Source: Massilia sp.
GTDB lineage: Bacteria > Pseudomonadota > Gammaproteobacteria > Burkholderiales > Burkholderiaceae_D
DNA length: 64,000 nt
Assembly (NCBI GenBank): GCA_025359245.1
Contig: JANYGW010000144.1
Coordinates: 1-64,000 of the forward strand
Reading direction: 5' to 3'
Position 1 is the first letter of the stretch. Every line of letters starts with the position of its first letter. Both the position numbers and the translations under genes were made by a program. The notes beneath the pieces were generated by a model that searched no databases, was not told the DNA's origin, and saw only the letters and a program-made list of their open reading frames with translations. Shown here in pieces: positions 1 to 64,000 of the stretch.

Positions 1-44
1 CGGCCTGATCGACGCGGCTCGCGCACGGAGCTGACTGACACAAG

Positions 45-75
45 AAAAAAGGCCTGAAGATCGCTCTTCAGGCCT
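45..75 (-). terminator. Intrinsic terminator of tRNA-Arg copy 1
   Basis: Perfect stem GGCCTGAAGA-tcgc-TCTTCAGGCC followed on the minus strand by a run of T (aaaaaa at 45-50 on +). Confidence 0.85.
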
Positions 76-92
76 TTCGTCTTACGAATGGT

Positions 93-169
93 TGGTGCGG
101 CTGGCAGGAATTGAACCCACGACCCCTTGGTTCGTAGCCAAGTACTCTATCCAACTGAGCTACAGCCGC
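93..169 (-). tRNA. tRNA-Arg (anticodon ACG), CCA encoded
   Basis: Reverse complement GCGGCTGTAGCTCAGTTGGATAGAGTACTTGGCTACGAACCAAGGGGTCGTGGGTTCAATTCCTGCCAGCCGCACCA; cloverleaf arms visible, anticodon loop CTACGAA. Confidence 0.96.
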
Positions 170-212
170 GACGAGCCAGATTATAGCAGCAGTTGCCGGT
201 TCCGCCAAGCGG

Positions 213-1211
213 CTAGCTGCGCAGGCCGAAGCGGCTGCGGTATTCGCGCGGCGTGACATCGGTCCAGCGCTTGAACACCTTGCTGAAAGTCGACACGTTT
301 TCATAACCGCAGCGGGCGGTGATGTCCTCGAGCGACAGCATCGACGACTCCAGCAGGCTCTTGGCGCGTTCGACCCGCAATTGCTGGGTGTACTGGATCG
401 GGCTCAGGCCGACCGCCTTCTGGAAGCGGCGCAGCAGCGTGCGCGCGCTGGTGTGGCAGTGTTCGGACAGCTGCGCCATGTTCCAGTCCTGGTCCATGTG
501 CGCGTTGAGCCAGCGGCGCGCCCGTTCGATCATCGCGTGGCCATTGCCCTGGGCGACGGCGGCCGCCACGTACGGACTCTGGCTGGAGCGGTTGCTGTCG
601 GCCACCAGCATCTTGGCCGTAATCTGGCGCAGCTCCTCGCTGGCGAAATGGGTCACCAGCCACAGCGCCATATCGATGTAGGCGGTCACGCCGCCGGACG
701 ACAGGAACGGCCCGTCGTGCACGATCAGGGCCTCGGTGTCGAGCTGCACGGCGGGGAACAGCTTGCGGAATTTCGCGTTCAGCCACCAGCTGGTGGTGGC
801 GCGCCGGCCATCGAGCAGGCCCGTGCGCGCGACCAGGAAAGTGCTTGAGCAGTTCGACGCGAGCAGGCGGCCGCTCTGCGCAAACTGGCGTATCAGCTCC
901 TGCTCCGGCGCCAGCTGCTTGAGAACCTGCGCCAGGTGGTCCAGGTTGTCATGCTCGACCCCGGGCACGATCAGCGCATCGATACGCTGGTCCATGGGCA
1001 CGGTCGGAAAGCGCAGGCCGGCGCCGGTCGTGACGAACTCGCCGCGCGCGCCGATCCAGTGGACCTCGAAGCGCAGGTGCTCGGCGGCGGGGCGGAACAG
1101 CACCATCGTGTTGGCAATGTTCAGCACGTCCATCGGCGCCACCGCGCAGCTTTGCAGGCAGCCGGGAAACACGAGTATGCCGATGTGGAAGGTGGTCAGC
1201 GGTGGATTCAT
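213..1211 (-). CDS. GlxA-type transcriptional regulator (DJ-1/PfpI domain + AraC HTH)
   Basis: MNPPLTTFHIGILVFPGCLQ...; N-terminal amidase-like domain and C-terminal AraC motif (GYENVSTFSKVFKRWTDVTPREYRSRF). Start chosen inside the longer ORF. Confidence 0.9.
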   Translation of the reverse strand: MNPPLTTFHIGILVFPGCLQSCAVAPMDVLNIANTMVLFRPAAEHLRFEVHWIGARGEFVTTGAGLRFPTVPMDQRIDALIVPGVEHDNLDHLAQVLKQLAPEQELIRQFAQSGRLLASNCSSTFLVARTGLLDGRRATTSWWLNAKFRKLFPAVQLDTEALIVHDGPFLSSGGVTAYIDMALWLVTHFASEELRQITAKMLVADSNRSSQSPYVAAAVAQGNGHAMIERARRWLNAHMDQDWNMAQLSEHCHTSARTLLRRFQKAVGLSPIQYTQQLRVERAKSLLESSMLSLEDITARCGYENVSTFSKVFKRWTDVTPREYRSRFGLRS

Positions 1212-1316
1212 TTGACCGATTAGATCATATTTTTGTCGATTCCGCCACTGGCTGGCCCGGATCGCGCTGCCCATAATGGCCCCATTGCGCACTGCCGCGC
1301 GTTGAAAGGAATCGAC

Positions 1317-1430
1317 ATGATTGCCATCGCACTGATCGCGGCCGCCGCCGCGGCCATCTGGCTGGGCCTGACCCTGCACACCCTGTCGCGCAGCTTGCCG
1401 CAGGATAACGACGCCATGATTTTTTTCTAG
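1317..1430 (+). CDS. Putative 37-aa single-TM small protein
   Basis: MIAIALIAAAAAAIWLGLTLHTLSRSLPQDNDAMIFF; AAAGGA Shine-Dalgarno-like sequence just upstream; ends 9 bp before the hydrolase ATG. Confidence 0.45.
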   Translation: MIAIALIAAAAAAIWLGLTLHTLSRSLPQDNDAMIFF

Positions 1431-1439
1431 AAGGGCAGC

Positions 1440-2369
1440 ATGGACATCAAACCACCCTTGGCCGCGCTGCCGCAGCTCCCCGCGGCACCCCGTTCGACGC
1501 TGGCATCGACCACCGCCCTGTACCGCAGCCTGCCCGGCGTCGGCCTGGTTCGCATCGGACTGGGGCTGGCCCAGCGCTGCTGGCCGGCGCTGGCGGTGCG
1601 CGCCGCCGGGCGCTTGTTCCTGACGCCGCTGCCGCCCAAGTGGCTGCAGCGCGGCGCGCAGGCGGGGCAGGGCTGGCGCATCGACAGCTGGCCGTTCGAG
1701 GATGCCAGTCTGGCCGTACATGGCCGATGGGGGCCGGACAACGCGTCGGTGGTGCTGCTGGTGCACGGCTGGGGCGGCCACGCGGGCCAGATGCGGCCGC
1801 TCGCCGAGGCGCTCGCCGCGCGCGGGCTGCGGCCGCTGATCGTCGAAATGCCGGGCCATGGCCACAGTGGCGGCATACGCAGCAGCCTGCCGCAATTTGC
1901 CCGCGCCATCGACTATGTCAGCAGCCGCCTGGCACAGCAGGGCGAACCGGTGCGGGCGCTGGTGGCCCATTCACTGGGCGCCACGGCGGCCGCGTACGCG
2001 GCCAGCCGCGGCCTGGGAATCGCGCGCCTGGTGCTGCTGGCGCCGGCCGCCTCGCCGCCGGCGTTTACCCGCTTGTTCGCGCAGGTGTTCGGCCTGTCCG
2101 AGCGCACCCGCGCGGCGATGCAGGCGCGCATCGAGGCGCGCGAAGCGATGCTGATGCCGCTGTGCGAAGCGGCGGCGGTGGGCGCGCGGATCGGCGTGGC
2201 GACGCTGGTGGTGCACGACCGCCACGACGCGATGAACCCGTTCGGCGACGGCCAGGCCTATGCGGACGCGGTGCCGGGCGCGCAGCTGCTGGCCACCGAA
2301 GGGCTCGGGCACCGCAAGATACTGAAGGATGCGCGCGTGCTCGACGCCGTGGCCGGGTTCGCCAAATAA
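1440..2369 (+). CDS. Alpha/beta hydrolase
   Basis: LLVHGWGGHAGQM, nucleophile elbow VAHSLGATAA, VVHDRHD, GLGHRKI motifs. Confidence 0.88.
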   Translation: MDIKPPLAALPQLPAAPRSTLASTTALYRSLPGVGLVRIGLGLAQRCWPALAVRAAGRLFLTPLPPKWLQRGAQAGQGWRIDSWPFEDASLAVHGRWGPDNASVVLLVHGWGGHAGQMRPLAEALAARGLRPLIVEMPGHGHSGGIRSSLPQFARAIDYVSSRLAQQGEPVRALVAHSLGATAAAYAASRGLGIARLVLLAPAASPPAFTRLFAQVFGLSERTRAAMQARIEAREAMLMPLCEAAAVGARIGVATLVVHDRHDAMNPFGDGQAYADAVPGAQLLATEGLGHRKILKDARVLDAVAGFAK

Positions 2370-2410
2370 GCCGGGGGCAGGCGGGCCGTCTGAGCCCGGT
2401 TTTGGCAAGG

Positions 2411-2441
2411 AAAAAAGGCCTGAAGATCGCTCTTCAGGCCT
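2411..2441 (-). terminator. Intrinsic terminator of tRNA-Arg copy 2
   Basis: Same stem-loop and T-tract as at 45-75. Confidence 0.85.
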
Positions 2442-2457
2442 TTCGTCTTACGAATTT

Positions 2458-2534
2458 TGGTGCGGCTGGCAGGAATTGAACCCACGACCCCTTGGTTCGT
2501 AGCCAAGTACTCTATCCAACTGAGCTACAGCCGC
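2458..2534 (-). tRNA. tRNA-Arg (anticodon ACG), second identical copy
   Basis: Sequence identical to the tRNA at 93-169, with its own TATAAT-like -10 upstream (attatagcag on +). Confidence 0.96.
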
Positions 2535-2741
2535 GAAAAACAGCATTATAGCAGCTTTGCTTTATTTTCGGAAGGGCAAATATTCTGGCCTCCTTCGCTA
2601 AAACCCCGTTGCTACCTTCTGCGGACAGCTTGCCATCCGCGAAGAGACAGCATTGTAGGGGCGCGGCCGGCATTGGTCAAGGCCTTGAATGCACCAATTT
2701 CCCCTACAATGGTTTCACTCCCACTTCCGCCAAAGGCGCGC

Positions 2742-3893
2742 ATGAGCATCATCACGACGATCGAGGACCTGCGCCAGTTGGCCAAGCGGCGCGTGCCGCG
2801 CATGTTCTACGACTATGCCGACGCCGGATCCTGGACCGAATCGACCTACCGCGCCAACAGCGACGATTTCGCGAAGATCAAGTTCCGCCAGCGCGTGGCG
2901 GTCAACCTGGCCGATCGCACGCTGCGTTCGACCATGGTCGGGCAGGCGGTGGCGATGCCGGTCGCGCTTGCGCCCACCGGCCTGACCGGCATGCAGCACG
3001 CCGACGGCGAAATCCTGGCCGCGCGCGCCGCCGAACGGTTCGGCGTGCCGTTCACGCTCTCGACCATGAGCATCTGCTCGATCGAAGACGTGGCCGCGCA
3101 CACCGGCAAGCCGTTCTGGTTCCAGCTGTACGTGATGAAGGACCGCGATTTCATCAACCGCCTGATCGACCGCGCCAAGGCCGCCAATTGCTCGGCGCTG
3201 GTGCTCACGCTCGACCTGCAGGTGCTTGGGCAGCGCCACAAGGACATCCGTAACGGCCTGTCGGCGCCGCCCAAAATGACGCTGGCCACGATCGCCAACC
3301 TGATGACCAAGCCGCGCTGGGGCCTGGGCATGCTGCGCACGCGCCGCCATGGCTTCGGCAATATCGTCGGCCACGCCAAGGATGTGTCGGACATGTCGTC
3401 GCTGTCGGCCTGGACCCAGCAGCAGTTCGACCCGGCGCTGTCGTGGGACGACGTGCAGTGGATCAAGCAGCGCTGGGGCGGCAAGTTGATCATCAAGGGC
3501 ATCATGGATCCGGACGATGCGCGCCTGGCCCTAAACTCCGGCGCCGATGCGCTGATCGTGTCCAACCACGGCGGGCGCCAGCTCGATGGCGCGCAGTCGA
3601 GCATCGAGGCGCTGCCGCCGATCGTCGCCGCGGTCGGCAAGCAGATCGAGGTCCACATGGACGGCGGCATCCGCTGCGGCCAGGACGTGATCCGCGCGCT
3701 GGCGCTGGGCGCCAAGGGCGTCTACATCGGACGGCCGTTCCTGTACGGACTGGGCGCGATGGGCGAGGCCGGCGTGACCAAATGCCTGGACATCATCCGC
3801 AACGAACTCGATTTGACGATGGCCTTTTGCGGCCTGCGCGACGTCAACGATGTGGACCGCCGCATCCTGCTGCCGGAAACCTGCCCGCGCTAG
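2742..3893 (+). CDS. lldD: FMN-dependent alpha-hydroxy acid dehydrogenase (L-lactate dehydrogenase LldD-like)
   Basis: LVLTLDLQVLGQRHKDIRNG, LIIKGIMDPDDARLALNSGADALIVSNHGGRQLDGA, GAKGVYIGRPFLYGL motifs. Confidence 0.85.
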   Translation: MSIITTIEDLRQLAKRRVPRMFYDYADAGSWTESTYRANSDDFAKIKFRQRVAVNLADRTLRSTMVGQAVAMPVALAPTGLTGMQHADGEILAARAAERFGVPFTLSTMSICSIEDVAAHTGKPFWFQLYVMKDRDFINRLIDRAKAANCSALVLTLDLQVLGQRHKDIRNGLSAPPKMTLATIANLMTKPRWGLGMLRTRRHGFGNIVGHAKDVSDMSSLSAWTQQQFDPALSWDDVQWIKQRWGGKLIIKGIMDPDDARLALNSGADALIVSNHGGRQLDGAQSSIEALPPIVAAVGKQIEVHMDGGIRCGQDVIRALALGAKGVYIGRPFLYGLGAMGEAGVTKCLDIIRNELDLTMAFCGLRDVNDVDRRILLPETCPR

Positions 3894-4831
3894 ACGACGT
3901 TGAGCGGCGCCCCTGCCGCGAAGGCTTCGATATTATCGACCAGCATATCGGCCAGCGTCTGCATCGCGCCCGCGCTGGCCCACGCCACGTGCGGCGTGAG
4001 GATGAAGTTGGGCAGCGGCTGCAGCAGCGGGTTGCCCGGCTCGGGCGGCTCCCTGGTCAGCACGTCGAAGCCGGCGCCGCCGATCACGCCATCCTTCAAG
4101 GCCTGCGCCAGCGCCGCTTCGTCGACCAGGCCGCCGCGCGCGGTGTTGATCAACAATGCGCTGCGCTTCATGCTCGCCAGTTCGGCCGCGCCGATCATGT
4201 TGCGCGTGTGTTCGTCGAGCGGCAGGTGCAGGCTCACCACGTCCGAGGTGCGCAGCAAGGCGTCCAGCGGCAGTTCGGTGACGCCGGGATCATTGGCCGG
4301 CGAGCGCGATGTCACGCACACCTGCATGCCGAACGCGCGCCCAATCTGCGCCACCTTGCGTCCCAGCGCGCCATAGCCGACGATGCCGAGCCGGCTGCCG
4401 GCCAGGTCGGCGATCGGATGGTCGAGCAGGCAAAAGCGATTCGACTGCTGCCACCGGCCCGCGTCGACATCGGCGGCATAGGCGCGCAGCTGGCGGCGCA
4501 GGGCCAGCATCAGCGTGAACACATGCTCGGGCACCGACACGAGCGAATAATTACGGATGTTCGACACCACGATGCCGCGCGCGCGGCAGGCGTCGAGGTC
4601 GACATTATTCGTGCCTGTGGCTGAAATGGCGATCATTTTCAAGCCAGGCAATTGCGCGATGTCGGCCGCGCTGATGACGACCTTGTTGGTGATGGCGATG
4701 GTCGCCCCGCGCAGCCGTGCGGCCACGTCAGCGCTCCCGGTGGCGGCGTAGTCGGTCCATTCGTGCGCGCAGGCCGGGCGCCGCACCTGCGCCTGCAGGC
4801 TGTCGCGGTCGAGGAAAACGATGTTGTGCAT
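3890..4831 (-). CDS. D-2-hydroxyacid dehydrogenase (NAD-binding)
   Basis: MHNIVFLDRDSLQ...; LGIVGYGALGRKVAQ Rossmann motif, LINTARGGLVDEAAL, LTPHVAW. Confidence 0.9.
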   Translation of the reverse strand: MHNIVFLDRDSLQAQVRRPACAHEWTDYAATGSADVAARLRGATIAITNKVVISAADIAQLPGLKMIAISATGTNNVDLDACRARGIVVSNIRNYSLVSVPEHVFTLMLALRRQLRAYAADVDAGRWQQSNRFCLLDHPIADLAGSRLGIVGYGALGRKVAQIGRAFGMQVCVTSRSPANDPGVTELPLDALLRTSDVVSLHLPLDEHTRNMIGAAELASMKRSALLINTARGGLVDEAALAQALKDGVIGGAGFDVLTREPPEPGNPLLQPLPNFILTPHVAWASAGAMQTLADMLVDNIEAFAAGAPLNVV

Positions 4832-4832
4832 G

Positions 4833-5756
4833 TCAGGCCTTTTTGGTTTGCAGTTGCAAGCGGGGATGGGTCGCATACAGGTCCGCCATCCATTCGACGA
4901 ACACCCGGACCTTGGCCGACAGGTGGCGGTTTTGCGGATACACGACGTTGATCGGCAGCGGCGTGCTGGTCCAGTCCTCCAGCGCCAGCTCCATCTGTCC
5001 GGACGCGAGCATCGGCTCGATCATGTAGCTGGCCATCTGGATCAGGCCCAGGCCCTGCAGGCCGGCCGCCATGTAGGCGGTCGAATCGTTGACCGCCAGG
5101 CTGGCCGGCGCCGGTATGAAAATCGTTTCGTCGCCGCGCACGTAGTCCCAGTCCAGCGTCTTGCCGGACTTGGACGAGAAGTAGTTGATGCAGCGGTGTT
5201 CGAGCAGGTCGCGCGGATGGGCCGGGCGCCCATGCCTGGCGAAGTACGCGGGCGTGGCGGCGGTGGCAAATTGCAGCACGCCGATGCGGCGCGCGATCAG
5301 CGCCGAATCGGGCAGGTTGCCGCCGCGGATGGCGCAGTCGACCCCTTCCTCGATCAGGTCGATCGGGCGGTCGCTGCAACCGAGGTCCAGCCGGATGTCC
5401 GGATAGCGTTCGAAAAAATCGTGCAGGGCAGGGATGATGATGTCGCTCGCCATGCCGGTCGAGACGTCCACCCGCAGCCGGCCGCTGGGCGAGGCGCGGT
5501 TGTTCGACAGCGATTCCTCGGCTTCGCGCACATCGGCCAGGATGCGCAGGCAGCGCTCGTAATAGGCGGCGCCGTCCGAGGTCACGCTGACCTGGCGCGT
5601 GGTGCGATGCAGCAATTTGACAGCCAGCGCCTGTTCGAGCGCCTGCACCAGCGTCGAGACGGTGGCCTTGGGCAGCTGCATGTTGTCGGCCGCGCGCGTA
5701 AAACCGCCGGCATCGACGACCTGGACGAAGACTTCCATTGCTTGCAATTTGTTCAT
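4833..5756 (-). CDS. LysR-family transcriptional regulator
   Basis: MNKLQAMEVFVQVVDAGGFTRAADNMQLPKATVSTLVQALEQALAVKLLHRTTRQVSVT N-terminal HTH. Confidence 0.93.
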   Translation of the reverse strand: MNKLQAMEVFVQVVDAGGFTRAADNMQLPKATVSTLVQALEQALAVKLLHRTTRQVSVTSDGAAYYERCLRILADVREAEESLSNNRASPSGRLRVDVSTGMASDIIIPALHDFFERYPDIRLDLGCSDRPIDLIEEGVDCAIRGGNLPDSALIARRIGVLQFATAATPAYFARHGRPAHPRDLLEHRCINYFSSKSGKTLDWDYVRGDETIFIPAPASLAVNDSTAYMAAGLQGLGLIQMASYMIEPMLASGQMELALEDWTSTPLPINVVYPQNRHLSAKVRVFVEWMADLYATHPRLQLQTKKA

Positions 5757-5766
5757 AACTCTCCTT

Positions 5767-5788
5767 ATTGTTCGGATTTCTGAACAAT
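5767..5788. promoter_or_regulatory. Candidate LysR operator
   Basis: Perfect 7-bp inverted repeat ATTGTTC-ggatttct-GAACAAT, 11 nt upstream of the LysR start. Confidence 0.5.
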
Positions 5789-5888
5789 CAATTCGCGCCA
5801 GCCATCTTTATCAGATTGTAGAACAAGTTTAAAGTGGCCGTACTGCATCAAAAGGTGTGGATGACAAGGGAAGGAAAGGGGTCTCGAC

Positions 5889-6083
5889 ATGCGTTATCAC
5901 AATGTTATCATCAGTTTGGTCAGCCTCGCGCTCGCCGCCGTGGTCGCCACCGGCACCTTGTCTTCCGGCCAGTTTCCGCAAGCGTCGCGCGCTGAAAGCG
6001 TCGGTTTTGATGCACTTGCACATGGCCTGTTGGACGATATCTTCAGCGTCGGCGCGCAGCCGGATACGGGACCGTCCCAATGA
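5889..6083 (+). CDS. Small hypothetical protein with signal-peptide-like N-terminus (64 aa)
   Basis: MRYHNVIISLVSLALAAVVATGTLSS...; stop overlaps the next gene's ATG (ATGA). Confidence 0.5.
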   Translation: MRYHNVIISLVSLALAAVVATGTLSSGQFPQASRAESVGFDALAHGLLDDIFSVGAQPDTGPSQ

Positions 6084-6925
6084 GCGGCGCACTCAATCCG
6101 GTCGCGCTCAACATCCGCAACCTGGAAGTGGCCGGCGCCGCAGGGCCGCTGGCGGCCCGCCTGTACGCCGGCGGTGCGCCAGGCAGCAAGCGCGACGGCC
6201 TGATCGTGTTCTTCCACAGCGGCGGCTTCGTCGGCGGCGACCTGGACGAAGCAGACGAATTCCTGCGCCACCTGGCCAGCTGCTCGCTGCAGCAGCTGGT
6301 ACTGGCGTCATGCTACACGCTGGCCACCGAGCGGCCTTTCCCGGCCGCCGTCGAAGATGCGCATGCGGTGCTCAAGTGGGTCAAGAAGAACAAGGCAAAG
6401 CTGGGCTGGACCGGCAAGCGCCTGGTGGTGGCCGGCATCGAAGCGGGCGCCAACCTGGCGGCCGTGTCGGCGCTGATGGCGCGCGACCGCGGCGGCCCTG
6501 AACTGGCCGGCCAGATCCTGATCATGCCAATGCTCGATCCCGGCCTGTCGACCTGCTCGATGCGCGAAATCCCGGCCGATACCAGCCTGGCCTGCGTGGC
6601 CGACACCTGCGCGGCCAGCTATCGCGGCTACCTGCCGAATGCGGCCGACCGCAGCCATCCGTATGCGTCGCCGCTGCAATCGAGCCGGCTGAAAAACCTG
6701 CCGCCGGCACTCATCCTGTCGGCCGAAGACGATCCATTGCGCGACGAGGCTGAACACTACGGCGCCAAGCTGGCCAGCTGCGGCGTCACCACCACGATCA
6801 AGCGCCTCGAACCGGCGCCGCTGCAGGACGCGGCCGATCGCAACGACTGTGCCTGCAAGGCGGCCGCGCTGCATGAAATCGGCAGTTTCCTCGGCACCCT
6901 GGACGAAGCGCCCGTGCCCTCCTAG
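6080..6925 (+). CDS. Alpha/beta hydrolase (HSL-like fold)
   Basis: LIVFFHSGGFVGGDLDEADEFLRHLA resembles the HSL HGGG region; LPPALILSAEDDPLRDEAEHYGAKL. Nucleophile region GIEAGANLAA lacks the usual GxSxG. Confidence 0.75.
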   Translation: MSGALNPVALNIRNLEVAGAAGPLAARLYAGGAPGSKRDGLIVFFHSGGFVGGDLDEADEFLRHLASCSLQQLVLASCYTLATERPFPAAVEDAHAVLKWVKKNKAKLGWTGKRLVVAGIEAGANLAAVSALMARDRGGPELAGQILIMPMLDPGLSTCSMREIPADTSLACVADTCAASYRGYLPNAADRSHPYASPLQSSRLKNLPPALILSAEDDPLRDEAEHYGAKLASCGVTTTIKRLEPAPLQDAADRNDCACKAAALHEIGSFLGTLDEAPVPS

Positions 6926-7071
6926 CCGTATCCCTACACCCACCGTTAACACCGTGCAGCTGCGCTGAGCTCACCCTCGCCGCAGCGTACGGACCCTTTT
7001 CGCCGTTTTGCTGGACAGCGGGCCGTTGGCCGCCTGAGTTATTACTAATTTTCACTAAAAAGAGGAAAGTC

Positions 7072-8265
7072 ATGAAAATATCTAATTTATTTCCCCGGCC
7101 GCTGGTAGCGGCAATGGCTCTGGCGGGACTGGCGGCGTTCGCGCTGTCGGGTTGCGATGAAAGCAAGGCGGCCGGCGCGCAGGCGCCGCAAGGTCCCCCG
7201 ATCACGGCGGCGACCGTGATCGAACGCTCGATCAATGAAACCCAGGAGTTTTCCGGCCGGCTCGAAGCGGTCGAGCACGTGGACATCCGCGCCCGCGTCG
7301 GCGGCTTCATCACCTCGGTCAATTTCAAGCCGGGCAGCCTGGTCAGGAAGGGCGACGTGCTGTTCGTGATCGACGCCCGTCCGTTCCAGGCCGAGGCGGC
7401 GCGCGCCGAAGCGGCCGCCGCTTCGGCCCGCGCCCGCGCCGACCTGGCCAAGCTGGAACTGGCGCGCGCCGAACGCCTGCTGGGCGACAAAGCCATCGCC
7501 CAGCGCGAATTCGACGAGAAGGCCTCGGGCCTGAAAGAACTCGACGCCAATGTGCGCGCGGCCCAGGCCTCGCTCGACGCGGCGCGCCTGAACCTGGCCT
7601 ACACGCGCGTGCTCTCGCCGATCGACGGACGCGTCTCGAAAGCGGAAGTCACCACCGGCAACCTGGTCGACGGCGCCGTGGTGCTGACGTCGGTGGTGTC
7701 GAACAATCCGATCTACGCCACCTTCGACGGCGATGAAGATACCTACCTGCGGGTTGCGCGCGTGTCGCAAAAAGGCGCGCCGGTCGCAGTCAAGGTCGGA
7801 CTGGCCAACGAAGCGGGCTTCCCGCACCAGGGCAAGCTCGAATTCGTCGACAACCAGCTCGACGCGAAAACCGGCAGTGTGCGCATGCGCGCTACCTTCG
7901 ACAACAGCGACAACCTGCTGGTGCCCGGCCTGTTCGCCCGCGTGCAATTAAGCGGCAGCGACAGCGCCCAAACCCGCGCCATCCTGATCAGCGACCGCGC
8001 CGTCGGCACCGACCAGAACCGCAAGTTCGTCTATGTGGTCAAGGCCGACAGCACCGCCGAATACCGCAACGTCACGCTCGGCCCGGTCTTCGACGGCCTG
8101 CGCATCGTCCGCGACGGCATCAAGCCGGGCGAGAAGATCGTCGTCAATGGCCTGCAGCGCGTGCAGCCGGGCGCGCCGGTGACGGCGCAATTGGTGGCGA
8201 TGGATGGCGACGGCAAACCGAAACAAGACGTGAAACTGGCTGCGGCAGCGCTGGCCAAGGAGTAA
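7072..8265 (+). CDS. RND efflux periplasmic adaptor (MFP)
   Basis: Lipoprotein-like N-terminus (LSGCDES), EVRARVGGFI-like VDIRARVGGFITSV, LAYTRVLSPIDGRVSKAEVTTGNLV. Confidence 0.92.
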   Translation: MKISNLFPRPLVAAMALAGLAAFALSGCDESKAAGAQAPQGPPITAATVIERSINETQEFSGRLEAVEHVDIRARVGGFITSVNFKPGSLVRKGDVLFVIDARPFQAEAARAEAAAASARARADLAKLELARAERLLGDKAIAQREFDEKASGLKELDANVRAAQASLDAARLNLAYTRVLSPIDGRVSKAEVTTGNLVDGAVVLTSVVSNNPIYATFDGDEDTYLRVARVSQKGAPVAVKVGLANEAGFPHQGKLEFVDNQLDAKTGSVRMRATFDNSDNLLVPGLFARVQLSGSDSAQTRAILISDRAVGTDQNRKFVYVVKADSTAEYRNVTLGPVFDGLRIVRDGIKPGEKIVVNGLQRVQPGAPVTAQLVAMDGDGKPKQDVKLAAAALAKE

Positions 8266-8269
8266 GAGC

Positions 8270-11200
8270 ATGAATTTTTCCAAATTTTTCATCGACCGGC
8301 CGATTTTTGCGGCCGTCCTGTCGATCATCATCTTTGTCGCCGGCCTGCTGGCGATCTTCAAGCTGCCGGTGTCGGAGTATCCCGACGTGGTGCCGCCGTC
8401 GGTGGTGGTGCGCGCCCAGTACCCGGGCGCCAATCCGAAGGTGATCGCCGAAACCGTGGCCGCGCCGCTCGAAGAGCAGATCAACGGCACCGAGAACATG
8501 CTGTACATGTCGTCGCAGTCGACCTCCGACGGTTCGCTGGCCCTGACGGTGACGTTCAAGGTCGGCACCAACATCGAACAGGCCGAGTCGCAGGTGCAGA
8601 ACCGGATCCAGCGCGCCTTGCCGCGCCTGCCCGAGGAAGTACGCCAGATCGGCGTGACGGCCGTGAAAAGTTCGCCCAACCTGACCATGGTGGTGCACCT
8701 GGTCTCGCCAAGCGGACGCTATGACGACGTCTACCTGCGCAACTACGCGGTCCTGAACATCAAGGACCAGCTGGCGCGCATCCAGGGCATGGGCGAAGTG
8801 CAGTTGTTCGGCGCGGGCGATTACGCGATGCGCATCTGGCTCGATCCGCAGAAAGTGGCGGCGCGCGGCATGACCGCGTCCGACGTGGTCGGCGCGATCC
8901 GCGAGCAGAACGTGCAGGTTGCCGCCGGCGTCGTGGGCGCCTCGCCGTCCAAGAATGCCGAGTTCCAGCTGACCGTCAACACCCAGGGCCGCCTGACCTC
9001 GATCGAGGAATTCGGCGACATCATCGTGCGCACCGGCTTTGATGGCGCGATCACGCACCTGAAGGACGTGGCGCGGCTCGAACTCGGTTCAAACTCGTAT
9101 GCCTTGCGCTCGCTCTTGAACAACAAGTCGGCGGCGGCGATCGCCGTGTTCGAGGCGCCCGGCGCCAACGCGCTGCAACTGTCAAGCGACGTGCGTGCCA
9201 AGATGGCCGAACTGAAGAAAGACTTCCCGCAAGGCGTTGAATACCAGGTTGTGTATGACCCGACCCAGTTCGTGCGCGAATCGATCCGCGCCGTGATCCA
9301 TACGCTGCTCGAAGCTGTGGCGCTGGTGGTGCTGGTGGTGATCATCTTCCTGCAAACCTGGCGCGCCTCGATCATCCCGCTGGTGGCGGTGCCGGTGTCC
9401 ATCATCGGCACCTTCGCGGTGATGCTCGGTTTCGGCTTTTCGATCAACACGCTGTCGCTGTTCGGGCTGGTGCTGGCGATCGGTATCGTCGTCGATGACG
9501 CCATCGTGGTGGTCGAGAACGTGGAGCGCAACATCGAATCTGGGCTGTCGCCGCGCGACGCGACGATCCAGGCCATGAAAGAAGTGAGCGGCCCGATCAT
9601 CGCCATCGCCCTGGTGCTGTGCGCGGTGTTCGTGCCGATCGCCTTCGTGTCTGGCCTGTCGGGCCAGTTCTATCGCCAGTTCGCGCTGACGATCGCGATT
9701 TCGACGGTGATCTCGGCCTTCAGTTCGCTGACCCTGTCGCCGGCCCTGGCTGCGACGCTGCTGCGGCCGCACGACGCGCCGAAAGACGTGCTGACGCGCG
9801 GCATGGACAAGGTCTTCGGCGGCTTCTTCGCCTGGTTCAACCGCTTCTTCGGCCGCGCTTCGACGCGCTATGAAGTCGGCGTCAACGGCGTGTTGAAGCG
9901 CAAGAGCGCCGCGGTGGCCGTGTACGCGCTGCTGGCGATTGCCGCCGTGTTCATGTTCAAGGCTGTGCCGAGCGGCTTCGTGCCGGCCCAGGACAAGCAG
10001 TACCTGGTCGGTTTCGCGCAACTGCCCGACGCCGCGTCGCTGGACCGGACCGAGGCCGTGATCCGCCAGATGTCGGATATCGCCTCCAAGGTGCCGGGCG
10101 TGGAATCGTCGATCGCTTTCCCCGGCCTGTCGATCAACGGCTTTACCAATGCGCCGAATGCGGGCATCGTGTTCACCTCGCTCAAACCGTTCGACCAGCG
10201 CACCGGCAAGGGCCAGTCCGGCCCCGAGATCGCCGCTGAAATCAACAAGCGCCTGGGCGCCATCCAGGATGCCTTCATCATGGTGTTCCCGCCGCCGCCG
10301 GTCAACGGCCTGGGCACCATCGGCGGCTTCAAGATGATGGTCGAGGACCGCGCCAACGTGGGCAACGACGAACTGTACGCAGCGGTCAAGGCATTGCAGG
10401 CCAAGGCATGGCAGGATCCGAAACTCGCTGGCGTGTTCTCCAGCTTCCAGATCAACGTGCCGCAGCTGTTCGCCGACGTCGACCGGGTCAAGGCCAAGCA
10501 GCTCGGCGTGCCGCTGCAGACGATCTACCAGACCTTGCAGATCAACCTCGGCTCGCTGTATGTGAACGACTTCAACCAGTTTGGCCGTACCTACCAGGTG
10601 CGGGTCCAGGCGGACGCGCAGTTCCGTTCGCAGGCCGACCAGATCGCCCAGCTCAAGGTCCGCAACGACAAGGGCGAAATGATTCCGCTGTCGTCGCTGA
10701 TGCACGTCAAGGACAGCTATGGCCCGGACCGCGTGCAGCGCTACAACGGCTACGTGTCGGCCGATATCAACGGCGGCGCCGCCCCCGGCGTATCGTCCGG
10801 CCAGGCCCAGGCAGCGCTGGAAAAAATCGCCGCCGAAGTGCTGCCCAAAGGGGTGTCGTTCGAGTGGACCGACCTGACCTACCAGGACATCCTGTCCGGG
10901 AACACGATGGTGCTGGTCTTCCCGCTGTGCGTGCTGCTGGTGTTCCTGGTGCTCGCCGCCCAGTATGAAAGCTGGACCCTGCCGCTGGCGGTGATCCTGA
11001 TCGTGCCGATGTCGATCCTGTGCGCGCTGATCGGCGTCAAGCTGACCGGCGGCGACAACAACATCTTCACGCAGATCGCGCTGTTCGTGCTGGTCGGGCT
11101 GGCGTCCAAGAACGCGATCCTGATCGTCGAATTTGCACGCGAACTGGAAGACCATGGCCGCAGCGTGGTGCAAGCGGCGCTGGAAGCTTGCCGCCAGCGT

Positions 11201-11437
11201 CTGCGTCCGATCCTGATGACGTCGATCGCCTTCATCATGGGTGTGGTGCCACTGGTGTTTTCCAGCGGCGCGGGCGCCGAGATGCGCCACGCGATGGGCG
11301 TGGCGGTGTTCGGCGGCATGCTGGGCGTGACCTTCTTCGGCCTGTTCCTGACGCCGGTGTTCTATGTCCTGCTGCGCACGTTTGCCAACAGCTTCGAGAA
11401 GAAACCAACATCGATCGCCATCGAAGGAGCCATCTGA
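8270..11437 (+). CDS. RND multidrug efflux permease (HAE1 family)
   Basis: 1055 aa; NFSKFFIDRPIFAAVLSIII, GIVVDDAIVVVENVERN, GAGAEMRHAMGVAVFGGM. Confidence 0.96.
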   Translation: MNFSKFFIDRPIFAAVLSIIIFVAGLLAIFKLPVSEYPDVVPPSVVVRAQYPGANPKVIAETVAAPLEEQINGTENMLYMSSQSTSDGSLALTVTFKVGTNIEQAESQVQNRIQRALPRLPEEVRQIGVTAVKSSPNLTMVVHLVSPSGRYDDVYLRNYAVLNIKDQLARIQGMGEVQLFGAGDYAMRIWLDPQKVAARGMTASDVVGAIREQNVQVAAGVVGASPSKNAEFQLTVNTQGRLTSIEEFGDIIVRTGFDGAITHLKDVARLELGSNSYALRSLLNNKSAAAIAVFEAPGANALQLSSDVRAKMAELKKDFPQGVEYQVVYDPTQFVRESIRAVIHTLLEAVALVVLVVIIFLQTWRASIIPLVAVPVSIIGTFAVMLGFGFSINTLSLFGLVLAIGIVVDDAIVVVENVERNIESGLSPRDATIQAMKEVSGPIIAIALVLCAVFVPIAFVSGLSGQFYRQFALTIAISTVISAFSSLTLSPALAATLLRPHDAPKDVLTRGMDKVFGGFFAWFNRFFGRASTRYEVGVNGVLKRKSAAVAVYALLAIAAVFMFKAVPSGFVPAQDKQYLVGFAQLPDAASLDRTEAVIRQMSDIASKVPGVESSIAFPGLSINGFTNAPNAGIVFTSLKPFDQRTGKGQSGPEIAAEINKRLGAIQDAFIMVFPPPPVNGLGTIGGFKMMVEDRANVGNDELYAAVKALQAKAWQDPKLAGVFSSFQINVPQLFADVDRVKAKQLGVPLQTIYQTLQINLGSLYVNDFNQFGRTYQVRVQADAQFRSQADQIAQLKVRNDKGEMIPLSSLMHVKDSYGPDRVQRYNGYVSADINGGAAPGVSSGQAQAALEKIAAEVLPKGVSFEWTDLTYQDILSGNTMVLVFPLCVLLVFLVLAAQYESWTLPLAVILIVPMSILCALIGVKLTGGDNNIFTQIALFVLVGLASKNAILIVEFARELEDHGRSVVQAALEACRQRLRPILMTSIAFIMGVVPLVFSSGAGAEMRHAMGVAVFGGMLGVTFFGLFLTPVFYVLLRTFANSFEKKPTSIAIEGAI

Positions 11438-12831
11438 TGAATACAATCGCACAACGTATCGCACCACTGCTGGCGGCCTTGCTGCTGGTGGCCTGCGGCT
11501 CGGTGCCGGAGCTGAAACAGCCGGCCATCGACATGCCGTCGGCATTCAAGGAAGCGCCCGACGGCACGCGCTGGAAGATCGCCCAGCCGGCCGAAGCGCA
11601 GCCGCGCGGACTATGGTGGCTGGCCTTCAAGGATCCGGCACTGACCAGCCTGATCGAGGAAGCCGCCAGGGCCAACGCCAGCCTGGCCGTGGCCGCGGCC
11701 CGCGTCAAGCAGGCCAGGGCGCTGGCCGGCCTGGCCGAATCTGAACGCAGCCTGCAACTGGGGGCCGGCCTCGGCGCCCAGCGCAGCGGCGCCGACAGCG
11801 TGGCGCCCGTCAACCTGTACCAGGCGCGCCTGACGGCCAGCTACGAAGTCGACCTGTTCGGGCGCGTGGGCGCCAGCGTCAGCGCCAGCCAGGCCGACGC
11901 CGGTGCGTCCGAGGCGACTTACAAGTCGGTGCTGCTGTCGCTGCAGGCCGACGTTGCGCAGACTTATTTCCGGCTGCGTGAAACGGACGCCGAACTGGCC
12001 ACGCTGGAACAGGCGGTCGAGCTGCGCGCGCAGGGCGTGAAGATCAACCAGAACCGCTTCGACCACGGCGACATCGGCGAATTCGACCTGGCGCGCGCCA
12101 GGACCGAACTGGCCACGGCCAAGGCAGAAGCAATCGGCCTGCAACGCCAGCGCGTGCAGAACGAGCACGCGCTGGCGGTGCTGCTGGGGAAACCGGCCGC
12201 GATGTTCAGTGCCGTGGCCAGCCCGCTGGCCGAATCGACCCTGCTGCCGGTGATTCCTGCCGGGCTGCCATCGACGCTGCTCGAACGCCGTCCGGACGTG
12301 ACCGCCGCCCAGCGCGCGATGATCGCGTCGAACGCCCGCATCGGCGCGGCCAAATCGGCCATGTTCCCGTCCTTGCTGCTCAACGGCGGCCTCGGTACCG
12401 ATGCGGCCAGCGCGTCGAACCTGTTCAAGTGGAGCGCGCATTCGTGGGTGCTGGGCGCGCTGATGTCGATGCCGATCCTCGACGGCGGCCGCAACAAGGC
12501 CAATGTCGCGCGCAGCGAAGCGGTGCTGGAGGAATCGGTGGCGGCGTATCGCCAGAACGTGCTGGTGGCGTTCGCCGAAGTGGAGGACAACCTGGCCGGC
12601 CTGCGCATCCTGGGCAGCCAGGCCGAACAGCTCGACGCGGCCGTGCTATCGGCGCGCCGTTCGGCCGACCTGGCGCAGAAGCTGTATGCGGCGGGCCGTT
12701 CGAGCTACCTGGACCTGCTCGACGCGCAGCGCAACCTGGCGGCGGCGGAGCGCACCGCGGTGCAGCTGCGCGGCAGCCGCGCGGTGACGACCGTGGCCCT
12801 GATCCGCTCGCTGGGCGGCGGCTGGCAGTAA
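11437..12831 (+). CDS. Outer-membrane efflux lipoprotein (NodT/OprM family)
   Basis: ATG overlaps the permease stop; LLVACGSVPELKQP lipobox, LLERRPDVTAAQRAMIASNARIGAAKSAMFPSL. Confidence 0.94.
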   Translation: MNTIAQRIAPLLAALLLVACGSVPELKQPAIDMPSAFKEAPDGTRWKIAQPAEAQPRGLWWLAFKDPALTSLIEEAARANASLAVAAARVKQARALAGLAESERSLQLGAGLGAQRSGADSVAPVNLYQARLTASYEVDLFGRVGASVSASQADAGASEATYKSVLLSLQADVAQTYFRLRETDAELATLEQAVELRAQGVKINQNRFDHGDIGEFDLARARTELATAKAEAIGLQRQRVQNEHALAVLLGKPAAMFSAVASPLAESTLLPVIPAGLPSTLLERRPDVTAAQRAMIASNARIGAAKSAMFPSLLLNGGLGTDAASASNLFKWSAHSWVLGALMSMPILDGGRNKANVARSEAVLEESVAAYRQNVLVAFAEVEDNLAGLRILGSQAEQLDAAVLSARRSADLAQKLYAAGRSSYLDLLDAQRNLAAAERTAVQLRGSRAVTTVALIRSLGGGWQ

Positions 12832-12852
12832 GTCGCCCGCGCTGCGTGACCA

Positions 12853-12886
12853 GGCCGCACCCGGCATGACGTCGGGTGCGGCCTTT
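12853..12886 (+). terminator. Intrinsic terminator after the RND operon
   Basis: Perfect 11-bp stem GGCCGCACCCG-gcatgacgt-CGGGTGCGGCC followed by TTTATTATT. Confidence 0.85.
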
Positions 12887-12950
12887 ATTATTCGGGCCGC
12901 CGCGTTATTTTTGTTCGAAATAAAACCGTGTTGCCCTACAATGGCAGCAC

Positions 12951-13532
12951 ATGCCCACGACCACCACCGACGAAGAGCTGATGCTGCGCTACCGCGATGG
13001 CGACCTGCGCGCATTCGAGGAGCTGTACGGCCGCCACCGGGTCGGCCTGTACCGCTTTATCGCGTGGCGCTCGCCGCGGGTCGACTGGGTCGATGAAATC
13101 GTGCAGGACAGCTGGGCCAACCTGCACCACGCGCGCAACCGCTACCAGCCCGACGCCAGTTTCCGCACCTATCTGTACCAGATCGCACGCAACCGCCTGC
13201 TCGACCTGTTGCGCCAGCAGGCGCCGCTGCTGGCGGCCGAGCTGGGCACCGGCACGGATGGACGCGACGTGTTTGACGCGCTGGCCGATGCGGCGCAGGA
13301 TGTGCAGACACCCGACGCGGCGCTCGCCACCAAGCAGCGCAACGACAGCCTGCACCAGGCCCTGGCGGCCTTGCCGAGCGAGCAAAAGGAAGCGCTCGTG
13401 CTGCACCAGTTCAGCGGCATGAGCCTGGCCGAAATTGCCGCGGTGGTGGCCGCGCCGGTGGAAACGGTCAAGAGCCGCCTGCGTTACGCGATGCGCAAGC
13501 TGCGCGAAGGGAGCCTGAGTGAACAAGGATGA
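12951..13532 (+). CDS. ECF-type RNA polymerase sigma factor
   Basis: MLRYRDGDLRAFEELYGRHR, DWVDEIVQDSWANLHHARNRY, region 4 GMSLAEIAAVVAAPVETVKSRLRYAMRKLRE. Confidence 0.92.
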   Translation: MPTTTTDEELMLRYRDGDLRAFEELYGRHRVGLYRFIAWRSPRVDWVDEIVQDSWANLHHARNRYQPDASFRTYLYQIARNRLLDLLRQQAPLLAAELGTGTDGRDVFDALADAAQDVQTPDAALATKQRNDSLHQALAALPSEQKEALVLHQFSGMSLAEIAAVVAAPVETVKSRLRYAMRKLREGSLSEQG

Positions 13533-14496
13533 CATGAGCGACGACGCCGAATTCGACGCCTTCCTCAAAGGGGAGGGCGAGCTGTCACGCCGCCTGCAGG
13601 GCATGCAGCAGGACGCCCCGGGCGCCGCGCTCGACGCCGCCATTCTGCAGCGCGCCAGGGACTTGATGGCGCAGGAAGCGCGTCCGGCCGCTGCCAACGA
13701 TCCGGGCGAGAAGCCGCTTGCGCCACGCCTGGCCGGACCTGGCTGGCGCTGGCGCTTGCCGGGTGCGATCGCGGCCACGGTGCTGGCAGGCGTGTTCGCG
13801 CACCAGGCCTTCCAGGCCAGTGCGGACCTGGAGCGCCAGGCCGGCCTGCCGGCTGAAGTGAGCGTGCATATGACGGACCAGCCGGCGGCAGCGCCGCCTG
13901 CGCCGATGATGGAGGCTGTTGCGCCGGCGCCGGCGCCGATGATGGTGCCGGCCCCGCCCCCGGCAGCGCAAACCGATGCTCTTGCGCGCAACCGCGCGCC
14001 TGCAAAGCCAATGCAAAAAATGGACGGCGAGGCTGCACGGTCCGCGCCCGAAGCGCCGATGCAGTCGGTGGAAATCACGGCAACACGGCCAAAAGCATAC
14101 TCGGCCGAGACGGCATTGCCGATAGCAGCCATGACGCGTGAGTCTTTGGCGCCGCCGCCGCCGCCCGCGCCAGCGTCTGTCGCAGAGTACAAGGCGGCGC
14201 CGGCCATGCCCGCAGCCGCTCCCGTCAGCGCGGGCTTCGCAGCCGCGGATCAGCGCGAACAAATGCAGTCCGCCGACAAGGCGGCGCGCCAGGAACAGGA
14301 ACGGGACTACAGTGTCAGCAAACGCGGTGTGGCTGCGCCGAAGACAGCGGCCGAGTGGCTGGCCGCAATCGAGGCCAAACTGGGCACCGGCAAAGATACC
14401 GAAGTCCTGATCCAGTGGCGTGCCTTTCGCCAGGCCTATCCGGGCTATCCGGTGCCGCAAACGACCGAAGAGAAAATCAAGGCGATCGAGCAATAG
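13519..14496 (+). CDS. Anti-sigma-like membrane protein with Ala/Pro-rich periplasmic region
   Basis: Overlaps the sigma gene; single TM (WRWRLPGAIAATVLAGVFAHQAF); contains VEITATRPKAYSAETALPIAAMT. Confidence 0.65.
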   Translation: MNKDDMSDDAEFDAFLKGEGELSRRLQGMQQDAPGAALDAAILQRARDLMAQEARPAAANDPGEKPLAPRLAGPGWRWRLPGAIAATVLAGVFAHQAFQASADLERQAGLPAEVSVHMTDQPAAAPPAPMMEAVAPAPAPMMVPAPPPAAQTDALARNRAPAKPMQKMDGEAARSAPEAPMQSVEITATRPKAYSAETALPIAAMTRESLAPPPPPAPASVAEYKAAPAMPAAAPVSAGFAAADQREQMQSADKAARQEQERDYSVSKRGVAAPKTAAEWLAAIEAKLGTGKDTEVLIQWRAFRQAYPGYPVPQTTEEKIKAIEQ

Positions 14497-14547
14497 GAAA
14501 GGGCAGACGCGCACGTTTGCCCTGGCCGTTTGCGCGCGCCGATTTGG

Positions 14548-17538
14548 CTATGGCTTGACCTCAAACTCCCCGACGAACACGTTGTCGCTCTGATTCTTCA
14601 GGCGCAAGGTGATCAGCTTTTCCTGCTGTGCCGCAGTACCGAAGGCGCTGGTCAATTTCACTTGCAAGGTGGTCGCGCCGGCCAATACCTGCTGCCGGTT
14701 GCCATAGAAATTAGCACTGATCTGGTATTTTCCGGGTTTGGCGTGGCGCAGCGCGAATTCTTCAGGCCCATAACCTCCGGTGAAGTCTTGCGACATCATG
14801 CCGCCCTGGGCGGTCCGGTTGTGCCCGTAAAAGCACGTCTCGCGGTCCGGATCGGTCACGTGCAGGTCGATGTCGGTGTTGTCCGCATCCCAGGTCAACA
14901 CCACGCGCAAGTCGAGCGGCAGGTTGGCCAGCAGGCGCTTGTCGATTGCACTCGTATCGAGACGCTTGCCCGAGGTCGCGATCAGCGCATTCAAGTCCGT
15001 CAGCGCGATCGTCTCGATGTCGGGGAAGCGGGCGGCCCACGGACGCAGCGCCACTTCGTACAGCTTGTCGATCGCCTCTTGTGGCCGTCCCGCCGCAGCG
15101 AGCGCAAGGCCGAGGTCACGGAACGACTGCGGTTCTTCGGCCGCGATGCGCAATACCTCTTCGAATACCGGCACGGCCAGCCGGGGCGCCTCGGCCTGCA
15201 GCAGCCGGTAGCCAAGGATGCGCAGGACGGCGCGGTTTTCGAGGTCCATTTCGGCCAGGTTGGACAGCACGCGCAGGGCAAGGTCGCGCTGCCCCTTGGC
15301 CAGCAGGACATCGGCGGCGTCGAGGTAGAAGGCGCTGCTGTTGGCATACTCTGGTTTCTGGTCCAGGTAGACCTGGTAGACATCGGCGGGCGCCGCAGCG
15401 CGCAGGCGCTCCGTGTAGGACGCGTTCGGAACCCACTTCTTGAGAGCCATGCCGATCTGCGGCTGCGGCGACGGCGCCGCCGACTTGTCCGCGCCGGAAA
15501 ATCCGGCCTGGATTTCCACGCGCTGCAGGGCCATGGGGGCCGGCGCTGGCGGTGGCGCAGGCACAGGCGCTGGCGAGAACGCCATCGATGCAGGCGCGGA
15601 AGGCGCGATTTCGCTGTGCGTCATTGCCGCTATTGGCAGCGCCGTCTCCAAATTGAGGGCACGAATGCGGGTGGCAGTCACTTCGACCACTGGCGCATTG
15701 GACGGCTCGGGCAGGCTTGTCCGGACCCCGGCCCGCTTCTGCGCCGCGTCCTGGCGCGTCGGGTTCAGCGGCCCCTGGTTCGGCGCCGCTTTCGGAGGCG
15801 CGCTATTCCACCAGCGCTTGCGCGCCGCGAACATCTGCACGACCTGCTCGAAATGGTCGCTGCGCGAGCGTGCGCGTTCGCCGTTGCGCAAGTCAGTCTG
15901 GCGTTTGAATTCGGCCTCAAGCTCGGGCGGCGGCGCAATGTCATAGCGCACGTAGTCGGCGAGCTGCTCGAGCACGATCAGCGAAGTTTCGCGGGTCGGA
16001 ATGCCGAAGCGGCGGCCGATGCGTCCGATCTCGCTGCGATGGGCTTCGAATTCCCCTGCGAGCGCGCGCAGGCGAAACCCGGCCCAGGTGGCGCCGGCGT
16101 TCGGATGCTGGGGCGCGTCGGCAGGAATCGGCAAGACCAGTCGCATCGGCTTGCCGCCGTTCGACAGGGTCAGCACCAGTTCGGCCCGGGACGACAGGAT
16201 GCGGCCGGCGACCCGCAGCATGCCATTGTTGACCGTGTGCGAGTCGACCTCGATGTCGGTGGCGCCGGTGGCGCTGATCTGTTCGACCCGCGCATCCTGG
16301 AACAGCAAGGCCTGGGCGGCGGCGCCGGGCGTGGCGCGCGCGATCTGGATCAGCTGTCCGTGCGCGCGTTCGGCCAGCGCGGCGAGGCGGCCGCTGTCGG
16401 ACGAGGGCGCGGAATTGAGCGCAAACAGCCGCTGGTGCGCGGCCAGCACGGGAAAGTGGGCGCCGCCGTAGTTCGACAGGCCGTCGCTGAACAGCAGGTA
16501 TTGGTCGACTGCGGCCTGCGGCTGCCAGTCATTGAGCGCGCTGGCGCCGTCGTACACGGTTTTTTCCAGTGCGCGGCGCAGGGCGCTCCAATTGCCGCCG
16601 GCGACCTTGAAAGTCTGCAGCGTTTCCGGGCGGTCGCGCAGCCGGGTCAGGCGCACCTCGACATTGCCCAGCGCGCTGAAATAGCGATCCAGTTCGGCCA
16701 GTTCGGCGTCGAGCATGCGCGCGGCGCCAGAACCCGAACTGTCCCACAGCAGCCCGATGACGCGCGGGGCGGGACGCGGCGCGCGCACCGGCTGGACCGG
16801 CACCTCGGCCACGAACCAGCTGGTGCCGTCCAGCTGCTGGCGGTAGACGCGCGCGCCATCCTGGGCCACGGTCAGCACTTCGATGCCTTCGGACGGCAGC
16901 TGGCCCTCGGCATAGTTGATGTGCGCCTCGAAGCCATTGCCGGCAGGGGCGAAATGCAGGGTGCCGGTGGGCGCTGCGGCGCTGTCGTTGACCTCGACAG
17001 TGAGCTCGACATGACGGGCGTCGCCGTACGCCTTGGGCAGGCGGTAGACCCACTGGGCGCCGCGCCGCTGCAGCGTTTCGGTGTATTTGAGCTCGACCGT
17101 GCGGGTGCCGCGCGGACCAATCGGGTAGACGCGCAGCTTGAAGTTGTTGCCCTGGGTGAGTTCGAGCAGGCCAGGATCGACGCCGCGCCGTACGATTTCC
17201 TCGAATACTTCGCGCCCGCGTGCCTTGTCGACCGGCACCGCGGCGCGCATATGGCCATCGATATCGAGCGCGAAGGCGGTGATCTGCTGGCCGTCGGCGA
17301 GCGGAAACTGCAGATTGCCTTCGAGCTGGCGCCGGTTCGGATTGAAGAACACCATCTTGACGCTGGTTTCGGCCATGCCGCCGCTGATGCCGGCCCGGAT
17401 CGACAGCTGCTGCAGCGCGATTGGTTCGGCGCCGGGATCGGACAGCATCAGGCGCGGCGGCGCCAGCGTTTGCGAGAAGGCCGGGACGGCGCCCGCGCAA
17501 ACCAGGATCAGGGTGGCAAAGCGCATCAACATCGTCAT
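14548..17538 (-). CDS. VIT/VWA domain protein with C-terminal DUF2135-like domain
   Basis: VIT-like N-terminus (ISGGMAETSVKMVFFNPNRRQLEGNLQFPLADGQQITAFALDIDGHM), VWA MIDAS-like LLWDSSGSG, C-terminal WDADNTDIDLHVTDPDRETCFYGHNRT. Confidence 0.85.
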   Translation of the reverse strand: MTMLMRFATLILVCAGAVPAFSQTLAPPRLMLSDPGAEPIALQQLSIRAGISGGMAETSVKMVFFNPNRRQLEGNLQFPLADGQQITAFALDIDGHMRAAVPVDKARGREVFEEIVRRGVDPGLLELTQGNNFKLRVYPIGPRGTRTVELKYTETLQRRGAQWVYRLPKAYGDARHVELTVEVNDSAAAPTGTLHFAPAGNGFEAHINYAEGQLPSEGIEVLTVAQDGARVYRQQLDGTSWFVAEVPVQPVRAPRPAPRVIGLLWDSSGSGAARMLDAELAELDRYFSALGNVEVRLTRLRDRPETLQTFKVAGGNWSALRRALEKTVYDGASALNDWQPQAAVDQYLLFSDGLSNYGGAHFPVLAAHQRLFALNSAPSSDSGRLAALAERAHGQLIQIARATPGAAAQALLFQDARVEQISATGATDIEVDSHTVNNGMLRVAGRILSSRAELVLTLSNGGKPMRLVLPIPADAPQHPNAGATWAGFRLRALAGEFEAHRSEIGRIGRRFGIPTRETSLIVLEQLADYVRYDIAPPPELEAEFKRQTDLRNGERARSRSDHFEQVVQMFAARKRWWNSAPPKAAPNQGPLNPTRQDAAQKRAGVRTSLPEPSNAPVVEVTATRIRALNLETALPIAAMTHSEIAPSAPASMAFSPAPVPAPPPAPAPMALQRVEIQAGFSGADKSAAPSPQPQIGMALKKWVPNASYTERLRAAAPADVYQVYLDQKPEYANSSAFYLDAADVLLAKGQRDLALRVLSNLAEMDLENRAVLRILGYRLLQAEAPRLAVPVFEEVLRIAAEEPQSFRDLGLALAAAGRPQEAIDKLYEVALRPWAARFPDIETIALTDLNALIATSGKRLDTSAIDKRLLANLPLDLRVVLTWDADNTDIDLHVTDPDRETCFYGHNRTAQGGMMSQDFTGGYGPEEFALRHAKPGKYQISANFYGNRQQVLAGATTLQVKLTSAFGTAAQQEKLITLRLKNQSDNVFVGEFEVKP

Positions 17539-17645
17539 CTCCGGTGCGCCGGGTTATCCGGCTTCAGCTATGAAACGGGACAGCGCCGAGAACGGGGTTA
17601 ATGCTCGCCAACTATTTCTTGTTCAACGTTCTGAAACGAAACAAA

Positions 17646-17692
17646 GGCCAGCCCCGCGTTTCGGAAACGAGTCCGAAACACGGGGCTGGCCC
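17646..17692. repeat. REP-like long hairpin
   Basis: GGCCAGCCCCGCGTTTCGGA-aacgag-TCCGAAACACGGGGCTGGCC: 20-bp stem with one mismatch in an intergenic region. Confidence 0.7.
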
Positions 17693-17715
17693 CGGGACGT
17701 GCGACAGCGGACGAC

Positions 17716-18072
17716 TTACTTGGTCGCTGCGTCTTTCTTGGCATCAGCCATGGCCGAGGTTTTTGCTTCAGCAGCAGCTGCTTTGGCTTTGGTCGACTTT
17801 TTGTGGGCTTTGGCTTTTGCCTTGTGGGCGTCGGCCTTGGCAACGGCGACATCAGCGGTAGCGTCGGCATTGGCCTTGACGACTTTGGCGTCAGCCTTGG
17901 CATCTGCTTTCATTTCTTTGGCATCGGCCTTGGCAACGGCTTTGTCTTCCTTGGCAGCCGCTTTGGCGACGGCAGGGGCGGCAGCAGCTTTGGCAGGCGT
18001 TGCAGGAGCGGTCTGTGCGAAGACCGAAGTGGCGAACAGGCCGGCGATCAGGGTAGCGATGACTTTTTGCAT
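17716..18072 (-). CDS. Secreted Ala/Lys/Asp-rich low-complexity protein
   Basis: MQKVIATLIAGLFATSVFAQ signal peptide, then KADAK-type repeats. Confidence 0.65.
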   Translation of the reverse strand: MQKVIATLIAGLFATSVFAQTAPATPAKAAAAPAVAKAAAKEDKAVAKADAKEMKADAKADAKVVKANADATADVAVAKADAHKAKAKAHKKSTKAKAAAAEAKTSAMADAKKDAATK

Positions 18073-18253
18073 GATGGTTCCTTTAACTGGTTGTAAGGTG
18101 CTGGTGAGTGCTGCACTGACACAAACGCAGCCCAGGCCATTTCAGTTGACAATTATTTTCAGATCGTGCAAACCGGCGTCGGTTAGCTGGCGAACAGTCG
18201 TGCCGGCACGCCGCCGCTAGACTGGCGGTCATCCTGTTTGCCGGTGCACCGCC

Positions 18254-20725
18254 ATGGCTGACCCCCTGAAGCTCTACAAGTCCAAGCGCAACTTTGCCGT
18301 CACGGCCGAGCCGGCCGAGGGCGGGCAGGGCGGCGGCGCGGCGCTCACCTTCGTCATCCAGAAGCATTGGGCCAGCCGCTTGCACTATGATTTCCGCTTG
18401 GAACTAGATGGCACGATGAAGAGCTGGGCCGTGCCGAAAGGGCCCAGCTACGATCCCGGCGACAAGCGCATGGCCGTGCAGGTCGAGGACCATCCGCTCG
18501 CCTACGCGGATTTCGAAGGAACTATTCCCGAGGATCAATATGGCGCAGGAAAGGTGATTATCTGGGACAAGGGGACCTGGCAGCCGCTGGCCGAACCGCA
18601 CCAGGGCTACGCCAGCGGCAACCTGAAGTTCGAGCTGCACGGCCACAAGATGCACGGCAAGTGGGCACTGGTGCGCATCAAGGACAAGGGCGAGAAGCAG
18701 GCGCCGTGGCTGCTGATCAAGGAAAAGGACGCGCTGGCCCGGCCCCATGCCGAGTTTTCCGTCGTCGATCAAATGCCCGACAGCGTCGTCGCGCTGCCCG
18801 CCGCGGCGACCAGCAAGCGGGCGCGCGCCCAGGCGGTGCCGGCCGAGCTGCCGGCGTCGCTGGCGCCCGAACTGGCCACGCTGGTCGAGCAGCCGCCGTC
18901 GTCGCCGGCCGACTGGATCTTCGAGATCAAGTTCGACGGCTACCGCCTGCTGGCGCGCATCGAGGGCAAGCAGGTCCGCCTGTTCACCCGCAATGGCCAC
19001 GACTGGACCCACAAGCTGGGCCACTTGCACCAGGCGCTGCTGAAGGCGAAGCTGCCGGACGGCTGGTACGACGGCGAAATCGTCGTCCACGATGCGCATG
19101 GACGCCCCGATTTCGGCTTGCTGCAGCTGGCCTTCGACGGCGCCGGCAGCGCCGACATCGTCTACTTCCTGTTCGACGCGCCTTACCTGGACGGCAGCGA
19201 CCTGCGCCAGGTGCCGCTCGAAACGCGCCGGGCGATGCTCAAGGCGGTGCTCGACAAGGGCGTACCGGCCGCGATCCGCTTCAGCGAGGCGTTCGGCGGC
19301 GACCCGCAGGAACTGGCCGCGGCGGCCTGCCACATGGGACTCGAAGGCATGATCGGCAAGCGCCGCGATTCGCGCTATGTGCAGCGGCGCTCGGCCGACT
19401 GGATCAAGCTCAAATGCGGCCAGCGCCAGGAGTTCGTCATTTGCGGCTATACCGATCCGCAGGGGGCGCGCACCGGCATCGGCGCGCTGCTGCTTGGCAC
19501 GCACGACGAGAACGGCGTGCTGCAGTACGCGGGCAATGTCGGCACGGGCTTCAATGAGGCGACGCTGCGCAGCCTCAAGACGCAGCTCGACGCGCTGGCC
19601 ACCGACACCAGCCCGTTTCCGCCCAGGGCGGTGGCCGGCCGCAAGCATCACTGGGTCAAGCCGCGCCTGATCGCCGAGGTCAGCTTCGCCGAATGGACCT
19701 CATCGGGCGCGATCCGGCATGCGGTGTTCCATGGACTGCGCAGCGACAAGAGCGCCAAAAAAATCAGCCGCGAGAAGGTGCAAGCAATGGAGGATGTCGT
19801 GCCAGCGCATACCGAACCGGCCGCGCCGGTGGGCAAGCTGCCGCCCAGCCTGAAGATCAGCAACGGCGAGCGCATCATCGACGCGCAAAGCGGCGCCACC
19901 AAGCTGGACCTGGTGCGCTACTACGCGCTGGTGGGGACGCTGATGCTGGTGCACCTGAAGGGGCGACCGGTATCGCTGGTGCGCGCGCCGGGCGGCGTGG
20001 GCGGCGAACTGTTCTTCCAGAAGCATGCCGATGTCGCCAGGCTGGCGGGCGTGAAGCAAATGGACCAGGCGCTCGACCCCGGGCATCCGCCGATGCTGGA
20101 GGTGGCCAGCGTGCAGGGCATCCTGTCGGCGGCGCAGTGGAATGTGGTCGAGTTCCATACCCAGAACGCGGTGGGCAAGGCGTACGACACGCCGAACCGG
20201 ATGGTGTTCGACCTTGATCCCGGCGAGGGCGTTGGCTGGAGCACAATGCAGGAGGCCGCGCAGCTGATGCACGCCTTTCTCGATGAACTGGGGCTGCCGT
20301 GCTTCCTCAAGACCAGCGGCGGCAAGGGGCTGCACGTGGTGGTGCCGATCAAGGGCGGCCTCGATTGGGATACGGTCAAGGATTTTTCGCAGGCCATCGT
20401 GCGCCACCTGTCGGGCGCCTTGCCGGACCGGTTTGCGCTCAAGAGCGGGCCGAAGAACCGGGTCGGCAAGATCTTCATCGACTACCTGCGCAACGGGCAG
20501 GGCGCGACCACCGCCTGCGCCTGGTCGGCGCGGGTGCGGCCGGGCTTGGGGATTTCGGTGCCGCTGGCGTGGGATGAACTGGCACGCCTCAAGGCCGGCG
20601 ACCAGTGGAATATCATGAATGCCCATACACGGCTCGACCAGGGCAATGCGCCGTGGGCGGACTATGCGAAGTCGGCCAAGACGCTGACCGCGGCGATGAA
20701 AAAGCTCGACTTCACGCCGTCCTGA
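18254..20725 (+). CDS. ligD: ATP-dependent DNA ligase LigD (phosphoesterase-ligase-polymerase)
   Basis: HWASRLHYDFRLELDGTMKSWAVPKGPS (PE), EIKFDGYRLLARI (ligase KxDG), C-terminal primase/polymerase motifs (DLDPGEGV, KTSGGKGLHVVVPI). Confidence 0.96.
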   Translation: MADPLKLYKSKRNFAVTAEPAEGGQGGGAALTFVIQKHWASRLHYDFRLELDGTMKSWAVPKGPSYDPGDKRMAVQVEDHPLAYADFEGTIPEDQYGAGKVIIWDKGTWQPLAEPHQGYASGNLKFELHGHKMHGKWALVRIKDKGEKQAPWLLIKEKDALARPHAEFSVVDQMPDSVVALPAAATSKRARAQAVPAELPASLAPELATLVEQPPSSPADWIFEIKFDGYRLLARIEGKQVRLFTRNGHDWTHKLGHLHQALLKAKLPDGWYDGEIVVHDAHGRPDFGLLQLAFDGAGSADIVYFLFDAPYLDGSDLRQVPLETRRAMLKAVLDKGVPAAIRFSEAFGGDPQELAAAACHMGLEGMIGKRRDSRYVQRRSADWIKLKCGQRQEFVICGYTDPQGARTGIGALLLGTHDENGVLQYAGNVGTGFNEATLRSLKTQLDALATDTSPFPPRAVAGRKHHWVKPRLIAEVSFAEWTSSGAIRHAVFHGLRSDKSAKKISREKVQAMEDVVPAHTEPAAPVGKLPPSLKISNGERIIDAQSGATKLDLVRYYALVGTLMLVHLKGRPVSLVRAPGGVGGELFFQKHADVARLAGVKQMDQALDPGHPPMLEVASVQGILSAAQWNVVEFHTQNAVGKAYDTPNRMVFDLDPGEGVGWSTMQEAAQLMHAFLDELGLPCFLKTSGGKGLHVVVPIKGGLDWDTVKDFSQAIVRHLSGALPDRFALKSGPKNRVGKIFIDYLRNGQGATTACAWSARVRPGLGISVPLAWDELARLKAGDQWNIMNAHTRLDQGNAPWADYAKSAKTLTAAMKKLDFTPS

Positions 20726-21673
20726 TTACGCCGATTTGCGTCGGGCCGGCGCTGCCCTGGCTTTGGCGGGTGGCTTTGCAGCGGCTTTGGCGGGTGCTTT
20801 TGCCGCCGTTTTGCGTTTCGGTGCAGGCGGTGCCTCTTCTTCATCGTCGTCGTTGGCCGCCCGGGTCTTGCCTGCCGGTTTCTTGCCCAGGCTTTTCTGC
20901 AGCAGCGCGACCAGGTCGACCACGTTGCCCGTGTGTGCCGGCGCCTTCTCCTTGCCGGGCATGGTGACGGTCTTGGTCTGGTGTTCCCTGATTTTTTTCT
21001 CGACCAGCGCCAGCACATCGTCGCGGTAGCTGTCGTGGTACTGCGCCGGCTTCCAGTCTTCGCTCATGCCTTCGACCAGCGCCATCGCCATCTTCAGTTC
21101 CTTGTCGGTGATGGCGGCCGCCTTGGCCGTCGAGGAGGGGATGTTCAACTCGTCGGTCGAACGGATCTCGTCGTCGTAGCGCAGCGTGTTCATGACGATC
21201 ACGTCGCCCACGCATACCAGCGCCGCCAGGTGCTGCTTGACCCGGATGACGACGTTGGCGATGCCGATCTTGCCGGTCTTGCGTAGTGTTTCGCGCAGCA
21301 GCGCGTAGACCTTGTCGCCGCCCTTGCCGGGCGCCAGGTAATACGGGCTGTCGTAATACAGCAACGGCACCTGCTCGGCATCGACGAAGGCCAGGATGTC
21401 GATGGTCTGGGTCGCCTCGACGTTGGCGCGGCGCAGGTCTTCCTCGCTCAGCACCACGTATGCGCCGTCGGCGTATGCATAGCCCTTGACGATGTCGTCC
21501 CAGCTCACTTCCTGGTTATTGTTCTTGTTATAGCGCTTGAAGCCGACCGGCGAGAAATCGCGCCGATCGAGCATGGTCAGGTCGAGCGCGTGTTCGCTGG
21601 TGGCCGAGTACATTTCGACCGGAATATGCACCAGCCCGAAGCTGATAGCGCCTTTCCATAAACTGCGTGCCAT
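20726..21673 (-). CDS. ku: Non-homologous end-joining protein Ku
   Basis: MARSLWKGAISFGLVHIPVEMYSAT; Ala/Lys/Pro-rich C-terminal tail. Confidence 0.97.
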   Translation of the reverse strand: MARSLWKGAISFGLVHIPVEMYSATSEHALDLTMLDRRDFSPVGFKRYNKNNNQEVSWDDIVKGYAYADGAYVVLSEEDLRRANVEATQTIDILAFVDAEQVPLLYYDSPYYLAPGKGGDKVYALLRETLRKTGKIGIANVVIRVKQHLAALVCVGDVIVMNTLRYDDEIRSTDELNIPSSTAKAAAITDKELKMAMALVEGMSEDWKPAQYHDSYRDDVLALVEKKIREHQTKTVTMPGKEKAPAHTGNVVDLVALLQKSLGKKPAGKTRAANDDDEEEAPPAPKRKTAAKAPAKAAAKPPAKARAAPARRKSA

Positions 21674-21843
21674 ATGCCATTCCCTTCGATGCCGCCCTGA
21701 TCGGTATGGCTAGAGTTTTCATTATCGGGCACCTGGCGACCGTGCGGACGCACACACAAAAGCACAAACGCGGTCGTCCCCGGTGCCCCTTTGTGGCAAA
21801 CTGAGTGGCGGAAAATGCCGCATAGACACTTTGAGGAGTTTGC

Positions 21844-23292
21844 ATGCCGGAGCAACACGCATTGGCGCCGCACCCGATCGGCCTGTACCTCAATCCGGAA
21901 GGGCAGCGGCGCGTGGATTTCCAGACGTCCTGCGGCGCACAATTCGGCAAGCTGTTCATTGCGGACGGAACCGAACAGGCCAGCGTCCTGCTGGCCCAGC
22001 AGGCGGTGGACTTGCTGGTGATTGACCTGGAACGGTTCGAACACAGTTTCGACCTGGCCGCGCTGCGCGAGCTGGTTGCCCAGCGGGCGGGCAAGCGCAC
22101 GCTGCTCATTTGCCCTTTCATGAGCGCCGGCTGGCTGCCCGATCTGATGGCCATGGGACCGATCGAGTATGCGATTTCCCCGCTGCTCGACGAGGACCTG
22201 CGCGCATCGATCGCTGCCCGCCCGGCTGCAGCCAGGCAGGACGCAGCCGACCTGCGCGCGCTGCTGGCCGCGGGCACGCTGCTGCAGCAGTCGATCGCCG
22301 ACGTCGACGACCTGGACAAGATGGCGGAGCAGGTTTGCGTGGCGCTCGGCAGACTGCCGGGCGTGGTGCATGTGTCGCTCTTCCATATGCGTGACATGGG
22401 CGACCTGGAGCTCGAAGCGCAGTATTCCAGCATCGGCTTTAACCTCACGCGGCTGTTGCTGCGGCCCGACCGGCTGCTGCAGTCGCCGTTGCGGCATGCG
22501 TTCCCGGGTTTGCTGGCCGTGTGCAGCGGCGAGATCGTGCTGCTCGATGCGCCGGCCAAGGCGGGCGAGCCGGAGCTGGCAATCAGCCTGGCGGATATCG
22601 GCGTCGGGATGGTGCTCGGCTTGCCGCTGCCGGTCAGCCGCGCCGGCCAGATACGCGGTTCGCTGTGCCTGATGTTCGACCATGCGCGCCAGTTTTCGGC
22701 CGATGAAGTCGCGTCGTTCGTGGCGCTGGCGCAGCTGGCCGGTTTCGGCCTGCGCATGGCCGAAATGAGTCGCGAGAACGAGCAGCTGCAGGGCCGCCTG
22801 ACGCGCTTGGCTACCACCGACGCGCTGACCGGGACGGCAAACCGGCGCCATGGCGAGTCGCTGCTCGAGCGCGAGGCCCGGCGCGCACGCCGCTACAAGC
22901 TGCCGCTGGCGCTGATCGCGTTCGACATCGACCGTTTCAAGGCCATCAACGACCAGTTCGGCCATCCGGTGGGCGACGCCGCGATCCGCGCGGTGGCCGA
23001 AGTGGCGCAGGCGGCCCTGCGCATCAGCGATGTGCTGGTGCGTTCGGGCGGCGCGGAATTCCAGATCATCGCTCCCCATACCAGCGCGATCGACGCGCTC
23101 AAGATCGCCGAAAAGTTGCGCATGGCTATCGCCGCGGCCGATGTGGCAGGCTGCGACCGGCTGACGATCAGCCTGGGGGTTGGGCAGATGACGGAGCAGG
23201 AGTCGCCCGACGCGCTGGCCGTCAGGGTGGCTGCCGCGCTGGCGCGCGCCAAACGGGCAGGGCGCAATTGCGTCGAGCTGGCGATGCAGTAA
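21844..23292 (+). CDS. GAF-like + degenerate GGDEF domain protein
   Basis: LTRLATTDALTGTANRRHGESLLEREARRARRY...; signature is GGAEF instead of GGDEF/GGEEF; RISD I-site five residues upstream. Confidence 0.88.
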   Translation: MPEQHALAPHPIGLYLNPEGQRRVDFQTSCGAQFGKLFIADGTEQASVLLAQQAVDLLVIDLERFEHSFDLAALRELVAQRAGKRTLLICPFMSAGWLPDLMAMGPIEYAISPLLDEDLRASIAARPAAARQDAADLRALLAAGTLLQQSIADVDDLDKMAEQVCVALGRLPGVVHVSLFHMRDMGDLELEAQYSSIGFNLTRLLLRPDRLLQSPLRHAFPGLLAVCSGEIVLLDAPAKAGEPELAISLADIGVGMVLGLPLPVSRAGQIRGSLCLMFDHARQFSADEVASFVALAQLAGFGLRMAEMSRENEQLQGRLTRLATTDALTGTANRRHGESLLEREARRARRYKLPLALIAFDIDRFKAINDQFGHPVGDAAIRAVAEVAQAALRISDVLVRSGGAEFQIIAPHTSAIDALKIAEKLRMAIAAADVAGCDRLTISLGVGQMTEQESPDALAVRVAAALARAKRAGRNCVELAMQ

Positions 23293-23333
23293 CCGCGGTC
23301 GCGGCGGCTGCACTATGCACGGTCTAAGGCAAT

Positions 23334-24320
23334 TTGATGATCAAGAATCTGCGGTTTTTACTTTTGCACTTGACGATGATGAGCGCTGGCGCATTTGCGC
23401 TGCCGCCCGAACGCCCGGCGCACCCCACCATAGACAATATGTATGTCGAGGGTTCCGGAACCTTGGTCGCCGGCACTGTGGCAGACGGATTTTTTCGAAG
23501 CGTCGATGATGGCAGGCACTGGACTGGCATGGCACCGCCGAGCGGAAAGCACAAGGGCATTGCGCTCGATGTCGAACGCCAGATGTGTCACATGGAGGAT
23601 CGCGGCGAAAGCTGGAAGTGTCTCGGCTCGCCCCACCGTGTGCAGGCCGTCGATGCCGCGGGAAATATGTACAAGTGTGACGGAAAGCGGGTCGCGATCA
23701 GCGGCGCTGGCGGGGGACACTGGAAGAATACGGCTCCCTGGGCTTCATCTTCTGCGGCAGGCGCCACTTGCGGCCCCATCGCAGTGAACGGTGACCAAAT
23801 CTATGTGTTAGCTGGCGAGACTTTATATGGAAGTAGCGACCGGGGTAAACACTGGATGCCGGGAAGACGGGCCCGCGAGGCTACCCAGCGTTTTAACAAT
23901 GAGGTCGTACAGGGATTAATGACCGACCGGCGTGGCAAAATTTACGCGATGACGGAAGCCAGCGGCACACGCTATCAGCACATATTTTCCACTGCGGACG
24001 CAGGCGCCAGCTGGCGCCGCGAGACCTTCGGCCTGCCGGCGAACTGGCACTACTTTGTGCTGCGCCGTATCTTCGGCGACGCCACGTATTTTTCGGCCAT
24101 GCCCAGCGAAATTGCGACTGACGCGTTTGAGCCTCCACTGTATCGCAGCGTCGGCGGGAAGAATGCAGTGCCGATGAATATCAAGATCAAGATCGGGGAA
24201 TGGAGCGACGTGCAGGTGGGGCCCGATGGCGCTGTCTACGTTGTCGCTTCGTCCTTGATTCACAAGTCTGGCGACGGGGGCAAGACCTGGCGCGCGCTAA
24301 GCCGGGTTGGAATTGACTGA
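23334..24320 (+). CDS. Secreted BNR/Asp-box (sialidase/YCF48-like) repeat protein
   Basis: Signal peptide and five Asp-box-like repeats (SVDDGRHW, MEDRGESW, SSDRGKHW, TADAGASW, SGDGGKTW). Confidence 0.7.
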   Translation: MMIKNLRFLLLHLTMMSAGAFALPPERPAHPTIDNMYVEGSGTLVAGTVADGFFRSVDDGRHWTGMAPPSGKHKGIALDVERQMCHMEDRGESWKCLGSPHRVQAVDAAGNMYKCDGKRVAISGAGGGHWKNTAPWASSSAAGATCGPIAVNGDQIYVLAGETLYGSSDRGKHWMPGRRAREATQRFNNEVVQGLMTDRRGKIYAMTEASGTRYQHIFSTADAGASWRRETFGLPANWHYFVLRRIFGDATYFSAMPSEIATDAFEPPLYRSVGGKNAVPMNIKIKIGEWSDVQVGPDGAVYVVASSLIHKSGDGGKTWRALSRVGID

Positions 24321-24366
24321 ATGCAGTCGATGATGCTGGAAGCTGCCCGTATCACGTGTTAGGCTT

Positions 24367-26043
24367 ATGCCTTTCCAAAATAGAACGATCCCGATGCTGC
24401 ATTGGCTCAGACACTACCGCCGTTCCCTGCTGGCCGGCGACATCAGCGCCGGCATCGTGGTGGCGATGATGATGGTCCCGCAAGGCATGGCTTACGCGCT
24501 GGTCGCCGGCCTGCCGCCGGTGGTCGGCATCTACGCCAGCATTATTCCTCCCATGCTGTACGCGCTGTTCGGGTCGAGCATGACCCAGTCGGTCGGTCCG
24601 ATGGCGATCATCTCCCTGATGACCGCCGCCGCGCTGGCGCCGCTGGCCGCTGCCGGCACCGGCCTGTACACCGTGCTGGCCGCGCAGCTGGCGCTGATCG
24701 CCGGCGCCGTGCTGCTGCTGTGCGGCCTGCTGCGGATCGGCTTTGTCGCCAATTTCTTTTCGCGCCCCGTGATGAGCGGCTTCACCATCGGCGCCGCGCT
24801 GGTGATCGCGTGGGGCCAGGTCGAACCGCTGCTCGGCGGCGGCCTGCGCCAGATCCATTTGCCCAGCGCCGCGCTGGGACTCGGTTCGCTTTTGGCGCTG
24901 GTGCTGGCGCGGCGCTACCTGGCCGCGCTGCTGCGCCGGCTCGGCATGTCCGCCGCCGCGGCCGACATCGGCGCGCGTCTGGCGCCAATGCTGGTCGTGC
25001 TCGGCGCCACGCTGCTGACGGCGGCGCTGCGGTTGCCGGCGATGGGCGTGCATGTCACCGGCGCCGTGCCGACCGGCCTGCCGGGGCTGAACCTGGCCAC
25101 CTCGCCGGACGGCTGGCGCAAGCTGCTGCAGCCGGCGCTGCTGATCGGCTTCATGATTTTCCTGATCAGCATGTCGGCGGCGCAGACGCTGGCGCTGCGG
25201 CGCCAGGAAAAACTGCAAAGTAATTTCGAACTGATCGGGCTGGGCATGGCCAACCTCGGCAGCGCGCTGACCGGCGGCTTCCCCGTCACCGGCAGCATTT
25301 CGCGTTCGGCCGTCAATTTCGCGGCCGGCGCCAATACGCCGCTGGCCAGCATCATCAGCGCGCTGCTGCTGGCGCTGGCGCTGATCGGGCCGACCGGCTG
25401 GCTGGCACTGCTGCCGCTGCCGACGCTGGCCGCCACCATCCTGGTCGCGGTGCTCGGCATGCTGGAGCTGTCGACCTTGCGCACCGCGTGGCGCTACGAC
25501 CGCAGCGACGCGCTGGCGCTGCTGGCGACGGCCGGCGGCGTGCTGGTGCTGGGCGTCGAGGCGGGCGTCGTCATCGGCGTCATGCTGTCGATGGCCAACC
25601 TGATCTGGCGCGCCAGCCGGCCGCACATCGCGGTGCTGGGGCGCATCGCGGGAACGGAGCACTTCCGCAATATCGACCGCTACCCGGGCGCGACGTTGCC
25701 CGATGTGCTGCTGCTGCGGATCGACGCCAACCTGTTCTTCGGGAACGTGGAAGCGGTCAACGCGCGCGTCGAGGAAGAGGTCAGGGCCCATCCGCTCACG
25801 CGCCACCTGGTGCTGGTGATGACGGCCGTCAGCGAGATCGACACGTCGGCGCTGTTCGGACTGGCCGAATTGAACCTGGCGCTGCGCCAGCGCGACATCG
25901 GGCTGCACCTGGCCGAGGTCAAGGGGCCGGTGATGGACCGGCTCAAGGACAGTGACCTGATCGGCATGCTCAACGGCCGCATTTTCCTGAGCGCGTCGCT
26001 GGCCAGCGAGCTCCTGGCGCGCAAGAATGACTACGATATCTAG
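24367..26043 (+). CDS. SulP-family anion/sulfate permease with STAS domain
   Basis: DISAGIVVAMMMVPQGMAYALVAGLPPVVGIYAS; GGFPVTGSISRSAVNFAAGA; C-terminal STAS. Confidence 0.94.
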   Translation: MPFQNRTIPMLHWLRHYRRSLLAGDISAGIVVAMMMVPQGMAYALVAGLPPVVGIYASIIPPMLYALFGSSMTQSVGPMAIISLMTAAALAPLAAAGTGLYTVLAAQLALIAGAVLLLCGLLRIGFVANFFSRPVMSGFTIGAALVIAWGQVEPLLGGGLRQIHLPSAALGLGSLLALVLARRYLAALLRRLGMSAAAADIGARLAPMLVVLGATLLTAALRLPAMGVHVTGAVPTGLPGLNLATSPDGWRKLLQPALLIGFMIFLISMSAAQTLALRRQEKLQSNFELIGLGMANLGSALTGGFPVTGSISRSAVNFAAGANTPLASIISALLLALALIGPTGWLALLPLPTLAATILVAVLGMLELSTLRTAWRYDRSDALALLATAGGVLVLGVEAGVVIGVMLSMANLIWRASRPHIAVLGRIAGTEHFRNIDRYPGATLPDVLLLRIDANLFFGNVEAVNARVEEEVRAHPLTRHLVLVMTAVSEIDTSALFGLAELNLALRQRDIGLHLAEVKGPVMDRLKDSDLIGMLNGRIFLSASLASELLARKNDYDI

Positions 26044-26695
26044 CGATGGCTACGTACTGGTGCCGGGCGTCTTGTCCGGCCCCGAATGCGCCGTTGCGGC
26101 GGCCCAGGTGCACCTGGCCGATCCGGCCGCGGGCGGCACCCGCTGCCTGCTGGCGCAGAGCTGGTGTGCCGTGCTGGCGGCGCGCCTGCGCCAGCATCCC
26201 GCGCTGGCTGCCTGCATCGGCGCCGATCTGGTGGCGGTACAGTGCACCTACTTCGAAAAATCGGCCGGACGCAACTGGCTGGTGCCGATCCACCAGGACC
26301 TGAGCATCCCCGTGGCGGCACGGGTCGATAGTGCGCAGCTGCGCGGATGGTCGGAAAAAGAGGGCGTGCTGTTCGTGCGTGCGCCAGTCGACGTGCTGCA
26401 ACAAATGGTCGCGCTCAGGATCCACCTCGACGCTTGCGGCATCGATGACGGCCCCTTGCGCGTGGTTCCCGGATCGCACACGCGCGGCGTGCTGGCCGAC
26501 AGCGCGGCCGCCGCCTGCCGGATGGCGGGCCTGGAAATTGACTGCCTGGCTTCGGCGGGCGATGCCCTGGTACTGCGCCCGCTGCTGCTGCATGCGTCGT
26601 CCAAGGGGAAAGGCAGCGGCAGGCGCCGGGTGCTGCATTTTGTATTCGGGCCGCGTGAACTGCCGTTCGGCCTTAGCTGGAACGTTGCTGTGTGA
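26027..26695 (+). CDS. Phytanoyl-CoA dioxygenase-like protein
   Basis: GYVLVPGVLSGPECAVA..., VPIHQDLSIPV, GPLRVVPGSHTRGVL, LLLHASSKG; overlaps the SulP stop. Confidence 0.82.
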   Translation: MTTISSDGYVLVPGVLSGPECAVAAAQVHLADPAAGGTRCLLAQSWCAVLAARLRQHPALAACIGADLVAVQCTYFEKSAGRNWLVPIHQDLSIPVAARVDSAQLRGWSEKEGVLFVRAPVDVLQQMVALRIHLDACGIDDGPLRVVPGSHTRGVLADSAAAACRMAGLEIDCLASAGDALVLRPLLLHASSKGKGSGRRRVLHFVFGPRELPFGLSWNVAV

Positions 26696-26725
26696 CTGGG
26701 ACCGGCCAACCTACTTGGAGATCGT

Positions 26726-27223
26726 ATGGCAATGACATTTTTTAAACATTCGTGGTCGCTGCTTTTTATCATTGCTGCCCATTCGAGTGGCGCCCTGGCA
26801 TGCGAAGGACCGGTCTTCCCTTCCCTTGACGCTTACGCTCAGGACCCACGACATGTGGTGTTCCTTGGCACGGTAGTATCTACAACGGCAGGCTGGCGCG
26901 AGTTTTTTGGTGCTAAACCGGCCAGTACCCTACGTGTAAGCAAGTGGTATTCGGGAGGAGTGCGGCCACAAGAGGTCACCGTGCCGCATACAATTCCTCC
27001 AGCCATTCCTAACCCACTTGGCCCCTGCCCGTTTCCACCGGACTTTACCGCGAAAATTGGAGAGCAGTGGCTGATAGCGGGTGCAAGGGACGGTAACGTC
27101 ATCGACCCTCTAACATGGCTCAGCTTCCGGGTCGATGGTGGCCGTCTTCCTTTTGAAACCACTCGCCAGTTAGAGTTGATTCAAAAGCGATTGGGCGTGC
27201 GCACACCTGTACGTGATCGGTGA
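26726..27223 (+). CDS. Hypothetical secreted protein
   Basis: Signal peptide ending ALACEGP; sequence appears lower in GC than its neighbours. Confidence 0.5.
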   Translation: MAMTFFKHSWSLLFIIAAHSSGALACEGPVFPSLDAYAQDPRHVVFLGTVVSTTAGWREFFGAKPASTLRVSKWYSGGVRPQEVTVPHTIPPAIPNPLGPCPFPPDFTAKIGEQWLIAGARDGNVIDPLTWLSFRVDGGRLPFETTRQLELIQKRLGVRTPVRDR

Positions 27224-27269
27224 GCAGTCACCTCGTGCCGTGCGCCCAGGAAAGCATGCCGGCCATGGG

Positions 27270-27830
27270 CTATGGCTTCAGGTCGAACGCCGACATGTGA
27301 TTCGCGATATGCATCGCGTGGGCCTGTTCGTATTCGGCCTTGCTCAGGATGCCATAGGCGAAGTGGGGCCGCAGCGGGCCGGTATGCGCTTCAAACGCCG
27401 CGATGGCCTTGCGCAGCGCCGCCGCCGCGACCGCGTTGGCCGCGTTGGCGTCCAGGCTGGCCGCGCCCGGGATCGCCTCGAGCAGGTTGTGCGACATGCG
27501 TCCGCGCGACTTGAAGTAGCTGAACGCGACCGCGCCGGCGGTGTGCTGGAATAGCGCCGAGCGCGACTCCGGGTAGCCGCTCAGCGAATAATCGATGCTC
27601 TGGGCGCAGTGCAGCAGCGTTTTCGACCAGCTCCAGCTGGCGGCAGGATTGAGCGCGGTGGCCGTGGCCACGCTGTCGAGCTGGCGCAGCGCGTCGGCCA
27701 GCGATGCGAACACCAGCTGGCGGTCGGTGGCGCTCGATCCGGCGCAGCCGGTCGCGCCGGCGGCGACGCAGCCGGCGGCAGCGCAGCTGGCAAGGAAGGA
27801 ACGGCGTGTATAGGTAGGTGGAATATGCAT
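27270..27830 (-). CDS. DUF1569/DinB-like Tat-signal lipoprotein
   Basis: MHIPPTYTRRSFLASCAAAGC twin-arginine/lipobox; TLLHCAQSIDYSLSGYPESRSALFQHTAG, GRMSHNLLEAIPGA. Confidence 0.7.
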   Translation of the reverse strand: MHIPPTYTRRSFLASCAAAGCVAAGATGCAGSSATDRQLVFASLADALRQLDSVATATALNPAASWSWSKTLLHCAQSIDYSLSGYPESRSALFQHTAGAVAFSYFKSRGRMSHNLLEAIPGAASLDANAANAVAAAALRKAIAAFEAHTGPLRPHFAYGILSKAEYEQAHAMHIANHMSAFDLKP

Positions 27831-27874
27831 CAACGGCGTTTCTGGTGTGTGTAAGTGCACATTATGGGGCAAAC

Positions 27875-28702
27875 CTACATTTGGCGGAATTGATCGGCAT
27901 AATTGCGGCTCACCGTCAGCTGTTCGCTGCGTCCCTTGAGCTTGACCACCAGCCGTCCGCGCAGGTCGGTGTGGGTGCCGGCCACGTGGCGCGCCGCGAC
28001 GATGACGCCGCGATGGATCTGCCAGAAGCGCGTCTCGTCAAGTTGTTCGCGCAGTTTCGACAGCGGCGTGCGGATCAGGCACTCCTCGTCCTGCAGGAAA
28101 ACGCTGGTGTATTTGTCGTTGCTCTGGAAGTAGACCACCTCGTCGATGGCGATCAGGCGCGTCTCGGCGCCGTGCGCCGCGCGTATCCATTGCAGCGGCG
28201 CCGGCGCGGCGGCCACTGCCGGCGCCGCCAGCTGCTGCAGCAGCGTGCGCAGCACATCGGCCGGCGCGGCGGGCGCCTTGTCAAGCAGCGCGGCCTTGAG
28301 CTTGGCTACCGTCTTGGCCAGGCGCTCGGCGCTCACCGGCTTGAGCAGGTAGTCGAGCGCCGCGTGCTCGAAGGCCTCGAGCGCATACTGGTGGTGCGCG
28401 GTGATGAAGACGATATGCGGTGCCCGCTCGTCGCCGGCCAGCCGGTCGGCCAGGTTGAGCCCGGAAAGGCCCGGCATCTGGATATCGAGGAACACCACGT
28501 CGGGCGCCAGTGCGTCGATCAGGCGCAGCGCGTCCAGGCCGTTGGCGGCCTTGCCGACGATGCGCAGCTGGGGCCAGGCGGTGGCCAGCTGCGCGGCCAG
28601 GTAGTCGCGCAAGTGCGCTTCGTCGTCGGCGATCAGGGCGCGGGGATGGTCGATGTCAGCGTCTCTTTCAAAGGCAGCACGATACGCACCGTGATGCCGC
28701 AA
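27875..28702 (-). CDS. LytTR-family response regulator (start uncertain, possibly TTG)
   Basis: RALIADDEAHLRDYLAAQL...VVFLDIQMPGLSGL receiver; LytTR LIAIDEVVYFQSNDKYTSVFLQDEECLIRTPLSKL. No ATG/GTG near the expected start; the 5' end overlaps the kinase gene. Confidence 0.85.
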   Translation of the reverse strand: MRHHGAYRAAFERDADIDHPRALIADDEAHLRDYLAAQLATAWPQLRIVGKAANGLDALRLIDALAPDVVFLDIQMPGLSGLNLADRLAGDERAPHIVFITAHHQYALEAFEHAALDYLLKPVSAERLAKTVAKLKAALLDKAPAAPADVLRTLLQQLAAPAVAAAPAPLQWIRAAHGAETRLIAIDEVVYFQSNDKYTSVFLQDEECLIRTPLSKLREQLDETRFWQIHRGVIVAARHVAGTHTDLRGRLVVKLKGRSEQLTVSRNYADQFRQM

Positions 28703-29793
28703 GGTTGGTTTTCCAGCAATTGTACCTGAGCTGCGCCGGCGTACATGCTGCGCAGCCTGGCGCGCAGGTTGGATAGCCCCACCCCGCCGCCCGGCTTGGA
28801 CGGGGCGCCTGTCAAGCCGGCCCCGGTATCGCTGATTTCGATACACATTTGGTCACCCTGGAGGAAAGCGCGTATCACGATTTCGCCGCCCTCGACCTTC
28901 GGCTCGAGTCCGTGCGCCACGGCGTTTTCGATCACCGGCTGGAGCAGCATCGGCGCGATGACCACGTCGCGGCAGCCGTCGGCGATGTCGAAGCGATAGC
29001 GCAAGCGCTTGCCCATCCGGACCGCCAGCACGTCCAGGTAGGCGGCGATCATGTCGAGTTCTGCGCCCAGCGTGGCGCTGGCGGCGCGGCTGGCCGCGAG
29101 GCTGGCGCGCAGGTAGTCGATAAAACGTTCGAGCATGTGGCGCGCCAGCGCGGGCTGGGTGTCGATCAGGCCGACCACGTTGGCCAGCGTGTTGTACAGG
29201 AAGTGCGGCTCGATCTGGGCCTGCAGCGCATTGAGCCTGGCCTCGGCCAGCAGCTGGGCCGCGCTGGCCAGCTGTTCGCTCTGGCGCGCGGTCAGCGTTT
29301 CGCTGGCGATGCGCCGTTCGCCATGCACGAACACCGCAAACATGAAGATCGCCACCAGCAGCGCGAACGGCAGCAGCGGCGTCAGCGCCGCCCCGCGCTG
29401 CAGGTAGACCAGCGGATTGACGCCCTTGACCAGGCCAGTGCCGATCACCAGGCCGAGCATGACGCACGTGCCGACCATGCCGACGTAATACAGCAGGCGC
29501 GGGACGCCGCGCACGCGCATCGGCCAGTCGCGCAGCAGCCAGTTGCCGCCGACCAGGGCGCCATGTATCAGGTAACCGATCACGTTGGCGACCACCAGGG
29601 TCGGATAGAAGTCTTCCCAGAACGTGGCGGCCCTCTGGGTAAACAGCAGGCCGAGGATCACTATGATCAGCGCCAGCAAGGTGTTCCAGATGCCGGTGTA
29701 GAGGAAGTCGCGCGCGGGCGAGCACGGCCAGCGGCGAAACAGCGGGATCATGTCCAGCGGATGGGTCGTGCTGCGGGCAAGTTCGCTCATCAT
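28633..29793 (-). CDS. LytS/YehU-type sensor histidine kinase (His_kinase family)
   Basis: Multiple TM segments, LQAQIEPHFLYNTLANV, GVGLSNLRARL. Confidence 0.9.
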   Translation of the reverse strand: MMSELARSTTHPLDMIPLFRRWPCSPARDFLYTGIWNTLLALIIVILGLLFTQRAATFWEDFYPTLVVANVIGYLIHGALVGGNWLLRDWPMRVRGVPRLLYYVGMVGTCVMLGLVIGTGLVKGVNPLVYLQRGAALTPLLPFALLVAIFMFAVFVHGERRIASETLTARQSEQLASAAQLLAEARLNALQAQIEPHFLYNTLANVVGLIDTQPALARHMLERFIDYLRASLAASRAASATLGAELDMIAAYLDVLAVRMGKRLRYRFDIADGCRDVVIAPMLLQPVIENAVAHGLEPKVEGGEIVIRAFLQGDQMCIEISDTGAGLTGAPSKPGGGVGLSNLRARLRSMYAGAAQVQLLENQPCGITVRIVLPLKETLTSTIPAP

Positions 29794-30947
29794 GGCTGCG
29801 CGCTCCCGTATTCCCAGGCCCACGGCATGCGGGTATCTCCCAGCACGATGCGCGCCAGTTCGGGATAGATGCGTTCGGCCCGCACGTCGTTGGCCAGCAT
29901 GACGATGCAGCGCTTGCCGGTTTCGAGGCAGATCATCATGTTCCCGGTGGTGTCGTTGTGGCCGCCCTTGAACCAGGCCGCACCGCTGCTGTCCCGGAAG
30001 GTCACCAGTCCGGTACCGGCCGCCAGCCCGATGGCGGCGTTGCGCGGATCGACCTCGCCGGGCGCGCGCGAGAACTGCTGCTTCGACGTGATCGCCAACT
30101 GCGGGCGTACCAGCTCGGCGCGCGCCTTGGCGCTCAGCCCGTCGCCGCGCACGATGCCTGCCCACAGGCGGGCCTGGTCGGCGATGGTGGTGTCCATCGA
30201 GCCTGCTGCGCGCACGTTGCTGCGCTCGTCGTGCGGCTCTTCCTTGCCATCGATCGCGTAGCCGTCGGCCAGGTTGGCGGCAAAGTCCGGGCGCCATTTC
30301 ATGCTGGTCCTGGTCATGCCGAAGCGGTCGAATACCCTGGTCTGCATTTCTTTGTTCACGTCCAGGCCCAGGCCTTTCTCGAGTATCAGCTGGAGCAGGT
30401 AGAAGCCTTCGCCCGAGTAGCCGTAGCGTGATCCCGGATTCCAGTGAAAGCGCAGTTTTTTATCCGGCTCGATCCACCGGAAATTACTGAAGCCGCTGCC
30501 ATGATTGAGCAGGATGCGCGGCGTCAGCGCGCGCCAGCGTTCGTCGCCAGCCAGGTCGGCATAGCCGTTCGCGCCTTCGCGGTACTCGGGCAGGGGCTTG
30601 GGCAGCAGGTCCGCCACCGATGCGTCCAGGTTCAGGCGACCCTCGTCCACCAGCTGCATGACCATGTAGGCGAACGCGGTCTTGGTCAGCGAGGCGCCAT
30701 ACATGATGGTGTCGGTCGTCAGCGGCAGCGCGCGAGCGACATTGCGGTAGCCATAGGCGGCCACCTTGACCACCTGGCCGTTGTCGATGACGGCCAGCGC
30801 CATTCCCTGCACGCCGGCGCCCTGCATCAGGCGCTGCGCCTGCGCGTCCAGCCCCGGCGCGGCCTGGCGTGGCGTCGTGGCGCAGGCGCCCAGCATGGCC
30901 AGGGCGGCGAAGCATGCGATCATGGCTGGACGTGTGGCTTGCGACAT
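29790..30947 (-). CDS. Serine hydrolase (beta-lactamase family, class C-like lipoprotein)
   Basis: Lipobox AMLGACA; SxxK motif MYGASLTKTAFAYM; overlaps the kinase start by 4 nt. Confidence 0.9.
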   Translation of the reverse strand: MSQATRPAMIACFAALAMLGACATTPRQAAPGLDAQAQRLMQGAGVQGMALAVIDNGQVVKVAAYGYRNVARALPLTTDTIMYGASLTKTAFAYMVMQLVDEGRLNLDASVADLLPKPLPEYREGANGYADLAGDERWRALTPRILLNHGSGFSNFRWIEPDKKLRFHWNPGSRYGYSGEGFYLLQLILEKGLGLDVNKEMQTRVFDRFGMTRTSMKWRPDFAANLADGYAIDGKEEPHDERSNVRAAGSMDTTIADQARLWAGIVRGDGLSAKARAELVRPQLAITSKQQFSRAPGEVDPRNAAIGLAAGTGLVTFRDSSGAAWFKGGHNDTTGNMMICLETGKRCIVMLANDVRAERIYPELARIVLGDTRMPWAWEYGSAQP

Positions 30948-30952
30948 AGTTT

Positions 30953-32449
30953 TCAGCTCGCTAAAAAATTACCGTGGAAGCAGAGCGGCGTGCGGTAAGG
31001 CAGGCGCGCCAGTGCCAGCGGGCCGGCGGCGACGCGCGCGGCATCGAAAACCGTCATCACGCTCTCGGAGCGGCGCGTGTCCTGCACCACGCCAACCAGG
31101 TAGCCGTCGGTTTCGGAGCGGGCGTTGGCGCGCGGGACCAGCACATGTTCCTCGACCTGCCAGCCGGCGTCGAAACGGTAGCTGTCGGCCTTGCCGCTGC
31201 TGGTGTCGACCAGGTTGACGGTGTCGAGGATGGCCTCGGCATTGTGGGTCGAATTGCTCAGCAACGCAAGTTTGCGGTGCCGCACCGAGACTACCTGCGG
31301 CATCACGCGCGGGAACTCGCTGGGGCCGAGCAGGCGCGCGACGTCGGCGCTTTTGCGCGCATAGTCGAGCGTGACCTGAGCGGCGAAGCTGCGGCTGGCC
31401 GCGTTTGTGGGGCGTTCGCCCTGCATCAGCCGGCCCGCTTCCCTGAGCGCGTCGCCCTGGTGCAGCACGGTGTCGAAGCGGGTGGTCGCGCCGTCGTCCC
31501 AGGCGTTCCCGAAGTGGAACACCATATGCGGCGGCAGTTCGAATACCTGGCGCACCTTCATTGTCGCCTTCGACACGACCACCGCGCGCAGCGGCCGCGC
31601 ACTGGCGCCGCTGCCGGCCCACCGGTGCATCTCGGCGAAGCTCTTGCCTTCGCCGCGCACCATGTCGTACGGGGGAATCAGGAAAATCAGGTGGCCGGCG
31701 CTGACCACGAAGTCATGCACCATCGCCAGCTGCGGCACCTCGATCACGCTGGTCGAGACCATCTGGCCATTGGCGCCGATGCGGTAGATCACCAGCTTGT
31801 CGCCGCCGGGCAGGGCGCCGAAGTTCCACATGCCGCCGTCCGGATCCATTTTCGGGTGGGCCGAAAAGGGCATGGCCTTGAGTTCGTCGGTCCAGGTCTT
31901 GATGCCGACCGTGGCCAGCGTCTGCGGATCGACTTCGGTGGCCGAGCCGCCTTCCCACAGCGCGTACAGGCGGCCCTGGAACGGGACCAGATTGGTGTTG
32001 GCCGCGTTGAGCGTGTCGTTGTTCTTGAGCGCACGGCGGCCGACCCAGGTGCCGAAGGCCGGGTACAGGAACTGGCCCGCGGCCGACTCCTCGACAAATT
32101 TCTGGGTCTGCACGAAGCGGCCGCGGTGGCTGACCTTGCCTTTGGCAAGCTGCCAGCGCTGGACGAAGCCATCGCCGTCGAACCAGTGGTGATAGCGCTC
32201 GCCGCCCAGGTCGAAGCGGCCCGGCCCGTTGCGAAAGAAGGCGCCGTTCAGGTCCGCCGGAATGCGGCCCTTGACGACCGCGTCGCCGGCGTTTTCGGCC
32301 ACGGTGTCGGCATACACGACCAGCCTGGGGTCGCGCTTGAGGGCGGCCTGGAAGCGCTGGAAGGTGGCGGCGTCAGCCAGCGCGGGGCCGGATGCGAGTC
32401 CGAGGACGCCGAAGCCGATACTGGAGGACAGGAATGTGCGGCGGTTCAT
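30953..32449 (-). CDS. Carotenoid oxygenase family protein
   Basis: RIPADLNGAFFRNGPGRFDLGGERYHHWFDGDGFV; putative iron-ligand histidines in AHPKMDPDGGMWNFG, MVHDFVVSAGHLIFL, MVFHFGNAWDD, CFHGNFLAS. Confidence 0.9.
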   Translation of the reverse strand: MNRRTFLSSSIGFGVLGLASGPALADAATFQRFQAALKRDPRLVVYADTVAENAGDAVVKGRIPADLNGAFFRNGPGRFDLGGERYHHWFDGDGFVQRWQLAKGKVSHRGRFVQTQKFVEESAAGQFLYPAFGTWVGRRALKNNDTLNAANTNLVPFQGRLYALWEGGSATEVDPQTLATVGIKTWTDELKAMPFSAHPKMDPDGGMWNFGALPGGDKLVIYRIGANGQMVSTSVIEVPQLAMVHDFVVSAGHLIFLIPPYDMVRGEGKSFAEMHRWAGSGASARPLRAVVVSKATMKVRQVFELPPHMVFHFGNAWDDGATTRFDTVLHQGDALREAGRLMQGERPTNAASRSFAAQVTLDYARKSADVARLLGPSEFPRVMPQVVSVRHRKLALLSNSTHNAEAILDTVNLVDTSSGKADSYRFDAGWQVEEHVLVPRANARSETDGYLVGVVQDTRRSESVMTVFDAARVAAGPLALARLPYRTPLCFHGNFLAS

Positions 32450-32463
32450 GGCGCTCTCCCGGC

Positions 32464-32887
32464 TTATTTCAACGAAACGCGGACGCTGGCGCCGGCCGCG
32501 GGCAGCGTGAATTTGGCGTCGTCATAGCTGGGCGGCCCCATTTTGCCCATCGCGTTATTGCTGAATGCATAGTCTTCGGTCGGGATCCCCATGATATTGC
32601 TGTCCATTTTGCCATTCGAATTGGCGTCGTGGTAGACCGCGAACGCGTATTCGCCCTCCGGCAGGTCCTTGAATGAACACGACTTTATTGCCGCTCATGG
32701 CGGCCGGGGCGCCGGTCGCGTTGTCCGGTTTTTTCAGGAAGGTCGCGCTCGAACTGTACAGTGCGACCATCAGGTTGCCGTTCGCGGCCTTGACGTCGTC
32801 GATGTGGATGGTCAGCTCGGCGGCGCCGGCCGGGCTGGTGGAAAAGAGGGCGGCGGCACACAGGGCGGCGGTGATCAGGCGGTTCAT
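32464..32887 (-). pseudogene. DUF2141 secreted protein gene, frameshifted by a 4-bp tandem duplication
   Basis: N-terminal frame MNRLITAALCAAALFSTSPAGAAELTIHIDDVKAANGNLMVALYSS...NKVVF; continues in another frame KDLPEGEYAFAVYHDANSNGKMDSNIMGIPTEDYAFSNNAMGKMGPPSYDDAKFTLPAAGASVRVSLK*. Shift at TTCATTCA (tgaatgaa, 32670-32677). Confidence 0.88.
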
Positions 32888-33009
32888 GTTCGGTCTCCAG
32901 TGGGTGGTGGTGCGATGAATGCCACTGTAGGGAAAAGCGCCTGGCCGAAGTTGGCGATGCGACGAAAAGCGAAAAAACGGCGCGAAATGCAGCCGGACGG
33001 CGCGAAAAG

Positions 33010-33372
33010 TCAGCCGTCCGGATGGGTGGCGAAGCGCAGCCGGTTGCCGTCCGGGTCGAGCACCGACATTTCGCGCGTGCCCCAGGGCGTGTCTGCGGGG
33101 CCGGCAATGGTGACGATGCCGCGCGCGCGGAAGTCGCCGGCGCAGGCGTCGACGTCGGCGACCTTGAAGTAGACGGCGCCGCCGACCTGGCAGTCGCCCG
33201 CATGTCCCGACAGGAAGATGGTCTGGCCAGCGCGGGTCAGCTGCAGGAACAGCGGAAAGCCGGGCTCGAACTGGTGCTGCCAGTCGACGCCAAAGCCCAT
33301 GCCGTCGCGGTAGAAGGGCAGGCTGGTCTCCATATTCGTGGCGCGCAGCTGGGGGATGACGGTTTGGGTCAT
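33010..33372 (-). CDS. Glyoxalase/bleomycin-resistance (VOC) family protein
   Basis: IPQLRATNMETSLPFYRDGMGFGVD...MSVLDPDGNRLRFATH. Confidence 0.88.
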   Translation of the reverse strand: MTQTVIPQLRATNMETSLPFYRDGMGFGVDWQHQFEPGFPLFLQLTRAGQTIFLSGHAGDCQVGGAVYFKVADVDACAGDFRARGIVTIAGPADTPWGTREMSVLDPDGNRLRFATHPDG

Positions 33373-33857
33373 GGGGTTCCTGTCGAGAGCTTGGCGGGCG
33401 CGAGCCAGGCGCCGAAGATGCCAAGGGCTGCGTGCTGGTCCTCATCGGCCGCCTGCGCCATTACCTCGGCCGGCACCCAGTCGGGAAATGGCACGGCGCT
33501 GCTGGTATGGCGGCCCGACGGCGTGTGTTCTTCGCTGACCCTGGCAATCTGCGCCGGCAGGAAATGGTCGGCCAGGCACGCCAGCGCCGGCCACAGGCGC
33601 CGGTGCACCAGCGTGACCTTGCCGTCGATCAGGCGGCAGGCCAGCACGTCGTCCGCTGCGGTCACCGCTTGCAGGATGGCGAAGATGCGGCGCCCCTGCG
33701 CATGCCCCCACCAGCTGCCCTTGATCGCTTCGCCGGCGATGGCCTCGGTCAGGCGCGGCGCGCCGCCCTTGGCCGAGACCAGCACGACACCGTGTTCGCG
33801 CACGAAGGCCAGCGCCTGTTCAGGCGTGGTGAGGGGGCTCGCAAGACTGGTTCCCAT
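33369..33857 (-). CDS. Hypothetical protein
   Basis: ORF with 4-nt overlap to the VOC gene; start assigned at MGTSLASPL. Confidence 0.55.
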   Translation of the reverse strand: MGTSLASPLTTPEQALAFVREHGVVLVSAKGGAPRLTEAIAGEAIKGSWWGHAQGRRIFAILQAVTAADDVLACRLIDGKVTLVHRRLWPALACLADHFLPAQIARVSEEHTPSGRHTSSAVPFPDWVPAEVMAQAADEDQHAALGIFGAWLAPAKLSTGTP

Positions 33858-33944
33858 TGGCGGTGCGCATGACTGGAAGAATGGATACTCTACCAGCAAA
33901 TGCGGGATAGCAGAAACGCCGCTGCGTGGATCTTCCGGCGCAGC

Positions 33945-36485
33945 TTACATGCTGCTGCGCGCGTCGTCATGCAGCACCGCGTGATAGCGGAACGCCTCGC
34001 GGATATTCTCGCGCAGGACCTTGCTGTCCCATGGCTTGGGGTAGAAGCGCTGCACCGCGCCCTGGTTCATTGCCTCCATGATGCCGGCCAGGTCGTTTGA
34101 GCCCGACAGCACCATGCGCAGGCAGTTCGGATACAGCACCTTCACGCGGCCCAGGAATTCGGTTCCATCCATGCCCGGCATGCGCTGGTCGCACAGGATC
34201 ACCTGCACGTCGTGGTGCGCCAGCTGGTCGAAGGCCTCGTCGGCGCAGCCCGCCGTCAGGATGTCGTAGCCGTCCTGGTTCAGCACGCTTTGCAGCGACG
34301 CCAGGATGAACGGGTCGTCATCGATCAGCAACAGCGTCTTGCGCTGGCTGCGCGTGTCGTCGCCCGGAATGCGCAGGCGCTGGTGCGCCAGCATCAGCGC
34401 TTCGGCATCGGCCAGCGCCAGCGGACGGCTGAAGAAGAAGCCCTGGATCTGGTCGCAGCCGTTGCGCGCCAGGTAGGACAGCTGCGCATCGGTCTCGACG
34501 CCCTCGGCCACGACTTCGAGCTTGAGGCTGTGCGCCATGCTGATGATGGCCATCACGATGGCCGCGTCGTCGGGATTGGAGGTCACGTAGCGGATGAAGG
34601 CGATGTCGATTTTCAGCTTGTCGATCGGGAAGCGGCGCAAATAGGCCAGGCTCGAATAGCCGGTCCCGAAATCGTCGATCGAAATCTGGACCCCATGCGC
34701 CTTCAGGTTTTTCAGCGTGACGATGGTCCGTTCAGTGTTGGCCATCAGCGAGCTTTCGGTCAGCTCCAGTTCCAGCAGCGCCGGCGGGATGGCGCTGTCC
34801 TGCAGCGCCTTGAGCACGTCGCCCTCGAGGTCGCCGCCGACGAACTGGCGCCCGGAGACATTGACCGACACCTGCATCGGGCCGACGCCGCCGCGCATCC
34901 AGCTGGCGATCTGGCGGCAGGCCGTCTGGATCACCCAGCGTCCCACCTGCACGATCAGGCCCATGTCCTCCAGGATCGGGATGAAGTCCTGCGGCGACAC
35001 CATGCCGTGCCCCGGACGCTGCCAGCGCAGCAGGGCTTCGAGGCCGGCGATGCGGCCGCTGTCGAGCTGCACCTTGGGCTGGTAGACCAGCACGAATTGC
35101 TCATGTTCGACCGCCGCGCGCAGCGCCGTCTCCAGTTCGAGCCGGGCCAGCACTTCGGCGTTCATCTGGGCGGTAAAGAAGCGGCAGGTGTCGCGCCCGG
35201 CCTGTTTGGCGCGGTACATGGCCGTGTCGGCATACTTGATCAGCGTTTCCGGATCGCTGGCGTCGTCCGGGAACAGCGTGATGCCGATGCTGGCGCTGAC
35301 CGTAACCTGGTGGCCGCCCAGGTCGAACGGCGTGCGCAGCACCTCGCGGATCTTGGTGGCCACCGCCACGGCGGCCTGCTGCCCTTCCGGCATGATCAGG
35401 ATAATGGCAAATTCGTCGCCGCCGAAGCGTCCGACCACGTCGCGCACGCGCACGCACTGGACCAGGCGGCTGCTGAACTGGACCAGCAGCTGGTCGCCCA
35501 GCGCGTGGCCGAGCGTATCGTTGACGTTCTTAAAGTAATCGAGGTCGATGAACAGGACCCCGACCAGCCAGCCGTTGGCGCGCGCCTGCGGCAGCGATTT
35601 TTTCAGCGTTTCGAAAAACAGCGTGCGGTTCGGCAGCGCGGTCAAGGGGTCGAAATGGGCCAGGTGGTGCAAGCGCCGCTCGGCGTTCTTGCGCTCGGTA
35701 ATGTCGCGAAACACGGCCACCACGATCCAGTCGTTGCCGAATTGCTGCACTTGCCTGTGCATTTCGACCAGCACGCTGCTGCCATTGGCGCGCCGCAGCG
35801 ACATTTCAGCGAACACATTGGCGCCGTGGCCTGCAATCAGGGCGTCGAACAGCGCGGCCAGCTGTTCGACGCCGGCCATTTCGAGGTCGTGCGGCCCGAT
35901 CTGCAGGAATTGCTCGCGCGAATAGCCGAGCATGGCGTTGGCGGTGGCATTCGCTTCGAGGATCAGCATGCTGGTGCGGCTGATCAGCACGATGCCGTCG
36001 GCGGTGGCGTCCATCGCGGTGCGAAAGCGCTGCAGGTCGGCGCTGCGCTCGGCCACTTCCTGTTCCAGGATCGCGCTATGGTTGACCAGGTAATTGTTGA
36101 ATTCCTTCAGCCGCAGCAGGTTGCGCACGCGCAGCCACAGCTCGGCGCGGTCGACCGGCTTGGTGAGGAACTCTTCGGCGCCCGAATCGAGGCCCGCCAG
36201 GCGCGCCGTGCGGTCGATGTGGGCCGTGACCATGATGATGGGCACGTTCTTGGTGGCCGGCTGCGCCTTGAGGATCTTGGCCACCGCGTAGCCGTCCATG
36301 CCGGGCATCATAACGTCGAGCAGTATCAGGTCGGGCGGCTGCTCGGCCGCCATCGCCAGTGCCTGTTCGCCGCTGGTGGCGCATTGTGTGACGTAGCCTT
36401 CGGGCAGCAGCAGCGCTTCGAGCAGCCTGCGGTTGTGCGGTTCGTCGTCGACGATGAGGATGGTGGCTTTGCGTTGGGTCATCAA
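33945..36485 (-). CDS. REC-PAS-GGDEF-EAL-REC protein
   Basis: N-terminal REC (LILLDVMMPGMDGYAV), PAS, RFGGDEFAIIL with upstream RVRD I-site, LEALLRW EAL, C-terminal REC (VILCDQRMPGMDGTEF). Confidence 0.93.
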   Translation of the reverse strand: MMTQRKATILIVDDEPHNRRLLEALLLPEGYVTQCATSGEQALAMAAEQPPDLILLDVMMPGMDGYAVAKILKAQPATKNVPIIMVTAHIDRTARLAGLDSGAEEFLTKPVDRAELWLRVRNLLRLKEFNNYLVNHSAILEQEVAERSADLQRFRTAMDATADGIVLISRTSMLILEANATANAMLGYSREQFLQIGPHDLEMAGVEQLAALFDALIAGHGANVFAEMSLRRANGSSVLVEMHRQVQQFGNDWIVVAVFRDITERKNAERRLHHLAHFDPLTALPNRTLFFETLKKSLPQARANGWLVGVLFIDLDYFKNVNDTLGHALGDQLLVQFSSRLVQCVRVRDVVGRFGGDEFAIILIMPEGQQAAVAVATKIREVLRTPFDLGGHQVTVSASIGITLFPDDASDPETLIKYADTAMYRAKQAGRDTCRFFTAQMNAEVLARLELETALRAAVEHEQFVLVYQPKVQLDSGRIAGLEALLRWQRPGHGMVSPQDFIPILEDMGLIVQVGRWVIQTACRQIASWMRGGVGPMQVSVNVSGRQFVGGDLEGDVLKALQDSAIPPALLELELTESSLMANTERTIVTLKNLKAHGVQISIDDFGTGYSSLAYLRRFPIDKLKIDIAFIRYVTSNPDDAAIVMAIISMAHSLKLEVVAEGVETDAQLSYLARNGCDQIQGFFFSRPLALADAEALMLAHQRLRIPGDDTRSQRKTLLLIDDDPFILASLQSVLNQDGYDILTAGCADEAFDQLAHHDVQVILCDQRMPGMDGTEFLGRVKVLYPNCLRMVLSGSNDLAGIMEAMNQGAVQRFYPKPWDSKVLRENIREAFRYHAVLHDDARSSM

Positions 36486-36886
36486 TGTGGGTGGGCGTCA
36501 GATTGATCGGAAAGGGCATTTTCCTGCGGCAGCAGCGCCGCGATGGCCGCATACAGCTCGCGGTAGCGCAGCGGCTTGGCAATATAGGCATCGCAGCCCG
36601 CCGTCACGCTGCGTTCGCGGTCGGACTTCATCGCCATCGCGGTCAGCGCGATGACCGGGATGGCGGCGGTCAGCGGATCCTGTTTCAGCAGCGCGGTCGC
36701 GGCCAGGCCATCCATGCCGGGCAGCTGGATGTCCATCATGATCAGTTGCGGCAGTTCGGCGCGCGCCAGCGCCAGGCCGGTTTCCGCATCGAGGGCGCAG
36801 CGCACGCTGTGGCCGGCGTGTTCGAGCAGCAGCACAGCCAGCTTCATGTTCGCGGCGTTGTCTTCGATCATCAGGATGCGCGCCAT
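36482..36886 (-). CDS. Single-domain response regulator (CheY/DivK-like)
   Basis: MARILMIEDNAANMKLAVLLLEHAGHSV...LIMMDIQLPGMDGL; 4-nt overlap with the downstream gene. Confidence 0.92.
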   Translation of the reverse strand: MARILMIEDNAANMKLAVLLLEHAGHSVRCALDAETGLALARAELPQLIMMDIQLPGMDGLAATALLKQDPLTAAIPVIALTAMAMKSDRERSVTAGCDAYIAKPLRYRELYAAIAALLPQENALSDQSDAHPH

Positions 36887-36895
36887 GCCGGTCTC

Positions 36896-39376
36896 CTAGG
36901 CGCTGTGCAAGACGCGCCGCACCTCGGCCAGGAACTGGACCCGGCTGAAGGCGGCCCGCTCGCGCACGCGCGTGGCGTGGTCCGGATGGGCACTGAGCGC
37001 GCCGCGGTCCTCGGCCGTGACGGACTTGGCCGTGATGACCAGGATCGGGATGGCGGCCGTGGCGTCCTGCGCGTGCAGCGTGCGCACCACATCGAAGCCG
37101 TTCATGTCGGGCATCATCAGGTCGAGCAGGATCAGGTCGGGCTTGAACTGGGTCGCCAGCGCGATGGCTTCGCGACCGCCGTACGACCGGATCACCGCAT
37201 ACGCGGGCGCCGGCAGCATCGCGCCGAGGATCTCGACCGCCTTGACGTCGTCGTCGACCACCAGCACGGTATGGGTGCGCTCGGCGACCGGCAGCAGGCC
37301 CAGCGCGCTCAGCGCATTGTCCAGCTGGTCCGCGCCGACCGGCTTTTGCAGCACCGTGGAGGCGCCGCCGGCGACCCCGATGCTGCCATCCTCCATCCCG
37401 GCCAGGAACACCACGGGCACATTCGACAACCGTTCGCCTTCGCGGATGCGCGCCAGGAACTGCGGGCCGTCCAGGCCGGGCGTGAGCAGGTCGCAGGTGA
37501 TCAGGCTGACGGTATGCTCGGCCGCCAGCACCAAGGCCTGCTCGATGTTGTCGGCCACCATGACGGCAAAGCCTTCCGTTTCGAGCAGCGTGCGCACCAG
37601 TTCGGCGCAATAGACGTCGTCGGCGATCACCAGCGCGGTGCGGCGCGAACGGTCCGGCGCCCGCGCCTGCGGGGCGTGCGACGCCGCGCTGGCGCCGTCG
37701 CGCAAGGGCAGCCAGGCGGCAAAGCGCGACCCTTCGCCGACCGCGCTGGCCACCGCCACCGTGCCGCCGTGCAATTCCACCAGCTGCTTGACCATCGCCA
37801 GGCCCAGGCCGGTGCCCTCGAATTTGCGGGCCAGGCTGCTGTCGATCTGGCGGAAGGCCTGGAACAGCGTGGCCATGTCGGCGTGCGAAATGCCGATGCC
37901 GCTGTCGTCGACCAGGATTTCGAGGAAGTCGGTGTATTCGTTGTTGGCCAGCGGGAAGCCGAACACGGGCCAGTTGCCGGGCAGGGCGCCCACCGTGCTG
38001 CGCGCCACGTGGCGCGCGCTGAGCGTGACGCTGGCCCCGCGCGGGCTGAACTTGACGGCGTTCGACAGCAGGTTGTAGACGATCTGCTTGGTCTTGCGCA
38101 TGTCCAGCCGCGGCACGCCGAGGTCGTCGCTCATGTCGAGCTTCAGTTCGATGCGCTGGGCCAGCGCCTTTTCCTTGACGATCGACAGGCTGTTGGCCAG
38201 CAGGCTGGCCAGGTCGACGTCGTCGAGGTCGAGTTCCATCATGCCGGCCTCGACCTTGGACAGGTCGAGGATGTCGTTAATCAGCGACAGCAGGTGCTGG
38301 CCGCTGCTGAAAATGTCGCCGATGTATTCCTGCTGGTTGGCGCTCATCGTGCCCACCAGGCCATCCTTGAGCGCTTCGGAAAAGCCGATGATCGCGTTCA
38401 GCGGCGTGCGCAGCTCGTGCGACATGGTGGCCAGGAAGCCCGATTTCATGCGGCTGGCGTGTTCGAGTTCGATATTCTTTTCGTGCAGGGCCTGCTCGAA
38501 GCGCTTGCGCTCGGTGACGTCGCGCGCGGCGGCAAACACGCCCTGCAGCTTGCGGTCGCGGTCGTGGAAGGTGGCGGCATTGTAGGACACCACGGTTTCG
38601 TCGCCGTTCAGCGCGCGCACCGTCAGCTCGTAATCGGTGACCTTGTTTTCCTTGAGCACGCGCTTGATGGCGGCATCGGCCTTGGCCTGGTCGGTGAAGA
38701 AGTTCTTGCTCGGCGCGCCGATCAGCTCGTCGCGGGTGCGCCCGGTCAAGGCCACCATCTGCTGGTTGACGTCCGAAATGATGCCCTGCGGATCGGTCAT
38801 CATCAGCGCGTCCACATTCGATTCGATCAGCGAGCACGTGTAGAACTGCTGGTCGCGCAATCGCTGGTCGAGCTGGGCCTGGGCCGCGTCGACCTGCTTG
38901 CGCGCGGTATTGTCGGTGCCGATCAGCAGGTAGCCGATGATGGTCTCGTTGGCGTCGCGCAACACGGTCACCGACACGATCGCAGGAAAGCGGCTGCCAT
39001 CCTTGCGTACATAGGTCAGTTCATAAATGTCTTCGATGCCGCGCGAAGCCTTGAACACCAGCGCTTCGAAGCCGGGGCTGATGGGCGTGCCATATTCCTG
39101 GCTGAGACTGGTCGCGCGGGCCAGGATCTCGTCGGTGTCGGAGATGTCGGCCGGCGTGATGCGGTTGATGATTTCCACGGCGGCGTAGCCGAGCATGCGT
39201 TCGGCGCCGACATTGAAAATCTGGATCACCCCTTTTTCGTCGGTGGCGATGCTGGAAAAATAGACGCTGTTGAAAATGGCGTCCTGCAGCGCCCCGGTCT
39301 TGATCAGCGCCGCGATCTGCTGCGGACTGCGCTGGAGTTCCGGACCGGGCTCGTCGCTAAGTGCGGTGCTGGGCAT
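36896..39376 (-). CDS. Hybrid sensor kinase (PAS-PAS-HisKA-HATPase-REC-REC)
   Basis: FLATMSHELRTPLNAIIGFSEAL, GTGLGLAMVKQLVELHGG, two C-terminal receiver domains. Confidence 0.93.
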   Translation of the reverse strand: MPSTALSDEPGPELQRSPQQIAALIKTGALQDAIFNSVYFSSIATDEKGVIQIFNVGAERMLGYAAVEIINRITPADISDTDEILARATSLSQEYGTPISPGFEALVFKASRGIEDIYELTYVRKDGSRFPAIVSVTVLRDANETIIGYLLIGTDNTARKQVDAAQAQLDQRLRDQQFYTCSLIESNVDALMMTDPQGIISDVNQQMVALTGRTRDELIGAPSKNFFTDQAKADAAIKRVLKENKVTDYELTVRALNGDETVVSYNAATFHDRDRKLQGVFAAARDVTERKRFEQALHEKNIELEHASRMKSGFLATMSHELRTPLNAIIGFSEALKDGLVGTMSANQQEYIGDIFSSGQHLLSLINDILDLSKVEAGMMELDLDDVDLASLLANSLSIVKEKALAQRIELKLDMSDDLGVPRLDMRKTKQIVYNLLSNAVKFSPRGASVTLSARHVARSTVGALPGNWPVFGFPLANNEYTDFLEILVDDSGIGISHADMATLFQAFRQIDSSLARKFEGTGLGLAMVKQLVELHGGTVAVASAVGEGSRFAAWLPLRDGASAASHAPQARAPDRSRRTALVIADDVYCAELVRTLLETEGFAVMVADNIEQALVLAAEHTVSLITCDLLTPGLDGPQFLARIREGERLSNVPVVFLAGMEDGSIGVAGGASTVLQKPVGADQLDNALSALGLLPVAERTHTVLVVDDDVKAVEILGAMLPAPAYAVIRSYGGREAIALATQFKPDLILLDLMMPDMNGFDVVRTLHAQDATAAIPILVITAKSVTAEDRGALSAHPDHATRVRERAAFSRVQFLAEVRRVLHSA

Positions 39377-39510
39377 GAATCATCCGATCTGTAAGCCGAT
39401 CATTTCATCGATGCTACACCATTCGGTTTGCATACCGGAGAAAGTTTCAAGCGTGCACGGGCAGTTCTGTACTATAGAGCCTGGACGGAAATTAACCATG
39501 GAGCCGGGGC

Positions 39511-40203
39511 TTGGACGACTTTCTCGAAATTTACGATAACGCGCTGACGGCCGCGCAATGCGCGCAGATCATTGCCTGTTTCGACGCCAGCGACAAGGTC
39601 GTGCGCGGCAAGACGGGACACGGCATCGATACCAACAAGAAGGATAGCTACGACCTGACCATCAGCCAGCATCCAGAGTGGAATGACTGGTCGAACCAGC
39701 TGATGGGGGCGCTGCAGCAGCACCTGCAAACGTATATGAATAAATACCGGATGTTACTGGTGGGCGCGATGACGCCGCAGGTGGTCCACCCGGTCAGCGG
39801 GGTGCCAGTGCAGCTGGCGATCGACAATTTCGATGCCTGCGGCACGCCGCACGTGGGCGAATTGATGCGCACCATGTACCGGGCCGGGCCGATCAATGTC
39901 CAGAAATACCTGCAGACCAGCGGCGGCTACCATCACTGGCACTCGGAAATATATCCCCAAAATGCCACATGCGAGACCTTGCACCGGGCCTTGCTGTTCC
40001 AGTTTTACCTCAACGACGTGGCCGACGGCGGCGAAACCGAGTTCTATTACCAGCAGCGCAAGGTCGAAGCGCGCCAGGGCCGATTGATCATCGCGCCGGC
40101 CGGCTTCACCCATACCCACAAAGGGCATGTGGCGCGCAGCGGCGACAAATATATCGCCACCTCGTGGATATTGTTCCAGCGCGCCGAAGCGCTGTACGGC
40201 TAG
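39511..40203 (+). CDS. 2OG-Fe(II) oxygenase (prolyl 4-hydroxylase-like), TTG start
   Basis: YHHWHSEIYP...HRALLFQFYLNDVADGGETEFYYQQRKVEARQGRLIIAPAGFTHTHKG. Confidence 0.85.
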   Translation: MDDFLEIYDNALTAAQCAQIIACFDASDKVVRGKTGHGIDTNKKDSYDLTISQHPEWNDWSNQLMGALQQHLQTYMNKYRMLLVGAMTPQVVHPVSGVPVQLAIDNFDACGTPHVGELMRTMYRAGPINVQKYLQTSGGYHHWHSEIYPQNATCETLHRALLFQFYLNDVADGGETEFYYQQRKVEARQGRLIIAPAGFTHTHKGHVARSGDKYIATSWILFQRAEALYG

Positions 40204-40214
40204 CCGCTAACGCC

Positions 40215-41972
40215 ATGGACCGCCTGCGTTTGGCAGCTGTGTTCATTGTGCTGGCCTGGCCCGCGCAGGCCGGCGCGCAGGTGACCAGCGTCAGCGGCCG
40301 CGTGACCTACGGCACCGCCTGGCGCACCGAGGCGCCCGATCCGCAGCTGCTGGTGGTGTACAACGCGGCCGCCGTCGGGCTGACCGGCTACGCCAATGGC
40401 GGCCAGAATACGGACGACGCCAACCTCAATTTCCGGCGCGGCGACGCGATCACGCGCGCGCTCAAGGGCTATATCGATCTCGGTTTTGTCGACGGCGATT
40501 TCAGCGCCCTGGTGCGCGTCAAGGCCTGGCAGGACTTCGCCCTGTCCGGCCAGGCGCGCCCGTGGGGCAATAACGCCAATGGCTATGCGGCCGGCCAGCC
40601 GCTGGGCGACAACGGGGCGGCGCGGCTGTCGCGCTTTGCCGGCGTCGCGCTGGGCGACGCCTATGTCCAGCATAGCGCCAGCATCGGCGGCACCCGCATC
40701 ATGGCGCGCCTGGGGCAGCAATCGCTGGCGTGGGGCGAACGGGCCGGCTTTCCCGGCGGCCTCGGGGCCATCAACGCCAACGACCTGCCGGCCATGCGGC
40801 GCGCCGGCGCCGTTCCGCAAGAGTTGCGGCGCCCGGGCCCGATGCTGTTCGTGCGTTCCGATCTATCGCCTGCGGTCGCGCTCGAGGGCTTCTACACGAC
40901 GCTGTTCCGGCCGTCGGCGCTCGACATGTGCGGCACCTTCTGGGCCACCGCCGATTATGTGGCCGACGGCTGCGAGCGGGCCTTTGTCGGCGGGCCGGCG
41001 GCCAGCGACCGCCTGCGCCTGGCCAACGGTTACTTCCTCAAGCGCAGCCCCAGCCCCGGCGTCAATGACACCTCCCAGTTCGGCGCCGCGCTGACCTGGA
41101 AGTCGGCCGTGCTGGGCGCCGATTTCGGCTTGTACGCGGCCCGCCATGAAGCCCGCACGCCAATCCCGGGCGTGATCAAATCGACCCGGGTCGGCCCGGC
41201 CCTGGTCGCTGGTGACCCGGACGGCAAGAATCTCCGCTATTTCATCGAATATCCGGACGCTGTCAAGCTGTATGCGCTGACGGCGCTGCGCAAGCGCGGC
41301 GGCACGACCTGGAGCGGCGAGCTCGCCTACCGCCCCAACCAGCCGCTGCAACTGCCGCCGGGCGACGTGCTGCCGGCTTTCCTCAGCCCGACCGCGCCGA
41401 CGCTGCTGCGCGCCGACGCCAGCGCCACCGCGCCGGGCGCACCATTCAGCGCCTTCGACCGATACCGCACGCTGCAGCTGCAGGTCGCCGTGCAGCAGGA
41501 CTGGGGCACGCACGCCGGCATGGGCCTGTCGGGCACGGCCGAGGTGGTGGCCAAGCATGCGATGGCACTGCCCGATCCGTCCGTGCGGCGCTATGGCCGG
41601 GCCGACCAGTTCGGGGCGGGGCCGGTCAATGGCGTGTGCACGGTGACGACCGCGAACGCGGCCAGGCAGTGCAGCGCGGACGGTTATGTGTCGCCCAGCG
41701 CGTACGCCTACCGGCTGCGTGTCGATGCGCGCGTGGCGCAGCTGGCGGCGGGGCTGAACCTGGCGGCATCGGCGCTGTTCATGCATGAATTCAAGGGCTG
41801 GTCGTCCGACTTCCTGCTTAGCGAAGGGCGCAAGAGCATGAACCTGGGCCTGCGCTTCGACTACCGCCAGCGCTACCTGGCCGAGATCGCGTACGTGCCA
41901 ATTTGGGGCGGCATCTACAGCAACCAGGGCGATCGCGACCAGCTTGCACTGGCGCTGGGCGTCAAGTTCTAG
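40215..41972 (+). CDS. DUF1302 family outer-membrane-like protein
   Basis: Signal peptide; LNFRRGDAITRALKGYIDLGF..., GQQSLAWGERAGFPGGLGAINANDLPAMRRAG, C-terminal beta strand ending in F. Confidence 0.8.
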   Translation: MDRLRLAAVFIVLAWPAQAGAQVTSVSGRVTYGTAWRTEAPDPQLLVVYNAAAVGLTGYANGGQNTDDANLNFRRGDAITRALKGYIDLGFVDGDFSALVRVKAWQDFALSGQARPWGNNANGYAAGQPLGDNGAARLSRFAGVALGDAYVQHSASIGGTRIMARLGQQSLAWGERAGFPGGLGAINANDLPAMRRAGAVPQELRRPGPMLFVRSDLSPAVALEGFYTTLFRPSALDMCGTFWATADYVADGCERAFVGGPAASDRLRLANGYFLKRSPSPGVNDTSQFGAALTWKSAVLGADFGLYAARHEARTPIPGVIKSTRVGPALVAGDPDGKNLRYFIEYPDAVKLYALTALRKRGGTTWSGELAYRPNQPLQLPPGDVLPAFLSPTAPTLLRADASATAPGAPFSAFDRYRTLQLQVAVQQDWGTHAGMGLSGTAEVVAKHAMALPDPSVRRYGRADQFGAGPVNGVCTVTTANAARQCSADGYVSPSAYAYRLRVDARVAQLAAGLNLAASALFMHEFKGWSSDFLLSEGRKSMNLGLRFDYRQRYLAEIAYVPIWGGIYSNQGDRDQLALALGVKF

Positions 41973-42052
41973 TCCGGCGCACCGGCACGGTGCGCGCGCG
42001 GGCTCAATTGGTGCCGCGGGCGTGGCACGCATCCTGCTAACTCCATGGGCAT

Positions 42053-42895
42053 ATGCCCGACTGCACCTGCCCAGCTATCCCCGACGCCAGCGCATGGCAA
42101 GCCAGCCTGCGGCTGCGCTTTGCGCACGATGGCGGCGCCACGCGGCTGGTCGAATGCGAGCACCGCGGCCCGCTGCGCGTGCAAAAAGCGCTGTACCCCG
42201 AAGGCGCGCGCATCTGCCACGCGATCATGATCCATCCTCCGGCCGGCGTGGTGGGCGGCGACCGCCTGGCCATCGATGCCAGCGCCGGACCGGACGCGCA
42301 TGCCTTCCTGACGTCGCCGGGCGCGGCCAAGTGGTACCGCGCCAACGGCAAGCTGTCGGTGCAGGACGTGCGCCTCGCCGTCGGCGCTGGCGCGGCGCTC
42401 GAGTGGATGCCGCAAGAGACCATCTTCTTCGACGACGCGCGCGTGCGACTGACGCATCAGGTCGAGCTGGCCGCCGACGCCAGCTACATCGGCGCCGAAA
42501 TCCTGTGCTTCGGCCGGCGCGCGTCCGGCGAGCGCTTCGCGTCCGGCGCCGTTGCGCAGCGCACCCAGGTGCGGCGCGGCGGCAAGCTGGTGTGGTGGGA
42601 GCAGGGCGTGCTGCACGGCGGCAGTCCGGCCATGGGCAGCGTGCTCGGACTGGATGGCGCCAGCGTGTGCGCCACCCTGATCGGCGTCGGCAAGCCGCTG
42701 CCGGCGGCGCTGCTGGACGCGATACGCGCGCTCGACCCGAAGCTGGCGCTGAGCCAGGTCAAATCGGTATTCGCGGCGCGCTACCTGTGCGACGACAGCG
42801 AACAGGCGCGCCGCGTTATCACCGGCGTGTGGCAGCTGCTGCGCCCGCACCTGCTGGGCTGCGCGGCGCCGTTGCCGCGCATCTGGACCACCTGA
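42053..42895 (+). CDS. ureD: Urease accessory protein UreD
   Basis: LRFAHDGGATRLVECEHRGPLRVQKALYPEG...HAIMIHPPAGVVGGDRL. Confidence 0.95.
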   Translation: MPDCTCPAIPDASAWQASLRLRFAHDGGATRLVECEHRGPLRVQKALYPEGARICHAIMIHPPAGVVGGDRLAIDASAGPDAHAFLTSPGAAKWYRANGKLSVQDVRLAVGAGAALEWMPQETIFFDDARVRLTHQVELAADASYIGAEILCFGRRASGERFASGAVAQRTQVRRGGKLVWWEQGVLHGGSPAMGSVLGLDGASVCATLIGVGKPLPAALLDAIRALDPKLALSQVKSVFAARYLCDDSEQARRVITGVWQLLRPHLLGCAAPLPRIWTT

Positions 42896-42907
42896 AACGA
42901 GAGAACC

Positions 42908-43210
42908 ATGGACCTGACTCCCCGCGAAAAAGACAAGCTGCTCATTTTTACCGCCGGCCTGCTGGCCGAACGGCGCCGCGCGCGCGGCCTCAAACTGAAC
43001 TACCCGGAAGCGGTGGCCCTGATCAGCGCGGCCATCATGGAGGGCGCGCGCGACGGCAAGAGCGTGGCCGAGCTGATGTTCGACGGCGCGCAAATTCTCA
43101 CCCGCGCCGATGTCATGGACGGCATCGCCGAGATGATCCCGGACATCCAGGTGGAGGCGACTTTCCCCGACGGCAGCAAGCTCGTTACCGTGCACAACCC
43201 CATCCCATGA
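42908..43210 (+). CDS. ureA: Urease subunit gamma
   Basis: [57 protein letters not shown]. Confidence 0.98.
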
Positions 43211-43220
43211 GGAGCGCCCC

Positions 43221-43544
43221 ATGATCCCCGGCCAATACCTGATAGCCGACGGCGACATCGAAATCAACGCCGGGCGCGCCAGCGTGACGCTGGTGGTTGC
43301 CAACAGCGGCGACCGGCCGATCCAGGTCGGCTCGCACTTCCATTTTTTCGAGGTCAACACGGCGCTGCAGTTCGGGCGCAGCGCCGCCATCGGCATGCGC
43401 CTCAATATCGCGGCCGGCACGGCGGTCCGTTTCGAACCGGGCCAGCAGCGCACCGTGGAACTGGTGGCGCTGGCGGGCGAGCGGCGCGTGTTCGGCTTCA
43501 ATGGCCTGGTCATGGGCGACCTGCCGCCCCTGAAGGGAGCCTGA
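43221..43544 (+). CDS. ureB: Urease subunit beta
   Basis: [19 protein letters not shown]...[16 protein letters not shown]. Confidence 0.98.
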
Positions 43545-43545
43545 G

Positions 43546-45246
<1,701 letters not shown>

Positions 45247-45255
45247 CGAGGGACC

Positions 45256-45762
45256 ATGCTGACACTGCACACGAAACTGGAACGGGCCGCCCACGTGGAC
45301 GGCGAACTGCTGCTGCCGTACGACCAGCGCGAAAAATGCCGCTTGCGCGCGCACCTTGCGTCGGGCGAGGAGGTCGCGCTGTTCATGGTGCGCGGCAGCG
45401 TGCTGCGCGACGGCGAGCTGCTCACCGGCGCAGACGGGCGCGTGGTCCGCGTGGTGGCCGCGCCCGAGGCGGTGTATGCGATCGGCTGCGCCACGCCGCT
45501 GATCCTGGCGCGCTGCGCCTACCACCTGGGGAATCGGCATACCCAGGTCCAGATCGGCGACGGCTACCTGCGGATCCGGGCCGATCCGGTGTACAAGGAC
45601 ATGCTGGAAGGGCTGGGCGCGCGGGTCGAGCAGGTCACGGCGCCGTTCGAACCGGAAGCGGGCGCCTATTCCGGCGGCGCGCACAGCCACGACAGCCATT
45701 TGCTCGCACCCGTGCCGTTGCGCCAGAAAATCCATCGCCCCGGCGATCCGGCCGCCGCATGA
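45256..45762 (+). CDS. ureE: Urease accessory protein UreE
   Basis: [25 protein letters not shown]..., [19 protein letters not shown]; His-containing C-terminus. Confidence 0.95.
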
Positions 45763-46424
45763 ACGCCGCCGCCTTGCTGCACCTGCTGCAGTTCGCCAGT
45801 CCGGCGCTGCCGATCGGCGGCTACAGCTATTCGCAGGGACTGGAGTCGGCGCTCGAGGCGGGCCTGGTGCACGACGCCGCCAGCGGGCGCGCCTGGATCG
45901 CGCGCTACCTCGACGAAGTGGTGGCCAACTGGGACGCGCCCCTGTTCTGGCGCCTGCTGAAGGCATTCGAGGCGCGCGACGATGCTTCGGTGGCGCTGTG
46001 GAGCGAACGCTTCCTGGCCTCGCGCGACAGCGCCGAATTTCGCGCCGAGACGATCCAGATGGGCTTTTCTCTGAGCAAACTGGTGGCCGAGCTGGGCGTG
46101 GCCGATGTCGACGCGCTCGGATCCGAAGTGGGGCTGCCCACCGCCTTCGCCTGCGCGGTCGACGCGCTCGCCATTCCGCACCAGGAGGCGTTGCTGGCGA
46201 TGCTGTTTGCATGGGTCGAAAACCAGGTGCTGGTGTGCGTCAAGTCGGTGCCGCTGGGGCAGGTGGCGGGGCAGCGCATGCTGCTGTCGCTGCGCCCGGA
46301 AATCGAGCAGGCCGCGCAGCGCGCGCAAACGATGGGCGACGACGCGATGTCGAACTGGTCGCCCGGTTTATCCATCCTTTCGATGCGGCACGAGGTGCAG
46401 CACGGCAGGCTTTACCGTTCCTGA
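45759..46424 (+). CDS. ureF: Urease accessory protein UreF
   Basis: [24 protein letters not shown]; overlaps ureE stop. Confidence 0.95.
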
Positions 46425-46435
46425 GAGAGATCCTT

Positions 46436-47068
46436 ATGACTTCAAATCCACTGCGGGTCGGCATCGGCGGCCCGGTCGGCTCGGGCAAGACGGCGCTGTG
46501 CGAACGGCTGTGCAAGGGCATGCGCGACCAGTACGACATGGCCGTCATCACCAACGACATCTACACGCGCGAAGACATGGACATCCTGGTGCGCGCCAAC
46601 GCGCTGGCGCCGGAACGGCTGATGGGTGTGGAGACGGGCGGCTGTCCGCACACGGCGATCCGCGAGGACGCTTCCATCAATCTTGAAGCGATCGCGCGCA
46701 TGCATGCCGATTTTCCGGCGCTGGAGCTGATCCTGATCGAGTCGGGCGGCGACAACCTGGCGGCCACCTTCAGCCCCGAGCTGTCGGACCTGACCTTGTA
46801 CGTGATCGATGTCGCCGGCGGCGAGAAGATTCCGCGCAAGGGCGGCCCGGGCATCACGCGCTCGGATCTGCTGATCATCAACAAGACCGACCTGGCGCCG
46901 CACGTGGGCGCCAACCTGGACATCATGGCGCAGGACGCAAAGCGCCAGCGCGGCGAGCGCCCGTTCCTGTTCACCAACCTGCGCAGCGGGGAAGGGGTGG
47001 ACGAGGTGATCGCCTTCATTCGCAGCCAGGGTTTGCTCGACAGCCCGCAACCAGGAGTATCGAATTGA
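46436..47068 (+). CDS. ureG: Urease accessory GTPase UreG
   Basis: [22 protein letters not shown]-loop; [19 protein letters not shown]. Confidence 0.97.
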
Positions 47069-47580
47069 AAAAATACCTCGCGCTGGCACTGTGCCTGATT
47101 GCGCTTCCCGCGGCCGCCCATCCAGGCCATGGCGAAGCGACCGGCTTTGCGGCGGGCCTGCTGCATCCGTTCACGGGACTCGACCACCTGGCGGCGATGC
47201 TGGGCATCGGCATGTGGAGCCGCCGGCAGCAACAGCCGCTGATGCTGCCGTTGACCTTCATCGGCATGATGGCGCTGGGCGCCACGCTGCATGCCGGCCT
47301 GGCGGCGCCGGACAGCTGGATCGCCGCCAGCGTCGTGCTGACCGGCGCGCTGCTCGCGTCCAGGCGCTTGCCGCCTGCGTGCGCGATCGCGCTGGTGGGC
47401 GCGTTTGCACTGCTGCACGGGCAGGCGCACGGGCGTGAACTGCCGCAGCTGTCAAGCGGCGCCGGCTACCTGCTCGCCAGCGCGGCCTTGCTGCTGCTGG
47501 GCCGCCAGCTCGGCAAGCTGCGCATGGCTGCGCCGCTCATTGCCGGCGCTGGCCTATGCCTGCTTGCCGGCGTCGTCTGA
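47065..47580 (+). CDS. ureJ: HupE/UreJ family protein (TTG start)
   Basis: [34 protein letters not shown]; overlaps ureG stop. Confidence 0.88.
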
Positions 47581-48180
47581 ACGCGGCGGCGCGAGCCTGA
47601 TCGGCGCCGCCAGTTCCGGATGCATGCCGAGGTGGCCGCGGTAGGCCGCCTCGATGGCCGGCATGTCGACGGCCGGGTCGCCCGTCAGGCGGATCGTGTC
47701 GACCACGCCCAGCTCTTTTCGCGGATAGTCGAGGTAGACGATCAACAGCGGCACGTTGGCCGTGACGGCCAGGTGATAGAAGCCGCTGCGCAGGTAGGGC
47801 TTGTAGCTGCGCGTGCCTTCGGGCGCCAGCGCCAGCCAGAACCAGTCGGCCTTGCGCATGGTCTCGACCAGGCGCTGCGTGGCGCCGGTCGACGAACTGC
47901 GTTCGACCGGCACGCCGCCCCACGAACGCATCATGCGCGCCCACGGGCCGCGAAACAGCGACTCCTTGCCGAGCCAGCGAAACGGCAGGCCAAGCGACCA
48001 TTTGCCGAGCAGGCCGACCACGAAATCCCAGTTCGACGTGTGCGGATAGACGATGGCCACGCCATGCGGGCCGGGCAGCGGCTTGTAGCGCACCTTCCAG
48101 CCGAACAGCTGCAGCAGGCGCAATGCCATGCGTTGCCCGTGGCCGGGAAGCGATGCCGCACGCAGCTCGTAATTGCTCAT
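47554..48180 (-). CDS. 1-acyl-glycerol-3-phosphate acyltransferase-like protein
   Basis: IVYPHTSNWDFVVGLLGKWSL (NHxxxxD-like variant), LALAPEGTRS. Confidence 0.8.
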   Translation of the reverse strand: MSNYELRAASLPGHGQRMALRLLQLFGWKVRYKPLPGPHGVAIVYPHTSNWDFVVGLLGKWSLGLPFRWLGKESLFRGPWARMMRSWGGVPVERSSSTGATQRLVETMRKADWFWLALAPEGTRSYKPYLRSGFYHLAVTANVPLLIVYLDYPRKELGVVDTIRLTGDPAVDMPAIEAAYRGHLGMHPELAAPIRLAPPRSDDAGKQA

Positions 48181-48302
48181 GATGTACTCCGTCCTGAAAA
48201 CGCGCCGCGGCAATTTATCTTGCGATGCGGAAAATCTGCGCCTGCATTCTATAGTGCGCCGAACTGCGCCGACAAGCAAAAAGAAGTTGCACGGTTTCGA
48301 TG

Positions 48303-48328
48303 ATTCGAGTATCGTTGAAGTATCGAAT
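48303..48328. promoter_or_regulatory. Candidate ArsR operator
   Basis: Inverted repeat ATTCGA-N14-TCGAAT overlapping the first codons of the longest possible arsR ORF. Confidence 0.45.
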
Positions 48329-48347
48329 TGATGGGGTGCTAACCGAA

Positions 48348-48665
48348 GTGGAAACTAAAAATGCCCTCGCGGCGCTCAATGCCGTGGCCCAGGAATCGCG
48401 CCTGGCCGTGTTCCGGCTGCTGGTCCAGGCCGGGCCGCCCGGCATGGCCGCCACCAAAATCGCCGAACACCTCGGCATCGCGCCATCCTCGCTTTCGTTT
48501 CACCTGAAGGAGCTCGCGCACGCCGATCTGGTCACACAAAAACAGGATGGACGCTTCGTCATCTACGCCGCCAATTTCGCCACCATGAATGCACTGATCG
48601 GCTTTTTGACCGACAACTGCTGCACGGAAGTCCTGTGCTGCGGCCCCACCACAACGACAGATTGA
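48348..48665 (+). CDS. arsR: ArsR-family arsenic-responsive repressor (GTG start proposed)
   Basis: ALAALNAVAQESRLAVFRLLVQAGPPGMAATKIAEHLGIAPSSLSFHLKELAHADLV; C-terminal NCCTEVLCCG cysteine motif. Confidence 0.85.
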   Translation: METKNALAALNAVAQESRLAVFRLLVQAGPPGMAATKIAEHLGIAPSSLSFHLKELAHADLVTQKQDGRFVIYAANFATMNALIGFLTDNCCTEVLCCGPTTTTD

Positions 48666-48674
48666 GGAAGCAAG

Positions 48675-49096
48675 ATGGACATCACGATTTACCATAATGC
48701 GCGCTGCGGCACGTCGCGCAACACGCTGGCCCTGATCCGCAATACCGGCGTCGAGCCGCGGGTCATCGATTACCTGGCCACGCCGCCGAACCGCGCTACG
48801 CTGGCCGGCATGATCGCCAGCGCCGGCCTGACGGTGCGCGAGGCGATGCGCAGCAAGGAGGCAGTCTTCGCCGAACTCGGGCTGGCCGATGCCGCGCTCG
48901 GCGACGACGCGCTGCTCGACGCGATGCAGTCAATCCGGTGCTGATCAACCGCCCGTTCGTGGTCACGCCGATGGGCACGCGCCTGTGCCGGCCGTCCGAG
49001 CTGGTGCTCGATGTTTTGCCGCTGCCGCAGCTGGGCGCATTCACCAAGGAAGACGGCGAGACCGTGATCGGCGCCGACGGCAAGCGGGTGAACTGA
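48675..49096 (+). pseudogene. arsC: Glutaredoxin-dependent arsenate reductase ArsC, frameshifted
   Basis: MDITIYHNARCGTSRNTLALIRNTG... runs to LLDAMQSIRC*, while NPVLINRPFVVTPMGTRLCRPSELVLDVLPLPQLGAFTKEDGETVIGADGKRVN* follows in another frame; one base missing near 48930. Confidence 0.87.
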
Positions 49097-49810
49097 ATGG
49101 ACGCGAGCCTGCCCAACCTGAGCGAGGCCCAGTTCGACATGCCCAGCGTCGACAAGCTGGCGCCGCCGCAGCCGTTCGACCATGCACCGCGCATCCTGAT
49201 TCTGTATGGCTCGCTGCGCGAACGCTCGTTCAGCCGCTTCCTGGCCGAAGAGGCTGGCCGCATCCTGACCCACATGGGCGCCGAGGTGCGTTTTTTCGAT
49301 CCGCGCGAGCTGCCCGTGACCGACAGCGTGCCGGCCACGCATCCCAAGGTGGCCGAGCTGCGCGCGCTGTCGCTATGGTCTGAAGGGCAGGTGTGGTCAT
49401 GTCCGGAACGGCACGGGACCATCACGTCGGTGATGAAAAACCAGATCGACTGGATACCGCTGGAGGTGGGGTCGACCCGGCCGACCCAGGGCCGCACGCT
49501 GGCGGTGATGCAGGTGTCGGGCGGCTCGCAGTCGTTCAACACGGTCAACACCTTGCGCGTGCTGGGGCGCTGGATGCGCATGGTCACGATCCCGAACCAG
49601 TCGTCGGTGCCGAAGGCATATGAAGAATTCGACGAGGCCGGGCGCATGAAACCGTCGGCGTATTATGATCGCGTGGTCGACGTGATGGAGGAGCTGTTCA
49701 AGTTTACGCTGCTGGTGCGCGAGCGCAGCGATTACCTGGTCGACCGGTACAGTGAGCGACGCGCGGCGGCGGCCAAGTCCGAGGCCAAGGTGGCGCTGGC
49801 GAGTCTGTAA
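49097..49810 (+). CDS. arsH: ArsH organoarsenical NADPH:FMN oxidoreductase
   Basis: [25 protein letters not shown]...[31 protein letters not shown]. Confidence 0.94.
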
Positions 49811-49837
49811 GCAGCGCTGGTTTTTTGATAGGGCAAT

Positions 49838-50314
49838 ATGCATCCTGATCCTGATCCTGAACCGCAGATTGCCGCCTTCCTGGCGAAATACACCCCCGCA
49901 ATCGAAGCGCAGCTGATCGACGCCCGCCAGCGGCTGCGGGCCTTCTTCCCGCGCGGCTTCGAGCTGGTTTTCGATAACTACAACGCACTGGTATTCGGCT
50001 TCAGCCCGACCGAGCGCGCACCCGATGCATTCATTTCGGTGGCCGGCTATCCAAGGTGGGTGACGCTGTTCTTCCTCAATGGCGTCGCGTTGAACGATCC
50101 AAACGGACTGCTCGAAGGCGATGGCAAGCAGGTGCGCAGCATACGCCTGGCGGATTCTTCGCGCTTGAACGAGCCGCAGGTCGAGGCCCTGATCGCCCAG
50201 GCGATCGGACGGCATCGGGAAGTATTCGAAGCGGCACCGCCGCTGACGGTGGTAGTCAAAACGGTGGTGGCCAAGCAAAGGCCGCGGCGGCCGGCCAAGG
50301 CGGGCAGCGCCTAG
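49838..50314 (+). CDS. DUF1801 family protein
   Basis: LIDARQRLRAFFPRGFELVFDNYNALVFGFSPTERA...VTLFFLNG. Confidence 0.7.
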   Translation: MHPDPDPEPQIAAFLAKYTPAIEAQLIDARQRLRAFFPRGFELVFDNYNALVFGFSPTERAPDAFISVAGYPRWVTLFFLNGVALNDPNGLLEGDGKQVRSIRLADSSRLNEPQVEALIAQAIGRHREVFEAAPPLTVVVKTVVAKQRPRRPAKAGSA

Positions 50315-50389
50315 CATCGACACCCGCCGCTTGTGTCGTCTTGCACCGTCATGCGACAATGCGTAACCGTCAATATGGGTATTTCAGCC

Positions 50390-52171
50390 ATGCAGCCTAG
50401 CCTCCAGCGTCGCGTCTTTCTCCTGAGTGAATTGCTCGTCATCTGCGTACTTGCCACTGGCTGCGGAGGCGGCGGCGGGGAGGCCGCAACGCCATTGCCG
50501 GTGCCCATTCCGGTACCCATTCCCGTTCCGCTGCCACCGGTTCCGCCTCCGGTCGACGCGCCCATCGTCAGCTACACCGACATCGTCAGCGGGCCTTCGA
50601 CCGGCGGAGAGGGCAATCGCGGCGCCTACCTGTCCATCTTCGGCAAGAATTTTGGCGCGGCCAGCGGCGTCGGGACCACCACCAAGGTGTTCATCGGCGG
50701 GACCGAAGTGGCCAGCTACCGCTTCATGGGCGCCAGCAAGGTCGATACGCTGGGCATGCAGCAGATTATCGTGCAGGTTGGCGCGCTGGGCGGCGCTGCG
50801 CAGGGAGTGGCATTACCGATCAAGGTGACGGTGGGCGCCGTCGCATCGAATGTCGACCTGACGTTCATGCCCAATCCGGGCCGCATCCTGTATGTGGACA
50901 ACGTCGCCGGCGACGACAATACCGCGCTGCCGGGCGATATCAGCAAGCCGTATCGCCACGTCCAGACACCGGCGCTGTACACCGGCGGCGCGTGGCCGGT
51001 CGCGCGCGCCGGCGACATGATCGTCATGCGCGGCCACGGCAGCGCGCAGCCCTGGACCGACGTCGGTTTCGAGCATTACTTCATGCGCTTTCGCGACAAG
51101 TCGGGCAGCGCGCCGACGGGCGCCGCCGGCACCGGGGCCATCGTGGTGACCGGCTATCCGGGCGAGGACGTGTACATCCGCGGCACGGTCGCCAACGGCA
51201 TGAGCGGTGGCTGCATTTCGGCGATCAATGGCCAGTCGTTTCCCGGCATGGGGCAGTGGGCGGTGGTGTCGAACCTGCGCATGGATTGCGAAGGCTACGA
51301 CGGCCCGATCAGCCAGGAGATTTTCGGCCACAACTGGCGCGTCATCAACAACGATCTTGCCGCGTCGACCGCGCCGAGAACCGGCATCAATGTGCCGCGC
51401 ATGGCCGGCATTACCGGCAACGGCAACAACGCGGTCTGGTATGGCAACCATATCCACGATATCCAGGGCAATGCCCAGGAATGCCACGGCATCTATATAG
51501 ACGGCGATGGCAGCTACGAAATCGCGTACAACCATATCCACGATATCCGCGACGGCAATGGCTTCCAGGTCTACGTCAATGGCGGCAATGGCAGCGACGT
51601 GGCCAATAACGTGAGCCTGCATCACAACCTGATACACGACGTGTCCAAGCATGGCATCAATATCGCAGACAATATGCAGAACGGGCTGCGGGTATGGAAC
51701 AACATCGTCTATAACGTGAAGCTTGCCGCGCTGCGCTTCAACACGAATATCCTGCATGATGCGCGAATCTTCAACAACACCTTCTACAACACCAATCAGG
51801 CGCTGCATCCATCGTACGGCGCGATTACCAATGACTGGAATTTACCGGTCGGCTCGCTCGATATCGAGAATAATATTTTCCATGTCGTCAGCGGCACGCC
51901 GTATAACTCCGGGTCGAACGGGGTGCCGGCCAGTGCCGGAACGATCACGCATAATCTATGGTTCAACGGCGCGGGCAGCACGGCCTTCGACAGCGCTGCC
52001 GTGCCGGGTAATCCATTGTTCATTGCGGCCGGGTCAGACTTTCACCTGCAGGCGGGCAGTCCGGCGATTGGCGCCGGGGCGCGTGGAGCGGCGCTGACGG
52101 CGCTGGTGGGCAATGACTTCGATCTCAAGGTGCGCGGCGCCAGCATCGATCTTGGGGCTTTGCAGCACTAG
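50390..52171 (+). CDS. Right-handed parallel beta-helix lipoprotein with IPT/TIG-like N-terminal domain
   Basis: Lipobox LATGCGG, Pro-Val/Ile linker PVPIPVPIPVPLPPVPPP, repeated NHIHDI coils (start uncertain; longer ORF begins at 50333). Confidence 0.8.
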   Translation: MQPSLQRRVFLLSELLVICVLATGCGGGGGEAATPLPVPIPVPIPVPLPPVPPPVDAPIVSYTDIVSGPSTGGEGNRGAYLSIFGKNFGAASGVGTTTKVFIGGTEVASYRFMGASKVDTLGMQQIIVQVGALGGAAQGVALPIKVTVGAVASNVDLTFMPNPGRILYVDNVAGDDNTALPGDISKPYRHVQTPALYTGGAWPVARAGDMIVMRGHGSAQPWTDVGFEHYFMRFRDKSGSAPTGAAGTGAIVVTGYPGEDVYIRGTVANGMSGGCISAINGQSFPGMGQWAVVSNLRMDCEGYDGPISQEIFGHNWRVINNDLAASTAPRTGINVPRMAGITGNGNNAVWYGNHIHDIQGNAQECHGIYIDGDGSYEIAYNHIHDIRDGNGFQVYVNGGNGSDVANNVSLHHNLIHDVSKHGINIADNMQNGLRVWNNIVYNVKLAALRFNTNILHDARIFNNTFYNTNQALHPSYGAITNDWNLPVGSLDIENNIFHVVSGTPYNSGSNGVPASAGTITHNLWFNGAGSTAFDSAAVPGNPLFIAAGSDFHLQAGSPAIGAGARGAALTALVGNDFDLKVRGASIDLGALQH

Positions 52172-52197
52172 CACTGGAAGTGCGTTGAAGCCAAGTC

Positions 52198-52671
52198 TCA
52201 GGCTGCGACATGTTTTTGCATGAACACGCTCAGTGGGTCATCCGTGTAATCGCCAAATGGTCCCCGGCGCTCGTAGCCGGCTGAGGCGTACAAGGCCAGC
52301 GCATCAGGCTGGTGCGGTCCGGTCTCGAGCCTGAACAAGGTGCAGTGCGAGCCGATTGCCCGTGCCTCGAGCAGCGCCAGGAGTTTTCTTGCGACGCCTT
52401 GGCCACGACCGCGGGGATGGACGTAGATGCGTTTGATTTCACCGAATTCAGGGTAGAGGACGATCGCCCCGCAGGCGATTGCCTGGCCCGTCCATTCCCT
52501 CGCAACTGCGAACAGGACATTGGGCTCCTTCAATGATTCCAGGTCGAGGGAGTGCCGGCTCTCTGGCGGGTAGAGCGTGTCCTGGTAAGCGTCCAGCTCG
52601 GCAATGAGGGCGATCACGTCAGGCTGGTCTGGCGATTCGAAGTCGATCGTCATGGCGGCAGTAGAAATCAT
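52198..52671 (-). CDS. GNAT-family N-acetyltransferase
   Basis: IKRIYVHPRGRGQGVARKLLALLEARA, LETGPHQPDALALYASAGYERRGPFG. Confidence 0.9.
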   Translation of the reverse strand: MISTAAMTIDFESPDQPDVIALIAELDAYQDTLYPPESRHSLDLESLKEPNVLFAVAREWTGQAIACGAIVLYPEFGEIKRIYVHPRGRGQGVARKLLALLEARAIGSHCTLFRLETGPHQPDALALYASAGYERRGPFGDYTDDPLSVFMQKHVAA

Positions 52672-52718
52672 CTGATGTCCTTACTTGGAGGTTCTCGAGG
52701 TCGGGTAGCCAAGCGCAG

Positions 52719-53315
52719 TTACGCGAGCTCATTTCTTCGGATTGGTTTAATTGGTGGCGTCGCCAGGGCGACAAGATAATGCGCAGCTGATTGCATAGGA
52801 TTGAAATAAACGAGTGGCTGATCCAATGGCATGCCAAGACAATCACCCGCCACCAGGCGCCAGTGCTGGTCGCCGACACTGATTTCCATGACACCGTCGA
52901 TCATCCAGATCTGCTGATTGAGGTCGGCGTTGCGCGCGACGGCATCGTAGACAACGCGTTGGCCGGGCGGGAAGGTGACCTCGACGAGTTGTATCGACGA
53001 CGGCGCTGCAGGGGACAGGCTGCGCCGCAAATAGCCTGACGCGGGATCGGTCCACGCGAGTTGCTCGGTTTTGCGAGCAACTGGCGACGGCGCGGCGGCC
53101 GGCGCACTCCCGTCTTCAAACAGCGAGGAAAGCGTCACGCCAAGGGCTGCGGCGAGTTTGTCGAGCACGGTGGCCGATGCGCTGCTCTGGCCGCGTTCTA
53201 TCAGCGATATATTGGAGCGGCTCACACCGCTGAGCGATGCCAATGCGTCCAGCGAGAGTTTCTGTGTTTCGCGAAGCGCGTTGATGCGGCGGGCGATGAT
53301 TTGGTTGATATCCAT
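52719..53315 (-). CDS. XRE-family regulator with C-terminal cupin
   Basis: RINALRETQKLSLDALASLSGVSRSNISLIERGQSSASATVLDKLAAALGVTLSSLF; cupin-like C-terminus. Confidence 0.9.
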   Translation of the reverse strand: MDINQIIARRINALRETQKLSLDALASLSGVSRSNISLIERGQSSASATVLDKLAAALGVTLSSLFEDGSAPAAAPSPVARKTEQLAWTDPASGYLRRSLSPAAPSSIQLVEVTFPPGQRVVYDAVARNADLNQQIWMIDGVMEISVGDQHWRLVAGDCLGMPLDQPLVYFNPMQSAAHYLVALATPPIKPIRRNELA

Positions 53316-53323
53316 GTTTTTAT

Positions 53324-53349
53324 TATACTGGAAATATATGTCTAGTATA
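53324..53349. promoter_or_regulatory. Candidate XRE operator
   Basis: TATACTGGA-aatatatg-TCTAGTATA, 9-bp inverted repeat with one mismatch, 9 nt upstream of the XRE start. Confidence 0.45.
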
Positions 53350-53392
53350 CTACCGATCATGTTTCCCTGCAGTCCCTGACCCCCGACCCGAG

Positions 53393-53516
53393 GCCGTGCC
53401 GCTGCGGGCAGCGAGCAACTGGATGGCGCAGTACTACATTTTCTGGGAAGATCGCCTGGATCGCCTCGAAAATGACCTGCTCACCATCCAAGCCAAGGAG
53501 AACCCGTATGACTAGC
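53393..53516 (+). pseudogene. C-terminal remnant of an ArsR-family regulator
   Basis: Frame reads ...EAVPLRAASNWMAQYYIFWEDRLDRLENDLLTIQAKENPYD*, typical of the C-terminus of ArsR regulators paired with SRPBCC genes; no HTH upstream. Confidence 0.65.
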
Positions 53517-54011
53517 CCTGACAGCAACGCCGATTTTGTCATCACCCGCACCTTCAACGCGCCGTGCGAGCTGGTCTACGACAGCATGACCGAGACCGCC
53601 CACCTGCAAAAATGGTGGGGGCCGCAAGGCTGCACGATCGAGGTGATCAAGAACGAGGCGCGCGCCGGCGGCGTGTTCCACTATTGCATGCGCTTCGGCC
53701 CTGGCATCGACATGTACGGCAAATTCGAGTACCTCGAACTGGTGCGACCGGAACGCATCGTCTTCATCAATGGTTTCGCCGACGCCGAAGGCAACCGGAT
53801 CCGCTATGCGATGAGTCCGACCTGGCCGATCGAGGTGCGCAACACCACCACGCTGGTCGAGCACGAGGGCAGGACCACGATGACGCTGCGTTCGACGCCG
53901 CTGAACGCCGACCAGATCGAGATCGAGACTTTCGTGGCCGGCCATGCGTCGATGGAACAGGGCTTCGGCGGCATGTACGACGTGTACGAACAATACCTTG
54001 CGACGCTGTGA
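53508..54011 (+). CDS. SRPBCC / AHSA1-like domain protein
   Basis: DFVITRTFNAPCELVYDSMTETAHLQKWWGPQGCTIEV...FVAGHASMEQGFGGMYDVYEQYLA. Confidence 0.92.
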   Translation: MTSPDSNADFVITRTFNAPCELVYDSMTETAHLQKWWGPQGCTIEVIKNEARAGGVFHYCMRFGPGIDMYGKFEYLELVRPERIVFINGFADAEGNRIRYAMSPTWPIEVRNTTTLVEHEGRTTMTLRSTPLNADQIEIETFVAGHASMEQGFGGMYDVYEQYLATL

Positions 54012-54102
54012 GCGGACGCGCCATGGTTGAAGATATGCAATTTGTGTTGACATAACAGATCTGCAGTATCAAAGTGGTCATCTCGTCTCCACTTGGCAGG
54101 CC

Positions 54103-57100
54103 ATGGAAAACGATCGAACCGGCGCCGCAGTCGCTGTCCGCTGCCTGCGCACACTGATTGCGTTCGCCGGCCTGCTGATGTGCGCGTGGGTCGCGGCGGC
54201 GCCGGCGCCGGCGCTGCGCTTCAAGCGGATCGCCGCGCTGGCCACCGACGACCTGTCGGTGCTGGCCACGCTGCAGGACCGGCAAGGCTTCATCTGGATC
54301 GCGAGCCTGAACGGCGGGCTGTATCGCTACGACGGCTACCAGGCGGTCCGCTACGTCAACGACCCGCTCGACAAGACCAGCCTGCCGAGCGACCGTACCA
54401 CCGCGCTGTTCGAAGACAAACTGGGATGGATCTGGGTCGCCACGCGCGACGGGCTGGCGCGCTTCAATCCGGGCGACGGTACCTTTACCCGCTACCTGGC
54501 CCTGCCGGCGCCGGGCAGCCCGCGCACCATCAAGAACATCATCTCCGATGGCGCCGACGGCATGTGGCTGGCCACTTGGGCCGGTTTGCAGCACTTCGAT
54601 CCGGCCAGCGGCGCGCTGCGCCAGTATCGCCACGACAATGCCGTCCCCGGCAGCGTCGCTTCCAACAACCTCGATGCGCTCGCACTCGACGCCAGGGGCG
54701 GGCTGTGGATGGGAACCTGGCCGGCCGGCCTCGATTACCTCGCGCCCGGCGCCAGCACCTTTGAACATTTCAGGGTCGACTCGGCGCAGGCGCCCAATCC
54801 GGAGCTGAACATCGTCTATTCGCTGCACATGGACGACCAGAACCGGCTGTGGATCGGCACCGGTCGCGGCGCCTGGCGCTGGAGCGAAGGCACGCCATGG
54901 AGCGCACGCGCGCCGGTGGCCTCGCCCAAGCACCGCATCAACCGCTTCTACGCCGATCGGCATGGCGCGCTGTGGGCCGGCACCATGGGCGGCGGCCTGG
55001 TGCGCTGGAACGACGGCAACGACGAGCCGGAAGTATTCCGCTTCAATCCGATGGACCCCTACAGCCTGCCGACGGCAAGCATCGCTTCGGCGCTGCGCGA
55101 CCGCGCCGGCAACCTGTGGGTGGGCACGTTCAACAACGGCGTAAGCGTCGCCAACATGGGCTCGCGCGGCTTTGCGCGCCTGATCCCGCCGGCGGCCGAT
55201 CCGTCCGCGCCGGAACAGAACAACACCATCCAGGCCATCGCCGCCGCACCGCAGGCGCGCATCTGGCTGGGCGGCTTGAACGGCGTGTCGCTATTCAATC
55301 CGGCCACCGGACGGGTCGAGCGCGAATACCGCGCATCGAAGGAGCGTCCGGGCGCGCTGGCGTCGGATACCATCTACTGCCTGTACCAGCAGGCCGGCGG
55401 CCCGCTATGGGTGGGCACGCCGCGCGGGCTGCACCGGCTGGACCGGGCAGACGGCATTTTCACGCGCACCGAATTTTCCGGCAAGGCGGGCAATTTCATC
55501 AACACGATCGTGCCCGGCTCGAACGGCATGCTGTGGATCGGCACCGGCGCTGGGGTCGTACATTTCAATCCGCGCGACGGGAACCGCGTCGTGTACGCGG
55601 CCGACGCGGGCGATCCTGGCCAGCAGCGCGGGCCCGGCAGCGCAACGACGATCCTGGAAGACCGGCTGGGACGGGTCTGGATGGGATCGGAGTCCAGCAG
55701 CGGCCTGGACATGCTCGATCTGCACAACGGCTTGTTCCGCCATTTCCAGCGCGGCGAACGCAATTCGCCAGGGCTGTCGGACGACAGCATCGCCTCCCTG
55801 CACGAGGACGCGCTGGGACGGATCTGGGCCGGCACCGGGGCCGGCCTGAGCGAAATCGTGACCGCGGCTGACGGCAGCATCCGTTTCCGGCTCGAGCCGT
55901 CCACCGCGGGGCGGGGCAGGGTGTTCGCCATCCGCAGTGAGCCCGACGGAAAAATCTGGATCAGCACCACCGCCGCGCTGCTCAAGTTCGATCCGGTGGC
56001 GGGCAAGGCCGAACAGTACAGCGCGACCGACGGCGCCATGGACAGCTACCGCGTCGGCGCGGCCTTCCTCGGGCCGGACGGCCTGCTGTATTTCGGCGGA
56101 TCGGCCGGCATCACCAGCGTCAAGCCGTCGCTGGTGGGATACGATTCGATCGCGCCCCAGGTCGCGATCACCGACATCACGGTCAGCAACCGCTCGCTGG
56201 CGCGCGGCGCGCACCCGGCCGGCGTGCGCCTCGACGGCGCCGTCACCCGGGCGCGCGCGCTCGAGCTGCCGCCCGAGCAGCCGGTGTTCGCCATCGAATT
56301 CGCCGCGCTGCACTTTACCGACCCTGGCCTTAACCGCTATGCCTACCAGCTGGTCGGCTTCGACCCCGACTGGGTCATGGCCGACGCCGCGCACCGCAGC
56401 GCGACCTACACCAACCTCAATCCCGGCGACTACGTATTCAAGGTGAAGGCGGCGAACAACCGCGGCCTGTGGAACGAAGAGCCGACCACGCTCGCCATCA
56501 CCATCCTGCCGCCGTACTGGGGGACCTGGTGGTTCCGGATCCTGATCGCGGCGCTGGCGGCGACGCTGCTGGCTGCAGCCTATCGTTTGCGGGTGCGCAG
56601 CCTGACCCGCAGCAAACGGCTGCTCGAAGAACTGGTGGGCGAGCGCACGCTCGAACTGGCCGACAGCAACGCCAAGTTGGCGGCGCTGTCGATGACCGAT
56701 GGGCTGACCGGCGTGATCAACCGGCGCGGCTTCGATGCCGCGCTGGCCGAAGAGTGGGCGCGCGCCTCGCGCACGGGCGAGCCGCTGGCGCTGGCGCTGC
56801 TCGACGTCGATCACTTCAAGCTGTACAACGACCACTATGGACACCAGGCCGGCGACCAGTGCCTGCGCGCCGTGGCGCAGGTGATTGCGGCGCATGCGCG
56901 GCGGCCGGGCGACATGGCGGCGCGCTATGGCGGAGAAGAGTTCGTGCTGCTCGCGCCGCTCAGTTACGAACCGCACGCGCTGGAGATGGCGCAGGAAATT
57001 TGCGGCGCCGTGGCCGCGCTGGCGCTGCCGCACGCGATGTCGGCGTTCGGCCATGTGACGGTAAGCATCGGCGTGGCGGCCCTGGTCCCGAACGGGAGCG

Positions 57101-57240
57101 ACAGCGCCGACGCGCTGGTCTGGAAGGCAGACCAGGCGCTGTACCGCGCCAAGCAGGAGGGCCGCAACCGCGCCGTGATGTCGGGCGCGGCGCATGCCGG
57201 AGCCGGAGCGCGGCCCTTGTCGGGCTATAGCGCCGGGTAG
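54103..57240 (+). CDS. Two-component-regulator-propeller/Y_Y_Y sensor diguanylate cyclase
   Basis: Reg_prop repeats (DRQGFIWIASLNGGLYRYDG, DKLGWIWVATRDGLARFNPG), YAYQLVGFDPDW, TM helix, RYGGEEFVLLAP with RPGD I-site. Confidence 0.93.
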   Translation: MENDRTGAAVAVRCLRTLIAFAGLLMCAWVAAAPAPALRFKRIAALATDDLSVLATLQDRQGFIWIASLNGGLYRYDGYQAVRYVNDPLDKTSLPSDRTTALFEDKLGWIWVATRDGLARFNPGDGTFTRYLALPAPGSPRTIKNIISDGADGMWLATWAGLQHFDPASGALRQYRHDNAVPGSVASNNLDALALDARGGLWMGTWPAGLDYLAPGASTFEHFRVDSAQAPNPELNIVYSLHMDDQNRLWIGTGRGAWRWSEGTPWSARAPVASPKHRINRFYADRHGALWAGTMGGGLVRWNDGNDEPEVFRFNPMDPYSLPTASIASALRDRAGNLWVGTFNNGVSVANMGSRGFARLIPPAADPSAPEQNNTIQAIAAAPQARIWLGGLNGVSLFNPATGRVEREYRASKERPGALASDTIYCLYQQAGGPLWVGTPRGLHRLDRADGIFTRTEFSGKAGNFINTIVPGSNGMLWIGTGAGVVHFNPRDGNRVVYAADAGDPGQQRGPGSATTILEDRLGRVWMGSESSSGLDMLDLHNGLFRHFQRGERNSPGLSDDSIASLHEDALGRIWAGTGAGLSEIVTAADGSIRFRLEPSTAGRGRVFAIRSEPDGKIWISTTAALLKFDPVAGKAEQYSATDGAMDSYRVGAAFLGPDGLLYFGGSAGITSVKPSLVGYDSIAPQVAITDITVSNRSLARGAHPAGVRLDGAVTRARALELPPEQPVFAIEFAALHFTDPGLNRYAYQLVGFDPDWVMADAAHRSATYTNLNPGDYVFKVKAANNRGLWNEEPTTLAITILPPYWGTWWFRILIAALAATLLAAAYRLRVRSLTRSKRLLEELVGERTLELADSNAKLAALSMTDGLTGVINRRGFDAALAEEWARASRTGEPLALALLDVDHFKLYNDHYGHQAGDQCLRAVAQVIAAHARRPGDMAARYGGEEFVLLAPLSYEPHALEMAQEICGAVAALALPHAMSAFGHVTVSIGVAALVPNGSDSADALVWKADQALYRAKQEGRNRAVMSGAAHAGAGARPLSGYSAG

Positions 57241-58277
57241 TCGGTATAGCCTTCGGCGCCTGGATGGTAGAAGCGGTCGGCGCGCACCTCGTTGAGCGGC
57301 GCGTCGGTCTGCAGGCGGCGCGGCAGGTCGGGGTTCGCAATGAACCATTTGCCGAACGCGACGGCATCGGCTTCGCCCGACAGCACCAGCGCCTCGGCGC
57401 TCTCCTTGGTCAGCCGTTCATTGGCGATGTAGACGCCGCCGAATTGCTGCTTCAGGTAGGGGCCCAGGCGGTCTTCGCCGATGCCCTCGCGTGCGCAGAT
57501 GAAGGCGATGCCGCGCTTGCCCAGTTCGCGCGCCACGTAGCCGAAGGTGGCCTTCGGATCGGAGTCGCCCATGTCGTGCGAATCGCGGCGCGGCGCCAGG
57601 TGCATGCCGACCCGGCCGGCGCCCCACACGGCGATGCAGGCATCGGTCACTTCCAGCATCAGGCGCGCGCGGTTTTCGATCGACCCGCCATAGATGTCGG
57701 TGCGATGGTTGCTGCCGTCCTGGAGGAACTGGTCGAGCAGGTAGCCGTTGGCGCCGTGGATTTCGACGCCATCGAAGCCGGCCAGTTTGGCGTTCTCGGC
57801 ACCCTTGCGGAAGGCCGCCACCACGCCCGGAATCTCGTCGGTGGCGAGCGCGCGCGGCAGCGGATAATCGCGCAGCGGACGCAGGATGCTGACGTGGCCG
57901 CGGGCGGCCAGCGCGCTTGGCGCCACGGGCGCGGCGCCGTCGAGGAACTCGGGGTCCGAAATGCGGCCCACGTGCCACAGCTGCAGGAAAATCCGCCCGC
58001 CCGCCTGGTGCACGGCGTCGGTCACCAGCTTCCAGCCGGCCACCTGCTCGTCGGACCAGATGCCGGGGGTGTCGGCGTAGCCCACGCCCTGCGGCGTGAC
58101 GGCGGTCGCCTCGCTCAGGATCAGGCCGGCCGAAGCGCGCTGCACATAATACTGGGCCATCAGCGCATTGGGCACGCGCGCGCCGCCGATGGCGCGGGCG
58201 CGGGTCAGCGGCGCCATGATGATACGGTTCGGCAGGTCCAGCGCGCCGACGGTGATCGGATCGAATAAAGTGCTCAT
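57225..58277 (-). CDS. nemA: Old yellow enzyme-family alkene reductase (NemA-like)
   Basis: MSTLFDPITVGALDLPNRIIMAPLTRARA...GFDGVEIHGANGYLLDQFLQDGSNHRTDIYGGSIENRARL. Confidence 0.94.
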   Translation of the reverse strand: MSTLFDPITVGALDLPNRIIMAPLTRARAIGGARVPNALMAQYYVQRASAGLILSEATAVTPQGVGYADTPGIWSDEQVAGWKLVTDAVHQAGGRIFLQLWHVGRISDPEFLDGAAPVAPSALAARGHVSILRPLRDYPLPRALATDEIPGVVAAFRKGAENAKLAGFDGVEIHGANGYLLDQFLQDGSNHRTDIYGGSIENRARLMLEVTDACIAVWGAGRVGMHLAPRRDSHDMGDSDPKATFGYVARELGKRGIAFICAREGIGEDRLGPYLKQQFGGVYIANERLTKESAEALVLSGEADAVAFGKWFIANPDLPRRLQTDAPLNEVRADRFYHPGAEGYTDYPAL

Positions 58278-58285
58278 GCTTGCTC

Positions 58286-58582
58286 CTAAAGTCCCTGGTT
58301 CATATGCTCGAGGAAAGCCTGGATGGTGTCCTCGTTACGTTTGTAATAGATCCATTGCCCGACCCGGTGCGAGCAAACGAGGCCGGCGCGCTGCAGCGTC
58401 GCCAGGTGGGCCGACACGGTCGACTGCGACAGCCCGGTGCGCGCATCGATCAGGCCCGCGCACACGCCCAGTTCGAGGGGATGTTGCTGGTGCGCGAAAT
58501 GCGCATGCGGATCCTTCAACCACTGCAGGATGTCGCGGCGGACCGGGTTGGCCAAAGCCTTGTGAATGGCATCGATGTGCAT
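58286..58582 (-). CDS. ArsR-family transcriptional regulator
   Basis: IHKALANPVRRDILQWLKDP...TGLSQSTVSAHLATLQRAGLVCSHRVGQWIYYKRNE. Confidence 0.93.
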   Translation of the reverse strand: MHIDAIHKALANPVRRDILQWLKDPHAHFAHQQHPLELGVCAGLIDARTGLSQSTVSAHLATLQRAGLVCSHRVGQWIYYKRNEDTIQAFLEHMNQGL

Positions 58583-58604
58583 ATATCGGGCTTCTACGAA
58601 TCTA

Positions 58605-58624
58605 ATATCGCAATTCTACGATAT
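58605..58624. promoter_or_regulatory. Candidate ArsR-type operator upstream of arsR-nemA
   Basis: Perfect ATATCG-caattcta-CGATAT; TTCTACGA also repeated at 58592-58599 and 58614-58621. Confidence 0.5.
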
Positions 58625-58674
58625 AACCAAAAAACCTGCTGGAGCAGGGCTAAAACGTGCGGGGGCAAGCGGAT

Positions 58675-59034
58675 TCAGACGAGGTGGACCAGGATCAGGG
58701 CGAGTACGGCCGGGACGGTCTGGATAAACAAGATCGCGGGCTTGACGGTCAGGGCGCCCCAGATGCCGGCCACGGCCACGCAACCGAGTCCATAGATCGC
58801 GAAATAGAAGGCTACAGCGGGGTGCGGATGGAACAGGCTGATGCCCAGCGCGACGGCCAGGAAGCCGTTGTAGCAGCCCTGGTTCGACATGGCCGGTGCC
58901 ATGATCTCGGCCTTCTCAGCGCTCAGGCCGAACACGCGCCGGCCGCGCGTTTTGAATAGCACCGTTTCGAGCAGCAGGAAGTAGACATGCAACAGCAGGA
59001 TCAATCCGATCAGGACTTTTGCGGCGATGGCCAT
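58675..59034 (-). CDS. DUF1304 family membrane protein
   Basis: VLIGLILLLHVYFLLLETVLFKTRGRRVFGLS...NQGCYNGFLAVALGIS. Confidence 0.88.
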   Translation of the reverse strand: MAIAAKVLIGLILLLHVYFLLLETVLFKTRGRRVFGLSAEKAEIMAPAMSNQGCYNGFLAVALGISLFHPHPAVAFYFAIYGLGCVAVAGIWGALTVKPAILFIQTVPAVLALILVHLV

Positions 59035-59079
59035 GGGATTCCCTTCATGTGGATGAAGGCATAGTGTACCTGTGCGCGC

Positions 59080-59973
59080 TCAGCGCGCCGTGGCGAGCCT
59101 GGCCCACAGCCGCGCGCCGAACTGGTTGAGCGCGAGCCCGCCCAGCACCAGCAGGCCGGCGCCGACCTTCCACCATTGCAGCTGTTCGCCCAAAATCAGC
59201 GCGGCGCTGGTCATGCCGGCCACCGGCACCAGCAACGAGAACGGCGCGATGGTGGCGGCCGCATAGCGCCGCATCAGCATCGACCAGATGCCGAAGCCGA
59301 GTATCGTGTTCGGATAGGCCTGGAACAGCACCGTGAGCAGCGACTTGAGGCCGAAGTTGTGCGCCGCCAGCTGCCACGCGGCGCGCCCTTCCATCAGCCA
59401 CGACGCCAGCAGCAGCGGCGGGGCGGCCAGCAGCGAGCCCCATACCACCAGCGACAGCGCGTTCACTTGCCCCATTTTCTTGGTGGTGATATTGGCCAGC
59501 GCCCAGCACAAGCCGGCCAGCACGACCAGCACGAAGCCGATCAGCGTGGCCTGGCTGTCGAGGTGGGCCGCGACCAGCCCCATGCCGCCCAGCGCCACCA
59601 GCGCGCCGACCAGCTGCACCGCCTTGGGCCGCTCGCCCAGCATCAGCACCGCCAGAGCGATCGTGAAGAAGGCCTGCAGCTGGATCACCAGCGACGCCAG
59701 CCCCGCCGGCAGTCCGAGCTTGATGCCGGAAAAAAGCAGCGTGAATTGCAAAGCGAACTGGAATATGCCGTAGGTGAGCACCAGCGGCCACGCCGCCTGC
59801 GGGCGCTTGACGAAGAATACCAGCGGCAGCGCCGCGAACAGGAGGCGCAGCGCGGTGAACAGCACCGGCGGCAGGTCCTGCAGCCCGATCTTGATCACGA
59901 CGAAATTGACGCCCCAGATGGTGACCACGGCAAGGGCGGTCAGGATGTCGGCTGGGGTCATCGTGGTCTTCAT
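59080..59973 (-). CDS. EamA/DMT-family transporter
   Basis: Ten-TM pattern; ADILTALAVVTIWGVNFVVIKIGLQDLPPVLFTALR. Confidence 0.92.
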   Translation of the reverse strand: MKTTMTPADILTALAVVTIWGVNFVVIKIGLQDLPPVLFTALRLLFAALPLVFFVKRPQAAWPLVLTYGIFQFALQFTLLFSGIKLGLPAGLASLVIQLQAFFTIALAVLMLGERPKAVQLVGALVALGGMGLVAAHLDSQATLIGFVLVVLAGLCWALANITTKKMGQVNALSLVVWGSLLAAPPLLLASWLMEGRAAWQLAAHNFGLKSLLTVLFQAYPNTILGFGIWSMLMRRYAAATIAPFSLLVPVAGMTSAALILGEQLQWWKVGAGLLVLGGLALNQFGARLWARLATAR

Positions 59974-59997
59974 GGCTGTCGATTATGAAGCAATTTG

Positions 59998-60729
59998 CTA
60001 CCACTTGCCGGCGCTCATGCCGCCGTCGACCGTGAGCACCGCGCCGGTGGAAAAATTGGAGCCGGTCAGGTAGAGCACCGCGTCGACGATATGCTGCGTG
60101 CTGCCGATCCTGCCGAGCGGCGCCAGTCCTGCGAGGAAGGCGTGGTTCTCGGCCGGATGCATCGGCGTGTCGATGATCCCTGGCGCGACTGCGTTGACCT
60201 TGATGTTGTGCGGCGCCAGCTCAATCGCCAGCGCGCGCGTGGCGCTGTTGATGCCGCCCTTGATCAGCACCGGCAGCAGCGCCGGCACGCTGGCATTCGG
60301 CTGGAGCGCCAGGCTCGCGCTGATGTTGAGGATATGGCCGCCGCCGTTGCCTTGCATGTGGCGCGCCGCTTCCTGGGTCGGGTAGACGAAGCCCATCAGG
60401 TTGGTCGCGACCATCTGCTCGACGTCGGCGCTGGTGTAGTCGGTCACCGGCTTGGGCATGAACAGGCCGGCGTTGTTGACCAGGATGCCGACCCGCCCGA
60501 AGCGCGCCGCCGCTTCGGCAAACAGGCGTTGTGCGGTGGCCGGTGCGGCGATGTCGCCTGCCACGGCCAGCACGCGCGATGGGTGGCCCAGCCGCTCGGC
60601 GGCGCCGGCCAGGCGCGCGGCATCGCGCCCGTTGATGACGACGTTGTCGCCCCGTTCGAGGAAGGCGGCAGCCAGTGCCAGGCCGATGCCGCTCGAGGCC
60701 CCGGTAATGATGACGGTGGTGGTGGTCAT
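59998..60729 (-). CDS. Short-chain dehydrogenase/reductase
   Basis: VIITGASSGIGLALAAAFLERGD, LVNNAGLF, KVNAVAPGIIDTPMH. Catalytic YxxxK region not obvious in the expected place. Confidence 0.9.
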   Translation of the reverse strand: MTTTTVIITGASSGIGLALAAAFLERGDNVVINGRDAARLAGAAERLGHPSRVLAVAGDIAAPATAQRLFAEAAARFGRVGILVNNAGLFMPKPVTDYTSADVEQMVATNLMGFVYPTQEAARHMQGNGGGHILNISASLALQPNASVPALLPVLIKGGINSATRALAIELAPHNIKVNAVAPGIIDTPMHPAENHAFLAGLAPLGRIGSTQHIVDAVLYLTGSNFSTGAVLTVDGGMSAGKW

Positions 60730-60740
60730 GTGCGTGTCCT

Positions 60741-60947
60741 TTACGTTGATTGGGTGGCGCGCAGCTTGGTCACCGTCTGGCCCGACACGCCCCAATTGTC
60801 GGTATCGATTTCGTCGATGACGACGAAGGTGCTGCCCGGCGCCTTGTCCAGCACCTGCGTCAGCAGCGCGGTCACGCCGGCGATCAGGGCCGCCTTGTGT
60901 TCGGCCGTAACGCCGCCGCGGGTGATTTTGATATTTACGTATGGCAT
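60741..60947 (-). CDS. 4-oxalocrotonate tautomerase family protein
   Basis: MPYVNIKITRGGVTAEHKAALIAGVTALLTQVLDKAPGSTFVVIDEIDTDNWGVSG. Confidence 0.88.
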   Translation of the reverse strand: MPYVNIKITRGGVTAEHKAALIAGVTALLTQVLDKAPGSTFVVIDEIDTDNWGVSGQTVTKLRATQST

Positions 60948-61053
60948 TTGAATCTCCTTTTGAAGTAAGGAGTCCAGTATATTTATGCCGTTCGTGTCGA
61001 TAAAGATGCGGAAAACCATTACACTTTTGACTTCATGTAACTAATTGGATGCC

Positions 61054-61998
61054 ATGAAACGCCAGTTCGACGATATTTTGCTTGGCAGCATAGAGCTGTT
61101 CTGCCTGGCCGCCGAGTTCAAAAGCTTTACCGCGGCCGCGGTCGAGGCCGGGGTGACGCCGGCCGCCGTGAGCCGCTCGGTGTCGCGCCTCGAAGAGCGG
61201 CTCGGCGTGCGCCTGTTCGTGCGCACCACGCGCCAGGTCCGGCTGACCGATCCGGGCCAGGCGTATTTCGCGCAGTGCCGCGAGGCGCTCGGGCGCCTGG
61301 TCGAAGCCGAGCGCGAGGTCACCGGGCAGCAGCTGGCGCCGTCCGGGGTGCTGCGCATCAGCGTACCGACGCCGTACGGCCACTGCCGCGTGCTGCCGAT
61401 GCTGGGCGACTACCGCGCGTTGCATCCGCAGGTGCAGGTCGAGGTCCACTTGAGCAACCGGAATATCGATTTCGCCGAAGAGGGCTATGACCTGGCGATC
61501 CGCGTGCGTCCGCCGCCCGATTCGAACCTGATCGCCCGCAAGCTCGAAGATGCGCAGCTGGTGGTGGTGGCCACGCCGGCTTATCTGGCGCGCTGCGGCA
61601 CGCCGGCCACGCTGGCCGACCTGGCCGCGCATGACTGCATCCAGTTCGAGCTGCCCAGCAGCGGGCGCCGCATCAGCTGGATGTTCCGCCAGCAGGGCGT
61701 CGATGTTGAGCTGCCGACCACGGGCAGCTATTGCCTGTCGGACGACGTGCTTGGCTGCGTCACGCTGGTGCGCCACGGCGCAGGGCTGTTGCAGACCTAT
61801 CGCTATATCGTCGAAGCCGACCTTGCAGCGGGTGCGCTGGTCGAGGTTTTGCAGGATTGCGCGGGGCGTTCGCGGCCGGTCACATTGCTGTATCCGCAGA
61901 ACCGCCATGTGCCGCTGCGGGTGCGCAGCTTTGTCGATTTCCTGGTCAAAAGGCTCGCCAGCCCGATGCTATACTCGCCGCACATCAAGGAGGGCTGA
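61054..61998 (+). CDS. LysR-family transcriptional regulator
   Basis: [59 protein letters not shown]. Confidence 0.93.
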
Positions 61999-61999
61999 C

Positions 62000-62320
62000 A
62001 TGGCTTGGGTCTATCTGTTTATCGCGGGCTTGCTGGAAATCGGTTGGGCCGTGGGCCTCAAGTACACGCACGGTTTCACCAGGCTGACGCCGTCGGTATT
62101 GACGCTGGTGTCGATGGCCGGCAGCATGGGCATGCTGGGCCTGGCGCTGCGCCAGTTGCCGCTGGGGACAGCGTATGCCGTGTGGACCGGGATCGGCACA
62201 GTTGGCACGGCGATCGCGGGGATGATCTTGCTGGGCGAGCCATCCGGCGCGCTGCGGCTCGGCTGCATCGCGCTGATCGTGGCAGGGATATTCGGTTTGA
62301 AGCTGTTGACGCCGGCGTGA
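62000..62320 (+). CDS. sugE: SMR-family transporter, SugE/Gdx type
   Basis: [29 protein letters not shown]...[27 protein letters not shown]. Confidence 0.93.
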
Positions 62321-62399
62321 CTCCGGCTATGTTCAATTCCACAGCGCCGCGCGGATTTCTGTACAAGACAAGCCGCCCCGCGCGCGCTATTCTGGCCCC

Positions 62400-63332
62400 A
62401 TGAACACGATCTCCATCATCGACTCCCATACCGGCGGCGAACCGACCCGCCTGATCATCGCCGGCGGCCCTGACCTGGGCAGCGGCCCGTTGGCCGAACG
62501 CCTGGCCCGTTTTCGCGACGACTTCGACCATGTCCGCTCGGCCGTGGTGTGCGAGCCGCGCGGCTCCGACGTGCTGGTCGGCGCGCTGCTGTGCGAGCCG
62601 CACGCGCTCGACTGCGTGGCCGGCGTCATCTTCTTCAACAACGTCGCCTATCTCGGCATGTGCGGGCACGGCATGATCGGCGTGGTCGCCTCGCTGGCCT
62701 TCCTCGGCCGCCTGGCGCCGGGCCGGCACCGGATCGACACGCCGGTTGGCGTGGTCGAAGCCGAACTGCATGCCGACGGCAGCGTCACGATCGATAACGT
62801 CGCCTCGTACCGCAGCCAGGCCGCGCTGCGCGTGCAGGTGCCCGGCCATGGCGAAGTGGCCGGCGACGTGGCCTGGGGCGGCAACTGGTTCTTCCTGGTG
62901 GGCGATCATGGGCTGGATCTGTGCGTGTCGAATGTCGAAGCGTTGACCGCTTTTGCGTGCGCCGTGCGCGCAGCGCTCGAAGCGAACGGCATCTGCGGCG
63001 ACGGCGGCGCCCTGATCGATCACATTGAATTATTCGCGCCTTCGCGCAGCGGGGCCGATTGCCAGAATTTCGTGCTCTGTCCCGGCAAAGCCTACGATCG
63101 TTCGCCGTGCGGCACCGGCACCAGCGCCAAGCTGGCCTGCCTGGCCGCCGACGGCGAACTGGAAGACGGTGCGCTGTGGCGCCAGGAGAGCGTGATCGGC
63201 AGCGTGTTCGAGGCGAGCTACCGGCGCGACGGCGAGCGCATCCTGCCCAGCATCCGCGGCAAGGCCTGGGTCAATGCCCAGGCCAGCTTGCTGTTCGATG
63301 ACAGCGACCCCTTTGTGTGGGGCATCCGCTAG
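62400..63332 (+). CDS. 4-hydroxyproline epimerase / proline racemase family
   Basis: [43 protein letters not shown]. Confidence 0.93.
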
Positions 63333-63340
63333 TTCGCTGC

Positions 63341-64000
63341 CTATTCAGTGTGGCGGTCGAAATCGGTGTTCGGCCGCGTCATGTAGAACCACTCGTTGTT
63401 CGGCACCGCATTCACGTCGGGGAACAGGATCTTGCCGTCGAATTCGGCCGTGACAGGCGTGCCATCGGCGCGCGTGCCGATCAGGTCGCCCTTGGCCAGC
63501 GCGTCGAAGCTGGACCACACACGGCTGAACTGGTCGCCCTCGGCCAGCTTGTCGTGCACCGCCACCATCGACAGCGACTCCATGGCGTCGAGCGCGATCG
63601 GGGCCGGCTCGGGCGCGTCGATGATCTTCAGGAAGGCGAGCGTGTTCATGATCGCGCGGTAGGCGACATCGGGCGCGGCCGGATCGAAGTGCTGCCCGCA
63701 TTCGAGCGTGAGTGCGTAGCCGCCGGTGGTGCGCATGTATTCGGTGGTGCCGTAGCCGTAGCGCAGCACCGTTTCGAGCTGCGCCGATCCGCTGCCTTGC
63801 ATGCGGCGCTGCACGCCCTGGCCGTAAGTCGCCAGCCAGCCGTCGACAAAGCGGCTCACGCCCAGGCGGCGCGCCAGCGCACGTTCTTTTTCGGCGTGCT
63901 TGAACGGCTGCAGCGGCCCGCCGTTGTTGCGCGGCCCGACCATCACGAACGGCTGGCTCTGGGCGTTAAACGAATGCAGGTCGAGCAGCACGTCATGCTG
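63341..64000 (-). CDS. Succinylglutamate desuccinylase/aspartoacylase-like metallopeptidase (N-terminal part outside window)
   Basis: LLDLHSFNAQSQPFVMVGPRNNGG...TGGYALTLECGQHFDP; ORF runs to the window edge. Confidence 0.8.
   Translation of the reverse strand, partial: QHDVLLDLHSFNAQSQPFVMVGPRNNGGPLQPFKHAEKERALARRLGVSRFVDGWLATYGQGVQRRMQGSGSAQLETVLRYGYGTTEYMRTTGGYALTLECGQHFDPAAPDVAYRAIMNTLAFLKIIDAPEPAPIALDAMESLSMVAVHDKLAEGDQFSRVWSSFDALAKGDLIGTRADGTPVTAEFDGKILFPDVNAVPNNEWFYMTRPNTDFDRHTE

Follow-up and report, generated by a model that had tools for sequence, protein, structure and literature searches.

TonB-dependent receptor-like tags in disordered linkers of an anti-sigma-like and a VIT/VWA-like protein of Massilia: a possible TonB-docking motif

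We analyzed a window of 64,000 nucleotides from a Massilia sp. contig, in which an ECF sigma factor gene is followed by the gene of an anti-sigma-like membrane protein (hereafter, ANTI), and the gene of an exported VIT/VWA-like protein (hereafter, VIT) is convergent with the latter (Table 1). The ANTI gene has a GTG start codon and has 14 nt in common with the sigma gene. No known anti-sigma domain was matched in ANTI with Pfam or NCBIfam; from its gene context alone, ANTI is a putative anti-sigma factor. The ORFs at 8-23 kb of the window encode efflux, ECF, LigD/Ku and GGDEF-like proteins. A LigD-like DNA ligase gene (18254-20725, + strand; bacterial end joining) adjoins the locus and is convergent with a Ku-like gene (20726-21673, - strand), both named from their sequences. 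In the window (12920-12951) and in many orthologous loci, a -10 box of the TACAAT/TACACT type (e.g. CCTACAATGGCAGCACATG) is found ~6-9 nt 5' of the ECF start codon. Its closeness to the start codon suggests a leaderless sigma mRNA transcribed from a housekeeping-type promoter. Definition of the sigma regulon through an autoregulated promoter was rejected, since the upstream regions have this housekeeping-type TACAAT box instead.

Table 1. Features of the locus, with window coordinates and the basis of each assignment
Feature	Position	Strand	Basis
ECF sigma factor gene, PRK12513-like	12951..13532	+	first gene of locus; Pfam Sigma70_r2/r4 and NCBIfam matches
Anti-sigma-like single-pass membrane protein (ANTI)	13519..14496	+	position, overlap, family alignment, AF2
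TBDR-like tag VEITATRPKAYSAETALPIAAMTRESLAP in ANTI, aa 184-212	14068..14154	+	TonB-box-like core and plug-start-like part; pLDDT <50
C-terminal helical domain of ANTI, WLxxIxxxL...YPxYPVP, aa 277-324	14347..14490	+	conserved in alignment; pLDDT 92-95
VIT/VWA-like + TPR + DUF2135 exported protein (VIT)	14548..17538	-	Pfam VIT, DUF2135, TPR; AF2
Disordered linker of VIT, aa 586-700	15439..15783	-	AF2 pLDDT 25-39
TBDR-like tag VEVTATRIRALNLETALPIAAMTHSEIAP in VIT, aa 618-646	15601..15687	-	sequence, TBDR-only profile

ANTI and VIT each carry a short segment that resembles the N-terminus of TonB-dependent receptors (TBDRs), that is, the TonB box and the first plug strand. In the AF2 model of ANTI, which comprises helices at residues 5-52, a membrane helix at 79-107, a disordered stretch at 108-240 and a confident helical domain at 277-324, this tag lies inside the disordered linker between the membrane helix and the C-terminal domain. 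The VIT tag is likewise inside disorder (586-700), the remainder of the protein being folded. The AF2 models thus agree with the original prediction, which had placed the shared motif between Ala/Pro-rich linkers; both of its peptides are present, and the position that it gave for the VIT peptide (15619-15690) was slightly off the exact one (15687-15601). Neither protein contains a complete plug or a 22-strand barrel, as Pfam and NCBIfam gave no Plug or receptor match and the AF2 folds differ.

A profile trained solely on the N-termini of 19 true receptors (the TBDR-only profile) was run over the 8268 ORFs of the collected loci. The ANTI segment was matched with an E-value of 2.4e-5 and the VIT segment with one of about 4e-4, while the best control shuffled within 20-aa windows reached 0.53. 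Among all ORFs, TBDRs ranked first, followed essentially only by ANTI (down to 2e-12), VIT, DUF4139, SIMPL and alpha-2-macroglobulin (A2M) proteins. The profile and the shuffles rule out chance similarity or a low-complexity linker. In the window genome, the other strong matches to the segments were TBDRs only; for example, the receptor sequence APMQRVEITGSAIRQVESETPLPVQIVTREQIEK of the same genome was aligned to the ANTI segment APMQSVEITATRPKAYSAETALPIAAMTRESLAP. The TonB-box-like core reads V-E-[IV]-T-A-T-R in the window, with TATR rather than TGSR, and V-x-V-T-G-S-R elsewhere. The window tags present a TonB-box core that matches the host's own receptors, within an accessible segment, and are probably copies or mimics of the periplasm-exposed TBDR N-terminus. 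Such tags are easily missed because curated domain models are silent on most carriers, including the two in the window.

The two window tags are 66% alike, and either is 41-50% alike to the genome's own receptors. The 10-residue sequence ETALPIAAMT is identical in ANTI and VIT with exactly five silent codon differences, and the ATA codons found in both tags are the only two among the 161 Ile codons of five neighbouring genes; our codon comparison confirmed the identity, the silent differences and the shared rare codon as first described. Over the 29 codons, 7 are identical, 12 synonymous and 10 replacement. Since 12 of the 19 conserved codons differ silently, this high synonymous divergence rules out a recent DNA copy between the two genes.

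Related loci were collected from Oxalobacteraceae and other genomes, some of them fragmentary, with a broad scan that used the VIT alignment. A tag was present in the disordered periplasmic linker of ~19 of the 44 ANTI in sigma-ANTI pairs, and 10 neighbouring VIT were tagged; these counts are approximate, as tags were called by means of a short core pattern. Further tagged VIT occurred in loci without a detected ECF gene (L133, L140 and L193). The position of the tag varies by clade, being either in the middle of the linker or directly before the C-terminal domain. In one ANTI (L090, genome G023), the same linker holds 54 aa of receptor sequence, which matched TIGR01782 (E-value 2.2e-20, profile positions 3-56) and Pfam Plug (29.2 bits, above the cut-off). 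On the sigma tree, tag presence requires at least 10 state changes (rows L070 and L136 being unreliable), indicating that the tag was often gained and lost. The distant class-level ANTI relatives that we examined carried no tag. About half of the orthologous loci have none, so that the tag appears to be a recurrent add-on and not a core part; these untagged loci, together with changes that are mostly lineage-specific, indicate that the locus works without it. Widespread occurrence of the locus without the motif had been named beforehand as evidence against the idea, and it was found in part, yet together with repeated gain or loss and with constraint on the core in the Massilia ANTI.

Several loci are tagged in both ANTI and VIT, and many in one of them only. 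The co-occurrence of the two tags gave Fisher p values of 0.02-0.05 before correction for phylogeny and was not significant with phylogenetically independent pairs; co-evolution as an obligate pair is thus unsupported once phylogeny is considered. Some Massilia loci (L074, L071) contain two tandem VIT/VWA paralogues, one of which is shortened in L071. At another locus (L091, from G006, a single-contig assembly estimated to be 48% complete), the ANTI and VIT genes are split into several frames, probably by sequencing errors, and the tag is still legible.

In eight genomes, significant matches to the motif profile were found only in receptors, at this locus and in DUF4139/DUF4140 proteins, and weaker matches resolved to the A2M of the window genome, a SIMPL protein and more receptors. 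The tag is therefore not confined to ECF loci. In the DUF4139/DUF4140 proteins of four Massilia genomes (L226, L227, L228 and L229), a linker contains a tag of the QRVE[IV]TGSS type, which the orthologue of the window genome (L237) lacks; a SIMPL (DUF541) protein (L231, G007:C2:1076773) carries the tag QRVELTGSRIRSR. The bait region of one A2M (L262, G571:C235:3536) contains a tandem pair of receptor-like tags, and these repeat idiosyncrasies of the receptors encoded in the same genome (VNVVGSRI; RQVNKExAQPVQ). In the family of Pseudoxanthomonas G569, such an A2M was found in 5 of 61 genomes, and all five were tagged. The A2M tag is located between the BRD (bait-region) and A2M domains. In a profile alignment to E. 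coli ECAM, its location corresponds to the unaligned stretch 885-980, which includes the disordered bait region Arg923-Leu942; phmmer searches of single A2Ms against PDB gave no match, and the correspondence came from the profile. Of the Oxalobacteraceae A2Ms examined, 28 of 29 were untagged. Because most of them have another bait and no tag, the tagged A2M of the window genome is lineage-specific. Most Oxalobacteraceae A2Ms (L277-L303) have a highly conserved bait sequence, VETSTAQMQVVGKRHYGRKA-PAGGGGG, which is unusual for a bait region.

We further compared the constraint on different parts of the tag. In three Massilia ANTI, the 12-residue core QRVEITGSSIKR had 6 silent and no replacement sites, and the linker around it had replacements at 95 of 179 sites (core versus linker, p = 3e-4), so that the selection on the peptide proposed in the original prediction is visible here. 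The plug-like remainder decays, with 3 silent and 23 replacement codon differences. Core constraint was significant in these three taxa only and not in three other sets, DUF4139 included. Tagged A2Ms were 75% identical in the tag core and 47% in the flanks. In 38 non-receptor tags, a set partly gathered by the core pattern and hence biased toward it, the information was concentrated in V-x-[VI]-T-G-S-[RS], and the E and P that are invariant at the plug start of receptors were lost. The proposed likeness to the receptor plug is upheld by the profile as a likeness to the TBDR N-terminus, although it is the TonB-box core V-x-V-T-G-S-R, and not the plug, that persists across orthologues. Retention of the core with loss of the plug part speaks for a partner that recognizes the TonB box. 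The tags are also similar to receptors from the same lineage: QRVEITGSS, with Q-R before the core, occurs in receptors and tags of Oxalobacteraceae alike, LDxIxVTGSR occurs in both in Pseudoxanthomonas and G571, with L-D before the core in Xanthomonadaceae, and QKVEV and RSIT are shared by a tag and a receptor of G017.

Compared with the TBDR N-terminus (TIGR01782; Pfam Plug, PF07715), the tags have the same core and sometimes the same next plug strand; however, they are internal, lack a full plug or beta-barrel, and belong to inner-membrane ANTI or exported periplasmic proteins. B-group colicins and klebicin are likewise non-receptor proteins whose TonB box lies within an unstructured segment (PMC11658791), although colicins are imported toxins whereas the tag carriers are the cell's own envelope proteins. 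As in the FecI/FecR/FecA systems (PMC9249621, PMC11637429), an ECF sigma factor stands beside a membrane anti-sigma-like protein and a receptor-related element is present, but here that element is within ANTI itself. ANTI had no match to the FecR family in Pfam or NCBIfam, and a motif search of the window's contig for motif-bearing receptors matched ANTI and VIT only, which rules out membership in the FecIRA group and does not bear out the earlier reading of the locus by that analogy. Some tagged proteins are bacterial A2Ms (ECAM/YfhM, MagD; PMC4498604, PMC5764988), with the tag located in their bait region; we found no mention of a TBDR-like bait in the available passages of these two papers. 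We found no description of the tagged non-receptor proteins in the open-access literature, nor a joint paper on the TonB box and macroglobulin or on ECF sigma and inter-alpha-trypsin; the literature on the TonB box with anti-sigma factors deals with receptor signalling.

The accepted targets of TonB are outer-membrane receptors, imported toxins and a few substrates. We tentatively favour the possibility, to which we assign somewhat less than an even chance, that the tag serves as a portable docking motif for TonB and thereby links these envelope proteins to the Ton system. The core would act as a TonB-box-like strand, to which some proteins add the beginning of a plug, and would be displayed on disordered periplasmic segments. 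Docking of TonB, through occupancy or ExbBD force, might alter the exposure of the ANTI linker to a site-1 protease and thereby lead to release of the sigma factor, and VIT might be retained at this TonB or be a competitor for it. From the sequences, we infer both the partner, which would be TonB, and the direction in which a signal may pass through ANTI. The genomes checked carry 7-22 TonB_C domains, and precedents exist in the TonB box of colicins outside receptors (PMC11658791) and in a TonB-like protein that binds a non-receptor protein or substrate (PMC7593965, which reports Kd values of 10-60 uM for TBDR peptides). Docking is further supported by the TBDR-only profile, the 54 aa of receptor sequence in L090, the likeness of tags to receptors of the same lineage, their placement in predicted disorder and the core constraint in Massilia ANTI. 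Against it stand the untagged half of the orthologous loci, the significance of core constraint in the Massilia ANTI set only, the loss of significance of joint tagging after phylogeny, the TATR of the window tag in place of TGSR, and the 28 of 29 Oxalobacteraceae A2Ms without a tag. A broader and more doubtful proposition is that a docking peptide makes the anti-sigma, VIT/VWA and A2M proteins of TBDR-rich Proteobacteria clients of, or sensors for, the Ton motor. If TonB boxes are indeed present on endogenous regulators and protease traps, gene expression and envelope defence could come under direct control of the Ton motor, there could be a means of sensing how far the Ton system is occupied, and the role of TonB would extend beyond receptors and toxins.

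The strongest rivals to TonB docking are neutral capture and a shared protease bait. Under the former, Ala/Pro-rich N-terminal DNA of the numerous receptor genes recombines into Ala/Pro-rich linkers, where the inserts are tolerated and decay. The patchy distribution, with its many state changes (at least 10) on the sigma tree, is consistent with such a process, as are the decayed copies (L072), the fresh-looking 54-aa insert and the decaying plug part. However, the core of the three Massilia ANTI changes only silently within a fast-evolving linker, the window copies retain their 10-aa core despite five silent changes, the A2M tag core exceeds its flanks in identity (75% versus 47%), and strong matches are confined to a few exported families; we consider neutral capture unlikely. 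A protease bait, which we regard as rather improbable as well, would mimic the N-terminus that TBDRs expose, since a periplasmic protease with a cleavage site in that part of receptors should cut the carriers too: a cut in the ANTI linker would release sigma, and a cut in the A2M bait would spring the trap. The proteolysis reported for the FoxA receptor N-terminus in cell-surface signalling (PMC11637429) accords with this, as do the A2M tag, in a BRD-A2M segment matching ECAM 885-980 with its disordered bait region, and the ANTI tag, in the disordered periplasmic stretch at which one would expect site-1 cleavage. Against it, what is preserved is a beta-prone TonB-box core and no evident cleavage signature; for bait regions, accessibility is usually enough, and DUF4139 and SIMPL proteins have no known need for cleavage. 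Even as bait, mimicry of receptor N-termini by a sigma regulator and by a protease trap would represent a new surveillance logic.

Least probable among these alternatives, and in our judgment quite remote, is that the tags bind each other or an envelope partner other than TonB, such as a receptor barrel, a chaperone, or one another through ANTI-VIT strand pairing. The closer likeness of the two window tags to each other than to their own receptors (66% versus 41-50%) would fit this, as would the loci in which both proteins are tagged, but many loci have a single tag, the ANTI-VIT association is not significant after phylogeny correction, and the A2M and DUF4139 tags sit elsewhere in the genome.
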